A stretch of DNA of 64,000 nt from Candidatus Frackibacter sp. WG13. GTDB lineage: Bacteria > Bacillota > Halanaerobiia > Halobacteroidales > Acetohalobiaceae. Below the pieces are notes generated by a model. That model worked only from the letters and a program-made list of their open reading frames with translations, ran no database searches and had not been told where the DNA came from. Made by a program: the position numbers and the translations under genes. Positions 1 through 64,000 of the stretch are shown here, in pieces; positions within the stretch are counted from its first letter, which is position 1, and every line of letters begins with the position of its first letter. The DNA is taken from NCBI RefSeq assembly GCF_900114655.1, contig NZ_FOTT01000010.1, positions 1-64,000 of the forward strand. The letters run 5' to 3'.

Positions 1-228
1 CATTCCCACAATTACATCAGTTTTATTTTCTTTCTCACTTATTTTCTTAATCCAGTGTAGAAATTTTTTAAAACCTTCTTCTGTGTTTAGAAAGAATATT
101 GCCTTATCATATTCGATACCTCGATAATTAAATGCTCTTGCTGCGTGTTTGTTTTTTGCTATGTCTACTCCCACTACTAATGTTGAATTTTTTACTTGCT
201 TTATCTTGTCATTTTGAGTATAATACAT
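1..228 (-). CDS. IS110-family transposase, N-terminal part (partial)
   Basis: The reverse strand encodes a start at 228 and about 76 residues that run off the window edge. The N-terminus contains VVGVDIAKNKHAARAF, the RuvC-like DEDD start typical of IS110-family transposases, with the first catalytic Asp in GVDIAK. An AAGGAGG ribosome site lies just upstream of the ATG. IS110 enzymes move without terminal inverted repeats, and in this family a non-coding RNA from the element guides target choice. The C-terminal Ser domain is outside the window, so intactness cannot be judged. Confidence 0.8.
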   Translation of the reverse strand, partial: MYYTQNDKIKQVKNSTLVVGVDIAKNKHAARAFNYRGIEYDKAIFFLNTEEGFKKFLHWIKKISEKENKTDVIVGM

Positions 229-282
229 ATTAGATACCTCCTTGGTTTTTTTAGAGATCAGACTCGACCTCTGATACTCCGT

Positions 283-311
283 ATTATACCAAGGGGGTAT
301 TTTTTTGTCGA
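283..311 (-). promoter_or_regulatory. Promoter of the IS110 transposase
   Basis: On the minus strand there is TCGACA (311-306), a 17-nt spacer and a perfect TATAAT (288-283). Transcription would start near 276 and give a leader of about 48 nt. The leader carries a 6-bp hairpin (ATCAGA...TCTGAT) before the ribosome site. Confidence 0.6.
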
Positions 312-411
312 CCCTGATATTTATTCATTACAGGAATGCTCCTCTTTAAATTAAAGTTATCTCACTCATAATTAATATTAACCTTGGATAATTAGATTTA
401 CTCTATTAAGG

Positions 412-454
412 TGTGATAACCATCACATCTATATGTAATATCATTCTATATAAT
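412..454 (+). promoter_or_regulatory. CRP/FNR-type box with -10 element upstream of the Spo0E-like gene
   Basis: TGTGA-N6-TCACA is a perfect palindrome at 412-427. A TATAAT -10 lies at 449-454 with no recognisable -35. The predicted start near 461 puts the palindrome centre (419.5) at -41.5, the classical class II activator position. The site is seen directly; its use by a Crp/Fnr-family activator is inference. Confidence 0.5.
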
Positions 455-528
455 TAAATTAAATTCTATTTTTATGTATATGTTGCTTAAATGTATTATT
501 ATTCAATTTTTTCAAAGGAGTGGTTAAA

Positions 529-702
529 GTGTGTCATTTAGATAAATGTGATGAAATTGATAAAATTAAACTTAAAATAAATAAACTTAAGTCAGAATTA
601 TTTCTGTTGACTAAGGAAGAAGGCTCCTTAGATACAAAAGAAGTCATTAAGAAAAGTCAAGAATTAGATAGATTAATTGCCTTATTTATGAAGAATAGAT
701 AA
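529..702 (+). CDS. Spo0E-family aspartyl-phosphate phosphatase-like protein
   Basis: This 57-residue protein carries SQELDRLI, the signature of the Spo0E family, whose members remove phosphate from Spo0A~P or other response regulators and so delay sporulation. It is a predicted helical hairpin (charged helix near residues 7-27, second helix with the SQELD motif). An upstream in-frame GTG at 520 exists, but the AAAGGAG ribosome site at 514-520 overlaps it. The GTG at 529 has an 8-nt spacing and is chosen. The gene converges on the end of the cobalamin operon and is preceded by a CRP/FNR-type site. The target regulator is unknown. Confidence 0.75.
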   Translation: MCHLDKCDEIDKIKLKINKLKSELFLLTKEEGSLDTKEVIKKSQELDRLIALFMKNR

Positions 703-733
703 GATTTTAAAACTATTAATTCAAAATTAATTT

Positions 734-1339
734 CTATAGATGTTTAGTACAGTTAACTAAAGCTACTATCGGGTCTCCATCATAGACCTTAACAATATTT
801 ACTGCTGTATTATCCTGTTGAATCCGCCAAAAATTACTTAACGGCATACCTAATAAATCTGTTAATAAGGCTCGAATAGTTCCGCCATGGGCTACTACTA
901 ATACTTTACTATCTTGATGTTCTGCTTTGATATCGTTTAAAGCCTCTTTAGCTCGTTTTTGAACATCTTCAAACTTTTCTCCCCCTGGAGTTCTGACTGT
1001 AACTGGGTCTTTTAACCACGCGTCTAATCTATCTTCATCTTCTTCTTTAATTTGATTAAAGGTCAAGCCTTCCCAATCTCCAAAGCTAGCTTCTTGTAGT
1101 TTGGATATCTGCTTAACCTTAATATTATGATAGTCTGCTACTCTTTCTGCTGTTTCAAACGCTCTCTGCAAATTACTAGCATAAATCATATCTATTTCTA
1201 TATCTCTAAACCTCTCTGCTAATTTTTTAGCCTGCTCCTTACCTAAAGAACTCAATTCTATATCAGTTGAACCCTGAAAACGGGATTCTTTATTCCAGAG
1301 CGTCTCTCCATGTCTAACTAAAATAATTTCGGTTGCCAT
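734..1339 (-). CDS. cobC: Histidine phosphatase, probable alpha-ribazole phosphatase CobC
   Basis: This 201-residue cytoplasmic protein begins ATEIILVRHGETLWN; RHGE carries the phospho-accepting His of the phosphoglycerate-mutase-like superfamily. A second conserved His lies in VVAHGGTIRALL (about residue 150). In the nucleotide-loop pathway CobC removes the phosphate from alpha-ribazole phosphate or adenosylcobalamin phosphate. The superfamily is broad; the specific assignment rests on its place as last gene of the cobalamin operon, 10 bp after cobD. A general sugar-phosphate phosphatase is the alternative. Confidence 0.8.
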   Translation of the reverse strand: MATEIILVRHGETLWNKESRFQGSTDIELSSLGKEQAKKLAERFRDIEIDMIYASNLQRAFETAERVADYHNIKVKQISKLQEASFGDWEGLTFNQIKEEDEDRLDAWLKDPVTVRTPGGEKFEDVQKRAKEALNDIKAEHQDSKVLVVAHGGTIRALLTDLLGMPLSNFWRIQQDNTAVNIVKVYDGDPIVALVNCTKHL

Positions 1340-1349
1340 CTTAACCCCC

Positions 1350-2444
1350 CTAATCCAATATCGACTTTAGCTCTTCAATTAATCTTAGATTATCTTCTCT
1401 ATTCTTAACTGCTACTCTAATAAAATCAGCACCTAATAAGTGATAAGTACTACAATCTCTGACTAGAATTCCCTCCTGGGCTAATTGATTATGTAATTTC
1501 CAAGAAGTATACTTAGTATCTACAATATCAATTAGAATATAATTTGCTGTTGGTAAATAAGGCTTCAGATTAGGCAACCCTTTCAATTCTTTATACAAAA
1601 AATCTTTCTCTTGCTTAACCGCTTCTTTAGTCTTTCGAATATAATCTTGCTCTTCTAAAACGCGACTTCCTACCCTTTGAGCAAATAAATTTACATTCCA
1701 AGGATCTTTACTCTCATTTAACTTAGTTACTAACTTCCGATTAGTAATTCCATAACCAATCCTCAGCCCTGGAATAGCAAAGAATTTAGTCATCGAACGT
1801 AACACTAATAGATTATTCCTTTCGATTGCTTCTGAAATTAAGGTGTAATCCGCTTCATTAGTCAAAAAATCAAGAAAAGCTTCATCTACTACTACAAAAA
1901 TATCCTCTTGCTTACTAACTTCTAATACCTTAATTAAATCATTACGCTTAATTAAATCTCCGGTTGGATTATTAGGATTACATAAAAATAACATATCAAT
2001 ATCCGAATTTTGCAATTTCGCTATTAATTGATTAATATCTAATTTAAAGTTATTGCTTCTTGCTAATTGAAATAATTCCACCTCTCCACCTACGCTCTCA
2101 ATTGCTGCTTCATATTCAGAAAAAGTAGGTGCTAAAACTAAGGCTTGCCTAGGATTAATTACTTTACTAATTAAATAGATAATCTCTACTGCTCCATTAC
2201 CAATAATTAAATCATCAGGCTCTATTCCTAAATGACCAGCCAATTTCACTGCTAAACTCTTGGCATCTGGCTCAGGATAATCTACTATTTTTGTTATGCT
2301 ATCCTCAATCACTTCTTTAACTATACTTGGAGGGCCCAAAAAATTAATATTAGCACTGAAATCGATTATTTCATCATAAATCAAATCATATTCTTCAGCC
2401 GCTGCTTTAATATTTCCTCCATGCTCCCTTTTTCGTTTAGCCAT
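1350..2444 (-). CDS. cobD: L-threonine-O-3-phosphate decarboxylase (CobD)
   Basis: This 364-residue PLP enzyme of aminotransferase fold I makes (R)-1-amino-2-propanol O-2-phosphate, the linker between corrin ring and lower ligand. The N-terminus (HGGNI, DFSANINFLGPP) is typical of CobD. Other marks are CNPNNPTG (about 155-162), VVDEAFLDF and SMTKFFAIPGLRIGYG, with the PLP Lys in the TKF segment. Its start overlaps the end of the upstream threonine kinase gene by 8 bp, and that kinase supplies its substrate, which separates it from histidinol-phosphate aminotransferases. Confidence 0.9.
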   Translation of the reverse strand: MAKRKREHGGNIKAAAEEYDLIYDEIIDFSANINFLGPPSIVKEVIEDSITKIVDYPEPDAKSLAVKLAGHLGIEPDDLIIGNGAVEIIYLISKVINPRQALVLAPTFSEYEAAIESVGGEVELFQLARSNNFKLDINQLIAKLQNSDIDMLFLCNPNNPTGDLIKRNDLIKVLEVSKQEDIFVVVDEAFLDFLTNEADYTLISEAIERNNLLVLRSMTKFFAIPGLRIGYGITNRKLVTKLNESKDPWNVNLFAQRVGSRVLEEQDYIRKTKEAVKQEKDFLYKELKGLPNLKPYLPTANYILIDIVDTKYTSWKLHNQLAQEGILVRDCSTYHLLGADFIRVAVKNREDNLRLIEELKSILD

Positions 2445-3348
2445 ATCTATACTTCCTTTCTGAAACCAAAATATCCTTATCTATTACTTCTAATCCTCCA
2501 TTAATTAATTTCAATTTATAAGAACTCAAACCTACTATCTTTTTTTCAACTTTAGATTCTAGCTTTTTCGATGTTACTTTTTGATTATCATATAAAATAC
2601 CAACTAGAGTTCCACTATGAGCTATATTAAATCCCAAAACCCCTTCAATCTCAGTTAAGCTCAACAATTGATTAAATTTTTTCTTAGGCAAAATTCTCTG
2701 ATTAGCCTTGCTACTTAAAGTTGCTCCTTCACCAATTAACTTCAAGTCATAATTTGCAATACCTTGTCTAATCATATCTAGAGCTTGGTTAGTTAATGGT
2801 TCATTTATCTTATTTAACCTTTGTAAATCACTACGACTATTGAACATTAAAGTGTCCACCTTACCACCTAAATCTAACATCAAAATATTTAATGCCGGAC
2901 TTTCACCTAAATATTGATGTAAATACCCGTTTACATGATCAAATAAGACTATTCCTGGATAAAACAGTCCATCTGTTGGTTCAATTGCAAGGGCTAATCT
3001 TGCTATTTCATCTTCAGTGATTTTCTTTCCTAAAGCAACAGTAGTGGCTAAAATAGCTGCTGTAATATCCGCTGTACTACTAGCCATGCCTTTTCCAGAC
3101 AACAATTCTGATTCAACAATAATCTCTGCTTTCAAATCTTGACTTTCAAAGTATTTTAACGTGCTATTAACCGCTTCAATAGTTTTAGGTAAATGAGGAT
3201 TAGAGATCGTCTTCTTTAATTTTTTATTTAAATTTACAGTAACATATGAATAAAGATTAATTGGACAAGTAATATGAAAGTTACAACCATCAATAGTTCC
3301 TTGCACTAATTCACCACATGTTCCTGGTGCTCTTACCGTTGCTTTCAT
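2437..3348 (-). CDS. pduX: L-threonine kinase, GHMP family (PduX-like)
   Basis: This 303-residue GHMP-superfamily kinase phosphorylates L-threonine with ATP to supply the CobD decarboxylase. The N-terminal APGTCGELVQG is the characteristic PduX motif, and the ATP loop is ELLSGKGMASSTAD (about 82-95). A C-terminal GHMP segment includes FNIAHSGTLVG. It sits between cobS and cobD and overlaps cobD by 8 bp, which supports the aminopropanol role. Having both pduX and cobD indicates de novo synthesis of the linker from threonine. Confidence 0.85.
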   Translation of the reverse strand: MKATVRAPGTCGELVQGTIDGCNFHITCPINLYSYVTVNLNKKLKKTISNPHLPKTIEAVNSTLKYFESQDLKAEIIVESELLSGKGMASSTADITAAILATTVALGKKITEDEIARLALAIEPTDGLFYPGIVLFDHVNGYLHQYLGESPALNILMLDLGGKVDTLMFNSRSDLQRLNKINEPLTNQALDMIRQGIANYDLKLIGEGATLSSKANQRILPKKKFNQLLSLTEIEGVLGFNIAHSGTLVGILYDNQKVTSKKLESKVEKKIVGLSSYKLKLINGGLEVIDKDILVSERKYRYG

Positions 3349-3367
3349 CTTTTCACCTCTAACTACC

Positions 3368-4123
3368 CTAATAAATTAGGGTTAATACTAATAAAGAAAA
3401 TACTTCAATCAATTCGTTTATAGCACCATAACAATCACCGGTTAAACCATCAATTCGTTTAATTATTATTTTAATAACTAAAACAGTAATCCCCAAAATT
3501 AGAATAAATGCTAAGATACCATTAGTTCCCAATAAAAGACCAGCTAAGATCACAGTCCAAAGCGAAGTAATTAAGACTTCTTTTACACCAACAAAGTGAG
3601 CATGTGCTTTCCCTAATCCTTCATCTTTTCTAGCATATGGATACAATGCTGCTGCATAAACCATAGCCCATCTACTAAAAGTCGGCATTAATAATAACGC
3701 TTCTAATTGGAGTTGACCTGAAAGTTCTAATAAGAAAACAAACTTCAGTATCATCAAAGCGAAAAAACCAGTAACCCCATGGGCCCCTACCCGACTATCA
3801 CGCATAATCTCTAACATTCTCTTTTTATTACGCCCACTAAATATTCCATCTATCGTATCCATATAACCATCTAAATGTAAACCACCAGTAATAATAATTA
3901 AAGCAATTAAGATTAATGTCTTCACTACTAAATTAGACCAGAAGATACCAAATAATGAATTTAAACCAACTAAAATTAAGCCAATTATCGTTCCTATTAT
4001 CGGATAATAATACATAGATTTTCCCATATTCCGAGGAGTAAAATCGACTTTAATATTAATCGGAATTCTAGTCAAAAACTGCAGAGCAATAATCAATCTA
4101 GTAAATAGCTTGCCTTTTAACAT
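3368..4123 (-). CDS. cobS: Adenosylcobinamide-GDP ribazoletransferase (cobalamin synthase)
   Basis: This 251-residue membrane protein joins adenosylcobinamide-GDP to alpha-ribazole (phosphate), the last coupling step of cobamide synthesis. Family motifs include FLTRIPI near residue 17 and GGLHLDGYMDTIDGIFSG (about 80-97) with its acidic metal-binding residues. RDSRVGAHG and FSRWAMVYAA follow. Several hydrophobic stretches (about 38-60, 65-80, 113-135, 185-215) fit the usual polytopic form. It lies between the adenosyltransferase and threonine kinase genes with short gaps. Confidence 0.92.
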   Translation of the reverse strand: MLKGKLFTRLIIALQFLTRIPINIKVDFTPRNMGKSMYYYPIIGTIIGLILVGLNSLFGIFWSNLVVKTLILIALIIITGGLHLDGYMDTIDGIFSGRNKKRMLEIMRDSRVGAHGVTGFFALMILKFVFLLELSGQLQLEALLLMPTFSRWAMVYAAALYPYARKDEGLGKAHAHFVGVKEVLITSLWTVILAGLLLGTNGILAFILILGITVLVIKIIIKRIDGLTGDCYGAINELIEVFSLLVLTLIY

Positions 4124-4147
4124 CTTTTCTCACTTCCTCAGTCTGCT

Positions 4148-4744
4148 TTAATATTCAATCCCTCTTCTACTAGTAATTCCCTGGTCTTGATAAGGATGCT
4201 TAATTGCCTTCATTTCCGTTACTAAATCTGCTGCTGCTAAGATTTCATCAGCAAATCCTCGGCCAGTCATAATTAACTCTGTCTTTTCGTTCTTACTCTC
4301 AATTAACCTTAATATGTCGTCTACTTCTAACAGCTCATAACGCAAAGCATTATTAATCTCATCTAAGATAACAATATCTACATCTTGATCATCTAAAACC
4401 TTTTGGGTATATTGATAAGCGTAACTAACAAATTCTTCAAACTCATCCCGAGACTGGTCATTATCTTTTAAAAAGCATTCCCCACAGCCTTTACACTTAC
4501 TGATGCCTTCTCTAATTAAAGCAGCATACGGACAACCCCGTCCAAACTGCTTAATACTTAAATTAGGTAGCCTTTCTGTAGAAAATAACTCCCCTGAATA
4601 TGCACTACCTTTCATATATTGAATAACTACTACTTTAAAGCCATGACCCACTGCTCTTAAAGCTAGACCTAAAGAAGCCGTAGTCTTTCCTTTCCCTTTA
4701 CCGGTGTAAACCTGAACTAACCCTTGTTCTAACTCCTGCTTCAT
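4148..4744 (-). CDS. cobA: Cob(I)yrinic acid a,c-diamide adenosyltransferase (CobA/BtuR type)
   Basis: From the ATG at 4744 this is a 198-residue P-loop protein that transfers the adenosyl group of ATP to cob(I)yrinate diamide. The loop is YTGKGKGKTTASLGLALRA (about 13-31); VIQYMKG and VILDEINNAL are family motifs. A longer frame starts at 4786, but AGGAGA is 10 nt before 4744 and cbiA stops at 4746, so 4744 is preferred. Cysteines at 71, 84, 87 and 90 (CKGCGEC) form an unusual cluster between the P-loop and the Walker B strand, suggesting a metal site or redox control. Confidence 0.9.
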   Translation of the reverse strand: MKQELEQGLVQVYTGKGKGKTTASLGLALRAVGHGFKVVVIQYMKGSAYSGELFSTERLPNLSIKQFGRGCPYAALIREGISKCKGCGECFLKDNDQSRDEFEEFVSYAYQYTQKVLDDQDVDIVILDEINNALRYELLEVDDILRLIESKNEKTELIMTGRGFADEILAAADLVTEMKAIKHPYQDQGITSRRGIEY

Positions 4745-4745
4745 C

Positions 4746-6137
4746 TTATTGATGTCTCCTTTCTTTAAACTTCTTACACTCTTCAATAAAATTATCGATT
4801 ACTGCTGGATTACTAGCAAAATGAAGGTGTAAATACGAAGCTAAAAGATTGTCTTTAACAAAGCCTTCTAACCTACCATCTTCTCCTTTTCCTCCTGTCA
4901 AGCTATAAGCTGCTGTCTGTTCATTAGGAGATTCTGATAATTGCGAATAATGAAATTCATGTCCTTTAATTTCTTCTCCTTTAGCCAGTAAGATATTCTC
5001 CTGTTCTGCTTTCCCTCTCACATAACCCATAGCCTGTAAGCTATCCTGCATCATTGTTGTTCCAGGAACTACCCCTACCATTTCATAACTTTCATCATCA
5101 AAGTTAATAACCCTTTCTGTTAAGTACATTAATCCTCCACATTCAGCATAAGTAGGCAATCCTGCTTCAATCGCTTCTTTAATACTACTTCGCATCGTTT
5201 CATTAGCACTTAATTCTTGCAAGAAGCTCTCAGGAAACCCACCACCGATATAGAATCCATCAATATCTACTGGTAACTCTTCATCATTAACTGGACTAAA
5301 ATATTCTAGAGTAACACCTCTATCTTTTAAAAGGTCTAAATTATCTTCATAATAAAAATTAAAGGCTTCATCTCTAGCTACAGCTAATTTAATATCTACA
5401 TCTGACTGCTGTTCTAAAAATAGAGATCTTTCAACTAACTCTAATTCTTCTGCCTCCTTAGCCAGTTTATATAATTGATCTAAATCAAGATATTCTAAGA
5501 TTATCCCAGCTAAATCATCTATATAATTAGCTAAAGAAGTAGTCTCTGCTGTAGGAACTAATACTAAGTGTCGTTCTGGTAAATGCAGCTCTGCTTGATT
5601 CGGAATATAGCCTAACACCGAAATACCTAGCTCTTCAATCGGTTCTTTAATCATTTGATAGTGACTTTCACTACCTACTCGATTCAAAATTACTCCGGCT
5701 AAATTTAATTCTGAATCATAATTCTGATAACCGTAAGCTATTGCAGCTCCACTTTGAGCTAACTTTTTAGCATCAATAATTAAGATTACTGGAGTCGAAA
5801 GAATCTTAGCTACATCAGCACTACTACCCTTACCTTGCTCCTTACGATGTCCATCAAAGAGTCCCATTACCCCTTCAATAATTGATATGTCTGCTGCTTT
5901 ACTATTATTTAAAAAGAGTTCAGTTAAATATTCTTCTGAAATCATCCAACTGTCTAAGTTACGGCTAATTCTTCCGGTAGCCACTGTATGAAAACCTGGG
6001 TCTATATAATCTGGTCCTACTTTATACGGCTGTACTTTATATCCTTTCTTATTCATAGCTGCCATCAAGCCCGTAGCTAAAGTAGTCTTTCCTACTCCAC
6101 TCTGGGTTCCGGCAATTAGAACTCTAGGTTGTGTCAA
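4746..6137 (-). CDS. cbiA: Cobyrinic acid a,c-diamide synthase (CbiA/CobB)
   Basis: This 463-residue, two-domain glutamine-dependent amidase acts on the a and c carboxylates of the ring. An N-terminal DTBS-like ATP domain opens with AGTQSGVGKTTLATGLM. A C-terminal class I glutamine amidotransferase domain has the nucleophile in YAECGGLMYL and the His region in YLHLHF near the end. The substrate-loop VGPDYIDPGFH (about 42-52) is typical of CbiA rather than CobQ. It lies 1 bp upstream of cobA in the operon. Ring amidation at a,c is followed by adenosylation and CobQ. Confidence 0.93.
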   Translation of the reverse strand: MTQPRVLIAGTQSGVGKTTLATGLMAAMNKKGYKVQPYKVGPDYIDPGFHTVATGRISRNLDSWMISEEYLTELFLNNSKAADISIIEGVMGLFDGHRKEQGKGSSADVAKILSTPVILIIDAKKLAQSGAAIAYGYQNYDSELNLAGVILNRVGSESHYQMIKEPIEELGISVLGYIPNQAELHLPERHLVLVPTAETTSLANYIDDLAGIILEYLDLDQLYKLAKEAEELELVERSLFLEQQSDVDIKLAVARDEAFNFYYEDNLDLLKDRGVTLEYFSPVNDEELPVDIDGFYIGGGFPESFLQELSANETMRSSIKEAIEAGLPTYAECGGLMYLTERVINFDDESYEMVGVVPGTTMMQDSLQAMGYVRGKAEQENILLAKGEEIKGHEFHYSQLSESPNEQTAAYSLTGGKGEDGRLEGFVKDNLLASYLHLHFASNPAVIDNFIEECKKFKERRHQ

Positions 6138-6156
6138 TTAGATCTGCTCCTTTCTT

Positions 6157-7101
6157 TTACACCAACACATTTATAACTACGAATAATCCCGTAGTTATAT
6201 ACATCAAATAAATCATATCTTGAATATCATTGCTTTCTAAGTCTCTAACTTTATCACCTAAATACTCTCTAAAGCTAGATTCACCATGATAATAATTGAG
6301 TCCACCTAGCCTGACTCCTAAGGCTCCTGCTACTGCTGCTTCGGGATAGCCTCCATTAGGACTAGGATGTTTTTTAGCGTCTCTTAATACCATCTTGAAA
6401 GATTTTAAACCATTTTTTCGTAACAAGAAAGCAGCTATTGGAAATAGCAAGCCACTAATCCTTGCGGGAATCAAATTAGCTAAATCATCAATCCGAGCTG
6501 CTGCCCAACCAAAGTATTGATATTGTTGGTTCTTATAACCTAACATTGAGTCGAGAGTATTAACGGCTTTATAGGCCATAGCCAAAGGTGCTCCTCCTAT
6601 AAAAGCATAGAATAATGGTGATAAAATACCATCTACTGTGTTTTCAGCTACTGTCTCTACTGTAGCCCTTACGACTTCACTTTCAGATAACTTTTCAGTG
6701 TCACGACCTACAATCCAATTTAGTCTCTCCCTAGCTTGCTGTAAGTCATTATTTAATAGTTGTTGATAGATTCCTTTACTAGCATCAGCTAAGCCTTTAA
6801 CCGATAAAGTAGTAGTCAATAATAATATTTTAATAATGATTCCTAACCATTCATTTATACTTGTGCTAATAGTTATAATTCCATAAGTTATCAACCAAGT
6901 GAAAAAAATCGTTAATAAAGCTAATAATATACCTGTAACTCTTTCTGCTAATTCAGTCTTAGCTATTGAACGTAATTGCTCTTCCCCCCAACTAATGAAC
7001 TTGCCAATAATCACTACTGGGTGAGGAATCCAATTAGGATCTCCAATTAATAAATCTAAAATTAAAGCTATAAATACTATAATAATAAATTGATTAAACA
7101 T
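6157..7101 (-). CDS. cbiB: Adenosylcobinamide-phosphate synthase (CbiB)
   Basis: This 314-residue integral membrane enzyme attaches aminopropanol phosphate to cobyric acid. Near the N-terminus it has LDLLIGDPNWIPHPVVIIGK, the hallmark of CbiB. Further motifs are VGRDT, ETVAENTVDGILSPLFYA, AYKAVNTLDSMLGY and PSPNGGYPEAAVAGALGVRLGG. Hydrophobic segments lie near 5-20, 55-80, 85-100, 165-185 and at the C-terminus. It starts inside the end of cobQ1 (25-bp overlap) with AGAGGG nine bases upstream of the ATG, consistent with coupled translation. Confidence 0.93.
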   Translation of the reverse strand: MFNQFIIIVFIALILDLLIGDPNWIPHPVVIIGKFISWGEEQLRSIAKTELAERVTGILLALLTIFFTWLITYGIITISTSINEWLGIIIKILLLTTTLSVKGLADASKGIYQQLLNNDLQQARERLNWIVGRDTEKLSESEVVRATVETVAENTVDGILSPLFYAFIGGAPLAMAYKAVNTLDSMLGYKNQQYQYFGWAAARIDDLANLIPARISGLLFPIAAFLLRKNGLKSFKMVLRDAKKHPSPNGGYPEAAVAGALGVRLGGLNYYHGESSFREYLGDKVRDLESNDIQDMIYLMYITTGLFVVINVLV

Positions 7102-8648
7102 GGGTCTAATCCCTCTTTATAATTATTAAAATCCATAATCTCATAGACTTTCTCAAAGTCTATACTCTCTCTTACAATTTCTGCTAATCTTTCATAAGCT
7201 GCTTCTCGTTTCTCAGCAGTAGAAATTTCTTGACTAAAATCAATTAATGGCAACCCTTTTTCTTGCCGTAAGCTATTTATAAATTTATATCTAAATTGAT
7301 CATTATCAAAAATACCATGCAAATAAGTCCCAAATAATTTCCCATCCTTGTTAATCGCCCCATCTAATCTCGACTCTTTCTTCCCTAAACTCTCTTCTAG
7401 TTTAATTAGAGGCTCTACTCCTTCGTTTAATTTTGTTTCGCCCATATGAATCTCATAACCACTAATGACTTTGTCCTTCAAGTTAGAAAAGAATCCATGA
7501 TCATTAGCAATTCTTCCTTTAACCTGGGTAGTTACCTTAGTAGGATTAAAAACTGTCTTAATATCTAGTAAACCCAAACCATTTATCGACTCTGTTGTTG
7601 CTTCTACTTGCTGTGGGTCCGAAACTTGCTTCCCTAACATCTGATACCCACCACAGATTCCTACTACGTGTACTCCCTCTGCAGCCAGGTTCTTTATTTC
7701 TTCATCATAACCTGCATCTTTTAAGTATTCTAAATCCTCAATCGTATTCTTACTACCAGGAATTATTATAGCGTCAGGCCTCCCAAGTGGCTCCCCTTTC
7801 TTAACATACCGAACCGATGTCTTTAATTCTTCTTCTAAAGGAGTAAAGTCAGTAAAATTAGAAATATGAGGTAGATAAAGAATAGCAATCTCTATCTCTC
7901 CATCTTGCTGCCCTTTTAATCTATGTTGAGGAATCGAATCTTCTTCAGGTATCTTAAAGTCATTAAAGTATGGTACAACCCCTAAGACCGGTACGCCAGT
8001 ATACTCTTCTATAAACTTTAATCCCGACTCTAATCTACTTATATCTCCTCTGAATTTATTAATAATAATCCCCTTAATTCTATTTGCTTCTGCTTCATTC
8101 AGTAATTTAAAAGTACCAATAATTGAAGCAAAAACCCCGCCGCGATCTATATCAGCCACTAAGATAACCGGAGCATCTGCTAATTCAGCAGCCTTCATAT
8201 TAACCAAATCCTGGTCTCGTAGATTAACTTCTGCTGGACTACCTGCTCCTTCCATAACTACTACTTCATAATCTCGCTTTAATCTAGCCAATGACTCTTT
8301 AATATATCCTAATCCTTCCTCATGGTGGTCAAAATATTCTTTAGCACTCATATTCTTCTTAGGGCGACCATGAATAATAACTTGTGAAGATGTGTCTTCG
8401 CGTGGCTTAAGTAAGATTGGATTCATATCTACTGTTGCTTCTACTTCTGCTGCCTCCGCTTGTACTGCTTGTGCTCTACCAATCTCCCCACCCTGTTTAG
8501 TAATATAGGAGTTTAAAGCCATATTCTGCGACTTAAAAGGCGCTACATGATAACCATCCTGAGCAAAGATTCGACAAAAAGCTGATGTCAAGACGCTCTT
8601 TCCTACATCTGAACCGGTTCCTTGTAACATAATTGTTTGGGCAGTCAT
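7077..8648 (-). CDS. cobQ: Cobyric acid synthase CobQ, canonical copy
   Basis: This 523-residue glutamine-dependent enzyme amidates the b, d, e and g side chains of adenosylcobyrinate diamide. The N-terminal ATP domain has the loop QGTGSDVGKS (9-18), then FKSQNMALNS (38-47), GGEIGRAQAVQAEAA and MNPILLKP, all matching the family pattern. EGAGSPAEVN and ADIDRGGVFAS follow. The C-terminal amidotransferase domain has the Cys in GICGGYQMLG and a His in TYLHGIFDND. It directly follows a second cobQ copy and overlaps cbiB by 25 bp. This copy is the better candidate for the standard reaction. Confidence 0.93.
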   Translation of the reverse strand: MTAQTIMLQGTGSDVGKSVLTSAFCRIFAQDGYHVAPFKSQNMALNSYITKQGGEIGRAQAVQAEAAEVEATVDMNPILLKPREDTSSQVIIHGRPKKNMSAKEYFDHHEEGLGYIKESLARLKRDYEVVVMEGAGSPAEVNLRDQDLVNMKAAELADAPVILVADIDRGGVFASIIGTFKLLNEAEANRIKGIIINKFRGDISRLESGLKFIEEYTGVPVLGVVPYFNDFKIPEEDSIPQHRLKGQQDGEIEIAILYLPHISNFTDFTPLEEELKTSVRYVKKGEPLGRPDAIIIPGSKNTIEDLEYLKDAGYDEEIKNLAAEGVHVVGICGGYQMLGKQVSDPQQVEATTESINGLGLLDIKTVFNPTKVTTQVKGRIANDHGFFSNLKDKVISGYEIHMGETKLNEGVEPLIKLEESLGKKESRLDGAINKDGKLFGTYLHGIFDNDQFRYKFINSLRQEKGLPLIDFSQEISTAEKREAAYERLAEIVRESIDFEKVYEIMDFNNYKEGLDPCLINLLL

Positions 8649-8674
8649 TTTTTCACCTCATTTAATAAGATTAA

Positions 8675-10198
8675 TTAAGCTATAATTTCATAAATCTTAT
8701 CTAAATCTAAATTTTCTCTAACAATCTCAGCTAACTTATTATAATTATCTTCTAATTTCCCTCTTACAGAAACCTCTGCTTCACTTAGTGATGATAATCC
8801 TTTTCGCTCTCGCAAAGTATTAATTAGATTTCTTCTAAATTGATCATTATTAAAAAGACCATGTAGATACGTTCCAAAAATCAAGCCATCTTTATTTACT
8901 GCGCCATCAATAAGATTAACTTCTTCTTCTCCTCGCTGCTTAATTCTGAAAGCAAAATCACTTTCATTATTATCTAGTAACTGACTCGTTCCCATATGAA
9001 TTTCATAACCTTCTAATTGATTTCCAATTAAATCATTAAAAAAGATACTGTCTCCTTCTATTTCTGCTTGCGCCTGAAAAGTTAATTTATTAGGGTTAAA
9101 TGTAGTTATAATTGGTAGCAAACCTAATCCATCTAGCTCTTCCCAATCTGACTCTGTTCCTGCTGGATCATAAAGCTTTTCACCTAACATCTGATAGCCA
9201 CCACAAATCCCAATAATCGGTACTTCTCTTTTGGCAGCAGCTAAAATATCTGTATCTAAACCACTCTGCCGTAAATAGATTAGATCATCTATTGTATTCT
9301 TAGTGCCAGGAATGATAATCAAATCAGGATCTCCTATTTCACCTTCTCTTTCTACATACCTCACTTCTGTTCGCGGTTCTCCCCTAAAGGCTTCTAAGTC
9401 ATTAAAGTTTGAAAGGTGAGGTAGCCTAATTACAGCAATCTCAATCTCTGCTTCTTCAGATTTCAAATCATTTAATGCTACTGAATCTTCTGCTGGAATT
9501 ATAAAGTCTTTAAAGTAAGGAATAACCCCTACAACCGGAATTCCAGTCTCTTCTTCAACGATTTCAACTCCTGATTTAAAGAGGTCTATATCTCCTCTAA
9601 ATTTATTAAAGATAATTCCGGCCACTAGTTCTCTCTCTTCAGGAGGTAAAAGCTCAATAGTTCCTACAACTGATGCTAAAGCTCCACCACGGTCTACATC
9701 TGCTACTAATAAGACCGGTGTTTCTTTCATCTTGGCTACATTCATATTAGCTAAATCTTTATCTTTAATATTGATTTCGGCTGGGCTTCCTGCTCCTTCT
9801 AATACTAAGATTTCAAAATCTTGACCTAACCTTTCTAAAGAATCTTTAATCTCATCTAAAGCATAATCACGATAGTCTTCATCTTGCTCTTTTAGACTTA
9901 AATCGGCTAAAGGACGACCATGCTTAATTATTTGAGAAACACCGTCTCCTTTCGGCTTTAATAAGAATGGCTGCATATCAACTGTAGCCTCTACTTGTGC
10001 TGCTTGAGCTTGAATAGCTTGTGCTGTTCCAATCTCTCCTCCATCTTTGGTTACATGTGAGTTCAAAGCCATATTCCAAGCCTTAAAAGGTGCAACTTTA
10101 TATCCATCTTGAGCAAAGATACGACAAAGTGCTGTAGTTAAGATGCTTTTGCCAACATTAGAAGCTGTCCCTTGTAGCATAATCGTTTTAGCCTCCAT
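8675..10198 (-). CDS. Second CobQ-like cobyric acid synthase paralogue (divergent)
   Basis: This 507-residue homologue of the neighbouring CobQ shares domain order, P-loop (QGTASNVGKS), amidotransferase Cys (GICGGYQMLG) and His (TYLHGLFNND), so the fold and both catalytic centres look intact. It departs at positions that are canonical in the other copy: S40-Q41 is A40-W41, R58 is T58, N76 is Q76, and the DTSSQV loop is DGVSQI. These lie in the N-terminal ATP/corrinoid domain, pointing to altered substrate choice. It is translated in the same operon, overlapping cobU by 11 bp. A functional duplicate is also possible. Confidence 0.85.
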   Translation of the reverse strand: MEAKTIMLQGTASNVGKSILTTALCRIFAQDGYKVAPFKAWNMALNSHVTKDGGEIGTAQAIQAQAAQVEATVDMQPFLLKPKGDGVSQIIKHGRPLADLSLKEQDEDYRDYALDEIKDSLERLGQDFEILVLEGAGSPAEINIKDKDLANMNVAKMKETPVLLVADVDRGGALASVVGTIELLPPEERELVAGIIFNKFRGDIDLFKSGVEIVEEETGIPVVGVIPYFKDFIIPAEDSVALNDLKSEEAEIEIAVIRLPHLSNFNDLEAFRGEPRTEVRYVEREGEIGDPDLIIIPGTKNTIDDLIYLRQSGLDTDILAAAKREVPIIGICGGYQMLGEKLYDPAGTESDWEELDGLGLLPIITTFNPNKLTFQAQAEIEGDSIFFNDLIGNQLEGYEIHMGTSQLLDNNESDFAFRIKQRGEEEVNLIDGAVNKDGLIFGTYLHGLFNNDQFRRNLINTLRERKGLSSLSEAEVSVRGKLEDNYNKLAEIVRENLDLDKIYEIIA

Positions 10199-10814
10199 CT
10201 ATCTGCCCCCTAAACTTCGCTTTATTTGCTCTTCCTAACTCTTTGATTTCAACTGGCAAACCAGCATAAGTAATATAAACCTCATCAACTACTTGAGCTA
10301 TTATCTGATTAGCTCTACCTACAGTATCTCTATAAACTCTACTTAAAGGGTACGGAGGAACTAAACCTTGCCCGACTTCATTAGAAACAATGATTATATT
10401 TGCTGACGCTTGCTTTAAATTATTAGCTAATCTTTCAATTTCAGTTAAGGCTGCTTCTGCTTTTTCTTCTCCATTGACAAACTCATAATCCTCAGTTCCA
10501 AAATCTTCTCCTTGCAGCAAAAGATTAGAAACTAAAACAGTTAAACAGTCTAAGAGTATAACCTCTGTCTCTTGAGCTAAATTTATAATTCTACTGGCCA
10601 CATCTTTAGTTTCTTCTACTGTTTTCCAAGTAGAAGGACGACTTTCCTGATGCTTTTGAATTCGCTCTTTCATCTCTTCATCGCCAGCTTCAGCAGTAGC
10701 AATATAAGTAACATCTTCTTGTCCCCAATTATACGCCATATCCTCAGCAAACGAACTCTTCCCGCTCCTAGCACCACCTAAGACTAAGACGCTTTGCTTT
10801 GTCGAATCTCCCAT
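10188..10814 (-). CDS. cobU: Adenosylcobinamide kinase / adenosylcobinamide-phosphate guanylyltransferase
   Basis: This 208-residue bifunctional enzyme phosphorylates adenosylcobinamide and transfers GMP to it. The N-terminus VLVLGGARSGKSSFAE is the P-loop of the CobU family. YIATAEAGDEEMKERIQKHQESRP carries the conserved RIQ.H region with the guanylylated His. LLDCLTVLVSNLLL and IVSNEVGQGLVP (about 138-149) complete the signature. Its ATG overlaps the stop of cbiJ (TAATG), implying coupled translation. Confidence 0.93.
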   Translation of the reverse strand: MGDSTKQSVLVLGGARSGKSSFAEDMAYNWGQEDVTYIATAEAGDEEMKERIQKHQESRPSTWKTVEETKDVASRIINLAQETEVILLDCLTVLVSNLLLQGEDFGTEDYEFVNGEEKAEAALTEIERLANNLKQASANIIIVSNEVGQGLVPPYPLSRVYRDTVGRANQIIAQVVDEVYITYAGLPVEIKELGRANKAKFRGQIDGG

Positions 10815-11590
10815 TATCCTACTCCTTCCTTACTAGCTATATAATCTATTACACTTTTATAATCATCAATTATTTTCGGATAACTTAATTGAGGCCTTTC
10901 GATAACTAAAATTGGAATCTTAAGGTCCTGGGCTGCAATTAATTTAGTATCTAAACCTCCAGTCTTTCCACTAGCCTTAGTTACTAATAAATCAATTCCA
11001 TAATCGAGCAATAATTGTTTATTTAATTTACGACTAAACGGTCCTTGAATTGCTATTAAATTAGCCGGTGGAATATTCAATTGCTCTTGGCATTCCTTTA
11101 AGACACTAACTGTAGGTAAGACCCTGGTAATAACCCTTTCGTTAAAATTTGAGATTCCTTCTGCAAACTTAAATAACTCTTTACTACCAATTGTTAATAA
11201 GACTCTTCCTGAGGTTTGATTTATATAGTCGATTGCTGCTTGAAAACCAGCCTTTTTAACTATAAATTCATTCTCTGGCAACTCTATATTCTTTCTTTCA
11301 AAACGAATATAATTAATCTCTAGCTCAGAAGTAGCCGTAATTCCATTACGCGATACTTCTTCTGCAAACGGATGAGTAGCATCAATAACAGTATCAACGC
11401 CATACTCACTTATTAATTCTTTAATTCCTTCTTTATCTAGCCTATCTGTAACTATCTCTATATCTCCTATCTCTTTTAACAGCCGCTGGCCATAATCAGT
11501 TACCACCGATGCTACTACTGAATATCCCTCTTGTAGCAAAAGCTTAACTATTTCGCGACTATCCTTCGTTCCTCCTAAGACATAGATCAT
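10814..11590 (-). CDS. cbiJ: Cobalt-precorrin-6A reductase (CbiJ/CobK family)
   Basis: This 258-residue NAD(P)H-dependent enzyme reduces cobalt-precorrin-6A. It starts MIYVLGGTKDSREIVKLLL, a Rossmann-like motif of the CobK family, and continues with DATHPFAEEVS (about 70-80), YIRFER and RVLLTIGSKEL. The late KASGKTGGLDTKL (about 206-218) is typical. It overlaps cobU by 1 bp and cbiH by 4 bp in the operon, next to the methyltransferases that make its substrate. Confidence 0.9.
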   Translation of the reverse strand: MIYVLGGTKDSREIVKLLLQEGYSVVASVVTDYGQRLLKEIGDIEIVTDRLDKEGIKELISEYGVDTVIDATHPFAEEVSRNGITATSELEINYIRFERKNIELPENEFIVKKAGFQAAIDYINQTSGRVLLTIGSKELFKFAEGISNFNERVITRVLPTVSVLKECQEQLNIPPANLIAIQGPFSRKLNKQLLLDYGIDLLVTKASGKTGGLDTKLIAAQDLKIPILVIERPQLSYPKIIDDYKSVIDYIASKEGVG

Positions 11591-12408
11591 ACTTCATAAC
11601 CCCGAGGCGTAACCATAAAATCAGCAAAAGTAAATGTTTCTGAATTGCCGATAATCACTGTAGTTACCATATCTATCTCTTCTTCTAACATCTGATCTAA
11701 ATTAGTAACTACCATCTCTTCTGAACCTCGTTTAGCATTACGAACAATACCTACCGGTGTAGATGGTTCTTTGTGTTTTAAGAAAATCTCTCTCGCCTCT
11801 ACAATCTGCTCAGTGCGCTGGTTGCTTTTAGGATTATAAAGAGCAATTACAAAATCTGCCGCTGCTGCTTTCTCTAATCTATCAACAATTACCTCCCAAG
11901 GAGTTAATAAATCACTAAGGCTAATTACAGCATAATCATGCATTAAAGGCGCACCTAGAGTTGAAGCTGCTGCGTTTGCTGCTGTAATACCTGGGATAAT
12001 TTCTACTGCTAAGTCTAACCCTTTTTCATTCACCATTTCTAAAACTAAACCAGCCATTCCATAAACACCAGCATCACCGCTGCTAACCATGGCTACCTTT
12101 TGACCTTCACAAGCTGCTTCTATTGCTAAAGCAGTCCGGTCTACTTCCTTAGTCATTCCTGTTGAAATAACTTCCTGGTCTTCATTAATTAAATCAGCTA
12201 ATAAATCAATATACGTATTATAACCTACTACTACATCTACATCTTTAATTACCTGAAATGCCTTAATACTTAAGTACTCTAGATCTCCAGGTCCCAATCC
12301 TACTACATAGATCTCTCCTGGGCTATCGCTACTGTTACTCCTTGATACTTTCTCTTTTTTAAGAGTAATTCCATCTTCTTGCCACTCAATAGTGCTACCG
12401 GCTCGCAT
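11587..12408 (-). CDS. cbiH: Cobalt-precorrin-3B C17-methyltransferase (CbiH/CobJ family)
   Basis: This SAM-dependent ring-contracting methyltransferase of the tetrapyrrole methylase family has the core GEIYVVGLGPGDLEYLSIKA, then MVSSGDAGVYGMAGL and IPGITAANAAASTLGAPLMHD. The only standard start codon in frame is the ATG at 12408, which gives 273 residues with a tail of about 35 residues before the usual N-terminus. The gene then overlaps cbiG by 106 bp. No ATG, GTG or TTG exists closer to the GEIYVV core, so either the tail is real or a rare codon is used. The function is clear; the start is not. Confidence 0.88.
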   Translation of the reverse strand: MRAGSTIEWQEDGITLKKEKVSRSNSSDSPGEIYVVGLGPGDLEYLSIKAFQVIKDVDVVVGYNTYIDLLADLINEDQEVISTGMTKEVDRTALAIEAACEGQKVAMVSSGDAGVYGMAGLVLEMVNEKGLDLAVEIIPGITAANAAASTLGAPLMHDYAVISLSDLLTPWEVIVDRLEKAAAADFVIALYNPKSNQRTEQIVEAREIFLKHKEPSTPVGIVRNAKRGSEEMVVTNLDQMLEEEIDMVTTVIIGNSETFTFADFMVTPRGYEV

Positions 12409-13388
12409 ACTCCACCAACTCCTATCGCTTTTTTTACAAATTCCGATGTTGTAAATTCTAAATCGGATGTTTTTATCTCTTCCCGAGAAATAATATTTAG
12501 ATCTAAACCTTGTTCTCTAGCATAAACAACTAAACCTTCTTCATCTGCTTTTAAATCAATAGTTGCTACTGCTTTAACCTGTTCTAAACTTAATCCTGCT
12601 TCCTTTAATGCTTCTTCCACTGCTAGAGCAATTCTTTCTTTACTAATTCCCCGACGACAGCCAATCCCTAGAACTAAGTTCCTTGGTTTTAACCATAAGT
12701 ACGGTTGCTCTTTCAACTTCTCTGTTAACTTTATTTGTTGATTAGAAATTATTACACTAGCTTTACTAGTCTTTTCATTAAGCTTATCTAATGAATATAT
12801 ATTGAAGTCTCCAGTTAATTCTAAATCCAAATTATAATCAGTAAAAATATTAACTTCGTCTCCATTAACTATAGCTGCATTAATCTTTGTTAAGTTAGCA
12901 AACGGTTCAATCTTACAATCTAAATCCTTAGCTAACATATCAATAGCAGACTTCCCTTGACTGTCAGTAGCCGTTGTAATTACAGGATTAGCCTTTAATA
13001 GCTTAGCCAACTGAGAGGTCAATTCATTAGCTCCTCCTAGATGTCCTGATAAGGTACTAATTACAAATTGTTTTGTCTCATCAATTGTTACTACTGCTGG
13101 ATCTGAACGTTTGTCTTCAATACAATCTGCTATCATTCGCACCACAATTCCTAACGCCATAATGAAGATTATTCCATCATATTGATGAAAAATATCATCA
13201 ACTAAGTTCTTTAATCTACCAGAATAGATATTTAGTCCTTGTAATTGACTAATCTCTTCCTTAAATTTGTCCGAAATATATATATCGATAACTTGATTAT
13301 TTAATCCAACAATCTCCTCTTTACAGCTAATTATCTCTTCAGCTATTCCTACCCCATTCTTAGTTATGGCAATTACTGCTAACTTCAT
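12303..13388 (-). CDS. cbiG: Cobalt-precorrin-5A hydrolase (CbiG)
   Basis: This 361-residue protein opens the delta-lactone of cobalt-precorrin-5A and releases acetaldehyde. The N-terminal half has FIMALGIVVRMIADCIEDKRSDPAV-type sequence and STLSGHLGGANELTSQLA (about 111-128). A variable middle region precedes the C-terminal domain, which begins LVLGIGCRRGIS and ends with GVGGVCEPVALL. This three-part layout is usual for CbiG. It lies between cbiF and cbiH and starts 3 bp after the cbiF region. Confidence 0.9.
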   Translation of the reverse strand: MKLAVIAITKNGVGIAEEIISCKEEIVGLNNQVIDIYISDKFKEEISQLQGLNIYSGRLKNLVDDIFHQYDGIIFIMALGIVVRMIADCIEDKRSDPAVVTIDETKQFVISTLSGHLGGANELTSQLAKLLKANPVITTATDSQGKSAIDMLAKDLDCKIEPFANLTKINAAIVNGDEVNIFTDYNLDLELTGDFNIYSLDKLNEKTSKASVIISNQQIKLTEKLKEQPYLWLKPRNLVLGIGCRRGISKERIALAVEEALKEAGLSLEQVKAVATIDLKADEEGLVVYAREQGLDLNIISREEIKTSDLEFTTSEFVKKAIGVGGVCEPVALLSGKKMELLLKKRKYQGVTVAIAQERSM

Positions 13389-13391
13389 TAT

Positions 13392-14156
13392 TTAGTTACT
13401 CTCACTTTTACTCTTTCGATACTCATGACTAAAGTCTTTATCATAGAGTTTCGACTTAGAGTACTCTGTGTCTAAGAAATCTCCGACTACAATCATAGCT
13501 GTCTTAGTAATCTCTGCTTCCTTTACTTTATCAGCAATTGTTGCTAAGGTACCTACAACTTTCTTCTCATCATGCCAAGAAGCCTTCTGCACAACTGCTA
13601 TTGGCGTATCTTCTGAATACTCCTCAGCTAATTCTTTAACTACATTCTCAATCATATGGACACTTAAAAAGATTGCCATGGAAGCATTATGTCTCGCCAA
13701 TTTATGCAACTTCTCTTTGTCAGGAACACTAGTCCTTCCTTCTAACCTAGTTACAATTACCGTCTGTGTTACATCAGGCAAAGTATATTCTCTCTTTAGG
13801 CTAGCTGCTGTTGCTACAAAAGAACTAACTCCCGGTATAACTTCATATTCAATACCTTTATCCTCCAAAGCATCCATCTGCTCTTGAATTGCTCCATAAA
13901 TACTAGGGTCTCCAGTATGAACCCGGGCAACTAATTTATCCTCACTAATTGCTTCTTCCATCTTAGCTAATACTTCTTCTAAAGTCATAGCTGCACTATC
14001 ATAGATTTCTGCTTCATCTTTCGCAACATCTAGTAAAATAGGATTTACTAAGGAACCAGCATAGATAATTAAATCTGCTTCTTTAATAATCTTCTGCCCC
14101 TTTACTGTAATTAACTCTGGGTCTCCTGGTCCAGCTCCTACAAAATAGACTTTCAT
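13392..14156 (-). CDS. cbiF: Cobalt-precorrin-4 C11-methyltransferase
   Basis: This 254-residue SAM-dependent methylase starts KVYFVGAGPGDPELITVKG, the P1 loop of tetrapyrrole methylases. LIIYAGSLVNP is specific to the C11 enzyme. RVHTGDPSIYGAIQEQ (about 78-93) and VIPGVSSFVATAASLKREYTLP follow. The C-terminal tail (about 230-254) is charged. It sits 2 bp from cbiL and 3 bp from cbiG, in pathway-related order. Confidence 0.93.
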   Translation of the reverse strand: MKVYFVGAGPGDPELITVKGQKIIKEADLIIYAGSLVNPILLDVAKDEAEIYDSAAMTLEEVLAKMEEAISEDKLVARVHTGDPSIYGAIQEQMDALEDKGIEYEVIPGVSSFVATAASLKREYTLPDVTQTVIVTRLEGRTSVPDKEKLHKLARHNASMAIFLSVHMIENVVKELAEEYSEDTPIAVVQKASWHDEKKVVGTLATIADKVKEAEITKTAMIVVGDFLDTEYSKSKLYDKDFSHEYRKSKSESN

Positions 14157-14158
14157 AA

Positions 14159-14872
14159 TTATTCCTCCTCTATTGACTGTTTAGTTATCACCATCGATAA
14201 ATAATCTAAATCTTCTCCACATAAAGATTTTAAATCTGTGGTTATAAATTCATCCTCGCGCCCACACCGACTAGCATAGAATGAATTTTCAGTAATTCCT
14301 ACTTTATCTAGCTTAGCTACTATGTCATCAAAGTTGCGGGCTACCTTCATTAAGACTGTATTATCAAAGTTAGCTAAAATTTCATCTAAATTATCATAAT
14401 CATAAGCAGCGGGAATAATTGCTACTGTTTCGTTCTTTTCCGCTAAAGGACGATTCATAGCTGCTGAGCAAGCAGAATAAGAGTTAATCCCTGGCACTGT
14501 TTCAATTTCTATGTCAGTATTCTTCTCAAGCCTTCTTAAAACATAAATATAAGTACTATATAATAGCGGATCACCGATAGTAATAAAGGCAACATCCTTC
14601 TCCTGCTCTAACTCTTCTTTAATTTCAGCTGTTGCCTCATCCCAAAACTTATTTAATTTATCTTGATTATGAGTCATAGGGAAGATTAATTCTTTTATTT
14701 CTAAATCTCCACCTAGAACTTCTTCTACAATAGATAAGGCTATACTTTCTTTTCCTACCGCTGATTTAGGAGTACAGATAATATCTACTTCCTCTAAAAC
14801 TCTTTTTGCTTTCAAAGTCATTAATTCTGGGTCTCCTGGTCCTACCCCCACTCCATAAAACTTTCCTGCCAT
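14159..14872 (-). CDS. cbiL: Cobalt-precorrin-2 C20-methyltransferase
   Basis: From the ATG at 14872 this is a 237-residue tetrapyrrole methylase that makes cobalt-precorrin-3. It begins AGKFYGVGVGPGDPELMTLKA; TIGDPLLYSTYIYV (about 95-108) and TVPGINSYSACSAAMNRPLAE are C20-type motifs. A longer frame starts at 14962 inside cbiT. The internal start is preferred because GAGGAG lies upstream and the family N-terminus begins there. It starts 1 bp after the cbiT stop. Confidence 0.92.
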   Translation of the reverse strand: MAGKFYGVGVGPGDPELMTLKAKRVLEEVDIICTPKSAVGKESIALSIVEEVLGGDLEIKELIFPMTHNQDKLNKFWDEATAEIKEELEQEKDVAFITIGDPLLYSTYIYVLRRLEKNTDIEIETVPGINSYSACSAAMNRPLAEKNETVAIIPAAYDYDNLDEILANFDNTVLMKVARNFDDIVAKLDKVGITENSFYASRCGREDEFITTDLKSLCGEDLDYLSMVITKQSIEEE

Positions 14873-14873
14873 C

Positions 14874-15464
14874 TTATCTTCTCCTCTCACCTGTAATAAT
14901 ATATACCGGATTCTGACCTTGTAACATATGATAATTTCCCACTTCTCTTGTCCGAGTAACACTAATATTGACTATATCTAAACTATAATTTAAGTCTAAT
15001 AGAATATCTTTAGCAGCTGATAATGTCTCTAAGGTAATAGCATTGATTACTATTCTCCCTGCTGGTTCTAATTTTTGGTTAACTACTTCTAATATCTCCT
15101 CTAACTTCCCACCGCTACCACCGATTATAACTCTATCTACTGGTGGCAAGTTATTTAAAGCCGATGGCGCTTTCCCAGCTATAACACCTACATTATCTAA
15201 ACCAAACTTATTAATATTCTTTTCAATTAATTCGATCCCTTTACTTTCTCTTTCTATAGCCCAAACCTGACCTTTACTAGCTAACAAAGCTGCTTCAATA
15301 GTTAAGGAGCCAGTCCCAGCACCGATATCATAAACGATACTATCCTCTTTTAATCTTAACTTAGCCATGGTAACCGCTCTAACTTCTTCTTTAGTCATCG
15401 GCACTTCGCCTCTAATAAAGATTTCATCAGGAATACCAGGTGTTTGGAATTGCCAGTCAGTCAT
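14874..15464 (-). CDS. cbiT: Cobalt-precorrin-6B C15-methyltransferase (decarboxylating), CbiT
   Basis: This 196-residue Rossmann-fold SAM methyltransferase methylates C15 and drives loss of the C12 acetate carboxylate. The opening GIPDEIFIRGEVPMTKEEVRA is typical of CbiT. The SAM motif is VYDIGAGTGSLTIEAAL (about 44-60), and RVIIGGSGGKLEEIL follows. It overlaps cbiE by 4 bp (ATGA), so the two domains that form CobL in aerobes are separate but coupled here. Confidence 0.93.
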   Translation of the reverse strand: MTDWQFQTPGIPDEIFIRGEVPMTKEEVRAVTMAKLRLKEDSIVYDIGAGTGSLTIEAALLASKGQVWAIERESKGIELIEKNINKFGLDNVGVIAGKAPSALNNLPPVDRVIIGGSGGKLEEILEVVNQKLEPAGRIVINAITLETLSAAKDILLDLNYSLDIVNISVTRTREVGNYHMLQGQNPVYIITGERRR

Positions 15465-16099
15465 GCTAGATCACCTTCACTATAGATTACCATTACTGAC
15501 ATCCCAAAATCATTATACTTAGTAATCTCTTCTAGCTTTCCATCAATCACTCTTTCATCACCATAGGACAATCTTTCTCCTACAAAAGCTCTTCGTTCAG
15601 TAACTCCTGCTTCTAATAAATACTCTGCTATCTGATCAGGTGGAAATTTATAATCAGTAAAGAAACCTACCTTTTCACTATCCTCTATCATTTCTAATAA
15701 TTCTGCCTTGTCTCTACCATGCAAACTAGTAATCTCTGCATCCTGCCAAACTAATTTAGCTTTAGCAAAGCCTAACTGCAATGAGCTAATACCTGGAATT
15801 ACTTTTAATTTATCTTTACTAAAATGTTTTGATAAGTAGTTCAACATACTATAAAGCCCCGGATCACCAGAAACTAAAACAGCAATCTGCTTTTGACAAT
15901 AATTATCTTTAATATAGTTTAAAACCCTCTTTAAGTCAGCTTTAATCACTAATTCTTCTTTATCTAAATCTGAAAAAAGTTTTATAGCTCTCTTACCTCC
16001 AATTAAAACATCAGATTCTTCAGCTAAACGCCTAGTAATCGGCAATAAATAATCTTCTGAACCTGGTCCAATACCTAGGATATAGATCTGATTCTCCAT
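15461..16099 (-). CDS. cbiE: Cobalt-precorrin-7 C5-methyltransferase, CbiE
   Basis: This 212-residue tetrapyrrole methylase starts NQIYILGIGPGSEDYLLP. VLVSGDPGLYSMLNYL (about 75-90) and VIPGISSLQLGFAKAKLVWQDA are conserved methylase loops, and SLHGRD with RAFVGERLSYGDERV follows. It overlaps cbiD at its start by 25 bp and cbiT at its end by 4 bp. It methylates C5 after CbiT. Confidence 0.92.
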   Translation of the reverse strand: MENQIYILGIGPGSEDYLLPITRRLAEESDVLIGGKRAIKLFSDLDKEELVIKADLKRVLNYIKDNYCQKQIAVLVSGDPGLYSMLNYLSKHFSKDKLKVIPGISSLQLGFAKAKLVWQDAEITSLHGRDKAELLEMIEDSEKVGFFTDYKFPPDQIAEYLLEAGVTERRAFVGERLSYGDERVIDGKLEEITKYNDFGMSVMVIYSEGDLA

Positions 16100-17205
16100 C
16101 CTGTTGCCCCTTTCTCTAAATCAACTCCATAACTACCTAATATTTCTTTTTCCATTGAAAAGATAATAGAACCAAAGTCTATCTGTTGGTTTACCTTCTC
16201 AGCAGCTCTAATTACTACTCTTTTTGCTAAGAAATTAAATACCTCAGTAGCCATTCTTGCTTCTTTTAGAATTTGAACTGTCTCTTCAGCAGTATTAGCT
16301 TTTAAAATTCCATTAATTAAATCTTGGCTGCCACCTAAACTAGCTGTATAGGCAGCTATTGTCTCTAACCTACCATCTGCTATCTTACTATGAGTATCAA
16401 AGATCCCAGCTGCAACCTTGACTAACTTACCTATATGTCCTAAAAGAATAATTCTCTTAATTCCTTTTTCAGCAGCTCTCTCTAACATATACCCAACAAA
16501 GTTACTCATCTTAATCCATTCTTCATCAACTATGCCAAGGTTATTAGCCATGCGTTTACCATAATTACCAAAAATAAAAACTAATTCTTCTCTTTCTTCG
16601 GCTATTGCCTGGTCTATAGCTATCACTAATGATTCCTTATATGCTCGTTTTGACATCGGTTCTACAATGCCAGTCGTTCCTAAAATAGAGATCCCACCTT
16701 TAATTCCTAACCGAGGATTAAAGGTTTTCTTTGCTACTTCTTCTCCTTCTGGAACCTTAATCCTAACCTTAACTCCGGCATTAGCAGGTAGAACCTTCTT
16801 TACCTCATCTATAATCATCTTACGCGGCACCGGATTAATAGCAGGTTCTCCTACTTTAACTGCTAGACCAGGTTTCGTTACCACCCCAACTCCCTGACCT
16901 CCTTCAATCTCGATTCCTGCTTTGATTTTACTAACTTCAGCCACTATCTCTAAACCATCAGTAATATCTGGATCATCACCAGCATCTTTAATTACAGTAC
17001 AACTGACTCTTTCCTGCTCAATATTAGGAGCTATTATCTCTAAATTAACATCTATCCCTGCCGGTGTCTCAATCATTACCTCTTCAATTATCTCTTGAGA
17101 ATATAGCATTTGAGTAGCAGCTTTAGCAGCCCCGGCAGCAGTAGTACCCGTAGTATATCCTCTTCTTAATTTTTTGCCATCTCGTTCTATATAAGATTCA
17201 AACAT
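16075..17205 (-). CDS. cbiD: Cobalt-precorrin-5B C1-methyltransferase, CbiD
   Basis: This 376-residue SAM-dependent methyltransferase of the anaerobic pathway carries RRGYTTGTTAAGAAKAA (about 14-30), the CbiD signature. Further motifs are KDAGDDPDITDG, GGQGVGVVTKPGLAVKVGEPAINPVPR and LGTTGIVEPMS. LLGHIGKLVKVAAGIFDTHSK lies in the C-terminal half. It is found only in the cobalt-early (anaerobic) route, so it fixes the pathway type for this organism. Confidence 0.94.
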   Translation of the reverse strand: MFESYIERDGKKLRRGYTTGTTAAGAAKAATQMLYSQEIIEEVMIETPAGIDVNLEIIAPNIEQERVSCTVIKDAGDDPDITDGLEIVAEVSKIKAGIEIEGGQGVGVVTKPGLAVKVGEPAINPVPRKMIIDEVKKVLPANAGVKVRIKVPEGEEVAKKTFNPRLGIKGGISILGTTGIVEPMSKRAYKESLVIAIDQAIAEEREELVFIFGNYGKRMANNLGIVDEEWIKMSNFVGYMLERAAEKGIKRIILLGHIGKLVKVAAGIFDTHSKIADGRLETIAAYTASLGGSQDLINGILKANTAEETVQILKEARMATEVFNFLAKRVVIRAAEKVNQQIDFGSIIFSMEKEILGSYGVDLEKGATGWRIRSIS

Positions 17206-17218
17206 ATGCTTGTCACCT

Positions 17219-17836
17219 CTAAGTCATATATAATAGAGCATTAGTAATTGAAGCTGCTACACTACTTCCTCCTTTTCTTCCTCGCACAGTAATAAACGGA
17301 ATATCCATCTTTTCTAGTTCAGCTTTAGACTCTTTAGCGCCAACAAAACCAACAGGAGTCCCTATAATTAATTCTGGTTCTACTTTACCATTCTCTATCA
17401 ATTCCATCAATTCAAAAAGGGCCGTAGGAGCATTCCCGATCGCAAAGACTTTATTCTTTGGATTCTTAATTGCAGTTCTCATAGCCATCATCGAACGAGT
17501 AATATCTAGCTCTTTTGCTTTGGCCGCTACTTCTTCATCGCTAATAAAGCACTCTACTTCTCCACCTAATGCCCCTAACTTTCGTTTATTAATTCCTGCT
17601 CTTAACATATTAACATCAGTAACGATATTTGAGCCAGCCTTTAATGCCTTTAATCCAGCTTCAACAGCATCATCAGAAATAATTACTAAATCTTTAAAAT
17701 CAAAATCAGCTGTTGCATGAATAACTCGCTTAACTATCTTCTTTTCCTGCTCAGTACAATCTAACTCACTAACTTCTTCTTCAATAATTCTCATACTTTT
17801 ATCTTCTATCGCTTGCGGCTGTTTAATAATTTCCAA
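17219..17836 (-). CDS. cbiC: Cobalt-precorrin-8 methylmutase, CbiC
   Basis: This 205-residue enzyme moves the C11 methyl group to C12, giving cobyrinic acid. RVIHATADFDF (about 42-52) contains the catalytic His. DVNMLRAGINKRKL, IGNAPTALFELMEL and GTPVGFVGAKESKAEL follow, and RGRKGGSSVAASITNALLY is near the end. It lies 1 bp from cbiX and 13 bp from cbiD. Length and motifs are typical. Confidence 0.94.
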   Translation of the reverse strand: MEIIKQPQAIEDKSMRIIEEEVSELDCTEQEKKIVKRVIHATADFDFKDLVIISDDAVEAGLKALKAGSNIVTDVNMLRAGINKRKLGALGGEVECFISDEEVAAKAKELDITRSMMAMRTAIKNPKNKVFAIGNAPTALFELMELIENGKVEPELIIGTPVGFVGAKESKAELEKMDIPFITVRGRKGGSSVAASITNALLYMT

Positions 17837-17837
17837 G

Positions 17838-18203
17838 TTAGATTACCTCCTTAACTCTATCGGCAACTATTTCAGTTAATCTTTCATCTATACCAACGTG
17901 GTCAGCATAAGCAAATTCCACATCAGGATGCTCTTCTTTCAACCTACCTAATACTCGTGGAATATCCTTCTGTACATGATTCCCCGGGAATAAGAATAAC
18001 GGCATAATTGCTATCTTCTCTACTCCATCATTTACTGCTTCTGCAATTACATCATCTAATCTTGGGTCTGCAAATTGCAAAAAACCTCCCCCTACAAAAT
18101 CATAATCTAAATTCTTTGCAGTTAAATCACAAAACTCCAAAAATGCTTGATTAGATTCTTCAGCTTTACTCCCATGTCCTAAAATAACTACTCCTGTTTT
18201 CAT
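17838..18203 (-). CDS. cbiX: Sirohydrochlorin cobaltochelatase, short form (CbiX-S)
   Basis: This is a short chelatase of 121 residues from the ATG at 18203. It inserts Co(II) into sirohydrochlorin, the entry step of the cobalt-early pathway. VVILGHGSK has the metal His (residue 10) and LFPGNHVQKDIP the second conserved His. It is half the length of the usual bacterial CbiX and resembles the archaeal homodimeric form. A frame to 18221 exists, but AAAGGG is 9 nt before 18203. It is the first gene behind the riboswitch. Confidence 0.88.
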   Translation of the reverse strand: MKTGVVILGHGSKAEESNQAFLEFCDLTAKNLDYDFVGGGFLQFADPRLDDVIAEAVNDGVEKIAIMPLFLFPGNHVQKDIPRVLGRLKEEHPDVEFAYADHVGIDERLTEIVADRVKEVI

Positions 18204-18252
18204 TAACATCATCCCTTTCACTTATTATTAAATTAAGATTCCCTTATACCAA

Positions 18253-18287
18253 TAAAAAATCCCCAATCTTGATTGCAGATTGAGGAA
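18253..18287 (-). terminator. Intrinsic terminator of the cob riboswitch (expression platform)
   Basis: On the minus strand a CCTCAATCT / AGATTGGGG stem with a 7-nt loop is followed by ATTTTTT. It lies between the aptamer and cbiX, as expected for cobalamin-dependent premature termination. Confidence 0.85.
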
Positions 18288-18369
18288 GGTTGACTAAAAT
18301 TCAATAGACTATATTCTTATAATAGCCTAAAGTTCACCCCTACTCCTCCTTGCCATCGAAGATTCTGTA

Positions 18370-18705
18370 GGCTTGGTAATTAGGCAGGTCTCCTGACTTC
18401 TGGCGATAAGGACTTAACCTTCCCTAGACAATTAATATCCAAGTGGTCTTATCATCCTTTAGCAATTAACAATTAATTATCTTTTGACTGTTAACTTTTA
18501 ACTATCTCACCCAGCCTACAAATCAAGGCTGGTTGTAAACCTATGATAGATCTCTGCATTCAATTTGAAAGTATCTATCTGGTTTTACTGTCAACTGTCA
18601 ACTATCAACTGCTTTCTACCAGTCACAGTGGCGGGCCCGTTCAGGATTTACACCTGATTCCCTATTCTCCTTCCAAAGTTTCTGAAAGGCACCTAGTTAC
18701 CACTA
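18370..18705 (-). promoter_or_regulatory. Cobalamin riboswitch controlling the cbi/cob operon
   Basis: Read on the minus strand, the block contains GGTGCC near the 5' end, a GGGAATCAGGTG segment, CGGGCCCGCCACTG, GGGAAGG and the B12 box AGTCAGGAGACCTGCC (18396-18381). P1 pairs around GGTAACTAGG with CTAATTACC. The segment between CCACTG and GGGAAGG is about 200 nt, far longer than in the other two riboswitches here, and holds repeat-like inserts. The terminator at 18253-18287 completes the switch. Confidence 0.93.
18511..18532. repeat. Dispersed 22-bp palindromic element, copy 1
   Basis: An inverted repeat (CCAGCCT...AGGCTGG, 8-nt loop) lies inside the enlarged arm of the cob riboswitch. A copy with one base changed in the loop is at 56991-57012, downstream of cobT. 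In RNA it would form a stable 7-bp hairpin. Confidence 0.6.
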
Positions 18706-18803
18706 TTTAATTTTGACCTAACATTTTATTACACTCTAGCTATATTATTCTTTAGTATAATATAAAACTCCTTCTTTGTGATAAAAAAAACATTTTTAAC
18801 TAT

Positions 18804-20291
18804 TTATCTATAGTATATTTTAGTCAATCTCTTTAATCTATCAACCTTATCTTTATTCAACATCTCTTTTGTATAACGCCATTGCCAGTTACCGGCTGCT
18901 TCCCCGGGTGTGTTCATCCTTGCTTCACTACCTAAACCTAATATATCCTGCAAAGGAGCAATAGCAAATACAGCGACCGATGACCAAGCTAATCTTATTA
19001 AATCCCAACATATATTTTCATCATTCCCATTTAAATATTCACGAATATAATCCTTTATTTTAGCTTCTTTCTTCTGATACCAACCTAAAGTAGTATCATT
19101 ATCATGCGTTCCAGTATAGACAACAGAGTTTTTAGAATAATTATGAGGCAGATGTTCACTATCCTCCTTTGAGTTAAAACCAAACTGTAAAACCTGCATT
19201 CCTGGAAGCCCAAAGTGATCTCTTAGATCTTCTACTTTATCTGTAATAACTCCTAAGTCTTCAGCAATAATAGGCAGTTCACCTAATTCTTCTTTAACTT
19301 TATTAAAGAAATCTTTCCCGGGACCTGCCTTCCATTCCCCATTAACAGCAGTCTTTTCGCCATACGGCACAGCCCAGTAAGCAGCAAATCCCCGAAAGTG
19401 ATCAAGACGAATGATATCTACTAGTTCTAAAGTTGCTTCGAGTCTAGCTATCCACCATCTATATCCTTCTTCTTTTAATCTATCCCAATTGTATAATGGG
19501 TTCCCCCATAACTGACCAGTCTTACTAAAATAATCCGGAGGTACTCCTGCTACACTGACCGGTTCTCTATCTTTATTTAATTTAAATATATCTGGATTTG
19601 CCCATACACCAGCACTATCATAAGCAACAAAGATAGGAACATCACCAACAATCTTAATCCCATTTTGATTAGCATAAGCCTTCAATTCGCGCCATTGCTT
19701 AAAAAAGAGATACTGCATAAACTTCTGTAAATTTATTCTCTCCTGTAACTCTTCTTTATACTTCTTTAAAGCATCAGCTTCTCTTAACTTAATACTTTCT
19801 TCCCATTCAAACCACGGTTTACCCTTAAAATGTTCTTTTAAGGCCATAAAAGTAGCATAATTCTCTAACCATTCTCCTTGCTCCTGACAAAAACGAAAAA
19901 ACTTATTCTTTTCTAATTGCGAAGCAGTCTCTTTAAAGTTATAAAAAGCTTCTTCTAAAAGTGGCATCTTAAAATCAATTACTTGTCCATAATCTACTTT
20001 ACCTTCTACAAAATTAGCTTCCTTCGATAAATCATCTTCAGAAAGTAACCTAGACTCTTTTAATTTATCTAAACTAATTAAAAGAGGGTTGCCAGCAAAA
20101 GCAGAAAAAGATTGATAAGGAGAATCCCCATACCCAGTTGGTCCTAAAGGAAATATCTGCCACAACTTTTGTTCTGATAAAATCAAAAAGTCTATAAAAT
20201 CATAGGCTTCCTCCCCTAAAGAACCAATACCATACTTTCCAGGTAAAGAAGTTGGATGTAGTAAAATACCGCTTTCCCTTTTAAATTCCAT
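18804..20291 (-). CDS. malQ: 4-alpha-glucanotransferase (amylomaltase, GH77)
   Basis: This 495-residue cytoplasmic enzyme transfers glucan chains between maltodextrins. It starts RESGILLHPTSLPGKYGIGSLG; FPLGPTGYGDSPYQSFSAFAGN is the GH77 signature. The nucleophile Asp is in IIRLDHFRGF (about 295-304), the acid/base Glu in IIAEDLG and the third Asp in TGTHDNDT. It is the last gene of the alpha-glucan cluster, 44 bp from the amylase gene. It likely works with the phosphorylase to recycle short chains from glycogen. Confidence 0.94.
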   Translation of the reverse strand: MEFKRESGILLHPTSLPGKYGIGSLGEEAYDFIDFLILSEQKLWQIFPLGPTGYGDSPYQSFSAFAGNPLLISLDKLKESRLLSEDDLSKEANFVEGKVDYGQVIDFKMPLLEEAFYNFKETASQLEKNKFFRFCQEQGEWLENYATFMALKEHFKGKPWFEWEESIKLREADALKKYKEELQERINLQKFMQYLFFKQWRELKAYANQNGIKIVGDVPIFVAYDSAGVWANPDIFKLNKDREPVSVAGVPPDYFSKTGQLWGNPLYNWDRLKEEGYRWWIARLEATLELVDIIRLDHFRGFAAYWAVPYGEKTAVNGEWKAGPGKDFFNKVKEELGELPIIAEDLGVITDKVEDLRDHFGLPGMQVLQFGFNSKEDSEHLPHNYSKNSVVYTGTHDNDTTLGWYQKKEAKIKDYIREYLNGNDENICWDLIRLAWSSVAVFAIAPLQDILGLGSEARMNTPGEAAGNWQWRYTKEMLNKDKVDRLKRLTKIYYR

Positions 20292-20335
20292 TGTTAAAAC
20301 CCCTTTAGACTTTAATATTTATGATAAGTTCTTAA

Positions 20336-22573
20336 TTATTTCAATTTAATAACTGCACCTGAAACTCCTGATACTCTAACTGCTAATCTACCATTCTTTA
20401 CTTCTACTTTTTGCTGATTATATAACTCTAAATACTGACCGTCATCTTTATCAACATCTAAGCTTAAACCGACTATATTTTCACTTACATTGATTATTAT
20501 AATTAGCTCTTCAGTCTTATATTTCCGTTTGAAGACATAAAGATGACTATCATCTACATCAACCTCCTCAATAGTACCTCGACGTAAAGCAACCTCTTTA
20601 TTTCTAATCTTAATTAATTTTTGATAATTTTCCAAAAGGTCATAGTCTGGTTTAGTATATCCTCTATCTTTCCAAATCATAGTTCGCCGACAATCAGACC
20701 CATCTTCACCTTCCATTCCAATTTCATCACCATAATAGACCATTGGTGCTCCTAAATATGTCATCTGAAAGAAAGCAGTTAATTTTAATCTTTCTTTATC
20801 TCCATCAATAACAGTTAAGTAACGACTAGTATCATGGCTTCCAATCAGATTAAACATAACTTGATTAGCTTGCTCCGGATACTGAAAGCGTAATTTACTT
20901 AATTCATCAGCAAATTCACTAGCATGCATCTCTCCTAATCCAATAAATCTAATAACAGCATCACGAAAACGATAATTCATTACTGCATCAAATTCATCTC
21001 CTTGTAGATAACCAGAGGCATCATCCCAAATTTCACCTACAATATATGCTTCTGGATTAATATCCTTAACAAACCTTCGCCACTCTTTCCAAAAGTCAGG
21101 AACTGCATCTTTAACCTCGTTGGGTACATCCAAACGCCAACCGTCAATACCTGCTGATAGATCCCCATTACCTTTAGGGTCCATCCATTTTTTTGTTACT
21201 TCAAATAGATAATCTTGCACCTCAGGATTTCTAACATTCAGTTCTGGAAGATGACCAAACCCCCACCAACATTCATAATTAGGAGGGTTATCCTCATCTT
21301 GTTCATATAATGGGATTATCGGTAAACTTTCAACATTATACCAGTCTAGATACCTAGAATTCTCTCCATTCTTAACAATATCTTGAAAAGCCCAATGTTC
21401 ATAACCAGTATGATTAAATACAGCATCAAATATAACCTTAATTCCTCGACTATGTAACTCTTCAATTAAGTTTATAAGATACTCCTCTGATGCTTCTAAG
21501 TCTCCTTTAATCGCTAAAGTATCATCTACTAGTTCATAACCGGCTGTATTATACTTATGATTAGAAGTACCCTTAAAAACGGGATTTAAATAAATAGCAT
21601 TAATGCCCAGCTTTTCAAGATAAGGTAGTTTTTTCTTAATTCCTTGCAAATCACCACCATAGAAGATATAATATCCCCCTTCAGGGTGAATACAATTATC
21701 ATCTTCAATAAATTCAGTCTCCTCCGTAACCACTGCTGGTACCGGGGGTAATCCCTCTTCCCATTTTGGAATTATAGCATCATGTAATTTCTCTTCATCT
21801 TTATAAATTTCAATCTTTTCTGGGTCATTATCTGGATTCCCATTATAAAAACGATCGGGAAAAATCTGATAAAATATAGCATCTCTAACCCATGCTGGTG
21901 TTTTAAAGATTTCTACTTGTGATAGGTCATACTGAAAAGGTTTAACCTCAACTAATTTACTAGCATCTTCGATTACACCTTGTTCATCATAGCAAATAAC
22001 TCTATCTCCATCTTTAATTTTAAAACAATAATCAAATTTAGAACTCTCCACTTCGATAATTGTTTTATAAAAATCAAAATACTCAAAACTTGCAAACTTC
22101 TCTAAATTAACCTCTCTTTCCTTACCATCATTATAACACAGAAGCACCTCTTCAATATCATTGCGTTTAGTCTGAAATCTGATAGAAATTTTATCTTCAG
22201 CTATAGGATTAGCAAAACAAACCTCTGTATTATCATGATATAAGGCATCAATAAGAATCTGGCCAGTTCCCTTAGTACCAGTATCCTTAAATCTTTTATC
22301 CCTTACTTGAATCACACCATTTCTAGTACCAAAACCATCATTCACATAATAATCGGCATTTGGTGGTTTAATCCAAGTCTCATCATTTATAATGAACTTA
22401 TATTGATACTCACCTGGACTCAATGTCAAAGTAGTTTCGTAAGTTCCATCGCCATTCTTATCAAATAAAGCTATTTCTTCTGGATTCCAATCATTAAAAT
22501 CACCAGCTAAGTTAACTTTCTCAACGGAAATAACCGGCTTATAAGTAAACGTAACTTCTACAGCCTCCGGCAT
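20336..22573 (-). CDS. GH13 alpha-glucan hydrolase with N-terminal starch-binding domains (neopullulanase/cyclomaltodextrinase-like)
   Basis: This 745-residue protein has no signal peptide. Residues about 5-95 form a CBM48/AMPK-like domain (LAGDFNDWNPEE, GEYQYKFIINDE). About 105-215 resemble a CBM34-type N-domain. The GH13 barrel has FYQIFPDRFYNG, DAVFNHTG, GWRLDVPNEV (nucleophile Asp), VGEIWDD (Glu) and IGSHDTSR (Asp), so all three catalytic acids are present. A C-terminal beta domain ends the protein. Cytoplasmic location and neighbours suggest intracellular glycogen or maltodextrin breakdown. Exact specificity (alpha-1,4, alpha-1,6 or cyclodextrin) cannot be read. Confidence 0.88.
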   Translation of the reverse strand: MPEAVEVTFTYKPVISVEKVNLAGDFNDWNPEEIALFDKNGDGTYETTLTLSPGEYQYKFIINDETWIKPPNADYYVNDGFGTRNGVIQVRDKRFKDTGTKGTGQILIDALYHDNTEVCFANPIAEDKISIRFQTKRNDIEEVLLCYNDGKEREVNLEKFASFEYFDFYKTIIEVESSKFDYCFKIKDGDRVICYDEQGVIEDASKLVEVKPFQYDLSQVEIFKTPAWVRDAIFYQIFPDRFYNGNPDNDPEKIEIYKDEEKLHDAIIPKWEEGLPPVPAVVTEETEFIEDDNCIHPEGGYYIFYGGDLQGIKKKLPYLEKLGINAIYLNPVFKGTSNHKYNTAGYELVDDTLAIKGDLEASEEYLINLIEELHSRGIKVIFDAVFNHTGYEHWAFQDIVKNGENSRYLDWYNVESLPIIPLYEQDEDNPPNYECWWGFGHLPELNVRNPEVQDYLFEVTKKWMDPKGNGDLSAGIDGWRLDVPNEVKDAVPDFWKEWRRFVKDINPEAYIVGEIWDDASGYLQGDEFDAVMNYRFRDAVIRFIGLGEMHASEFADELSKLRFQYPEQANQVMFNLIGSHDTSRYLTVIDGDKERLKLTAFFQMTYLGAPMVYYGDEIGMEGEDGSDCRRTMIWKDRGYTKPDYDLLENYQKLIKIRNKEVALRRGTIEEVDVDDSHLYVFKRKYKTEELIIIINVSENIVGLSLDVDKDDGQYLELYNQQKVEVKNGRLAVRVSGVSGAVIKLK

Positions 22574-22680
22574 TTCTATACCCCCAATACATTTACGATT
22601 GAACGATACTAAACTCTACTCTATATTATTTTATAGTATTCTCATTAACTTTATACATTAAGAAATTTCTCTAGTTAACT

Positions 22681-24330
22681 TTAAAGCTTAATTTTATTCT
22701 TCAAAAGCTCGTACTTCTTCTTGCCAATCCCGGATACTTCTAATAATTCTTCTCTTTCTTTAAATCCTCCGCTCTCTTCTCTATAGTCTAACATGCTTTG
22801 AGCTAATACTGGTCCGATACTCTTTAATTTTTTTAATTTATTTATTGTCGCCTGATTAATATTAATCATTCTTTCCGACTCATCATCTAAATCTAATGTC
22901 TTATAATAAAGTTCAACATATTCCTGAGCAGAATTATTCCAACTAAAGTCCGACTTCATTGCTTGTACCACTATATCTTTCCAGATTTGGGGTTGGTGAT
23001 AAAATTTAATAGCACGCCTAATTGCTGCTAACATACTATGACCATTATAATGGGTAAAACTGAATCCATTACCTTCATTAGTTGCTTCATCATATGATGA
23101 AATAGTATCTTTTAAACCTCCAGTTTCTCTCACAACCGGAATAGTACCATACCTTAAACTAATCAACTGACTTAAACCACATGGCTCATATTTAGAAGGC
23201 ATTAAGAATATATCGCTACCAGCATAAATCTTCTTAGCTAAATTAGCATCATATTTAATATTAACCGCTACCTGTTTAGGATAGCGATGAGCTAATTCTT
23301 GTAAGAAACTTTCATATTTATTATCTCCAGTTCCTAAAATCACTAATTGAATCTCCTCTTGCATTAGTTCATCAATAACACCTTTAACTAGGTCAATTCC
23401 TTTTTGTTCAACTAATCTAGAAATAATGCTAATAACAGGAACTTCATCACTTGTTGGAAGACCCATATCTGTCTGTAGTTTTCGCTTATTCTTCATCTTT
23501 CCTTTTAAATCATCTAGACTATAATTATTATAAATATCTTGGTCCTTGGCTGGATTGTATTTTTTATAATCGATTCCATTAATGATACCGCATACATCAT
23601 TAGCGTTCATTCTAATTGCATAATCCAAGCCTTCACCGAATGCAGGTGTTTTAATCTCTTCAGCATAAGTCTCACTAACTGTACTAACCGTATCTGACAT
23701 ATTGATTCCCATCTTCATATAATTTATACAATTATTATGACGCAATACACCAGACTGCCAGTGACCCTCATCTAAACATAGAACATCACCTAAGATTTCT
23801 TTACCAAATTCTCCTTGATACTTTAAGTTATGAATTGTAAATACGGTCTTTATATCTTGATAAAAGTCATATTCTTGATAATTCTCTTTTAAAAAGATGC
23901 TTAAAGGTCCTGTCTGCCAGTCATTACAATGAATAATATCAGGTTTAAAATCAAGCTTAGGTAACATCTCTAAAACTGCTCGGCAAAAATAAGCGAACTG
24001 TATATGCCGGTCATCATTATCATAAAGGCTTTTCCGATGAAAGCAATTTTTGTTATCTATAAAGTATGTAGTTATACCTTCATACTCTAATTTATTAACT
24101 CCTACATAATTATTGCGCCAAGCTACTTTAGTTCTATAGTGTAAAAGATGTTCTGATTCTTCTATATAACTTTGGGGAATCTGTTTATATTCAGGCATGA
24201 CAACCCGAATGTCATGCCCTAACTCTTTAATTGCTTGCGGTAGTGAACTTGCTACATCAGCTAAGCCTCCTGTCTTTACAAAAGGGTCTACTTCCGAAAC
24301 CACAAATAAAACTTTTAATCTTTCTTTCAT
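22681..24330 (-). CDS. glgA: Glycogen synthase (GT5) with a C-terminal ComEA-like helix-hairpin-helix domain
   Basis: The first ~485 residues are a normal ADP-glucose glycogen synthase: SEVDPFVKTGGLADV at the N-terminus (ADP-glucose Lys), HCNDWQTGPL, FTIHNLKYQGEF, ISRLVEQKGIDL and PSKYEPCGLSQL. About 61 further residues (ININQATINKL, IGPVLAQSMLDYR, VSGIGKKKYELL) form two helix-hairpin-helix motifs like those in ComEA. The usual enzyme ends near 480 residues, so this is an added domain, read in one uninterrupted frame. A GTG at 24339 is a possible alternative start; the ATG at 24330 is preferred. It follows glgC by 26 bp. Confidence 0.92.
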   Translation of the reverse strand: MKERLKVLFVVSEVDPFVKTGGLADVASSLPQAIKELGHDIRVVMPEYKQIPQSYIEESEHLLHYRTKVAWRNNYVGVNKLEYEGITTYFIDNKNCFHRKSLYDNDDRHIQFAYFCRAVLEMLPKLDFKPDIIHCNDWQTGPLSIFLKENYQEYDFYQDIKTVFTIHNLKYQGEFGKEILGDVLCLDEGHWQSGVLRHNNCINYMKMGINMSDTVSTVSETYAEEIKTPAFGEGLDYAIRMNANDVCGIINGIDYKKYNPAKDQDIYNNYSLDDLKGKMKNKRKLQTDMGLPTSDEVPVISIISRLVEQKGIDLVKGVIDELMQEEIQLVILGTGDNKYESFLQELAHRYPKQVAVNIKYDANLAKKIYAGSDIFLMPSKYEPCGLSQLISLRYGTIPVVRETGGLKDTISSYDEATNEGNGFSFTHYNGHSMLAAIRRAIKFYHQPQIWKDIVVQAMKSDFSWNNSAQEYVELYYKTLDLDDESERMININQATINKLKKLKSIGPVLAQSMLDYREESGGFKEREELLEVSGIGKKKYELLKNKIKL

Positions 24331-24356
24331 TATACTCACCCACTTATAATCAATTA

Positions 24357-25610
24357 TTAACTACGCGGTCTAATTGTACTTCCGCTGACGAGTTCGTTCT
24401 CACTAAAGTCATCCTCTTGTACCGAAGGAAAGATTCGACAGTTACCTCCAACTAAAGTCCCCTCCGGAATCCTAACTCCTTTTCCTACTACAGTTAGACC
24501 ATCATGTACAATTTCTGGCCGTTCAAAGTTAGCTCTTTGGATACTACAGGAACCTATCTGAACATCATTACCTATCGTAACTTCTTTATCAATTATACTT
24601 TTACAGACAAAGGCTCTTTTCTTTACTTTAGTATCATTAAAGATAACTGAATCTTTAACTACAGCATCTTCTTCAATAAATACTCCTGGAGAAATGACGG
24701 AGTTAATTACTTGTCCATTAATAATTGCCCCATTAGAAACCAAGCTTTTATTAGCTTCTCCTCGCAATCCAAACTTCACTGGAGGTTTCCTCTCACTACG
24801 AGTATGTAACTGCCACTCTTCATCATATAGATTCATTTCTGGCATAGATACTGTTAAATCTAAGTTTGCTTGCCAATAAGCTTCAAGGGTACCCACATCA
24901 CGCCAATACCCTTGATGCTCATAAGCATAAACATCAGCATCATCAATCATCCTTGGGATAATATGATGCCCAAAATCTGAGTTATTTTGATTACAAAACT
25001 CTTCTAATTTATTAACTAGAGATTCTTTACTAAAAACATAAATCCCCATCGATGCCAAATCACTAGGTGGCTCATCTGGTTTTTCAACAAAATCTGTAAT
25101 CTTCATCTCCTCATTAACATCTAAAATCCCAAATTGACTAGCATTCTTCATTGGGACTCGCTTAACCGCAATTGTTAAGTCAGCATCTTTTTCTTTATGT
25201 TTAGCAACCATCTTTGCATAATCCATCTTGTAAATATGATCTCCGGACAAGATAATAATCTGCTCCGGGTCAACTTCTTTAATATAATTAATATTACGAT
25301 AGACAGCATGAGCTGTTCCCTTATACCAACCGCCTTCTCTACCAGTATAAGGCGGCAAAATAGTTACTCCACCAAACTGCCGGTCAAGGTCCCACGGCTT
25401 ACCAATTCCAATATGCTTATTTAACGATCTAGGTAAATACTGAGTTAAGACCCCTACAGTATTTATTCCTGAGTTAACACAATTACTTAAAGTAAAATCA
25501 ATAAGACGATACTTTCCACCAAAAGGAACACTAGGTTTAGCCCTATCTTCTGATAAAATATCTAGTCTAGTACCTCTACCTCCAGCTAGAATTAATGCTA
25601 AAACATTCAT
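24357..25610 (-). CDS. glgC: Glucose-1-phosphate adenylyltransferase
   Basis: This 417-residue enzyme makes ADP-glucose for Glg[30 protein letters not shown] is spread over the N-terminus as the nucleotide-binding motif. [37 protein letters not shown] and VEKPDEP follow. The C-terminal part (about 290-400) is a left-handed beta-helix of hexapeptide repeats. It lies between the GH57 branching enzyme and glgA. Allosteric control is usual for the family but the effector cannot be read here. Confidence 0.95.
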
Positions 25611-25656
25611 ATTATCACCTCACTAAGATATTTTCTTTTTAGTCCTACTTTTAACC

Positions 25657-27252
25657 CTACCTACTATATACTTGATAATCAATCTCTGGGAATATATTAT
25701 TCTTAGCTTCTAATTTCGCTAACCAATCTTCATCTATACTATCTGTTTTTACTTGATTATAAAGATTAAAGAAAGTATTGATATGCGCTTTGGTCCGCTT
25801 AACTGCATATTCTACCATTGTGCCTGTCTTCATGATAAATGCCCAATCACTACTTTGAGCTAATAATAGTTCACGTGCTGCTTGATTTAAGGCTCGTTTA
25901 GTTAATGAATCCGGAGCTGAATAATCAGTTGCTAATTCAGTCATCTTCTCTGCTGCTTGGTGTAAGTGGCGATAGATCCAATCATTACTACTATCTAGCC
26001 AAACATCATTGTAACCATTAGCACCCCAACTACATAATGGTGGTTGACAGACTTGGTTCTCTGGGTATTCTTCTAAGTAGTCAATCGGTGAAATTAAATC
26101 TATAACTTCTTCCTGGGAAGCACTCTTGATTGCATGATATAAAAATTCAGGTCCTTCATACCACCAATGTCCAAATAATTCTGCATCATACGGCGCGACA
26201 AGAATCGGTTTGCGGTCTATTAAATCATCTAAATATTCGATCTGTCCTATCCGTTTACTAATAAAGTCTTTCGCATGTCTTTTAGCTTTGCTTGATGCTA
26301 ATTGTGGATTATAAAAGTCTTTATTTTCTAAATCACATTCATCACTTGTAATGCGATGATATTTAATACCAGTATTGATACGAATCTCGTTATTATGAAT
26401 ATAAGGCTTGATGTAATCTAATGGCAAATCAAATCCTATGTCGCGATAATACTCACGATAGTCATAGTCACCAGGATATCCTTCTTGAGTACTCCAAACC
26501 TGTTTTGCAGACTCATTATCTCTTCCAAAAGCAGCTACCCCTGATGGTGTATAAATCGGAGCAAATGCTCCATATTTAGGTTGTGGGTTGGCATATAAGA
26601 CTCCATGTGTATCAAGCATAAAGAATCTAATATCATATTCCTTCAAAGTTTCATCTAAACCTGGATAATATCCACACTCTGGTAACCAAATTCCTTTCGG
26701 TTTACTACCTAGATGCTTTTTGTGAGTCTTGATTGCTAATTCAATCTGTGCTCTCACAGCCTCTGGATACTCTTGCATTAGTGGTAAATAGCCATGGGTT
26801 GCCCCGCAGGTGATTAATTCTAAATAACCTAAATCTTGAAACTTTTTAAAGGCTGTAATTAGATTATTATTATATTTTTTATTAAAAGTTTCTTTAGCTT
26901 GTTGAAATTTAGATAAGTACATGTGAGCTATTTGATTTAGATGTGGTTGTTCTTGAGTTCGTTCTAATTCTTTATAACTTAACTCAATTAACTGATTAAG
27001 ATGCTTAATGTAGCGTTGTTGAAGTAATGAATCGGTTAACATAGAAATTAATGGAGGACTCAATGACATAGTTAATCTATAATCTACATTTTCTTTATAA
27101 AGTCTTTCAAAATAATTTATTAATGGAATATAGGTCTCAGTAATTGCTTCATAAAACCATCGTTCTTCTAAAAATTCCTCGTAATCCGGATGACGTACAA
27201 AAGGCAGATGAGCATGTAATACAAATGACAGATAACCCTTCTCTTTTGACAA
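25657..27252 (-). CDS. 1,4-alpha-glucan branching enzyme, GH57 family
   Basis: This 531-residue protein carries the GH57 signature near its start (SFVLHAHLPFVRHPDYEEFLEERW). The nucleophile Glu is in IWLPECGYYPG (about 193-203) and the general acid Asp in VAPYDAELFGHWW (about 348-360). A helical DUF1957-type C-terminal region is present (LLAQSSDWAFIM). It introduces alpha-1,6 branches into glycogen, a job done by GH13 GlgB in many other bacteria; no GlgB is seen here. It sits in the same cluster as glgC and glgA. Confidence 0.9.
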   Translation of the reverse strand: MSKEKGYLSFVLHAHLPFVRHPDYEEFLEERWFYEAITETYIPLINYFERLYKENVDYRLTMSLSPPLISMLTDSLLQQRYIKHLNQLIELSYKELERTQEQPHLNQIAHMYLSKFQQAKETFNKKYNNNLITAFKKFQDLGYLELITCGATHGYLPLMQEYPEAVRAQIELAIKTHKKHLGSKPKGIWLPECGYYPGLDETLKEYDIRFFMLDTHGVLYANPQPKYGAFAPIYTPSGVAAFGRDNESAKQVWSTQEGYPGDYDYREYYRDIGFDLPLDYIKPYIHNNEIRINTGIKYHRITSDECDLENKDFYNPQLASSKAKRHAKDFISKRIGQIEYLDDLIDRKPILVAPYDAELFGHWWYEGPEFLYHAIKSASQEEVIDLISPIDYLEEYPENQVCQPPLCSWGANGYNDVWLDSSNDWIYRHLHQAAEKMTELATDYSAPDSLTKRALNQAARELLLAQSSDWAFIMKTGTMVEYAVKRTKAHINTFFNLYNQVKTDSIDEDWLAKLEAKNNIFPEIDYQVYSR

Positions 27253-27285
27253 AACTTATCACCTCAATATTTAAAATTAATTTAT

Positions 27286-27933
27286 CTAAAGTGAACTATA
27301 GCCTACTCTTAAATCGGACTTCTTAGTAATTTCTTTGATCTCTTTCATTAAATCTAAAGAACTATTATTCTTTAACTCACCAACACCAGAAAGAATATAT
27401 ATCCTTTCTAAGTCTTCATTAACTGTCATCCATTCTTCTGCAACTATATCACTAACATCATTAGCTGGTGTCTTTACAGAATTAGACTTAAGGATTGAAT
27501 AAAAATCTTGATCTTTAGTCAAAATGCCTAACTCTACTTTATATTTATGATCTGGTGTTAAACCGCCAAGATACCAACTATCATGGTCTTTAGTAATATC
27601 AATATCATAATAGTTATCCTGATCATTAATCGTTAAATCATAAACTCTTAAGATTAAAGGGGCTTCTTCTATCTCATTATAATTAGACTGAGAAAGAATA
27701 TTTCTTAACCTTTCATCTGTATACTCCCAGTACATATGAATCCATTTAGGATTCTTCACCTGTAACATAAGCTTATTAACATTATACTTTTTAGGTAGTG
27801 GATATTGGTTTTCAAGGTTCTGTAAAGGTTTATCTTGGTGACCTGAGTTGCCATGTGTCCCGCTAGTTCTATCCCCACTTGTAGCTGAACCTTCTAACTG
27901 CAAATCTTTTAACCCCAACTCCTCTTTCTTCAA
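27286..27933 (-). CDS. DUF4912 domain-containing protein
   Basis: This 215-residue protein has a low-complexity N-terminal tail (about 1-45) and then a domain starting YPLPKKYNVNKLMLQVKNPKWIHMYWEY-like sequence, the DUF4912 opening with its conserved aromatic cluster. Later parts read LRVYDLT, DSWYLGGLTPDHKYKVELG and VAEEWMTVN. There is no signal peptide. The family is often found beside GH57 branching enzymes, as here (33 bp apart), suggesting a role in glycogen handling. The biochemical function is not known. Confidence 0.75.
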   Translation of the reverse strand: MKKEELGLKDLQLEGSATSGDRTSGTHGNSGHQDKPLQNLENQYPLPKKYNVNKLMLQVKNPKWIHMYWEYTDERLRNILSQSNYNEIEEAPLILRVYDLTINDQDNYYDIDITKDHDSWYLGGLTPDHKYKVELGILTKDQDFYSILKSNSVKTPANDVSDIVAEEWMTVNEDLERIYILSGVGELKNNSSLDLMKEIKEITKKSDLRVGYSSL

Positions 27934-28058
27934 TTCATACCCCTCCTTTTAAAATGATATATTTTTTCCCAATTGCCCATTTTACAATATATGCCTCCTT
28001 GTGAATTATATTATAGATTAAGGTTAATTTTCCTGCTTCTAAGCATCAATATTCCTGC

Positions 28059-30602
28059 CTAGATCCATTTAATCAACCCCAGTTCATGTTTGTGACTCAA
28101 CTTTACTTGATTAGGAATGACTCTAAAAGTATATTTATGGGTTCCAGCCTCTTTTAATTCTACTTCTGCTGAATAAAGATAACTATTATTTTCTAATTCT
28201 TCTTTTAACCCCATTGTAGCCGTCATAATCTCACCCTCTTTAACTCCCGATACCACATACGCTTCCACTGTTACATCTTCTGGAGTCAAAGTGCCTAATC
28301 CAATCTCAACTTCTAGATTAATCTTATCCCTAATATTAAACTTACCTTGTTCTCCTTGGTTAGGAGAAGTAATCGTTATATCTTGCCAATTACGCTCTAA
28401 CTTTTCTTTCCAAGCTGTTAACTCCTTAGCCTTTTTATAGTCTTCTTTCTTAAGTTGCTTACCTCGTTCCATGGCTGGCATATATAATTTTCGCACATAT
28501 TCCTTCAACATTCGGTCTGTACTATATGTAGCGCCTGTTGAAGCTATTGCCTCTTTCATATAATTAATCCAGTGAACTGGCAACCCTTCTTCACCAGTAT
28601 CATAATATAGAGGAACAATTTTTTCCTCTAAAGTTTTATATAAGGATTGGCTATCTATTAAATCCTGTTCTTCATCATCGCGATATTCTAATCCTTCTTC
28701 ACGACCAATGACCCAACCATTTCTACCATTATAACCTTCACACCACCAACCGTCTAAGACACTTAAGTTCAACCCGCCATTAATTGCTACTTTTTGACCA
28801 CTCGTTCCACTAGCCTCTAAAGGACGTCGAGGATTATTAAGCCATACATCTACTCCTTGCACTAAATGACGAGCCATTTCTATATCATAATCCTCTAAAA
28901 GGATTATCTTATCCTTAAACCTATCACTTTCAGCTATATTATGAATCTTTTTAATTAACTTTTGGCCTGGCATATCTGCAGGATGTGCTTTACCAGCAAA
29001 GATAAATTGTACTTCTTTCCCATTCTGATTACAAATCTTATCTAATCTATCTAGGTCTTCAAAAAGCAAATCTGCCCTTTTATAAGTAGCAAAACGCCTT
29101 GAAAAACCAACTGTTAAGATATCTTCATGCAATCTATTCTTATGCAATTCTTCATCTTTTGTATACCTTTTTTTTCGTTCTAAATCAGATTGATAAATAT
29201 AATCAATCATCTTCCTCTTTAAATCCTGATGAGTTCGCCAAAATATATCATTAGGAATCTTTTTAACTTCTTCCCAAACTTCTTGATAACTAATTCTATC
29301 TTCCCAATCATCAACAAAAAATTCATTAAATAACTCTTGCCATTCTGTAGCTAGCCAACTCAAGGTATGCACACCATTAGTTATATATGTAATTGGATTT
29401 TCATTAGCGGGCACTCCTGACCAAAATTCTTCCCACATCTCGCTAGCAACTTGACCATGTAATTCACTGACACCATTCACAAACCGAGCTAAATATAACC
29501 CAAGAACTGTCAAGCAAAATTCTTCATTCTCCTTTATTCTTCCTAAATTTAAGAAATCTTCTTTACTTAAGCCTAGTTTTTGCCAATAATCTTTAAAATA
29601 GTTCTCTTTTAAATTATTTGGAAACCTTTCATTTCCAGCTGGCACTGGAGTATGAGTAGTAAACACTGTATTGGCAGCTACTGATTCTAACGCCTGTCTA
29701 AAACCTAAATCTTCTTCTTTAACTAATTGCTTAATTCTTTCGAGTCCTAAATAGACTGAATGCCCTTCATTCATATGCCATAGTATTGGCGAATACCCCA
29801 TGGCCTGTAAGGCTTTAGCCCCTCCAATTCCTAGAATAATCTCTTGTGAAATGCGCATCTCTTGGTCGCCGCCATACAGCTGCGCTGTTAACTCTCTATC
29901 TGCTTTACTATTTTCTGGAATATTTGTATCTAATAGATAAATAGACACTCTCCCCACCTCAACCTGCCAAACCTTAATGAATACTTCTCTTTCTGCTAAA
30001 TTTACACTAACTATTAGGTCTCTACCTTCATTATCCTTTACAGTTGTTATTGGCAATTTATTCAAACTTAATTCAGGATATAATTCCTTTTGCCAACCAT
30101 TCTCGTCAATCCTCTGTTTGAAATAGCCATGATGATAAAGTAATCCTACTCCTACTAGTGGCAGGCCAAGGTCACTAGCAGATTTACAGTGATCACCAGA
30201 TAGAACTCCTAATCCCCCTGAATAAATCGGTAGTGTTTCATGTAAGCCGAATTCTGTAGAAAAATAAGCCATTACCTGGTTATCATCTCGTGAAAAGGAA
30301 TAATTCTGATTAAACCATGTATCTTCAGATTTTAAATAATCATTAAACTCCTGCATCACTCGTTTATATTTCTTAATGAAATAATCTTCTTCACTAATTG
30401 CTTCTAATTCCTCATAAGGAACTTTTGCTAATAACTCCACGGGATTCTTATCAACTTCCACCCATGCTTCTTCATCAATCCTCTTAAATAACTCTTCTGC
30501 TTCTTCATTCCAAGACCACCATAGGTTATAAGCTAAATCTTTTAATCCTTTAATCTTTGCTGGTAACTTAGGCACTACTGCTAGACTACCATAAAAATTC
30601 AT
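28059..30602 (-). CDS. glgP: Alpha-glucan (glycogen) phosphorylase, GT35
   Basis: This 847-residue phosphorylase releases glucose-1-phosphate from glycogen. It is the short-type family with an N-terminal DUF3417-like region (LAYNLWWSWNEEAEELF). STEFGLHETLPIYSGGLGVLSGDH, HMNEGHSVYLGLERI and THTPVPAGNERF follow. The PLP region is RRPLEASGTSGQKVAINGG. The frame can begin at 30614 (GTG) or 30608; AGAGGTG is best spaced for the ATG at 30602, which also matches the family start MNFYGSL. It appears to be the first gene of the glucan cluster. Confidence 0.93.
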   Translation of the reverse strand: MNFYGSLAVVPKLPAKIKGLKDLAYNLWWSWNEEAEELFKRIDEEAWVEVDKNPVELLAKVPYEELEAISEEDYFIKKYKRVMQEFNDYLKSEDTWFNQNYSFSRDDNQVMAYFSTEFGLHETLPIYSGGLGVLSGDHCKSASDLGLPLVGVGLLYHHGYFKQRIDENGWQKELYPELSLNKLPITTVKDNEGRDLIVSVNLAEREVFIKVWQVEVGRVSIYLLDTNIPENSKADRELTAQLYGGDQEMRISQEIILGIGGAKALQAMGYSPILWHMNEGHSVYLGLERIKQLVKEEDLGFRQALESVAANTVFTTHTPVPAGNERFPNNLKENYFKDYWQKLGLSKEDFLNLGRIKENEEFCLTVLGLYLARFVNGVSELHGQVASEMWEEFWSGVPANENPITYITNGVHTLSWLATEWQELFNEFFVDDWEDRISYQEVWEEVKKIPNDIFWRTHQDLKRKMIDYIYQSDLERKKRYTKDEELHKNRLHEDILTVGFSRRFATYKRADLLFEDLDRLDKICNQNGKEVQFIFAGKAHPADMPGQKLIKKIHNIAESDRFKDKIILLEDYDIEMARHLVQGVDVWLNNPRRPLEASGTSGQKVAINGGLNLSVLDGWWCEGYNGRNGWVIGREEGLEYRDDEEQDLIDSQSLYKTLEEKIVPLYYDTGEEGLPVHWINYMKEAIASTGATYSTDRMLKEYVRKLYMPAMERGKQLKKEDYKKAKELTAWKEKLERNWQDITITSPNQGEQGKFNIRDKINLEVEIGLGTLTPEDVTVEAYVVSGVKEGEIMTATMGLKEELENNSYLYSAEVELKEAGTHKYTFRVIPNQVKLSHKHELGLIKWI

Positions 30603-30676
30603 ATCCATTATCACCTCTTTTGAGATTAATTATTCTTTGAAATTTAATTATGAACTTCGCTTGATTAGTAATATTC

Positions 30677-32437
30677 TTATACTTTAAATTCTTCAACTAA
30701 GTTCTGTAACTTATCCGCCATACTTGATAGCTGTTGAGCAGAACTTGATATCTCTTGCATCGCAGCTGACTGCTCTTCTGTTGCACCTGAAATCTCTTCA
30801 CTCCCTGCTGAAAGTTCTTCTCCAGCAGCCGCTATTTGTTGAATCTGAGCTGCAACATCTTGGATCTTTTCAGCAATATTTTTAAAAGCTTTACCTGTTT
30901 CATTTAATACTTCTGCACCAGCCTCAACTTGAGCATTATTTTGATTAATAGTACTAGCCGCTAAATGGGTCTTATCAATTAACTTTCTAATTATCTCTTT
31001 AATATTACCTGCTGAATCCTGTGTCTGTTCTGCTAATTCTCTGACTTCTTCAGCTACTACAGCAAAACCTTTCCCTTGTTCTCCAGCCCTAGCCGCTTCA
31101 ATAGCTGCATTCAATGCTAAAAGATTAGTCTGGTCTGCTATATCAGAGATAACTTCAACAATATCTCCTATCTCCTCAGATGCTTCATTAAGTTCATCGA
31201 CCGTCTCCTTAGACTTTTCAGAAGCAACCAGTATCTCTTCCATCTCTTGTTGAGTCGCCTCCATCTGTTCTAATCCTTCTTGAGATAAGTCATTCACTCT
31301 TTCTGCTGTTTCAGTCATATCTTGTGCAGTTGTACTTAATTGTTCAGTATTAAAAGTAAATTCTTGAGTAGATGCTGCTACTTCTTCAATTGAAGAAGTC
31401 ACTTGCTGACTAGATAAAGAAAGTTCATCACTAGCATCAGAAACCTTATTAGCAGCTTGATTAACATCATTTATCATATGACGCAGATTTTCTGCCATCC
31501 TATTAAAAGCTTCTCCCAAAGCTCCAACTTCATCTTCGGTATCTATGTCAATATCTACTGTTAAATCACCATCAGCAATAGCTTGCGCTTTATTAACCAT
31601 ATTCTTAATTGGATTTACTATTTTAGAAGCAAAACCAATAGCAAAGCTAATAGCAATGACTAAACAGATTACTATAGCTAAAGCTATCTTCCATGTAGCC
31701 TTCTGGACATTACTTAAAGCTGATGAATTTACTTTATTAACCTCCTTAGATACATCATCAATATAAACACCAGTTCCAACTACCCAACCCCAAGGCTTAA
31801 AAAGTTTAACATATGATAACTTAGGATACCCTACATCTTTATCTATATTTTCACCAGCCTTAGGCCAATGATACTTCACAAAACCCGCTCCTTTTTCTAC
31901 ACAGACTTTGTTCATTTTTACAAAAAAGTTACTAGCTTTAATATTATTCTTAATTACTTCAGCGTCTTTAGGATAAATTTTACCTTTATAAAAGACTTTT
32001 TTAATAGCATTAAAATCATTAATAGCAGATAAATCTTTCCCATTTAATTGAGGTTTCGCAGGATTCAGTACCATAATCGGCTTTGTTGGCACCTTAGCGG
32101 TATGGACCCAATAATAACCTCCACCATTGTCATAACGCATCACTTTAATTCTTTCTAAAACTGACCTTTGTGCTTCTTCTAAACTCATTTCACCATCTAT
32201 CACTTTCTGATTATAGTATGTAAATAAACTATAGACTGTGTTGCCAAGATTTTTAAGGCGTTCTTTATGTCTTTTTAAAATCTGTTCCTCCATCTTCTTA
32301 GCACTCTGGTCTCCATAATTAGTTAATTGATTAATTGCTAAATATCCTATAATCACAGATGTAAGAACAAGCAAAGTAATAATAAGAAAAACTAATTTTC
32401 CTTTAATTCCTTTAGATTTAATTAACAATCTTATCAC
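30677..32437 (-). CDS. Methyl-accepting chemotaxis protein with single Cache sensor domain
   Basis: This 586-residue chemoreceptor has TM1 at about 14-36, an extracytoplasmic sCache_2-type domain (GGYYWVHT at 106-113, [13 protein letters not shown] at 216-228), TM2 at about 250-270, HAMP to about 325 and a signalling domain. The hairpin tip contains [21 protein letters not shown]. Such sensors bind small organic ligands such as carboxylates; the ligand here is unknown. It lies upstream of glgP but with a 74-bp gap, so co-transcription is uncertain. Confidence 0.92.
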
Positions 32438-32645
32438 CCTCCTTCATTTTAAACTCCCTCTTAATTGTTATAATTTTTAGAAAATAATGAATAATACATT
32501 GCTTACCCTTAAATATTATTATTCTACATTAAATATTATTTTTCCTGCTTGATAGTCAATTTAATGCCTATTATTTTAACAAATAATAATCGGTAAGGGT
32601 AAAGTTAATACGCTATCCCCCAATTTGATATTATTTCTTAATGCA

Positions 32646-32678
32646 ATAAAAAAAACCTACTAAACTAAAATAGTAGGA
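32646..32678 (-). terminator. Intrinsic terminator after the GGDEF/HD-GYP gene
   Basis: On the minus strand a CCTACTA/TAGTAGG stem is followed by eight T residues. It lies 19 bp beyond the stop of the gene at 32697-34280. Confidence 0.85.
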
Positions 32679-32696
32679 GTGAATAATTACATATAT

Positions 32697-34280
32697 TTAA
32701 TCATTAATCATCTCTATAAAAACCTGAACCAATTTCGGGTCAAATTGAATACCAGCACACCGTTTTAATTCAATTAGTGCTTTCTCTTTTGTAACTTTAG
32801 GTTGGTATGGACGACCACGAAGCATTACATCATAAGCATCAATTATAGCTAATACCCTTGCTAAGAATGGTATTGCTTCTCCTTTAATACCTAATGGATA
32901 TCCACTTCCATCCCACCATTCATGATGAGCTAAAATTAAATCTGCTATATATGCTTTATCTGGAATAGCTTTAGCAATATGATATCCAGCTTCAGGATGT
33001 CTCTCTATAACTTTCCTATCTTGCTTTGATAGTTCACCTTGTTTATTTAACACTTCTTCATCTATTGTTACTTTTCCAATATCATGTAATCTAACAAACA
33101 ATAGTAACTTATCTATTTCATCATCTGCTAAATTAAGTTTTTTACCTATTTTTAACCCCAAAACTTCTAAGCTTTCAATATGTTCTTTAGTTTCATAATC
33201 TTTCTTCCACAATTCTCTCTGTAATGATGATATAATTTTATTTTTGATATCCTCACTTCTATTCAACTTATTTCTATACATTCTATTTTCAGCCTCAGTA
33301 AGAACTTCCATAATATCCTCATTAATATCTTCTTTAGTTGCTACTCCTAAGGCAATATCAGGTTTAATAATCTCTTCTTCAATATTATTGAAGGCTTCAT
33401 TAATTCTCTTAATGACCCTACTTGCATCTTTAGCATCAGTTTCAGGTAAGATTATAGCAAATTCATCTCCACCCCAACGTGAGATGATATCCTCTTTACG
33501 GCATGTACTCTTTAAAGTCTTTGCTACTTTTTTTAATAAGTTATCCCCTACTTGATGACCAAATGCATCATTGGCTAACTTAAGACCATTTACATCACCA
33601 ATAAGTATACTTAAGGGTAATTGCCGTTTTGTGTCTAAACGATGTAGCGCATCCTCAAAATATGCCCTATTATAAAGACCTGTTAAGCTATCATGAAAAT
33701 GTAAGTACTTAATCTTCTCTTCAGATTTAATTAACTGTAAAACTTTACTCACATAAGCAAATAGAACCTCTGCTTTTTCTATATCTTCTTCAGTAAAAGC
33801 ATTAACCTCAGTAGAAATCATTTGAAAGACACCTATAGTACCTATAGGAACATTTATAACAGAGCGATATTTATTATAAAATAATTTAGATTCACTTAAT
33901 TTCATTAAATCATCAATCAAATAAACATCACCAGCTTTATAAGCCTTCCCAGCCATATCTGTTTCAATAGACCAATCCCAAAAGTCAACTGCCGTCTTAC
34001 AAGTTGAAGTGGCTTTAATCACTAACTGCTCTTTTTCAATAATATAAAGTGTACAAATATTAAAGTTAAAGATCTCTTTTGTTGCCTTAATAGTTAAATT
34101 ATAAATTTCATCCTTCTTTTGACACCTGTTTATCTGTTTAATAATTTCAAGTAGCTTCTTCAATTTGTTGAAATCATCTAATGTCTCTTCAAAATATTCA
34201 TTTATTAGATCTAATTGATAATTACTCTTATTGGCTGAATCATCAATTATTTCTTCTTTTAATTTGGCTGGAATTTTCAC
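32697..34280 (-). CDS. GAF-GGDEF-HD-GYP cyclic-di-GMP signalling protein
   Basis: This 527-residue soluble protein has a GAF-type sensor (about 35-185), a diguanylate cyclase domain with an intact GGDEF motif (270-274) and an I-site RKED (261-264) five residues before it, and a C-terminal HD-GYP phosphodiesterase domain (LHDIGK at 398-403, HHEWWDGSGYP at 452-462). Both catalytic motifs look complete, so it could make or degrade c-di-GMP depending on the GAF ligand. It lies between two chemoreceptor genes and has its own terminator. Confidence 0.93.
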   Translation of the reverse strand: MKIPAKLKEEIIDDSANKSNYQLDLINEYFEETLDDFNKLKKLLEIIKQINRCQKKDEIYNLTIKATKEIFNFNICTLYIIEKEQLVIKATSTCKTAVDFWDWSIETDMAGKAYKAGDVYLIDDLMKLSESKLFYNKYRSVINVPIGTIGVFQMISTEVNAFTEEDIEKAEVLFAYVSKVLQLIKSEEKIKYLHFHDSLTGLYNRAYFEDALHRLDTKRQLPLSILIGDVNGLKLANDAFGHQVGDNLLKKVAKTLKSTCRKEDIISRWGGDEFAIILPETDAKDASRVIKRINEAFNNIEEEIIKPDIALGVATKEDINEDIMEVLTEAENRMYRNKLNRSEDIKNKIISSLQRELWKKDYETKEHIESLEVLGLKIGKKLNLADDEIDKLLLFVRLHDIGKVTIDEEVLNKQGELSKQDRKVIERHPEAGYHIAKAIPDKAYIADLILAHHEWWDGSGYPLGIKGEAIPFLARVLAIIDAYDVMLRGRPYQPKVTKEKALIELKRCAGIQFDPKLVQVFIEMIND

Positions 34281-34386
34281 TAGTTTGTCCTCCTTTGAAG
34301 TCTTATTTTATACTAAAATTAAGACTCCACTAGATATATTTCTATAAATTGAAAAAAATTCCTGCTTTTAATTAAAATTTAAAAGA

Positions 34387-34413
34387 TTAAGCCCTAGAAA
34401 CTTCTAGGGCTTA
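34387..34413 (-). terminator. Intrinsic terminator after the two-CW chemoreceptor gene
   Basis: A perfect AAGCCCTAGAA/TTCTAGGGCTT stem with a 2-nt loop lies 21 bp after the stop at 34434, followed by a short T-rich stretch (AATCTTTT). Confidence 0.75.
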
Positions 34414-34433
34414 GAGTAGAGAACTATATTAGA

Positions 34434-36200
34434 TTAAGCATCAAATTGGTCCACTAAACTGTTTAGCTCTTCTGCCATCCCTGCTAATTGCTGAGCAGAA
34501 CTTGATATCTGTTCCATAGAAGCAGACTGTTCTTCGGTAGCACTAGAAATCTCCTTACTACCAACAGCTAGCTGCTCACCAGTTGAAGCCACCTCTTGGA
34601 TTTGAGTAACTACTTCTCCAATTCTAATCGCAATATCTTTAAAGGCTTCACCTGTTTCATCTAAAGTTTCGGCTCCTGTCTTAATCTGCGAGTTATTCTG
34701 CTCTATTATTTCAACCGCTTCACCTGTTTTAACAACTAAACCATCAATTATATTTCTGATATTATTTACCGAATCCTGAGTACTTGCAGCTAACTCCCTA
34801 ACTTCTTCAGCAACTACAGCAAAGCCTTTACCTTGCTCCCCAGCTCTAGCTGCTTCAATAGCTGCATTTAATGCTAATAGATTAGTTTGATCTGCTATAT
34901 CAGAGATAACCTCAACAATATCTCCTATCTCTTCAGATGCCTTATTTAATTCGCTAATAGTTGCTTGCGATTGCTCTGAAGAGCTTAAAATATCTTCCAT
35001 CTCTTGTTGTGTACTACCCATCTGCTCTAAACCATCTTGAGCAAGAGCATTAACTTCATCAGCATTCTTACTCATCATTTGAGCATGCTCACTTAACTGG
35101 TCAATATTAGAAGCAAATTGCTGAGCAGAAGCTGCTACCTCTTCTACCGAAGCAGTCACCTGCTCACTAGATGCAGAAAGTTCTTGACTAGTGCTAGACA
35201 CCTCGCCAGCCGACTCTTTTACATTAACTGTCATATCCCGTAAACGTACCATCATATTATTAAAAGCTTCCGCAATCTGTAACATTTCACTATTAGCAGC
35301 CGCCTGATATACTTTACAATCCTCGCAATTATCTAACTTACTAGCCATATCACCTTGTATTTCATCTCCACAATGGGTTCCGCCAACCTGCCAGCAGCGT
35401 AAATTATCACTTTGATAAGCAGGACATTCTTCCTTATTACAGCCCATAATTTCCCAGCACTCTTCTAAACAATCATTCTCAATACTTACCGTCAAGTCTC
35501 CTGCTTCTGCTTTATTAAGTGATTCGATTATCTTATTTAATGAATTAGATAAATCTTTGCTGATTATGATAATAATCCCTAAACCAAACAAAATTACAAA
35601 TGCTAAAATCGTTAACATTAAAACTTTAAAGAAACTTAAATTTTCCTTCATTTCTTGTCTTGATTCCTTCAATAAAGTATTTGTTTTATTAGTAACCTCT
35701 TTTAAAAGTTCAATAATCTTATCTCCAGAGTTATCTATACGTTCCTCAATTAAATTCTGTAATACTTTATTATTTGCTCCGTTTCTCCATTCTACTACTA
35801 ACTGCTGCTCAAATCCTTCTATAATTAAATTATGTTCTTTAACAATCTGATTTATTTTCTCTTTATTCTCCTTTGATTTAAGTAAGTTATCCAAATTTCG
35901 TCTAGCTGAAGAAAAGTTCTTAACTGCTTTATTAAAGTCATCTATTTCATCTTTTTCATTGGTCCCTACTAATTCCATTGCTGCTAACTGTTCATCCTTT
36001 AAACTCACTTCTATTCTTTCAATATTTTCTGCCAGTCTTTCATAATGGTTAAATTCTCTAATATCTCGTCCAATTCCATTGGTAAAATAAAAAAGACTCC
36101 CTGCCAATAATAGTAACATTACAATAATTGCTGAAAAACCCACTAATAATTTTGTCTTAACTTTCATCCCCTTAAATGAAATTAATAATTTTTTAATCAT
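34434..36200 (-). CDS. Methyl-accepting chemotaxis protein with cysteine-rich two-CW insert
   Basis: This 588-residue chemoreceptor has TM1 (about 18-38), a four-helix-bundle type extracytoplasmic domain (40-190) and TM2 (192-214). HAMP begins at 215 and is interrupted at about 242-300 by a segment with eight cysteines (244, 248, 254, 259, 269, 277, 292, 295). That segment includes CWEIMGC and [11 protein letters not shown], the pattern called two-CW. HAMP-like sequence resumes at 302 and the signalling domain has the usual [20 protein letters not shown] tip. The Cys cluster faces the cytoplasm and could hold metal or sense redox state. Confidence 0.9.
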
Positions 36201-36319
36201 ATTTTCTTCCTCCCCTTATTTAATAACTATAACCTTATATTTTATATTTCGACATATTAAATATATTCTCCTGCAGATTTTGATATTTTTTTCACAATAC
36301 CTGGCGAGGGTATAAAGTT

Positions 36320-36349
36320 TTGACACTACTATTAATATTATGTTACAAT
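36320..36349 (+). promoter_or_regulatory. Promoter of the AEC transporter gene
   Basis: TTGACA (36320-36325), an 18-nt spacer and TACAAT (36344-36349) precede a AAAGGAAG ribosome site and the ATG at 36394. Confidence 0.7.
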
Positions 36350-36393
36350 AGAAGGCAATTCAATAATGTCTAATATCAGAAAGGAAGATTATA

Positions 36394-37320
36394 ATGCAAT
36401 TTACTATCATTATGAATCAAATCTTAGTTCTATTCTCTATGATCTTTGTTGGTTACATAATTAGAAAGAAAGATATTATAAATAAAGAAATTAATCAGGG
36501 GCTCTCTAGCATCCTGTTAGAAGTAACTTTACCTGCATTAATCATTTCATCAATGATGATAAAGATTAATACTGAACTAATAAATAATATCAAAATTATT
36601 AGCTTACTTTCATTTATCCTTTACTCAGTAATAGTATTACTTACCATATTCATAACAAACTTTTTATCATTATCTCATCGTCGCAAGACTGTATTCAAAT
36701 TTTTACTTATCTTTGGCAATGTAGGTTATATGGGTTACCCAGTAATTAATGCTATCTACCCTAATTATGGGATTTTTTATGCTATAATAGCTAATGTATT
36801 TTATAACTTCTTGATGTTTACTTATGGAGTCTATATCTTTATTCAAAATGAAGATAATAGCAATCAAATATCACTAAAGAACTTGCTTAATAATGGCTTA
36901 ATTGCTGTTGCTATCGGCTTCCTTTTACTTATAACCGGTTGGCAATTACCTAAGCCGATTGCTGGTGCTCTAAAAAGTTTAGGTAGTATGACTTTCCCAC
37001 TATCAATGTTGATTATCGGTAGTTCACTAACGAATGTCAATCTTAAATCTACAATCAAAAATTTTCATTTCTATTTATTAAGTGGATTAAGACTTTTAAT
37101 TATTCCACTAATTATTTATGTAGCTTTAAGTCAATTTGAACTACCATCTATTGTTGAGAATATATCCATTATTCTTTTCTCTATGCCAGCAGCAGCTAAT
37201 GCAGTTATCTTTGCTGAAAAGTTTGAGGGGGATTATAATTTTGCTTCCGAAGGTGTCTTCTTTACTACTTTATTATCATTATTTACTATTCCGATTTTTG
37301 TTTATCTGATTACGCTTTAG
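36394..37320 (+). CDS. AEC-family (auxin efflux carrier type) transporter
   Basis: This 308-residue membrane protein has about ten hydrophobic segments in two halves (starts near 5, 35, 62, 100, 125, 170, 200, 225, 255, 285). FGNVGYMGYPVINAIYP (about 108-124) and FPLSMLIIGSSL (about 199-210) are AEC motifs, as is SMPAAANAVIFAEKF in the C-terminal half. Family members move organic anions such as malate or amino acids; the substrate is not readable. It is one of very few plus-strand genes and is monocistronic, with a strong promoter and terminator. Confidence 0.87.
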   Translation: MQFTIIMNQILVLFSMIFVGYIIRKKDIINKEINQGLSSILLEVTLPALIISSMMIKINTELINNIKIISLLSFILYSVIVLLTIFITNFLSLSHRRKTVFKFLLIFGNVGYMGYPVINAIYPNYGIFYAIIANVFYNFLMFTYGVYIFIQNEDNSNQISLKNLLNNGLIAVAIGFLLLITGWQLPKPIAGALKSLGSMTFPLSMLIIGSSLTNVNLKSTIKNFHFYLLSGLRLLIIPLIIYVALSQFELPSIVENISIILFSMPAAANAVIFAEKFEGDYNFASEGVFFTTLLSLFTIPIFVYLITL

Positions 37321-37331
37321 TAAGCTAAATC

Positions 37332-37378
37332 AAAAAAAGCTGTTGGCTTTTTAATTTGCCAACAGCCTTTAATTTTTT
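37332..37378. terminator. Bidirectional intrinsic terminator
   Basis: A GCTGTTGGC/GCCAACAGC stem is flanked by an A-run on the left and a T-run on the right. It separates the convergent AEC (plus) and YibE/F (minus) genes. Confidence 0.9.
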
Positions 37379-37390
37379 TATTATAAATAT

Positions 37391-38524
37391 TTAATCTTTC
37401 CTTAACTCTACTAACTCTTTCAAATCAACTGAATATATCCAACCAGCAAGAATAGCCGTAAGAGGTGCTACTAAAACAAGACCGATACTCCCAGCTAATG
37501 TTCTGAGCACTTCCGCTGTTACCATCTTAAAGTTAATCATCCTATCTAAACTAGTACTCCTAGTACTAAATAACATTAGTAAAGTTAAGTATCCACCAGA
37601 ATAAGCTAATAATAAAGTAGTAGTCATCGTACCAATTACAGCTCTTCCTACATTAAAACCAGATTGAATTAACTCTTTCATCTCTATATCCGGTGATTTA
37701 TCTTTAATTTCAGCAACAGAAGCTGCTACATCCATGGCAATATCCATTGCTGCTCCTGATGCACCTATTACTATTGAAGCATAAAAAATATGCTTCATAT
37801 TTAAATCCATATGTCCACTAAAGAGTAATACTTGAGAAAAAGGAGCAGTCATTCCTCGTAAAGCTAACTTATTCCCAAAAAAAACTGTAATTCCTATAGT
37901 AGCTATTAACCCAGATACAGTACCTATAAAAGCTGCTAAACCTTTCTTGGTCAAACCAGCAATTGAAAAAATAATAATTGCCGTTAAAACTATTATAGTT
38001 AGACTGGCTAATAATAACGGGTTATATCCTGCTAATAAACCTGGTATTAAAAATTTCCAAATTACATAAAGACTTGCCACAAAAGAGAATAAGGCCATTA
38101 CTCCTACAGCACGAGCATATATTATTAAGAGTAAAATAAAGATTCCAAATAAGACTAATTGCCAACCCTGGCGATAAAGGTCTATTACTTTAACTGCTAT
38201 AATCTGACCTTCTTTTTCTTTAATAGCAACTAATATCTTATCTCCTTTTTTTAAAAAGTTATCTATCTCAGCTTTACCAGTAAGTTGATTGATTGCTTTA
38301 AACCTCTTACCTTTATGCTTTCCTTCTACAATCCTAACTACCAGTGATTGATAACCTACTCCCGTAATTCCCGAGCGTATTACTTCACTATTATCTACTT
38401 TAAGCACTTTAGCCTTTATTTCAGCATTTTCTTTCGGTCCGTCTCTAAAATTATCATAAAATAATATTCCAAATATTAATAAAGCTAAAATAATCATTAC
38501 TATCTTTAATTTAGAACGCTGCAT
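37391..38524 (-). CDS. YibE/F-like integral membrane protein
   Basis: From the ATG at 38524 this is a 377-residue protein. It has an N-terminal TM (about 8-25), an extracytoplasmic beta-rich domain (about 35-115) and seven or eight TM segments in the C-terminal part. SVAEIKDKSPDIEMKEL and GRAVIGTMTTTLLLAYSG are typical of the YibE/F family. Its function is not established. The longer frame to 38533 starts with a GTG inside the ribosome site GAGGTG, so 38524 is chosen. It follows the alkaline phosphatase gene but a terminator lies between them. Confidence 0.82.
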   Translation of the reverse strand: MQRSKLKIVMIILALLIFGILFYDNFRDGPKENAEIKAKVLKVDNSEVIRSGITGVGYQSLVVRIVEGKHKGKRFKAINQLTGKAEIDNFLKKGDKILVAIKEKEGQIIAVKVIDLYRQGWQLVLFGIFILLLIIYARAVGVMALFSFVASLYVIWKFLIPGLLAGYNPLLLASLTIIVLTAIIIFSIAGLTKKGLAAFIGTVSGLIATIGITVFFGNKLALRGMTAPFSQVLLFSGHMDLNMKHIFYASIVIGASGAAMDIAMDVAASVAEIKDKSPDIEMKELIQSGFNVGRAVIGTMTTTLLLAYSGGYLTLLMLFSTRSTSLDRMINFKMVTAEVLRTLAGSIGLVLVAPLTAILAGWIYSVDLKELVELRKD

Positions 38525-38574
38525 TAAAGTCACCTCATAATTAAATAACGTTATATTGCTATTAGTATACTAGA

Positions 38575-38600
38575 AAATAGCCGGCAATAACCGGCTATTT
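38575..38600 (-). terminator. Hairpin terminator after the alkaline phosphatase gene
   Basis: A perfect 11-bp stem (AAATAGCCGGT/ACCGGCTATTT region, 4-nt loop) lies 13 bp beyond the stop at 38613. The T-run is short. Confidence 0.65.
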
Positions 38601-38612
38601 CCAATTTCAAAT

Positions 38613-40073
38613 TTAGTCTAATTCAGTTAATTTAAAACCCATTAAGTCAGCCATAGTACGACTCACTTCAGTATTATCTTTATAACCACCGAATAACTCA
38701 GCACCTGGTCCTATAGCAGTTAAAGGTACCGTAGTTCCAGTATGAGCATAAGTTGTCCAATATACACCCGCTCTTTCAGATAAAACCTGAGCAACTGCAG
38801 CTCTAACTGGACTCATAAAGCCTGGCATATAATCTACAGGCTTCTTACCTGCGTCAGCTAAGTCCATTCCCTTCTCAATCTGAGCTCTTTCTTTAGCTGT
38901 TAAGTTAGTTAAACCAAATTCATTTTTAACATAAGCAAAAGTTTCTTCTCTATTACCTTCATATGGAATAGAGTCTATAGACGCTTTAATTGGTAGTAAC
39001 TCATCAATATTTAAGAAATAATCATTCTTAAATCCTAATCCTAAACCACCTGTTTCGTGATCACCAGTTACTACAATTAAAGTTTCATTAGGATGTTTCT
39101 TATAGAACTCATAAGCCTCAGTAATAGCTTCATCAAAAGCTAAAATATCTCTAGCAACCGTAGCAGGACCGTTAGCATGTCCTGCATAATCAATTCTTCC
39201 ACCTTCAACCATCATTACGAAGCCATTTTCACGTTTGGCTAATGTATCAATACCTTTACGAGTTATTTCTGCTAAACTTGGAAGTTTTTCAGGATTTCGA
39301 TCTAATTCATAAGGAAGATGACTGTAAGTTAATGGAGCGAATACCTTATCTCCTGCTTGCGGTTCATAATTTCTAAATCCTTCTGAGTTGTTCACAAAAG
39401 TCTTATACCCTTTATCTTTAAATACATTAACTAAGTTCTTATCGTCTTTTCGCTTAGAACCTAATTCACTATCTTGTGGTACAAAGTATCTATACCCTCC
39501 GCCAGCTAAGAAATCAACATTACTAGCTGCAATATCTTCAGCAATTTGATTAGGGTTATATCTACTTTCATTATGTGCTAAAAAAGATGCTGGAGTTGCA
39601 TGAGTCAATCTCATATTAGAGATTACTCCAGTTGCTAAGCCTTGGTCACGGGCTGCTTCTATTAAAGTCTTAACAGCTGTTCCATCTGGGAGTTGTCCAA
39701 TCATACCTTTATTTGTTTTATTTCCAGTTGCTAAGGCAGTACCTGCCGCTGCAGAATCTGTTACTAAAGTATTAGCAGCATAAGTAGTATTCATACCTGC
39801 TACTGGGAACTTATTCATAGTCAGGTCATTATTTGGATCACCAGTCTTTGCTCTTAAAAGGTACTCTCCTAACTGTCGCTGAGAAGATGCCATTCCATCA
39901 CCAATAAATAGGAAGACATATTTAGGTTGCTTGTTAACTACATTATTTTTAGTATCTGCCTTCTTTACAGGCCCTGAGGACATAGCGTTAACTAAACCAG
40001 TAACCCCAACTGTAAATACTACTAAAGCCACAAGCATAATTACAACTTTTGTATTTAATCTCTTTTTAAACAT
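38613..40073 (-). CDS. Alkaline phosphatase (PhoA superfamily), exported
   Basis: This 486-residue protein has an N-terminal hydrophobic signal (about 9-30), so it acts outside the membrane. LFIGDGMASSQ (first metal Asp), VTDSAAAGTALATG (nucleophile Ser at 107), VEGGRIDYAGHAN and VTGDHETGG are the metal and catalytic motifs. A late YAHTGTTVPLTAIGPGA carries the last His. All family residues appear present. The upstream region holds paired palindromes at 40188 and 40239 that may control it. Confidence 0.92.
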   Translation of the reverse strand: MFKKRLNTKVVIMLVALVVFTVGVTGLVNAMSSGPVKKADTKNNVVNKQPKYVFLFIGDGMASSQRQLGEYLLRAKTGDPNNDLTMNKFPVAGMNTTYAANTLVTDSAAAGTALATGNKTNKGMIGQLPDGTAVKTLIEAARDQGLATGVISNMRLTHATPASFLAHNESRYNPNQIAEDIAASNVDFLAGGGYRYFVPQDSELGSKRKDDKNLVNVFKDKGYKTFVNNSEGFRNYEPQAGDKVFAPLTYSHLPYELDRNPEKLPSLAEITRKGIDTLAKRENGFVMMVEGGRIDYAGHANGPATVARDILAFDEAITEAYEFYKKHPNETLIVVTGDHETGGLGLGFKNDYFLNIDELLPIKASIDSIPYEGNREETFAYVKNEFGLTNLTAKERAQIEKGMDLADAGKKPVDYMPGFMSPVRAAVAQVLSERAGVYWTTYAHTGTTVPLTAIGPGAELFGGYKDNTEVSRTMADLMGFKLTELD

Positions 40074-40187
40074 CTTACTCCTCCTTAAAATTTTATTATT
40101 AGTTAAAACCAGTACTTACCCCTATGAAGCATGTGATTAAAATTTCCCCTTATACAAACTTCACCCCCTCTTTAATAATACAAATGG

Positions 40188-40250
40188 TCAGACGTCTGAT
40201 GATAATATTGAAAAAAATAACAACTTATTCCTAATTTGTCAGACGTCTAA
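40188..40250. promoter_or_regulatory. Paired TCAGACGTCTGA palindromes, putative operator
   Basis: A perfect 12-bp palindrome TCAGACGTCTGA (40188-40199) and a near copy TCAGACGTCTAA (40239-40250) lie 51 bp apart, about five helical turns. They are 115-177 bp upstream of the alkaline phosphatase start. The GTC-AGAC core resembles sites bound by FadR-type GntR regulators, but no regulator gene lies nearby. Otherwise the gap 40074-40423 holds only AT-rich sequence. Confidence 0.5.
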
Positions 40251-40423
40251 TGAGTTTTTATAAAAATAAATAGTTAACTAATATATAAAGTTAACTATGA
40301 CTAATCTTTATTATGGTTAATTATGTGAGTTTTATTTCATCATCCGATTATATTATATATGTTTTTGCTTAAATTGTCAAACTTTTAAAACTTCTTAATA
40401 ACTAGAAAGCACTTGCTTTCAAT

Positions 40424-40762
40424 CTATCTTTCTTCTTTATCATTAAGTATAAAGATATGATGTAAAGTAAACTCAACCATTCCTAAAACTAAACCAGTAA
40501 TTATTGCAGTTTCTAGACTAAAGAAACCTGCCCCAGTTAATTTAGGAGTCACCCATAATGAAAAAATAATAAAAGCAGTACCCATTAAAGATGATATTAA
40601 ATTACCAAACATAGGCAAAAAGATCGGTTCTGCAGTAATTCCAATTAAAACTAAAATAACAGCTAACCCTAAAATAACTAATAATGGTAATGACGCTCCT
40701 GAACTAAAAGTAGCTAAATAAATTATTAACGGAAAAAGAATCATCTTTAAAATAAAGTTCAT
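40424..40762 (-). CDS. DUF2512 family small membrane protein
   Basis: This 112-residue protein has four predicted TM segments (about 3-20, 25-45, 53-72, 83-105), with ILFPLIIYLATF at the start and GMVEFTLHHIFIL near the end. The second half matches the DUF2512 (YndM-like) pattern. Members occur in spore formers; the function is unknown. It stands alone between the alkaline phosphatase upstream region and a terminator. Confidence 0.7.
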   Translation of the reverse strand: MNFILKMILFPLIIYLATFSSGASLPLLVILGLAVILVLIGITAEPIFLPMFGNLISSLMGTAFIIFSLWVTPKLTGAGFFSLETAIITGLVLGMVEFTLHHIFILNDKEER

Positions 40763-40825
40763 TTAATCCACCTCCAATTAATAATTATTATGTGATTTTC
40801 ACAACTTTTTCATAATTATAAATTA

Positions 40826-40857
40826 AAAAGAGTCCAGAAATTTTCTGGACTCTTTTT
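40826..40857. terminator. Palindromic terminator after the MFS gene
   Basis: A perfect AAAAAGAGTCCAGAAA/TTTCTGGACTCTTTTT inverted repeat ends 8 bp before the MFS stop at 40866. It can act on both strands. Confidence 0.85.
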
Positions 40858-40865
40858 AGATAAGA

Positions 40866-42113
40866 TTATCCTTGTTTTATGCCTTTTAATTCCTTCTTCT
40901 CTACACTAAGAAAAGACTTAACAAATAAGAAAGCACCAGTTAAGTAGAAAAAGAAGGTTAAAAAGTAAGTGGCTTTATAACCATAATTAGCAACTAACCA
41001 CCCTGCTAGCATTGCAGCTACACTACGGGCAACACTCTTACTAGTCCGCATTAAACTACTAGTTGTTGTCTGTTTAGCATCAGATGTAATCTCCATTGCA
41101 AAATCAGAAGCAATCGGTTTTGTTATATTCATTAGTGCACCTCTAAATAAGAAAGCAAAACTAACAATAGCAAAGTTAGGCACTAAGACAATCGCTAATA
41201 GAAATGGCAAAGAAGTAATTTGAGCCACACCAACAGACTTTACCTTTCCCATCTTACCTACTAAATAAGGTGTCAAGAATAAAGCTAAAGCCATCGTTAC
41301 TCGATATAAGAACATCATGGTTCCTACTTCTTGAGTAGTCGCTCCTAACTTATTAGCTAAAAAGACACTAAAAAACGGAGCAATTAAACCACCACCAGCA
41401 CCTAATAGAAACTGATATAAACTTAACTTGCTAATTCTCTCTTCTTTTAAGCCATCTACTACATCTATCTCATCCTGCTTTTCTTTATCATCTTCATCCT
41501 CATCAATGAAGATAGTTGGAATCACTGCTAATAGTGCTATTATACCAAAGGCTAGCAACACATATCTATGTGACAACAACTCAGTTGTTTCTTGAGCTAG
41601 AATAGTTTTGACAAAGATAATTGGCAGAAATCCAACTAAGAAACTACCTATTGTCTTTGCTGCTGTCATCAATACAAAATTAAAACTAAACAATTCTTCT
41701 CTTTCTTTAGCTTGACTATTATTCGATAAAAATGGCCCAATCATTACGAATAATATAGCTAATGCTCCACCGTACATAAGACTTCCTGTTAATATCAGAA
41801 ACTTACTACTTGATAGAGCCTGAATTATTATCGCTATCCCAGCTAAAATAGAAGCTAAGAACAGACTATTCTTGGCCCCTATCTTTTCATTTAAAGTTCC
41901 AGCCGGAACAGCTAGTAATCCAGTCGTTAAAATTCGCGCTCCTACAACTAATCCAAAAAAGTCTTCAGCAAAACCTAACTCCAAGATATACAGACCTAAA
42001 AGAACCTGTACAGCTCCTAAACTAACAAAATTCAAACCAATACAACCTAAAAAACTCTTAGCATTCGTTGAAAAATTTCCAACTCTTTGTGCATACCCTT
42101 TAATTTGTGACAT
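40866..42113 (-). CDS. MFS transporter
   Basis: This 415-residue protein has 12 predicted TM segments in two halves with a charged loop (about 205-230) between them. The motif GVVVGARILTTGLLAVPAGTLNEKIGA region is read as LVVGARILTTGLLAVP and NEKIGAKNSLFLAS, matching the MFS loop 2-3 motif. Its substrate is unknown. AG-rich GAGGAGG lies 16 nt before the ATG, an unusually wide gap, and is part of an inverted repeat that could hide it. Confidence 0.8.
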   Translation of the reverse strand: MSQIKGYAQRVGNFSTNAKSFLGCIGLNFVSLGAVQVLLGLYILELGFAEDFFGLVVGARILTTGLLAVPAGTLNEKIGAKNSLFLASILAGIAIIIQALSSSKFLILTGSLMYGGALAILFVMIGPFLSNNSQAKEREELFSFNFVLMTAAKTIGSFLVGFLPIIFVKTILAQETTELLSHRYVLLAFGIIALLAVIPTIFIDEDEDDKEKQDEIDVVDGLKEERISKLSLYQFLLGAGGGLIAPFFSVFLANKLGATTQEVGTMMFLYRVTMALALFLTPYLVGKMGKVKSVGVAQITSLPFLLAIVLVPNFAIVSFAFLFRGALMNITKPIASDFAMEITSDAKQTTTSSLMRTSKSVARSVAAMLAGWLVANYGYKATYFLTFFFYLTGAFLFVKSFLSVEKKELKGIKQG

Positions 42114-42129
42114 AGCTTTAAGTAAGCTG

Positions 42130-42181
42130 CCTCCTCAGTACTTTTTAAATTACGCCAATAATGATAACATACTGAGTGAGG
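42130..42181 (-). promoter_or_regulatory. Inverted repeat that can sequester the MFS ribosome site
   Basis: On the minus-strand mRNA CCTCACTCAGTA (42181-42170) can pair with TACTGAGGAGG (42140-42130) across a loop of about 29 nt, leaving one bulge. The 3' arm contains the GAGGAGG ribosome site. The rest of the gap 42182-42436 is AT-rich with a short hexamer-like run at 42340-42366. Confidence 0.45.
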
Positions 42182-42339
42182 AAGTCAATCCGTTAATAGA
42201 CAACTAGTATCTCTCATACACCAATTAATTCCGTTGACAAACAAATAAACAGTTGAGCTTTATAAATACTATAAAGTTAAGCACTAAGCTCCTAAATATG
42301 AATTTATGTAATCATAATAAATGTTTACATATGGTTTCC

Positions 42340-42366
42340 CTCATCCTTAACCTCAATCTTAACCTA
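42340..42366. repeat. Degenerate CCTNAN hexamer run, copy 1
   Basis: A short run of CCTTAA/CCTCAA-like hexamers lies between cbiO and the MFS gene. Similar runs occur at 56923-56960 and 59588-59630. Confidence 0.5.
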
Positions 42367-42436
42367 AAAATTATATCAATAATAGTTAACTAGAAAAATA
42401 TGTATTACTTCAACACATACGATTCATATATAATAC

Positions 42437-43264
42437 CTATAATAAAGAAAATAACTCTCTTTTAGAATCAGGGATAGGAAAGTCACTTGCCAATATATTT
42501 TTCTGTACTAATTCATTATAAACTTCTACAATCCAAGGTTGTGTCAAATCTGCATTCATCAATAACTCTTTATCTTGAAATATATCACTTGGAACTCCTT
42601 CTCCAATGATTTTACCTTCTGCAAAGATATAAACATAATCTGCCCATGAATATGCTAAATTAACATCATGAGTAGAAAGAATTACTGTGATCCCTTGATT
42701 ATTAATTTCATCGAAGAAATCAATAATTTCATTAGAATGCCGAGGATCAAGCCAAACTGTTGGCTCATCAAAGATAATAGCCTGTGGTTTCATCGCTAAA
42801 ATATCAGCAATAGAAATCCGTTTCTTTTGACCATAGCTTAATAAATGAGTTGGTCTATCTTTAAGTTCAGTTATTCCGGTTACTTTCATTGCTTCATTAA
42901 CTCTTGCTCTTACTTCTTCTTCCGACAATCCTAAATTTAAAGGACCAAAAGAAATTTCCTGAAAAACACTCGAGGAGAACAACTGCATGTCCGGATCCTG
43001 AAAAACAATTCCTACATTTTTTCTTAATTCTTTTAATGCTCTTTTATTATATTTAACCGTTTCACCCTTAAACTTTATGCTTCCTTGGTCTGGCTGCAAA
43101 ATGCCGTTAAAATGAAGAAACAAAGTTGATTTTCCCGCTCCGTTAGCACCAAGAATGGCTACCTTCTTTCCCTCCTCAATCGAAATTGATAGACCATCTA
43201 ATGCTTTGGTTCCATCGGGATAACTAAATATAATATCCTCAGCTTCAAGTATTGATGATGACAA
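42437..43264 (-). CDS. cbiO: Cobalt ECF transporter ATP-binding protein
   Basis: This 275-residue ABC ATPase of the energy-coupling factor type has Walker A GANGAGKS (39-46), Q-loop VFQDPDMQLF, signature LSYGQKKR (not the usual LSGGQ), Walker B AIIFDEPTVWLDP and switch His STHD. It is the last gene of cbiMNQO, overlapping cbiQ by 20 bp. It is the only ECF ATPase in the window, so it may also drive the neighbouring nikKMLQ system. Confidence 0.92.
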   Translation of the reverse strand: MSSSILEAEDIIFSYPDGTKALDGLSISIEEGKKVAILGANGAGKSTLFLHFNGILQPDQGSIKFKGETVKYNKRALKELRKNVGIVFQDPDMQLFSSSVFQEISFGPLNLGLSEEEVRARVNEAMKVTGITELKDRPTHLLSYGQKKRISIADILAMKPQAIIFDEPTVWLDPRHSNEIIDFFDEINNQGITVILSTHDVNLAYSWADYVYIFAEGKIIGEGVPSDIFQDKELLMNADLTQPWIVEVYNELVQKNILASDFPIPDSKRELFSLL

Positions 43265-44042
43265 ACTGATCTCCTCCTATGTATACTGTAATTAATATTA
43301 AAGATACTTCAACTAAAAAAATAATAGCTAAATTCTTCTTAGAAAACTCATATTCAGGTTCTAAAACCCTAATCTCTCCCTCATAACCTCTAGCTAAGAG
43401 TGTCGTTAATAATCCTTTTGCCCGATAATAAGCTCTAATGAAGAGATTAGAAATTAGTTTACTTAATGATTGACAGGATCTTTTAAAATTTGAATAACCT
43501 AAACGAGATAATTGAGAAGTTCTAATCAGATTAGCAGTATCTAAAAGAACAAAGATAAAACGATAGATTAAGCTCATTAGTTCAATAAATATCCGTGGTA
43601 CTTTTAATTTTCTAAGTACTGAAATAATTTCTATCATTGGAGTAGTTAAAGCTAAAAAATAAAGACAAGAAACTGTTCCTAAAGATTTTAAGAATAAATT
43701 TATAGCAAAAATTATATTCTCCATTTGAATACCAATCTTCCAACCCCAAAGACTTAAGTAATAAAGAAAACTACTTGCTTCCTTAGAAATAGAAATAACA
43801 ATAGTAATTGTACTAATTAATAAAAATGAAATTGGAATTAAAATTAATTTTATGAAAAATTGCCGCGGTATTTTAGCACCAAAGATTACTACCCCGGCCA
43901 TTAATAAAATAATAGCCAGGGAGGTAATTATTGAATTAGCTGCTAAACAGATAATCATAGTTAAAAGTGCAAATATTGTTTTTTCAACTGGATGAATTGA
44001 ACGTAAATTATTAGAATAAGCATATTGATCAATATCTAACAT
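43245..44042 (-). CDS. cbiQ: Cobalt ECF transporter transmembrane component CbiQ
   Basis: This 265-residue T-component begins MLDIDQYAYSNNLRSIHPVEK, the usual CbiQ start. Hydrophobic segments lie near 27-60, 65-90, 110-130 and 235-258. A cytoplasmic coupling region contains RTSQLSRLGY and ARGYEGEIRVL, the latter a version of the Ala-Arg-Gly motif that contacts the ATPase. It overlaps cbiN by 7 bp and cbiO by 20 bp. Confidence 0.92.
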   Translation of the reverse strand: MLDIDQYAYSNNLRSIHPVEKTIFALLTMIICLAANSIITSLAIILLMAGVVIFGAKIPRQFFIKLILIPISFLLISTITIVISISKEASSFLYYLSLWGWKIGIQMENIIFAINLFLKSLGTVSCLYFLALTTPMIEIISVLRKLKVPRIFIELMSLIYRFIFVLLDTANLIRTSQLSRLGYSNFKRSCQSLSKLISNLFIRAYYRAKGLLTTLLARGYEGEIRVLEPEYEFSKKNLAIIFLVEVSLILITVYIGGDQFVIINT

Positions 44043-44344
44043 TTTTCATCTTGCTCCATTTCTTCTTTATATTTAGTTTCTGTTCGTTTAGCACCAATAT
44101 AATAACCTAAAAATCCAGCTCCTAAAGCAGCTTGTAAAGCAAATAGTAAACTCTCAATCTCTCCACTCGGCGGCTCCCAAATATGACTAAACCAAGATTG
44201 ATAATTCGGATTCATCTTAGTAATTAATTCTCCAGCTGCTCCATCAGCACCTCCAAACTCAGCATCTGGTTTGATAATAAGTGGCGTAATAGTTACAATT
44301 AAAATTAAAGCTAATATAATTAAATTCTTTCCAGCTAAACTCAT
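44036..44344 (-). CDS. cbiN: Cobalt transport protein CbiN
   Basis: This 102-residue protein has two TM segments (about 6-24 and 68-86) joined by an extracytoplasmic loop containing EFGGADGAAGELI and YQSWFSHIWEPPSGEIES, the CbiN signature. It pairs with CbiM to load cobalt. It lies 14 bp after cbiM and overlaps cbiQ. Confidence 0.93.
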   Translation of the reverse strand: MSLAGKNLIILALILIVTITPLIIKPDAEFGGADGAAGELITKMNPNYQSWFSHIWEPPSGEIESLLFALQAALGAGFLGYYIGAKRTETKYKEEMEQDEKC

Positions 44345-44358
44345 ACTCTTTTACCTCC

Positions 44359-45099
44359 TTAAGAAATGATTGAAAGTTTCTTTAATTCGCCTTTACTATA
44401 CTCTCTAAGTAAATTAAAAATTAATACTGTTACCAAGCCCTCAGTAATCGCTAAAGGAACTTGAGTTATTGCAAAAACCCCCATGAATTTAGTTAGCGAC
44501 GCTATGAAACCACCAGTCTCAGCTGGAAAAGCTAACGACAATTGTATTGCTGTCATTACATAAGTTAAAAGGTTTCCTAAAGCTGCTGCTAAAAATACCG
44601 TTAACCAAAGTGGCGCTCCTAATTTTCTAAATAACTTATATATACCATAAGCAACAAATGGACCCACTATAGCCATCGAAAAAACATTAGCTCCTAAAGT
44701 AGTTAAGCCTCCATGAGCTAAAAGAACAGCTTGAAAAATAAGAACAATACAACCTAAAACAACCATCGGCCAAGGTCCAAATAGAATAGCTCCTAAACCA
44801 ATTCCTGTTGGATGTGAAGTGCTTCCTGTTACAGAAGGCAATTTAAGAGAAGAAAGCACAAAAATAAAAGCTCCTGCTAAAGCTAATAACATCTTTATAC
44901 TTGGATCGTGCTCATCCACTACTCTTTTAACATGTTTAATCCCTAAAGTTAAAAACGGCAACATCAAAACCCACCAGATTCCTGCCCACTTAGCTGGTAA
45001 AAAACCTTCAGCAATATGCATCGCATAAGCATTTTCTGGTAAAAACAGCGAAACTAATACTATCCCTACACTTACTAACCAATAATTCTTTCTCCCCAT
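44359..45099 (-). CDS. cbiM: Cobalt ECF transporter S component CbiM
   Basis: This 246-residue protein has a signal-like N-terminus ending in ENAYA before MHIAEGFLPAKW; cleavage would expose the Met-His metal-binding N-terminus typical of CbiM. TGSTSHPTGIGLGAILFGPW and LLAHGGLTTLGANVFSMAIVGP are family motifs with metal-binding His residues. A GGGGAG ribosome site is 6 nt from the ATG at 45099; the TTG at 45102 is less likely. First gene of cbiMNQO, behind riboswitch 2. Confidence 0.93.
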   Translation of the reverse strand: MGRKNYWLVSVGIVLVSLFLPENAYAMHIAEGFLPAKWAGIWWVLMLPFLTLGIKHVKRVVDEHDPSIKMLLALAGAFIFVLSSLKLPSVTGSTSHPTGIGLGAILFGPWPMVVLGCIVLIFQAVLLAHGGLTTLGANVFSMAIVGPFVAYGIYKLFRKLGAPLWLTVFLAAALGNLLTYVMTAIQLSLAFPAETGGFIASLTKFMGVFAITQVPLAITEGLVTVLIFNLLREYSKGELKKLSIIS

Positions 45100-45172
45100 C
45101 AAAATCTCCCCTTATTTTAATCTCATTACCCAATCCTCATTCCTTTAATCACTTATATCTCTTCCTGATTGC

Positions 45173-45213
45173 AAATAAAAAACCTCAATCTCAGATTAAC
45201 AAGATTGAGGTTA
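45173..45213 (-). terminator. Intrinsic terminator of riboswitch 2
   Basis: On the minus strand AACCTCAATCTTG...GATTGAGGTT forms a stem of about 10 bp followed by TTTTTATTT. It lies between the aptamer and cbiM. Confidence 0.85.
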
Positions 45214-45267
45214 ATTAGCTCCAAACCACACTAATCACCTACCTTCCTTGCCATCGAAGATATAGTA

Positions 45268-45512
45268 GGTTAATGACTAGGCAGGTCTCCTGACTTCCGG
45301 TTGTAAGGACTTCACCTTCCCTGAATACTTAAAATATCCAAGTGGTCTTCTCATCCTCTAGCAATTAACAATTAATTATCTTTTGACTGTTAACTTTTGA
45401 CTTTTAATTGTAAATTGCACTTCACCGGTTACAGTGGCGGGCCCGTTCAGGTCTTACACCTGATTCCCTATTCTCCTTTAACCGTAGTTAAAGGCACCTA
45501 ATCATTAACGTT
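45268..45512 (-). promoter_or_regulatory. Cobalamin riboswitch controlling cbiMNQO
   Basis: On the minus strand: AGGTGCC, GGGAATCAGGTGTAAG, CGGGCCCGCCACTG, GGGAAGG and the B12 box GTCAGGAGACCTGCC. P1 pairs GTTAATGATTAGG with CTAGTCATTAAC. Its variable arm shares a segment of about 40 nt with riboswitch 1. The region 45103-45634 holds nothing else. Read-through from nikQ could enter it. Confidence 0.93.
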
Positions 45513-45634
45513 ATTTAATTTTTAATAATCAACAATAATGCTTTATAACATTTTATTACACTTCACCTATATTATTCTTTATAACTTTTACAAACTCCTT
45601 CCTTGTGAGTAAAAAAACTAACCACAAACTCTGT

Positions 45635-46396
45635 TTACATCAAAATAATTCCTTGTTCTAAAATAACAAACCAGCTTAAACAAGCTAAAGTACAAGCAAA
45701 AATTACTATATCCCGAGGAATTACTTTAAATTCATCATTTATATATATTTTTCCTTTAAATCCACGGGCTAACATCGCTCTATAAACTCTTATTGACCGT
45801 TCATAACTTTTTATAATTAGCATCCCTACTAAATAGGCATAATTTTTATAACAATGTAAGCTCGTTTCTGGTTTAAACCCTCTAACTTTCATCGAATTAT
45901 GAAGACTATTGAACTCATCACTTATTACGTAAAGATAACGATAAACAAAGAAGAATAGATAAATAAGCTTTTCAGGCACATACAGACACTTCATAGCATG
46001 CATAAGTGAAGATATAGTGGAAGTAGATAATAAAGAAATAACCGCAATCATAATTGTATTCGACCTAATTGTTATCTTAGTAGCGTATATAATTCCTGCC
46101 CAAGACGCACTTAGAGGACCTATTTGAAATAGACTATCTCCTGGATAGGTAAACGGGATAAATAACCACATAAAGAAGATAAAAGTATTAATAACTAATA
46201 ATCGTTTTAAAACTTGTTTTAAATCCAGTTTAGCAGAGACCAAGAAGAAACAAGCTAAAAAGAAGATCTGTAATAACATCAATATATTATTGCCTACTGC
46301 AGTAATCACAGCCAATAAGATAGCCATTATGATTTTTAAGCGAGGGTCTAAATCGTGAACCCAACTAGAACCCATAGCAAACTTTTCATTAAACAT
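45635..46396 (-). CDS. nikQ: Second ECF transmembrane component, NikQ-like
   Basis: This 253-residue T-component begins with GSSWVHDLDPRLKIIMAILLAV (residues about 9-30), has several TM stretches (about 22-60, 65-90, 105-130, 225-250) and the coupling motif ARGFKGKIYI. It follows nikL by 5 bp, so it belongs to the nikKMLQ set. No ATPase gene follows; the cobalamin riboswitch of cbiMNQO lies next. Naming as NikQ rather than CbiQ rests on its neighbours. Confidence 0.82.
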   Translation of the reverse strand: MFNEKFAMGSSWVHDLDPRLKIIMAILLAVITAVGNNILMLLQIFFLACFFLVSAKLDLKQVLKRLLVINTFIFFMWLFIPFTYPGDSLFQIGPLSASWAGIIYATKITIRSNTIMIAVISLLSTSTISSLMHAMKCLYVPEKLIYLFFFVYRYLYVISDEFNSLHNSMKVRGFKPETSLHCYKNYAYLVGMLIIKSYERSIRVYRAMLARGFKGKIYINDEFKVIPRDIVIFACTLACLSWFVILEQGIILM

Positions 46397-46401
46397 AATA
46401 T

Positions 46402-47061
46402 CTACTCCCCCTTAGATTTAAAATAAAAAGCAATCCCCATTAAACCAAAAATATAACCGATTCCTCCTATAACCTCAGTCATACCAGGCCCCTTCTTTAT
46501 CTGCAATTGAGTTATCTTTCTATTTAAAGGTGCTATCTGTTTACTTAACTCCTCTTTAAGAATAGAGCGAACCTCTTCTTGGGCAATAAGTTTATCTTTA
46601 CTACTCTGCCTAATTTTATCCTCTGTTTGATTAATTTTATCTGTATCTATATCAGATTCAGCCATAGATGAATTTTTATCAATAGATAGTTCGTTTTTCC
46701 TAGAATTTTGATTAGATACACTAGGAAGCTCTTCTTCCTTTATAGTATATTTACCTTGATGTCCTAGTTCACCACCCACTACAATTTTTAAATCTGACTT
46801 TTGAGGAATCTTAAATTTATATATTCCTTTTTTGTTAGTCTTTCCTTTTTTTAATAATTCCCCTTCAGAGCCATAAACCTTTACCATTGCTCCTCCAAAC
46901 GGGCTTCCATTACCAAAAGCGGTTTCAACTACTATACTTTCTCCACTAACATATGCATAAGTCACCACCCGATGAGCATAAGCAGGCACAGCCAACAAAG
47001 TAGTCATTAGTAGAATTATTAATAATAATCTAAACGAGGTAGCAACCTTATAATTTTTCAT
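46402..47061 (-). CDS. nikL: NikL-like auxiliary protein of a nickel ECF transporter
   Basis: This 219-residue protein has a signal peptide (about 10-29, ending PAYA) and exposes HRVVTYAYVSGESIVVE. A carboxypeptidase-regulatory-like beta domain follows (GSPFGGAMVKVYGSEGELL). The middle is a charged, partly coiled-coil region (about 125-185), and a C-terminal TM reads GGIGYIFGLMGIAFYFKS. This layout is that of NikL/CbiL proteins found with NikM. It sits 5 bp after nikM and likely helps metal loading outside the membrane. Confidence 0.82.
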   Translation of the reverse strand: MKNYKVATSFRLLLIILLMTTLLAVPAYAHRVVTYAYVSGESIVVETAFGNGSPFGGAMVKVYGSEGELLKKGKTNKKGIYKFKIPQKSDLKIVVGGELGHQGKYTIKEEELPSVSNQNSRKNELSIDKNSSMAESDIDTDKINQTEDKIRQSSKDKLIAQEEVRSILKEELSKQIAPLNRKITQLQIKKGPGMTEVIGGIGYIFGLMGIAFYFKSKGE

Positions 47062-47066
47062 ATCTC

Positions 47067-47678
47067 TTACCTTCCTTTCAAAATCTCTGGTTTAACCTTT
47101 TTAATGAAAACTAAACAAAATGCACTTACAATTCCTTCCACAATCATCAACGGAGCTTCGGATATAATAGCAACCTTAGCAACTTCTAAAAAGGCTTCTT
47201 CAGTAAATACTAATGCCACAGCCATTAATAACGCCGCTAAAAAGACAGCTAAAAATCCACAAACAAAGGTAATAATCCCTAGACTAACTAAATTTTCATC
47301 GTTAATAACCTTAAATAAAATTTTAAATAAATAATAACAGATAACAGCAGGTAACGCCATAATAATTACATTTACCCCTAAAGTAGTGACTCCTCCAAAC
47401 TGAAAAAGTATTCCCTGGAGAAAGAAAGCTATAAAGAAAGCAGGAAATGCTCGCCAACCTAATAGAATTCCAGCAATTCCATTTAAAATCAAATGTATAT
47501 TAGTTGGTCCTACAGGCAGATGAATAAGTGAAGCTACAAATAGAGCAGCCGAAATTATGGCCGTTTTAGGTATGTCTTTATCCTCCATCTGCTTCAAACC
47601 TATAGTCATTCCTACTACTGTTCCGACTCCACCAGAAACCAAAACCGGAGCAGAAAGCACCCCTTCTGAAATATGCAT
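47067..47678 (-). CDS. nikM: Second CbiM/NikM-type S component
   Basis: This 203-residue membrane protein starts directly with MHISEGVLSAPVLVSGG, so the Met-His metal-binding N-terminus needs no signal cleavage, unlike the cbiM copy. LPVGPTNIHLILNGIAGILLGW and QFGGVTTLGVNVIIMALPAV are the substrate-site regions. The family handles Co or Ni; partnership with nikK and nikL argues for nickel. Hydrophobic segments cover most of its length. Confidence 0.85.
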   Translation of the reverse strand: MHISEGVLSAPVLVSGGVGTVVGMTIGLKQMEDKDIPKTAIISAALFVASLIHLPVGPTNIHLILNGIAGILLGWRAFPAFFIAFFLQGILFQFGGVTTLGVNVIIMALPAVICYYLFKILFKVINDENLVSLGIITFVCGFLAVFLAALLMAVALVFTEEAFLEVAKVAIISEAPLMIVEGIVSAFCLVFIKKVKPEILKGR

Positions 47679-47781
47679 AAAACCACACCTTTTTAAATAG
47701 ATTTATATCTCATTTATATATCAAGAAGTAATAGAAGAGATTTTTAATACTCTTCCAATATCTCCTCAATAAATAATTAAC

Positions 47782-48573
47782 TTACTTCATATCATAAGTT
47801 TTTACCCACATCAAAGCTCCTAGTTCATGATCTTTACCATTGATTTTTTCTCCTTCCATCAAGGCAGCAAATCCCCACCAGCCTTCCTTAGGCATAGTAT
47901 AAGAGAAGACTCCGTTCTTATCCGCTTTAATAACTTGAGTAATGAAATTAGCATTTGGTATTCTTACACTTTTATTACCATCTTCCCTTAATGAAGGGAA
48001 TTTAGCTTTATTAAAATATTCTACCTCAATCTCAGCATATGGAACAGGCTTCCCATTCTTCTTAACAATTCCTCTAAATGCATTTCCAGTCCATAATCCA
48101 TAAGGTCGTGTTAAAGGAACGATTTCTGCCTTCATACCAATTTCTCGGTCCCAACTATCAGAAACTGCCATTGAATTGACTATTACTTTGGTACAATGAG
48201 TAATATATTTATTCTCCAGTGGTTCCCAATAAGGACCAGGTTCTAAATAGAATATATAATCACCAAACCCTTTTATTCTATAAGATGTTTCAAAAGCTTT
48301 ACCGCCCATAATTTCTTGAGTTTGTAAATCCTTTAATAAACTTATTTTACGCCCCTTATGCATTACTCCAAATTTATTTGGCTGCTCCATATCCATTACC
48401 TCTGCCGCCGACATTGGATGAGTAAAAAATAAGTTTAAAGTTATTTCCCTATTATCCTGTTTCGTTACCATATCATCAGAAGGTAAAATCATCTGAAAAT
48501 GAGCTGAAGCCGTAACTGTAATTCCTACCACTAAAACCAAAGTTAATAATAACACTAGAATTTGTTTTTTCAT
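47782..48573 (-). CDS. nikK: DUF4198 protein, NikK-like periplasmic metal-uptake component
   Basis: This 263-residue exported protein has a signal peptide (about 5-24, ASAHF cleavage area). The mature N-terminus [12 protein letters not shown] is typical of DUF4198/Nik[18 protein letters not shown] and the late [12 protein letters not shown] and [10 protein letters not shown] are further marks. It is the first gene of nikKMLQ, with an AAGGAGGAG ribosome site. A promoter with three GTAACAC-type repeats lies upstream. It probably binds Ni outside the cell; that is inferred from the family. Confidence 0.82.
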
Positions 48574-48628
48574 GTTTTCTCCTCCTTGGTTATATATAAA
48601 TCAATTTATGATACTATTTCATTTAAAA

Positions 48629-48716
48629 GTAACACTGTAATTCTAAAAAAATAACACAAAACTATTCTTTGTAACATCATATTAAATACATTCTTTAATT
48701 GTTAAAAAAATCCTTC
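48629..48716 (-). promoter_or_regulatory. Repeated promoter/direct-repeat module, copy 1 (nikK)
   Basis: On the minus strand: AAGGATTTTTTTAACA with -35 TTAACA (48705-48700), an 18-nt spacer and -10 TATGAT (48681-48676). GTAACAC-type heptamers on the plus strand lie at 48671-48677, 48651-48657 and 48629-48635, all in one orientation, 20 and 22 bp apart. They cover -8 to +40 relative to the expected start near 48669. Confidence 0.6.
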
Positions 48717-48853
48717 TTTTTACAAGAAAGTTTTTAATTTTAAATCTTTGTCTAATCTAAATTTCCTATTAATAATAAAGATTCTAGATTACCAGCTTTA
48801 ATTAATTGATTTATCTCATCTCTAGGATTAACCTTCAAAGTTTCCTTAGAAAA

Positions 48854-49243
48854 CTATTCAGGTGTATCCATCACATTAGCATAGGGCTTTATATCAATTA
48901 CAGGAGTTCCATCTATAGCATCAAGTCCTTTGACTCTTAATTTTCTTCCATCTCTCTCCAACAATTCTACAGTGGTAACTCCAATTGAACTTGGCCGTCT
49001 TGGACTCCTACAGGCAAAAACTCCCCTTTCTTTGCCATGACGCCTAGGAGCTATTAACTCATAGCCTTCGGATAAATGAAAAGAAAAAATCACTTGCAGA
49101 TAATCATTATCTTCTATCTTATATAATCCATCTTCATACTTTGAATCAATAATTATTGTGCTTTCTTCTTTTCGCATCTCTTCTGGTGAAGCTGCTTCCT
49201 TAAATTTACTCTGTACTCTTCCAATTGATTTAATCTGATTCAT
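48854..49243 (-). CDS. tRNA (N6-threonylcarbamoyladenosine-37) N6-methyltransferase family, TrmO/TsaA-like
   Basis: This 129-residue protein has IGRVQSKFKEAASPEE at the start, HLSEGYELIAPRRHGKERGVFACRSPRRPSSIGVT-type sequence in the middle (RSPRRP and IG are the SAM-binding signature) and VKGLDAIDGTPVIDIKPY near the end. TrmO methylates t6A37 of threonine tRNA. Short TsaA homologues are also seen beside metal-uptake genes. The GAGGAG site is 13 nt from the ATG. It lies downstream of module copy 2 and a gene remnant. Confidence 0.83.
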   Translation of the reverse strand: MNQIKSIGRVQSKFKEAASPEEMRKEESTIIIDSKYEDGLYKIEDNDYLQVIFSFHLSEGYELIAPRRHGKERGVFACRSPRRPSSIGVTTVELLERDGRKLRVKGLDAIDGTPVIDIKPYANVMDTPE

Positions 49244-49272
49244 TTTAATTTGACCACTCCTCTCTTTTAAAT

Positions 49273-49425
49273 TTAAGCAATAGGTTCTTCCGGAGCCACT
49301 AATGTCCTACCAAAATGTTCTCTAATACTTACTCTAACTCCATAGACAGCTTCTATATCTTCTGGAGCAAGCACTTTTCCAGTATAATAAGAATTAATCA
49401 GAATAGTCCCCCCTTTTCCATAACA
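49273..49425 (-). pseudogene. Remnant resembling the C-terminal end of a FecE/FepC-type ABC ATPase
   Basis: This open frame of 50 residues lacks a normal start codon; TGA precedes it at 49428-49426. It includes TGKVLAPEDIEAVYGVRVSI and ends TLVAPEEPIA, like the tail (LTPELLEEVYGVEV) of iron- or nickel-uptake ABC ATPases. No ATPase core is present. The assignment rests on a short match; a very short expressed peptide is the alternative. Confidence 0.45.
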
Positions 49426-49527
49426 TCATTTCTCAAAAAGTAACACGCAACCTTTAAAAAAATAACACGAAAATTATATTTGTGATATTGTATGTATATT
49501 ATTCTCCAACTGTTAAAAAAATCCTTC
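49420..49527 (-). promoter_or_regulatory. Repeated promoter/direct-repeat module, copy 2
   Basis: Same layout as copy 1: AAGGATTTTTTTAACA (-35 TTAACA at 49516-49511), an 18-nt spacer, -10 TACAAT (49492-49487), and plus-strand heptamers ATAACAC (49462), GTAACAC (49440) and ATAACAT (49420), 22 and 20 bp apart. Positions relative to the start match copy 1 to the base for two of the repeats. Confidence 0.6.
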
Positions 49528-49533
49528 TTTTAT

Positions 49534-49680
49534 TTATAATTTTTTCTCTTTTTTCGATAAAGCACCATCTTCCATAACACTATCGGCAAAATCTTTAAAC
49601 TTCTCCATCTGGTCTAGAATCTCTTCTTTTAATTTTTCTTGGCCTTCAACTAACCCTTCTAAAACTTCATCTGCTTTCAA
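49534..49680 (-). pseudogene. Truncated carboxymuconolactone decarboxylase/AhpD-like fragment
   Basis: A 48-codon frame starts at TTG 49680 behind a perfect AGGAGG site. It contains MEKFKDFADSVMEDGALSKKEKKL, like the N-terminal helices of AhpD/CMD-family proteins, where the text normally continues into the CxxC catalytic part. A stop follows at once, so the active site is missing. It could be a remnant or an unusually short helical protein. Confidence 0.5.
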
Positions 49681-49725
49681 AGTTATCTCCTCCTCAACAA
49701 GTTTATTAGCACAAATATTAATTTA

Positions 49726-49768
49726 GTAACACTATATAATATATTCTATACTTTCTAAAAAAATCCTT
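49726..49768 (-). promoter_or_regulatory. Repeated promoter/direct-repeat module, copy 3 (partial)
   Basis: AAGGATTTTTTTAGAA is followed at 16 nt by TATAGT and one GTAACAC heptamer (49726-49732) overlapping the -10. The downstream repeats seen in copies 1 and 2 are absent. It precedes the AhpD-like fragment. Confidence 0.45.
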
Positions 49769-49786
49769 TATATTTTTAAACTTTTT

Positions 49787-49870
49787 TTAGCAAGATATCT
49801 TATCCTTAGGAATCTCTAGTTCATCTATTGCTAAAATATCTTTAAATTTAATATTCTGTAGAATAAACAT
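49787..49870 (-). pseudogene. Truncated ABC-transporter ATPase N-terminus
   Basis: This 27-codon frame begins at ATG 49870 behind GAGGTGG. FILQNIKFKDILAIDELEI and PKDKISC match the first beta strands of an ABC ATPase (such as LKNIKYKDILDIDELEIPKGKITCIVG in part). The frame stops exactly where the Walker A loop should begin. This is best read as a deletion remnant. Confidence 0.5.
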
Positions 49871-49923
49871 ATTTAATCCACCTCAACTATCATTTCTGCA
49901 ACTTATACTTTATCTCCTTTAAT

Positions 49924-49955
49924 AAAAAAACCCCAATTTCAATTAGCAAATTGGG
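49924..49955 (-). terminator. Intrinsic terminator after the chemoreceptor gene
   Basis: A CCCAATTT/AAATTGGGG stem with an 8-nt loop and seven T residues on the minus strand, 35 bp beyond the stop at 49990. Confidence 0.85.
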
Positions 49956-49989
49956 AAAATAATAAATACATCATGATCAAAAATGAATA

Positions 49990-51192
49990 TTAAACCTCTA
50001 ATTCTTTTTCTAATTTCCTATTAAGTTTTTCCGATATCTTATCTAACTTTTCAGCTAAAGCAGATGCCTTTTCCGCTGTATATGCTTGTTCCTGCATAGC
50101 TGTAGTTATCTCTTCCATAGAAGCTGTTCCCTGCTGCACACTACTTGATACTTCCTCCATAGCAGCAGATATATTATCTATGCTCTCTGAAATTTCATCA
50201 ACATTATTAACAATATTTTCAAAACGCCCTTCAGTGGACATAATAAGCTCCTTACTAGTATCTATCTTTTCCACACTCTCTTCCACCTTAGTCAATGTCT
50301 TTTCACTCTGTCTTTGGGTATTAATAACCGTATTTGTAATCTTATCTGCTGATTGATTTGCCTTCTCGGCAAGCTCTCTTATCTCCTCAGCTACTACTGC
50401 AAAGCCTTGTCCATGTTCTCCAGCCCGAGCAGCTTCTATTGCTGCATTCAATGCTAATAAATTAGTCTGATCCGATATATCAGAAATAACTTCGGTAAAG
50501 TTCGTAACCTCTTTAATAGTCTCATTTAGATAATTAATATCACCATACAAATCTGCTATCATCTCTGAAGCATGCTCTACTTTATCAGTAGTATCCTTTA
50601 ACATCTCTAAACCAGAATTAGAGTCATTTACAACTTCATCAGTTCGCTCCATCAAATTTTCACTACTAGCTGCTGTCTCTTGAGACATAGACGATACTTC
50701 TTCAAAGGTAGCACTTAACTCCTCAGTACTAGCTGCTTGCTCTTCATTCATACTACTAGTTCTGTCAGCTATCTCAACTAAATCCTCGGCAATCTCTGAG
50801 TTATTCTCTGAAATATCTTGTACATCATCTAATAATTCACCAAGATCAAAGACTATCTTATTAATTGACTTAGCTAATAGACCTAATTCATCTTGACTAT
50901 CAATCTCTATCTTATCAACTGTAAAATCGCCTTGGCTTATCCTTTGAGTAATATCGATAATAGTTTTTAAGCGTTTAATTATTAAAAAATATGTAAATAC
51001 AAAAACAACTACTGCTAAGACTACTGTATTAATAACTCCCTGCAAGAATACTAATTTATCGAACTTAAATAGCTTATTTAAAACTTTAACCGTCATTGGT
51101 GTTATTAAAGAAGCGACTACTGTAATTAAAACGAATTTAAAAGCGATTCCTAATTTAATATATTTCTTTAAATCAATCTGATTATTTGCCAT
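49990..51192 (-). CDS. Methyl-accepting chemotaxis protein with minimal extracytoplasmic part
   Basis: From the ATG at 51192 this is a 400-residue receptor. Two TM segments (about 13-35 and 48-70) are separated by only about 12 residues, so no sizeable external sensor exists. HAMP (about 72-125) and the signalling hairpin with [29 protein letters not shown] follow. Signals may be sensed in the membrane or the cytoplasm. The frame from 51201 starts with a GTG inside the GGGTGG ribosome site, so 51192 is preferred. Confidence 0.9.
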
Positions 51193-51276
51193 TTTATCCA
51201 CCCCATATCTATTTTCTCTCTCACATACTTAACGTATCACTAGTAAATTAAAATTCGTTTCTCAGCCACTATTACT

Positions 51277-51313
51277 AAGAAACAACCCCTTAATCAAGCA
51301 TAGGAATAAGGGG
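51277..51313 (-). terminator. Probable terminator downstream of the PucR-type gene
   Basis: A CCCCTTA/TAAGGGG stem with a 14-nt loop and a T-rich tail (TTGTTTCTT) on the minus strand, 213 bp beyond the PucR stop. The rest of the gap 51193-51525 is AT-rich with no clear gene. Confidence 0.5.
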
Positions 51314-51525
51314 CCATTATCTACTTAATCTTTTAATCACTCCTTTCAGTAACTTTTCAGTCATAGTATTACTACCTTAGACTAAAAGTTTTGTGCATCT
51401 ATCTTTTAATAGAATCACCCTTTTATGGAATAATATATTTTACTTCGTCAAATAACCATCTATAACATCATATTATCACATTTTACTTTTTATTCCTATG
51501 TCATCCGTGAACAAAAAACAAATTA

Positions 51526-53151
51526 TTATTTAGCTTTTTTAAACAAAAGTAATTCTTCATTCATCTTTAATAATTTTATTGCACACGTAATATTAAATTT
51601 AACTTCTGGGTCTTTTAAATCTAATTCTAATATCTTGCCCATCTTCTTAAACCTATACTTCATTGTATTATAATGAATATAGAGTTCCTCCGACGCAGCC
51701 TTTAAATTCCAATCATTTTTGATTAGACAGCTTAAATTCTTTAATAATTCTGTTCCATTCTCTTGGTCATACTTAATTAAGTTTCCTAAATAAGAACTAT
51801 AAAATTGCTCAACCTCATCTTTATCATGAATTAATCTCAATAGCTTATAAATACCTAAGTCATCATAAAAGACAACTTCATCTTGCAAATCCACCTGCTG
51901 CTTTAATTTAATAACTTGTATTGCTTCGTTATAACTTTCATATAGTCTAGCAATTGAAGATTTAATTTTTCCAATCCCTATTATTAAATTAAGATTATGC
52001 TCGTCAATACTTGTTTTAATTTCGTAAATAAGCTCCTCTAATCTTTGTCTAAAATTCCGTCTACCTAGATTAGTTTTAATAATAAAGACAATACTTTTAC
52101 TATAATCCAGACTGATACTATCTTTAAATTGGTCATTAATAATATTTTTAAGATTAAGAATGATCTTTTCATCCACTTTATTCACTATCTGATTTGAACT
52201 CTCCTGTTTTACTTCTAGGCGATCGCTTCTCAAATCTTTAATTTTTAAAACCATAACAACCATTCTCTCTTTAATATCCCAATTACATAAATAAGCCCTC
52301 TTTTCTGCAAATTCCTCTGATTTAAAGTTATTAAAGATTAAGTCTTGTATCAAAAATTTCTGTTGTGCTACCTTTAATTGATTAGAAATATTTCGTCTAA
52401 TCACCATCTCTATCGCCATCTTCCCGTGTTCTAAAATAACCTTATCATATCTATTGCCATCCTTTTCATTCTTATTTTTCGCTAAAACTATATAGCCATA
52501 TATCTCGTCTTTTATCTTCACTGGATAACACTGATATGCATTTGCAATTTTCTTTAATGAAAGCAATTCCATATCCTCCATAAATTGATTAGAAGTATCA
52601 GCCATATAAAAATTGTTAAAAGTTATATCATAAAAAGCAACCTGTCTATCAAGCAATTCTCTTAATTCAATAATAATCTGTTGAACGCCTGCCTCATTGA
52701 TAATTAATTGAGTAAAAGATTCGTATATATTTTCAAGTACTGTTAATACCTCATTACGTTTATTTGTAGTCTTCCTTAGTATTACATTAATTAAATTTGT
52801 TAAAATATAATAATTTGGTATCGATATAATTGGTAAATCAGCTTGATTAGCAATGACTAAAACTTCATCTGATAACTGTTGCTCATCTATAGATTCACCA
52901 AAGTTAATTCCAATTGCAGCAACTTTTATTCTACTTATCTTAGTAATTAAGTCTTTAACCTCTAAAGAATCATTTTTTATAAAATTCTCATCTATGATAA
53001 TAAAATCTTCTTCATCTAATTGAGTATCAAAATCCAACTCTTCTATTATTTGCACTCCGCTTATTACTCTATTTAAGCCACTCTTTCCTGCAATAACTTT
53101 TAACCCTTCAACATCTTTAAATTCAAATATATCTTTTACTATAGTCTTCAA
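51526..53151 (-). CDS. PucR-family transcriptional regulator
   Basis: Starting at TTG 53151 this is a 541-residue regulator. An N-terminal PucR ligand domain (about 1-125, IFEFKDVEGLKVIAGKSGLNRVISGVQ region) comes first. A CdaR GGDEF-like middle (about 260-420) and a C-terminal HTH_30 domain (WNLKAASEELYIHYNTMKYRFKKM) follow. GGGGGA is well spaced for the TTG; the frame extends to 53205 but lacks a ribosome site there. Members control purine, sugar-acid or amino-acid use; no target gene is evident next to it. Confidence 0.85.
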   Translation of the reverse strand: MKTIVKDIFEFKDVEGLKVIAGKSGLNRVISGVQIIEELDFDTQLDEEDFIIIDENFIKNDSLEVKDLITKISRIKVAAIGINFGESIDEQQLSDEVLVIANQADLPIISIPNYYILTNLINVILRKTTNKRNEVLTVLENIYESFTQLIINEAGVQQIIIELRELLDRQVAFYDITFNNFYMADTSNQFMEDMELLSLKKIANAYQCYPVKIKDEIYGYIVLAKNKNEKDGNRYDKVILEHGKMAIEMVIRRNISNQLKVAQQKFLIQDLIFNNFKSEEFAEKRAYLCNWDIKERMVVMVLKIKDLRSDRLEVKQESSNQIVNKVDEKIILNLKNIINDQFKDSISLDYSKSIVFIIKTNLGRRNFRQRLEELIYEIKTSIDEHNLNLIIGIGKIKSSIARLYESYNEAIQVIKLKQQVDLQDEVVFYDDLGIYKLLRLIHDKDEVEQFYSSYLGNLIKYDQENGTELLKNLSCLIKNDWNLKAASEELYIHYNTMKYRFKKMGKILELDLKDPEVKFNITCAIKLLKMNEELLLFKKAK

Positions 53152-53615
53152 TTGACTTCCCCCTTTCCTATTATAAATTTTAACTGTATCCCCTATTAAT
53201 ATCAATAATTGTTGCCCATAATAGCATCTCCTTTTCTTTTAAACATTAAAATACCCTAAACCATCGAAATATTTATCCTTATTATTAAACTCCCCTTCTA
53301 ACTTTAACAAGTTGCCAATAACAGAATAGCATTCTAGTTTAATACACAATTTTACAGCACAAGTTATAAATTCCTCTTTAAATCTATAGCATATAACATT
53401 TACTATTCTAAATCTAAACAAAATAACTCTATAAAATGGAGTAAAATATATTGTCTTAATACAACAGACTAGCAACACTAATGTAATTTTATCATAAACA
53501 TTTTTCTATTAATATGTCTTTATTTAATAAAAAAACAAGTATTAATTAGCCTATAAGTATAAAAAATCCAAATAATGAAAATAGTTTTACCTAATTTGCT
53601 CTAAAATAAAAATAT

Positions 53616-53655
53616 AAAAAAGGCTGCTACCTTTTACGGTAACAACCTTTTTTAT
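53616..53655. terminator. Bidirectional terminator beside the dehydrogenase pseudogene
   Basis: AAAAAAGG(C/T)TG(C/T)TACC and GGTAACAACCTTTTTT-type arms form a long hairpin with A- and T-runs on both sides. The gap 53206-53615 holds no supported gene. Confidence 0.85.
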
Positions 53656-54255
53656 TAAAACACTTCCTCATTCACTAAATTATCCGGTTTTCTTCCATCT
53701 AATCCTGCCAAAAGATTTTGAGCAGCCATTTCTGCCATCTTCTCCCTAGCACTAATACTAGCACTACCAATATGAGGAGCTACTACTACATTATCTAATT
53801 CTAAAAGTGGATTATCATCAGCAATTTGTTATATCTTGACCTAAAAATAATTTTGGTCCCCATGCTTTCCAATTGCCATCCCTAATATACTTATCCGCTT
53901 CAACAATTCGCCGTGCCGTTGCCATTAAAAAAAGCCAAGTCAGCAGTTGTATCAGTTAATGCCCAGGGGTATTAGTAACATAAATACCCTGCTCTGTAGC
54001 AGCATCAACATCAATATTGTCATAACCAACTGCATAATTGCTTACTACTTTAAGATTTTCTCCTGCTTTCAATACCTCTCTATCTATTGGGTCACTTAAC
54101 AAAGAGATTAATCCATCTATTTCAGCTACTTCTTCAATAATTCTCTCCTTATTAGGTCCAACCACTCCTTCCCAAACTTTAAGATCAACCTTATCTTCTA
54201 ACATCTTTAATCCTTTATCTGGAATGCGACGAGTTACAAATACTTTTGGTTTCAT
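53655..54255 (-). pseudogene. Broken D-2-hydroxyacid dehydrogenase (glyoxylate/hydroxypyruvate reductase-like)
   Basis: The first 99 codons read KPKVFVTRRIPDKGLKML, SNYAVGYDNIDVDAATEQGIYVTNTPG, as in GyaR-type enzymes. The frame then shifts at 53965-53970 (ALTDTTADLAF continues in another frame), again near a T-run at 53926-53933 (LMATARRIVEADKYIRDGNWKAW). About 100 residues of the NAD-binding core are missing at about 53826-53832. The end DDNPLLELDNVVVAPHIGSAS and the stop at 53655 are intact. It is not functional as read. A GGAGGAG ribosome site remains. Confidence 0.88.
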
Positions 54256-54308
54256 CAACTGGCTCCTCCTTTAGTGAATATTCTTGTTTAATTAAGGTTC
54301 TTGCATAA

Positions 54309-55187
54309 TTATAAAATTTGATCTTGAATCTGCAAATACTTAATAAACTCACCTTTCTTAGTTGCAGTAAATTCATGAGTTATATAAACTGGTTTGATTA
54401 AATCTAATATTCTTTGAGGAGAAATTTCACTAAAAGGTAAGTGTTGATCAGAATTAGCTATAAATTGTCCTGCTACCTGTTCCTTTGCTTCTAAGCCTTC
54501 TTTTTTAACAAATTCTTGATATAGTCTTTCTCTATTTTCTAAACGATAAGAACGAGATAATGACTTATGTAAATGAACACCGTAGAACAAATCTAAGCCT
54601 TCTTTCTCACTATTCAACTCCAAATTAGTATTCATTAAATGACCTGTATCCAACAAGAAACCTACATTTTTATAATCTAATTTATCTAAAAAATCCATTG
54701 CTTCCTCTTTGTTTAAGAAAGTAAGCCCGCTCCACCATAAATTTTCAAATAATAATTTGAAATCTATATCTAAACCTTTAGTAACCTTATTTATAACTTG
54801 AGCAACTGCTGATAAAATATCAAAATTAGTATGACTAAATTCATCACTAAATACCTCTCCCATGCTAATACTGCTAGCATGAAAGACAACATAATCTACT
54901 TCTAACTTAGCAGCCATTTCTAATTCTTTCCGATAAGTATTAATTACTTCTTTTTCTTCTAATTGTCTTTTATTATTCCCTTCCAATGAAACCCAGTTTA
55001 AATAATAAGAAAGATGCATCGCCTTAACTATTTCCTGAGGAATACTATCTAAATCAATATTTTCTAGTCCGCTAGATAATAATTCAATCCCAGCCAATCC
55101 ATTTATTTCACAAAACTCTTTTACTTCTTGCCAGTCATTATTAAACCAATCAAAATTATAAACACTTAGATTAAATAATTTCTTCAT
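54309..55187 (-). CDS. TIM-barrel protein of the sugar phosphate isomerase/epimerase type
   Basis: This 292-residue soluble protein resembles AP endonuclease family 2 / xylose-isomerase-like barrels. Possible metal ligands are in YVVFHASS, LLFENLWW, FLLDTGHLM and GVHLHKS. The catalytic reaction is not recognisable. It lies 77 bp downstream of cblS and on the same strand as cblT and cobT, so it may be part of the alpha-ribazole salvage unit, or simply adjacent. The next gene downstream is a pseudogene. Confidence 0.72.
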   Translation of the reverse strand: MKKLFNLSVYNFDWFNNDWQEVKEFCEINGLAGIELLSSGLENIDLDSIPQEIVKAMHLSYYLNWVSLEGNNKRQLEEKEVINTYRKELEMAAKLEVDYVVFHASSISMGEVFSDEFSHTNFDILSAVAQVINKVTKGLDIDFKLLFENLWWSGLTFLNKEEAMDFLDKLDYKNVGFLLDTGHLMNTNLELNSEKEGLDLFYGVHLHKSLSRSYRLENRERLYQEFVKKEGLEAKEQVAGQFIANSDQHLPFSEISPQRILDLIKPVYITHEFTATKKGEFIKYLQIQDQIL

Positions 55188-55264
55188 CTCTCGTCCCCAT
55201 CCTTAAATTAATATCCCACTCTTTTTTTTATTCTAAATATTATCACTGAATTCCTGCAAATAAT

Positions 55265-56002
55265 TTAAGAGATCGAGTAGAGCTTACCAACTAAATTGAC
55301 TGGTTTAGAGATATTTTGCTTCAAATCATCTAGTCTATTCTCAGGTAAGGTAATTAATAAAACCGTAACTGGTCCAGCAGACTTATCAATATCAACATCA
55401 CTATTGATTAAATTCAGATTTAAACTATTCATTTCTGCCAATAATTTAGCTTCATATCTAACTCCTTTAGAACCAACAGGTAATATATCGTAAATATAAT
55501 CTAAAGTTAATATTTGTTGCATAGTTTCTAAGTTAGCAATTTCATCTTTATCAGCTATAACCTCTTCTCCCACTTTAGGCAATCCGACAGCAGCTATTAT
55601 ATCTCCTGCTCTAGAATTAGCAAGTTTTAAATCTTCTTCACTAACTACTCCAACAACTGTAATCCCTACTCCAGTTTCAGAAGTAGGAATATTCTCTTCA
55701 GTACTCCCATTTAACACTTTATCTGCATCTAAATTTAATTGTTCTAGTTCATCTTTTATACCTGCTATAATCTTCTTCCCTGTAGGTTCATACTCCACAC
55801 TTAAAGTATTAACTATTGACAAAGGTGTAGCTCTAACAGCCAAAAGCTCCATCAAAGCTACTCGCACCCCTAACCTTCCTACTATCTCTCCCGGCACAAC
55901 AACTTTATCACCGCTCTTAGGACCAATCCCTCCACTTGAATCACAAGCTATAATCATCTTCTGTTTTGCTGGTAAATCTATTATAGAAATATCCCTCTTC
56001 AT
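55265..56002 (-). CDS. cblS: Alpha-ribazole kinase CblS (AIR-synthase/PurM-like fold)
   Basis: This 245-residue protein begins with IIDLPAKQKMIIACDSSGGIGPK and contains VVPGEIVGRLGVRVALMELLAVRATPLSIVN-like sequence, an ATP-binding PurM-like N-terminus. TGVGITVVGVVSEEDL and GDIIAAVGLPKVGEEV follow. CblS phosphorylates alpha-ribazole so it can enter the nucleotide-loop pathway. The call rests on this sequence type together with cblT and cobT as neighbours. It starts 353 bp after the cblT stop. Confidence 0.8.
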   Translation of the reverse strand: MKRDISIIDLPAKQKMIIACDSSGGIGPKSGDKVVVPGEIVGRLGVRVALMELLAVRATPLSIVNTLSVEYEPTGKKIIAGIKDELEQLNLDADKVLNGSTEENIPTSETGVGITVVGVVSEEDLKLANSRAGDIIAAVGLPKVGEEVIADKDEIANLETMQQILTLDYIYDILPVGSKGVRYEAKLLAEMNSLNLNLINSDVDIDKSAGPVTVLLITLPENRLDDLKQNISKPVNLVGKLYSIS

Positions 56003-56355
56003 CTACTATCACCTCTATATATCATTAGTAATTAATAATCAATATCAATTTGAAGTGCAATTGTCAATTAAAATCATTAGTTTAAAATAATAATTTAAAA
56101 CTTTTAATTTGAGATTTTTAAGTAACTATTAAAAATATTTGACACAAGACTTTTTATTTTCAGGCATCATTGATATTAATCAGTATCAGTTAAGTATTAC
56201 CCTTAATCATATTTTTAGTATGAATATAATTATTCAAGCTCTTAAAATCTTTTAATTTTCAATTGCAAATTATCAGTTATCATTAGTCTGTGCCTTGTCT
56301 GGGTTAGTCTGTGTCTAATTATTTTTAATGTTTTTAACTGTAATCTGTCATCTAT

Positions 56356-56859
56356 TTAATTTAACATCCGATAAACAACAATAGCTAACACGATATTAAC
56401 CGCTGAACCAAGTAGTAATACTGGAGTCATCCCAACAAAAAAGCCCATCCCTACTAAAGGAATTAATAACACATTAATTACTACCCCATTAACCAAAATT
56501 GCTGTAATTGCTGCTATAACTAAATTTATTTTTTGATTCAAATACCTAAATATCAAACCGCAAATCCCCATCAAAACACCAATCAAAATATGAATCGGTC
56601 CTAAAGGAAAACCTACCTTAAATGCTGAAAGTAAATGTCCTAATCCTAAAACTATAGCACCCTCAACTCCACCAGCAAAAAGAGCCAAAAAGTAACCAGG
56701 CGCTGAATCTAAAGCTACAGTCCCAATCGGACTAGGCAAAGTAATCCAAGCACCTAATCCACTCATAGCTATAAACAAAGCCATTCGTACTAATCTCTTA
56801 GTCTCCCAGAATTCTTCTTTGTTCTTAACTCTTGTAGTATTATCAAGTTTGGAACTCAT
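56356..56859 (-). CDS. cblT: ECF transporter S component, CblT-like alpha-ribazole transporter
   Basis: This 167-residue membrane protein has about six TM segments (28-45, 52-70, 75-90, 95-112, 117-138, 143-163) and GALITLPSPIGTVALDSAPGYF-type sequence near residue 37-58. It is of the ECF S-component type. CblT is known to bring in alpha-ribazole together with CblS, and the pairing here fits. It would need an ECF A/A'/T module from elsewhere. Other vitamin-type substrates cannot be excluded from sequence alone. Confidence 0.78.
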   Translation of the reverse strand: MSSKLDNTTRVKNKEEFWETKRLVRMALFIAMSGLGAWITLPSPIGTVALDSAPGYFLALFAGGVEGAIVLGLGHLLSAFKVGFPLGPIHILIGVLMGICGLIFRYLNQKINLVIAAITAILVNGVVINVLLIPLVGMGFFVGMTPVLLLGSAVNIVLAIVVYRMLN

Positions 56860-56922
56860 TATTTCATTACCCCCTTAGTGTTATTTTAAAGTTCAATTGA
56901 AGATTAACAATTGACAATTAAA

Positions 56923-56960
56923 AGCCTTAGTCTTAACCTCAACCTTAACCTAAACCTGAG
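56923..56960. repeat. Degenerate CCTNAN hexamer run, copy 2
   Basis: CCTTAG-TCTTAA-CCTCAA-CCTTAA-CCTAAA-like hexamers lie in the gap between cobT and cblT. The run sits next to the 25-bp duplication and the palindromic element. Confidence 0.55.
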
Positions 56961-56963
56961 GTT

Positions 56964-57062
56964 CATTAGCCTCAACTTGTGCTTCCTCATCCAGCCTATA
57001 AATCAAGGCTGGCTGTGGTTGATTTGTTACTTCGCCTCATTAGCCTCAACTTGTGCTTCCTC
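56964..57062. repeat. 25-bp duplication of the cobT 3' end around a palindrome
   Basis: The 25 bases at 57038-57062, which encode the last residues of CobT, are repeated exactly at 56964-56988, 74 bp away. Between them lies the palindromic element (56991-57012), also found at 18511-18532. Confidence 0.75.
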
Positions 57063-58085
57063 CAACGTCGCCATTTCACTTATAATTCTTGTTGCTGCTT
57101 CTACTAAATTCATGCCTAATACTGCTCCTGTTCCTTCCCCTAATCGCATATCCATATCTAACATCGGTTCTAAGCCTAAGATTCGATAGATCTCAATGTG
57201 ACCTGGTTCTACTGATTTATGTGACGGAATTAGATAATCAACAACTTTCGGTTCTAGGTTCTGAGCTATTAATGCCGCTGCTCCAGAAATCAATCCATCA
57301 ATTAATACCGGAACTCGATTGGCTGCTGCTCCTAGCATAATACCAGCCATGCCTCCTATCTCTAGTCCTCCCACTTTAGATAAGATATCAATTCCATCAT
57401 CAGCTTGCGGTTGATTTATCTCTAAAGCCTCTGCTATAACTTCTTTCTTCTTTTTTAATTGTTTATTACTAATACCTGTCCCATAACCTACTGTTTCATC
57501 TAATGATAACTCTGTCATTGTCGTTAAAACAGCACTACTTGGAGTAGTATTACCGATTCCCATCTCCCCAGTTCCAATTAAGTTAGCTCCTTTATCAATT
57601 AACTCTTGAACGACTTCTATTCCTGCTTCAATACTAGCAACTGCTTCCTCGCGACTCATTGCTGCCCCTTGAGCTAAATTATCAGTTCCATATTTTATCT
57701 TCTTAACTACTAATTCTTCCGCCTCTATATCATTAGCCACTCCAATATCTACTATAACTACTTCTACTCCTACTTGATTAGCTAAAACATTGACTGCTGC
57801 TCCCTCGTTTAAAAAGTTATGAACCATCTGAGTAGTTACTGCTTGTGGAACAGTACTAACCCCTTCTTCCACAACCCCATGATCACCTGCCATTACAATA
57901 TGGGCTTTCTTATCTACTTTAGTAAATACATCTCTACCAATCCCAGCTAACTTAACTGCAATCTCTTCTAACTTACCTAAACTCCCTGGCGGTTTAGTTA
58001 AACTATCTAATCTCGCTTGTGCTTCCTCCATCTTTTCTTCATCTAAATTATCAATTCCTGCTATAGTTTCTTTTAATAATTCCAC
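57027..58085 (-). CDS. cobT: Nicotinate-nucleotide--benzimidazole phosphoribosyltransferase CobT
   Basis: From the GTG at 58085 this is a 352-residue enzyme that activates the lower-ligand base with nicotinate mononucleotide to give alpha-ribazole phosphate. LTKPPGSLGKLEEIAVKLAGI (about 25-45), VMAGDHGVVEEGVSTVPQAVT, GEMGIGNTTPSSA and GGLEIGGMAGIMLGAAANRVP are signature regions, and a Glu near residue 309-315 is the usual catalytic base. AAGGAG is 9 nt from the GTG, while the ATG at 58094 abuts it, so GTG is chosen. It follows bzaB across a heptamer array. Confidence 0.92.
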   Translation of the reverse strand: MELLKETIAGIDNLDEEKMEEAQARLDSLTKPPGSLGKLEEIAVKLAGIGRDVFTKVDKKAHIVMAGDHGVVEEGVSTVPQAVTTQMVHNFLNEGAAVNVLANQVGVEVVIVDIGVANDIEAEELVVKKIKYGTDNLAQGAAMSREEAVASIEAGIEVVQELIDKGANLIGTGEMGIGNTTPSSAVLTTMTELSLDETVGYGTGISNKQLKKKKEVIAEALEINQPQADDGIDILSKVGGLEIGGMAGIMLGAAANRVPVLIDGLISGAAALIAQNLEPKVVDYLIPSHKSVEPGHIEIYRILGLEPMLDMDMRLGEGTGAVLGMNLVEAATRIISEMATLEEAQVEANEAK

Positions 58086-58164
58086 TATAATCATCTCCTT
58101 GTAATTTTGTATTATTAGTAATATTATTAAAGATATCTTGCTAATTATTTTACCTTATAACTAA

Positions 58165-58269
58165 TCACTTATCACTAATCACTTGTCACTAGTCACTTGT
58201 CACTAGTCACTTGTCACTAGTCACTTGTCACTTGTCACTAGTCACTTGTCACTAGTCACTTGTCACTCA
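58165..58269. repeat. 15-unit heptamer tandem array between bzaB and cobT
   Basis: Fifteen consecutive 7-bp units fill these 105 bp in perfect register, mostly alternating TCACTTG and TCACTAG, with TCACTTA, TCACTAA and TCACTCA at the edges. The array ends 3 bp before the bzaB stop codon. Every unit contains TGA on the minus strand, so no frame can read through. Copy number is likely to vary. Confidence 0.9.
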
Positions 58270-58272
58270 TAA

Positions 58273-59550
58273 CTACCCCTGCAAATAATTAGCAACCAAT
58301 TCCATCGGCTCAGCCTTTTCATCCATGACCCTAGTCTCTTCCTTCTTCACTCCCTTACTCTTAGCTAACACTTTCTCTTGATTAATTGCTAACTTAGCCT
58401 GTTCCTGCCAATCTTCTTTAACCCGAGCTTCTGCCATTTTAGTATCTAGCTTACTAGCTTTTGATCCATATTTAGCTATATCTCCAGCATGAGTAGCCAT
58501 CCTCGCTGCAATCACTCCCTGTTTAATATCTTCTTTAGCAGGTAATCCTAAGTGTTCCGCTGGTGTAACATAACAGACAAAATCAGCTCCTGCCCAAGTA
58601 GCTTTTGCTCCTCCAATTGCTGCCACTATATGATCATAACCAGCTGCTATATCAGTTACTAACATTCCCAAAACAAAGAACGGAGCATCATGACATAATT
58701 CTTTCTGTACTTGAATTGTTGTCTCTATATGGTCTAACGGAACATGTCCTGGTCCTTCCACCATAGCCTGTACCCCAGCTTCTCTAGCCCTCTGTACTAA
58801 TTCACCAGTAACTAATAATCCTTGTACCTGAGCTCGGTCTAAAGAATCAACTACTGCTCCAGGTCTAATTCCATCACCTAAACTCAAAGTCACATCATGT
58901 TTCTTTGCAATCTCTAAAACTCGATCATATTGAGTATAAAGTGGATTTTCCTTTTGATGATGAAGCATCCACCCGGTTAAAAATCCACCACCACGACTCA
59001 CTACGTCAGTAACTCTTCCCTCATTCTTTAATCTCTCTAAAACTTCTAATGTCATTCCACAATGAATTGCCATAAAGTCTACCCCTGCTTCTGCCTGTCT
59101 TTCGATTTCATCAAAGATATCCTCTGCTTCCATCTCCACTACTGATCCATACTTATCAATACTCTTAATTCCTGCTTGATAGATCGGTACAGTGCCTACT
59201 GGTACATCGGCTATTTCTAAAGTATTTATTCTAATCTGATCTATATTCCCACCAGTACTCAGATCCATAATAGCATCAGCCCCAGCATCCAAAGCAGCTT
59301 GCAACTTCTCTTTCTCCCTCTCCATATCTGGATAATCTTTAGAAGCGCCAATACTTGCATTCACCTTTGTTCTTAATCCTGTTCCAATAGCTACATAACC
59401 TCTATCTTTACGATTTATATTAGCAGGAATTACTATCTCTCCTTTAGCAACCCCTTCTCTAATAACCTCTGCCGATACTTCTTCCGTATTAGCCACCTCT
59501 AACATTTCTTCTGTAATAATCCCTTCTTGAGCTTTAATCATTTGTGTCAT
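58273..59550 (-). CDS. bzaB: ThiC-like benzimidazole biosynthesis protein BzaB (no C-terminal Cys cluster)
   Basis: This 425-residue ThiC-family protein has GTGLRTKVNASIGASKDYPD, GADAIMDLSTGGNIDQIR, FMAIHCGMTLEVL, GGGFLTGWMLHHQKENPLY and MVEGPGHVPLDHIE. The C-terminal end reads EETRVMDEKAEPMELVANYLQG and lacks the CxxC...C motif that binds the SAM [4Fe-4S] cluster in ThiC and in the adjacent BzaA. With BzaA it is thought to turn aminoimidazole ribotide into 5-hydroxybenzimidazole. This copy may be a partner subunit rather than a radical enzyme. Plain ThiC is less likely in this setting. Confidence 0.82.
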   Translation of the reverse strand: MTQMIKAQEGIITEEMLEVANTEEVSAEVIREGVAKGEIVIPANINRKDRGYVAIGTGLRTKVNASIGASKDYPDMEREKEKLQAALDAGADAIMDLSTGGNIDQIRINTLEIADVPVGTVPIYQAGIKSIDKYGSVVEMEAEDIFDEIERQAEAGVDFMAIHCGMTLEVLERLKNEGRVTDVVSRGGGFLTGWMLHHQKENPLYTQYDRVLEIAKKHDVTLSLGDGIRPGAVVDSLDRAQVQGLLVTGELVQRAREAGVQAMVEGPGHVPLDHIETTIQVQKELCHDAPFFVLGMLVTDIAAGYDHIVAAIGGAKATWAGADFVCYVTPAEHLGLPAKEDIKQGVIAARMATHAGDIAKYGSKASKLDTKMAEARVKEDWQEQAKLAINQEKVLAKSKGVKKEETRVMDEKAEPMELVANYLQG

Positions 59551-59587
59551 AAATTCTTCCTCCCTTTAATTAAATTCAATTGATAAG

Positions 59588-59630
59588 AACCTCAGCCTTA
59601 GCCTTAGTCTCAACCTCAGCCTTAACCTTA
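59588..59630. repeat. Degenerate CCTNAN hexamer run, copy 3
   Basis: Seven CCTCAG/CCTTAG/TCTCAA/CCTTAA-like hexamers lie between bzaA and bzaB and run into the bzaA stop codon at 59628-59630. Confidence 0.6.
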
Positions 59631-60908
59631 ATTTAAATACCCATCAACAACCTTAATTGCACAATATTCACCGCACATCGCACATCCATCACTTCCGGCA
59701 GGATTTCTTCCTTCTCTTACTTGTTTGGCATTCTCAGGATTTAAAGATAGATTTATTTCTGCTTCCCAATTTAACTCTTTTCTTGCCTTAGCCATCTTTT
59801 CTTCTTTTCTCCAAGCCTCTTCCCGTCCTTTAGATAGATCCCCAACCTGTGCAGCAATCTTAGCAGCCATAACCCCGTCCCTGATATCCTCTTCGGTCGG
59901 AAAATCAAGATGTTCCACCGGAGTTACGTAACATAAAAAGTCTGCGCCAGCTGCCGCAGCAAAAGCTCCTCCTATCGCTGAATTAATATCATCTTCTCCT
60001 GTCGCTAAATCAGTTACTAACGGACCAAATACAAAGTAAGGAGCGTCATGACAGAGTTCTTTTTGTAACTGAATTGTACTCTTAATCTGGTCTAAAGGTA
60101 CATGACCAGGCCCTTTTACCATCATCTGTACACCGTAATCTCTTCCTTGATCCACTAACTCACCTAAAATAATTAACTCCTGAATTTGAGCTCTATCTAA
60201 AGAATCAGATATTGCTCCTGGACGAAAAGTATCAGCTAAACTAAGTGTAACATCATACCTCTTAGCAATCTCTAATAAACGATCATACTCTTTATAAAAT
60301 GGGTTCTCCTGTTGATTATGCAACATCCACCCGGCTAATATTTGGCCTCCATGACTGACTAAACCTTCAACTCGCCCTTCAAATTTCAATCTTTCCAATA
60401 CTTCTAACCTCAACCCAGCGTGAATTCCCATAAAGTCTACTCCATCTTCCGCTTGTTTTTCTACTATTTTAAATATATCATCAACTGTCATATTTAAGAT
60501 TGATTCTGTCTTCTCTTGACTCTCCTTAGCTGCCTGATAAATAGGTAGTGTTCCTACTGGTAGTTCTGTTGCCTTTAACACCTCTCTTCGAGCACTATCG
60601 ATATCCCCATCCTTACTTAAATCCATAACTGCATCAGTACCTAAGCTTACCGCTAAATTAACTTTCTTTAATTCAGTTTGAATATCAGTATAATCTCTAT
60701 AAAGTCCTACACTAGTATTAACTTTCGTCCTCAATCCTTTCCCAAATCCTTGACTAAACTTCACCTTTCTCTGCTTATTCTTAGGAATTACTATCCTTCC
60801 TGCTTCCACTTCGCTTCTAATCACTTCTGGTCTTACTCCTTCATTCTCCGCAACAAACTTCATCGCTGGTGTTATTTTCCCAGCTTTAGCTTTAATTAAT
60901 TGAGTCAT
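59628..60908 (-). CDS. bzaA: ThiC-like 5-hydroxybenzimidazole synthase subunit BzaA
   Basis: This 426-residue ThiC-family radical SAM-type protein has GKGLRTKVNTSVGLYRDYTD, FMGIHAGLRLEVLERL and MVKGPGHVPLDQIK (Lys where ThiC and BzaB have Glu). The C-terminal cluster motif CAMCGEYC has cysteines at 409, 412 and 416, spacing CX2CX3C against CX2CX4C in classical ThiC. It is the first gene behind a cobalamin riboswitch and is followed by bzaB and cobT, the usual anaerobic benzimidazole order. The enzyme family converts aminoimidazole ribotide to 5-hydroxybenzimidazole. Confidence 0.85.
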   Translation of the reverse strand: MTQLIKAKAGKITPAMKFVAENEGVRPEVIRSEVEAGRIVIPKNKQRKVKFSQGFGKGLRTKVNTSVGLYRDYTDIQTELKKVNLAVSLGTDAVMDLSKDGDIDSARREVLKATELPVGTLPIYQAAKESQEKTESILNMTVDDIFKIVEKQAEDGVDFMGIHAGLRLEVLERLKFEGRVEGLVSHGGQILAGWMLHNQQENPFYKEYDRLLEIAKRYDVTLSLADTFRPGAISDSLDRAQIQELIILGELVDQGRDYGVQMMVKGPGHVPLDQIKSTIQLQKELCHDAPYFVFGPLVTDLATGEDDINSAIGGAFAAAAGADFLCYVTPVEHLDFPTEEDIRDGVMAAKIAAQVGDLSKGREEAWRKEEKMAKARKELNWEAEINLSLNPENAKQVREGRNPAGSDGCAMCGEYCAIKVVDGYLN

Positions 60909-60942
60909 GTATCCTTCCTCCTTAAAAATTAGTTATAAATAC

Positions 60943-60982
60943 AAAAAAGTCCACGACCCCCCTTAAGAGGTCGTGGACTTTG
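60943..60982 (-). terminator. Intrinsic terminator of riboswitch 3
   Basis: A strong AGTCCACGACC/GGTCGTGGACT stem followed by TTTTTTGT on the minus strand lies between the aptamer and bzaA. Confidence 0.9.
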
Positions 60983-61035
60983 CCATCACCCACTACTATA
61001 ACTTATCTTCATTCCGCGAAAGACAAGATTTAGCG

Positions 61036-61256
61036 ATTAAACAGGCAGGTTTCCTGGCTCACAACAGACTTTGCTTCACCTTCCCTAGTTATTTTTAATC
61101 GATAACCAGGTGGTATAATTAAAGTAGTCTTTTATTGCTTACAGTGGCGGGACCGCGCTGTAACGAGAATAAATTAGCACATCTCATCCAGACTTCCCTT
61201 TTAAATCTGCTAATTAAAAAGTTTTCCTCCTTAACCAGCAAATCACCTATTTAATA
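61036..61256 (-). promoter_or_regulatory. Cobalamin riboswitch controlling bzaA-bzaB-cobT
   Basis: On the minus strand: AGGTGATTTGCTGG, AAAAGGGAAGTCTGG, GCGGTCCCGCCACTGTAAG, CTAGGGAAGG and the B12 box GAGCCAGGAAACCTGCCT. P1 pairs TATTAAATAGG with CCTGTTTAAT. It has a normal-sized variable arm. Together with its terminator it fills the gap 60909-61325. Confidence 0.9.
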
Positions 61257-61325
61257 AATATTAACTTTTATATTCCATATACTTATTTCAACACTGACTT
61301 AAAAACTCCTGCTTAAAATTAAAAA

Positions 61326-61640
61326 TTAATTTGCTTTTCTAAAAGGTACTACTACTTTTTCATCTAGCTTAATACTATTCTTTTCTTCCTCTTGTATAAG
61401 AAATGTTTTGGGAATTATATATAAAAAATCTTCAAACTCAAAACCATAATAGTGTTGACCATTCATATTCATCTCACCAATTGAAGATGCCTTTTCTTCT
61501 TTGACTAATTGAGTTAAATAATCATATATCTTATTATAGCGTTCTTTCTCTGGCATATTATAAATTAGTCGCTCCGGCATTGAAAAGATTTCTTTTAATA
61601 TTTCTGTAGTTGTGCAGATTTGACTCCTAGATAACTTCAC
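61326..61640 (-). CDS. Hypothetical protein downstream of sigE
   Basis: This 104-residue protein is soluble and not recognised. The first half is helical and polar (TTTEILKEIFSMPERLI, NKIYDYLTQLVKEEKAS). The second half reads like beta strands (GQHYYGFEFEDFLYIIPK, KVVVPF). It starts 68 bp after the sigE stop on the same strand, in the place where sigG is found in many spore formers. It may be transcribed with sigE. No function is proposed. Confidence 0.6.
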   Translation of the reverse strand: MKLSRSQICTTTEILKEIFSMPERLIYNMPEKERYNKIYDYLTQLVKEEKASSIGEMNMNGQHYYGFEFEDFLYIIPKTFLIQEEEKNSIKLDEKVVVPFRKAN

Positions 61641-61708
61641 ATTATCTTCCCCCTTATTATAGATTCCCCTATAGATACTTTATTAATTAATTTTATTAAA
61701 AGCTTTAA

Positions 61709-62449
61709 TTATACCTGCATCTTAGCAATTTCCCCTTGTAATTTTTTAATAATTCGCTTTTCTAAACGTGAAATATATGATTGAGAAATTCCTAAAATAT
61801 CAGCAACTTCTTTTTGCGTCATCTCTTCTTTGCCCTCACTTAAACCAAATCTCAAGATCATAATCTTTCTTTCACGTTCTGTTAAAACTTCCATAGCTTG
61901 CACTAATAACTCTCTATCAACATCTTCTTCTATGTACTTATAAATCAGATCCATTTCTGTACCTAATACATCGGATAATTTTAACTCATTTCCGTCCCAA
62001 TCAATATTTAAAGGCTCATCGAATGACACTTCTGATCGTTTCTTATTATTCCTCCTTAAGTACATTAAAATTTCATTTTCAATACAGCGTGAAGCATAAG
62101 TAGCCAACTTAATCTTCTTACTTACATCAAATGTATTAACTGCTTTAATCAAGCCAATTGTCCCTATAGAAACTAAGTCTTCAATATCTATTCCTGTATT
62201 CTCAAATTTACGTGCAATATAGACCACTAACCTTAAATTCCGTTCAATTAGGACACTCCTAACAGCCTGATCACCATCTTCTAACTTAGAAAGCAAATAA
62301 CTCTCTTCTTCATTAGATAAAGGCGGTGGCAATGCTTCACTACTCCCTACATAAAAGACATTCCTGGCTACATAAGTCCCTAACTTCTGTAACAACCTAA
62401 CATACTGAATCCTAACAAACAACTTAAACCTCCTGACCAAACTTAACAA
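61709..62449 (-). CDS. sigE: Sporulation sigma factor SigE (pro-sigma E)
   Basis: This 246-residue sigma-70-family protein has an N-terminal pro-sequence (about 1-27, basic and hydrophobic) that is removed on activation. Region 2 is [37 protein letters not shown] (quoted in parts: [22 protein letters not shown]). Region 4 has [14 protein letters not shown] and [22 protein letters not shown]. It drives early mother-cell transcription. It lies 43 bp downstream of the gene for its processing peptidase. Confidence 0.95.
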
Positions 62450-62492
62450 ATCTAGCCCCCCTTTTAATGCACTGACTTTTAAAAGATACTGA

Positions 62493-63407
62493 CTATCTTA
62501 TAGTATTAATTAATCCTGGATTAACTAAAGCATTATAATCTGCATCTTGATCAAGCGGTTGGTCATAGACCCCAAGGATTACGTGATCAGTTACTAACTT
62601 CTCTTCTTGATAATATAGTATAACTTTGTCCGGTTTCAAGCCAATCATTAATTCATTCTGACTACCTACAACTGAAAATGGAATAAGCCTAAACCTATTA
62701 GCCCAAGTAGTCTCACTTAAAACTGTAGCTACTTCTTCAATTTGTAATTTTAAATCATAATTTGTAAAAATTTTTCGAATTTTCTTTGGTAGTATTTCTA
62801 ATAGTAGTTCTAATTCTATAATTATTACAGGAAGATTGGTTAATGGATCTCTTAACTGATTTCCAGTATCAACATATGCATTAACTTCTAGTTCTTCATC
62901 ATCAAACTTAATAATTAATGAAGTTAAAAAATTGTCCATCGAAACTTGCCCTTGAAATAAACGCCAACTAAATTTTCCTAAAACCCCTAAGAATATAATA
63001 CCTATTAAAAATATCCAAGTATCCTGTATCGAAAGATTAAAGCCTTCATTTAGTTCTGTAAATTGTGACTGCAAATTCAAATTATAACCTGCCATTAATA
63101 TTCCAGCAGCTAAAAATGTAATTAGATAGAAATATCCTAATGCCTGAATAAATCGCCTTATTCGTAGTGGAAAATAAGCTATAATAACCATTAAGATAGA
63201 TATTAAGAAATAAATAATTATATTATTCCAATTCTGCAATTGGGGAAATAACATTAAAATAGTATATGCCGTCCCAACCGCTGCACTTAAAATCAAACGC
63301 CAAATTTTATAATCAATATTTACTAAACGTCCAGTAGTCCATAAAAGTAGATAATTCATTACTAAATTAATTATAAGTAATACATCCCAATAAATAGTTA
63401 ATTCCAT
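62493..63407 (-). CDS. spoIIGA: Sigma-E processing peptidase SpoIIGA
   Basis: This 304-residue protein has five N-terminal TM segments (about 5-25, 37-55, 60-80, 87-108, 130-145) and a C-terminal aspartic-protease-like domain with [13 protein letters not shown]; Asp180 is the catalytic residue. A late segment reads [20 protein letters not shown]. It cleaves the pro-sequence from SigE in the mother cell after a forespore signal. The ftsZ-spoIIGA-sigE order matches spore-forming Bacillota. Confidence 0.93.
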
Positions 63408-63562
63408 TTAACTTTACTCCTCTATTATATATATATTAGATTCTCAAGAAAAAATCACCTGCCAAATTTAATTTTTAATTTTTGTAATCTTTTTAGAGGT
63501 TATTAGCAATAATTTACCTATTTATATTTTTTACATTCTTTTTGTCATTCCTTGCCGAAAAT

Positions 63563-63595
63563 GAAAAATCTCGATCCCCCTTGGGAATCGAGACT
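63563..63595 (-). terminator. Intrinsic terminator after ftsZ
   Basis: TCTCGATtCCC/GGGgATCGAGA stem and TTTTTC on the minus strand, 8 bp beyond the ftsZ stop. It separates ftsZ from spoIIGA. Confidence 0.85.
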
Positions 63596-63602
63596 TAATA
63601 AA

Positions 63603-64000
63603 TCATCCTTTATTTCTCCGTAAAAAAGTAGGTATATCCAAATCATCATTAGCAAATGATTTAATATTATCAACATCATCACGGTAATCATTATCTTCTT
63701 TTTTTGAACTTTCTTCTTGAACTTTAGGCTTTTCTTTTTTAACCTGGTCAAAACCAGTAGCAATTACAGTAACTTTTACCGCACCTTCTTCTATCTCTTC
63801 ATCAACTACTGCGCCAAGTATAATATTAGCATTAGAGTCTGCCACTTCCGAAACTACTTTAACAGCTTCATTAGCCTCATGCAAACCTAAATCAGCACCA
63901 CCAGTAATATTCAATAACACTCCCTTGGCTCCATCAATGGAAGCTTCAAGTAATGGTGAAGCAATTGCTTGTTTAGCTGCTTCTATCGCTCTATCTTCTC
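63603..64000 (-). CDS. ftsZ: Cell division protein FtsZ, C-terminal part (partial)
   Basis: About 131 residues run in from the window edge. They begin DRAIEAAKQAIASPLLEAS, continue GAKGVLLNITGGADLGLHEAN and VIATGFD, and end with a charged linker and the DLDIPTFLRRNKG tail that binds FtsA/SepF-type partners. FtsZ is the tubulin-like GTPase of the division ring and the asymmetric septum. The GTP-binding domain lies outside the window. Confidence 0.95.
   Translation of the reverse strand, partial: EDRAIEAAKQAIASPLLEASIDGAKGVLLNITGGADLGLHEANEAVKVVSEVADSNANIILGAVVDEEIEEGAVKVTVIATGFDQVKKEKPKVQEESSKKEDNDYRDDVDNIKSFANDDLDIPTFLRRNKG

Follow-up and report, generated by a model that had tools for sequence, protein, structure and literature searches.

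A glycogen synthase with a conserved ComEA-like helix-hairpin-helix tail as a candidate DNA-tethered enzyme in one bacterial class

In the 64,000-nucleotide stretch of DNA analysed here (the window), a minus-strand gene encodes a glycogen synthase (GlgA) followed by a ComEA-like double helix-hairpin-helix (HhH) domain, raising the question of what such a domain does on an enzyme that makes polysaccharide. ComEA-type domains bind DNA without sequence preference, and ComEA-like HhH modules are known mostly as additions to proteins that handle nucleic acids, to which fusion with a polysaccharide synthase is an exception. Our analysis agrees with the original prediction that the pairing is an odd one. 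The gene and its parts are as follows:

22681..24339, minus strand: glgA-HhH gene, 552 aa from GTG or 549 aa from the ATG at 24330
22900..24318, minus strand: GlgA catalytic part, residues 8-480 (NF001898 match; fold of E. coli GlgA)
22876..22899, minus strand: short flexible linker, residues 481-488 (gap between the GlgA and HHH_3 matches; low pLDDT)
22690..22875, minus strand: ComEA-type (HhH)2 domain, HHH_3, residues 489-550 (Pfam match and fold)
22813..22821, minus strand: hairpin 1, SIG, residues 507-509 (sequence and alignment)
22714..22731, minus strand: hairpin 2, GIGKKK, residues 537-542 (sequence and alignment)

The GlgA part and the tail share a single open frame (ORF 22681-24339, minus strand) with no stop between them. 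The former matched NCBIfam NF001898 (684 bits, cut-off 603, residues 8-480), TIGR02095 (577 bits, cut-off 328), and Pfam Glyco_transf_5 (E 3.7e-85), and the catalytic motifs KxGGL and EPCG were present among the invariant columns of the GlgA alignment. Judged by its sequence, the catalytic part is an ordinary and complete ADP-glucose glycogen synthase, for which glucan elongation is predicted. The tail past the GlgA domain comprises 72 residues with an HhH portion of about 62, close to the extension of about 61 residues first described, and contains both hairpins named in the original prediction (SIGPVLA and GIGKKK). It was matched as a single domain by Pfam HHH_3 (67.2 bits, cut-off 27; E 1.4e-18; residues 489-550) and by TIGR00426 for the ComEA HhH repeat region (56.2 bits, cut-off 53.1; residues 486-550). 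Since GlgA occupies the N-terminal end and the whole-protein comE model TIGR01259 scored 62.7 bits on the window protein, below its cut-off of 152, the tail is ComEA-like and the protein itself is no ComEA. The genome also carries a separate ComEA-like gene (C31:606-791, 225 aa frame), so the GlgA tail is not the only competence-type HhH of the cell.

An AlphaFold model of the whole protein had a mean pLDDT of 92.4, and the sole stretch below 50 was the linker (positions 483-485 in the 549-residue numbering). The GlgA part of the model matched the E. coli GlgA structures 2qzs and 3cop, while the tail folded on its own (pLDDT 92.7) gave four helices joined by loops that superimposed on Geobacillus ComEA (8dss; Z 13.7, rmsd 0.9 over 63 residues, 43% identity). 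The next structural matches were Thermus 2duy and the HhH part of Tex, and the matches also included PsbU and GspK, relatives of the HhH fold that work in protein complexes.

The gene is embedded in a minus-strand glycogen operon in the order phosphorylase, DUF4912, GH57, glgC, glgA-HhH, amylase, and malQ, the neighbors being:

28059..30614, minus strand: glycogen phosphorylase with DUF3417
27286..27933, minus strand: DUF4912 protein, operon neighbor, fused behind GlgA-HhH in genome G001
25657..27252, minus strand: GH57 branching enzyme, operon neighbor
24357..25610, minus strand: glgC, ADP-glucose pyrophosphorylase, operon neighbor, named from sequence
20336..22573, minus strand: alpha-amylase family enzyme with AMPK1-CBM/CBM48 (glycogen-binding module)
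18804..20291, minus strand: malQ, 4-alpha-glucanotransferase

DUF4912 often adjoins glg genes in families f1 (that of the window) and f2, and genome G001 encodes a 782 aa chain (L008:769-3114, minus strand) with the order GlgA-HhH-DUF4912, in which HHH_3 and DUF4912 both scored above their cut-offs. DUF4912 may be a glucan-related module; it was rejected as an obligate partner of the tail as it was missing at the f3, f7, f8, and f9 loci examined. Elsewhere in the window, tandem CobQ/CobB-like genes (7077-8648 and 8675-10198, minus strand) lie next to cobalamin-type genes, both encoding CbiA plus GATase_3 proteins (523 and 507 aa) of similar length and N-terminal sequence.

The class to which the window belongs consists of anaerobic, mostly halophilic bacteria. 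A survey of 59 of its genomes identified GlgA in 45. Of these, 31 genomes, spread over six families and including closed ones, encoded a tailed GlgA, with 32 such genes in all. The fusion was carried by 3/5 genomes in f1, 2/8 in f2, 14/14 in f3, 5/5 in f7, 1/1 in f8, and 6/8 in f9. HHH_3 was detected in 27/27 of the fused and 0/9 of the unfused GlgA proteins scanned. The fusion called from the window, supported there by the NF001898, TIGR00426, and HHH_3 matches, thus recurs in 31 further GlgA genes of the class and is kept across families, the opposite of the absence from close relatives that was named beforehand as grounds for discarding it; a frameshift or assembly artefact is ruled out by the same genes. 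The remaining 14 genomes held only tail-less GlgA, which indicates that the tail is dispensable over evolution and counts against a role as a DNA tether.

Outside the class, no fusion was found in 398 sampled genomes of the same phylum among the GlgA matches listed, nearly all of those with a frame above 530 aa having been retrieved and read. A profile spanning the end of GlgA and the tail gave no fusion in two further phyla (296 and 244 genomes), a weak test of absence as this profile shows some fusions, that of the window included, by its GlgA half alone. When the tail served as the only query, the first of those phyla (198 genomes) and a third phylum (188 genomes) yielded long HhH frames; eight of these, of 630-707 aa, were read and rejected as fusions as none matched GlgA, and the one scanned for domains displayed PLDc_2, SNase, and HHH_3. 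A scan of genome contigs gave only distant GlgA, with matches stopping at residue 481 or earlier. The fusion is therefore likely restricted to one bacterial class. In the paper library searched, no article described a glycogen synthase that carries an HhH domain. The architecture is probably already listed by database domain pipelines, and what is new is the conservation of the fusion and its unexplained biology, not the domains.

In a GlgA tree built without the tail, all fused genes fell inside a class-level clade (46 genes, support 100/100) where the tailed and tail-less labels required at least seven changes, a pattern that a single early gain followed by several losses could explain, as could multiple gains. 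GlgA tails and ComEAs were intermixed in an HhH tree of 59 columns, in which a single clade of all GlgA tails was not rejected (p-AU 0.296). Downstream of the shorter glgA genes, no frameshifted remains of a tail were found (a match spanning a stop in genome G005 continues into the start of a DUF4912 gene) and no stand-alone HhH gene was seen next to unfused glgA at the loci examined. Genomes G011 and G012 each encode one tailed and one tail-less GlgA in separate operons, and G028 a tailed GlgA with a distant tail-less one; such co-occurrence suggests a division of labor and, by inference, that catalysis itself does not require the tail.

Over 16 close pairs, pooled dN/dS came to 0.060 in the catalytic part, 0.371 in the linker, and 0.133 in the HhH, showing that purifying selection acts on the tail. 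Averaged across all pairs, identity was 63, 19, and 48% for the same three parts, and the linker varied from about 2 to 131 residues among fused GlgA. A domain that folds and is selected on its own, attached by a linker free to vary, has the anatomy of a tether and not of a fixed regulatory domain, so the tethering already hinted at in the original prediction is the favored reading. In the linkers of g15, the largest genus, a short (I/L)K(V/I)(Y/F)xP motif, possibly a short linear binding motif, occurs amid otherwise variable sequence (loci L031, L032, L033, L035, L036, L055-L057, L059, L060, and L062), and the GlgA of genome G013 (L023:1501-3522, plus strand) has a linker of about 130 residues that is very acidic and then lysine-rich ahead of the HhH.

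The explanation we consider best, with a probability of about 45% and drawn from sequence and models, is that the tail docks glycogen synthase on DNA. In this proposal, an ordinary ADP-glucose synthase would have acquired a C-terminal docking module on a flexible linker. The two GhG hairpins of the module, together with the basic side of hairpin 2, would most likely grip the backbone of DNA irrespective of sequence, keeping the enzyme, and hence the start of the glycogen granule, at the nucleoid. We infer DNA as the ligand and positioning, as opposed to altered catalysis, as the effect. The wider proposal that the class positions glycogen synthesis on the chromosome via a recruited competence-type HhH, with granules starting at the nucleoid and perhaps being co-partitioned at division, is rather unlikely. 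Why a glycogen synthase should bind DNA has no biochemical explanation that we know of, which counts against the tether.

The tail alignment holds evidence on both sides. The GhG was kept in hairpin 1 of 29/29 tails and hairpin 2 of 27/29, and the Asn of ININxA in 29/29; the shortest piece of Pasteurellaceae ComE1 found to bind dsDNA consists of VNINTA and the two HhH motifs (PMC2601033). Mean net charge was +4.3 per approximately 60 aa in the tails, -1.6 per 60 aa in the GlgA part, and +0.45 in the ComEA of the same genomes, and tails were more basic than the ComEA of their own genome (paired test p 0.013, 15 genomes, uncorrected for relatedness), although a net charge of 0 or below in 7/31 tails counts against a DNA ligand. 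Column 51, which touches a phosphate of the DNA in the ComEA-DNA model (Gs T196), was K/R in 26/29 tails vs. T in 19/20 ComEAs. Against DNA stands column 21, the position of the ComEA lysine (Bs K164/Gs K166) whose replacement by alanine abolished DNA binding (PMC9747964), placed here by counting back from the end of the aligned B. subtilis sequence. It was never K or R in the tails, a point absent from the original prediction, being Y or F in 26/31 (0/20 class ComEAs) and L in the f1 and f2 tails, including that of the window. Nevertheless, K or R was present in only 10/20 class ComEAs, the lysine being absent from the other 10, and a tyrosine occupied this column in two further HhH proteins from the class and in the HhH tails of six PLD-type nuclease-like proteins from another phylum, to which one GlgA tail was 49-56% identical. 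The frequent lack of the lysine in class ComEAs and the tyrosine of the PLD-type tails mean that its loss is no proof against DNA binding. These PLD-type proteins (L196-L200 and L202) are 644-661 aa, one of them shown to consist of PLDc_2, SNase, and HHH_3.

The missing lysine is also the first argument for a different ligand, with the tail docking on a protein (a glycogen enzyme, a granule-associated protein, or itself) so as to cluster enzymes or anchor them to a cell structure. The related folds PsbU and GspK among the structural matches, the fibronectin bound by the same ComE1 segment that binds DNA (PMC2601033), and the physical coupling of glycogen modules in the GlgA-HhH-DUF4912 chain of G001 all speak for it, and as relatives of the fold bind proteins, it stays a serious rival that we hold to be possible. 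The conserved GhG and ININxA and the basic residues gained in hairpin 2 would nonetheless be superfluous for pure protein contact, and no candidate partner was common to all fused genomes, DUF4912 included. The column 21 aromatic could alternatively stack on sugar rings and make the HhH a carbohydrate-binding module for glucan, as its absence from class ComEAs might suggest; this is very improbable, given the leucine of the f1 and f2 tails, the conserved GhG hairpins, and the identical tyrosine in PLD-type tails and two class HhH proteins, which weakens the aromatic as a GlgA-specific carbohydrate mark. Nor do we know of any carbohydrate-binding family with the HhH fold.

Two explanations dispense with a ligand. 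A tail that mainly helps the enzyme to fold, stay soluble, or remain stable in a saline cytoplasm would suit a mostly halophilic class. A ComEA-like HhH at the C-terminal end of a DNase does confer salt tolerance, but this most likely reflects the DNA affinity of an enzyme that cuts DNA (PMC4777378), and the case also serves as a precedent for the DNA tether. With specific hairpin residues kept in the tails and relatives of the same class managing without a tail, a stabilizing role of this kind is improbable. Least probable is a passenger arising from chance read-through into a functionless ComEA piece, for which the patchy occurrence in f1 and f2 could be cited; 32 genes in 31 genomes, some of them closed, and the HhH dN/dS of 0.133 argue against it.

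The fusion is accessible to tests in cultured species, and either of the leading ligands would matter. If DNA is bound, this would be the first DNA-tethered glycogen synthase, relevant to where bacterial glycogen granules form, and if protein is bound, the HhH fold would have a new role in binding proteins.

Compared with known systems, the fused protein has the catalytic part of bacterial GlgA (GT5; NF001898, E. coli 2qzs), including the KTGGL and EPCGL motifs and the glg operon setting, and differs by a tail of about 70-200 residues with (HhH)2 that is missing in unfused relatives. It shares with ComEA (HHH_3; 8dss, 2duy) the tail fold, ININxA, both GhG hairpins, and a C-terminal place on a flexible linker, whereas the N-terminal part of ComEA is absent, the key DNA lysine is replaced by Y/F/L, and hairpin 2 is mostly K-x-K/R compared to E-K-T in ComEA. 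DNaseTA-type and PLD-type nucleases likewise join an enzyme to a C-terminal ComEA-like HhH (PMC4777378), with the difference that those enzymes act on nucleic acid and GlgA does not. PsbU of photosystem II has a related double HhH fold (Z approximately 6) in a non-DNA setting, with low sequence similarity to the tail (Pfam E 0.035). In plants, where the starch granule initiation factors MFP1 and PTST are separate proteins of unrelated folds in plastids, the likeness is in the idea alone, that a DNA- or membrane-associated protein sets where glucan synthesis starts.
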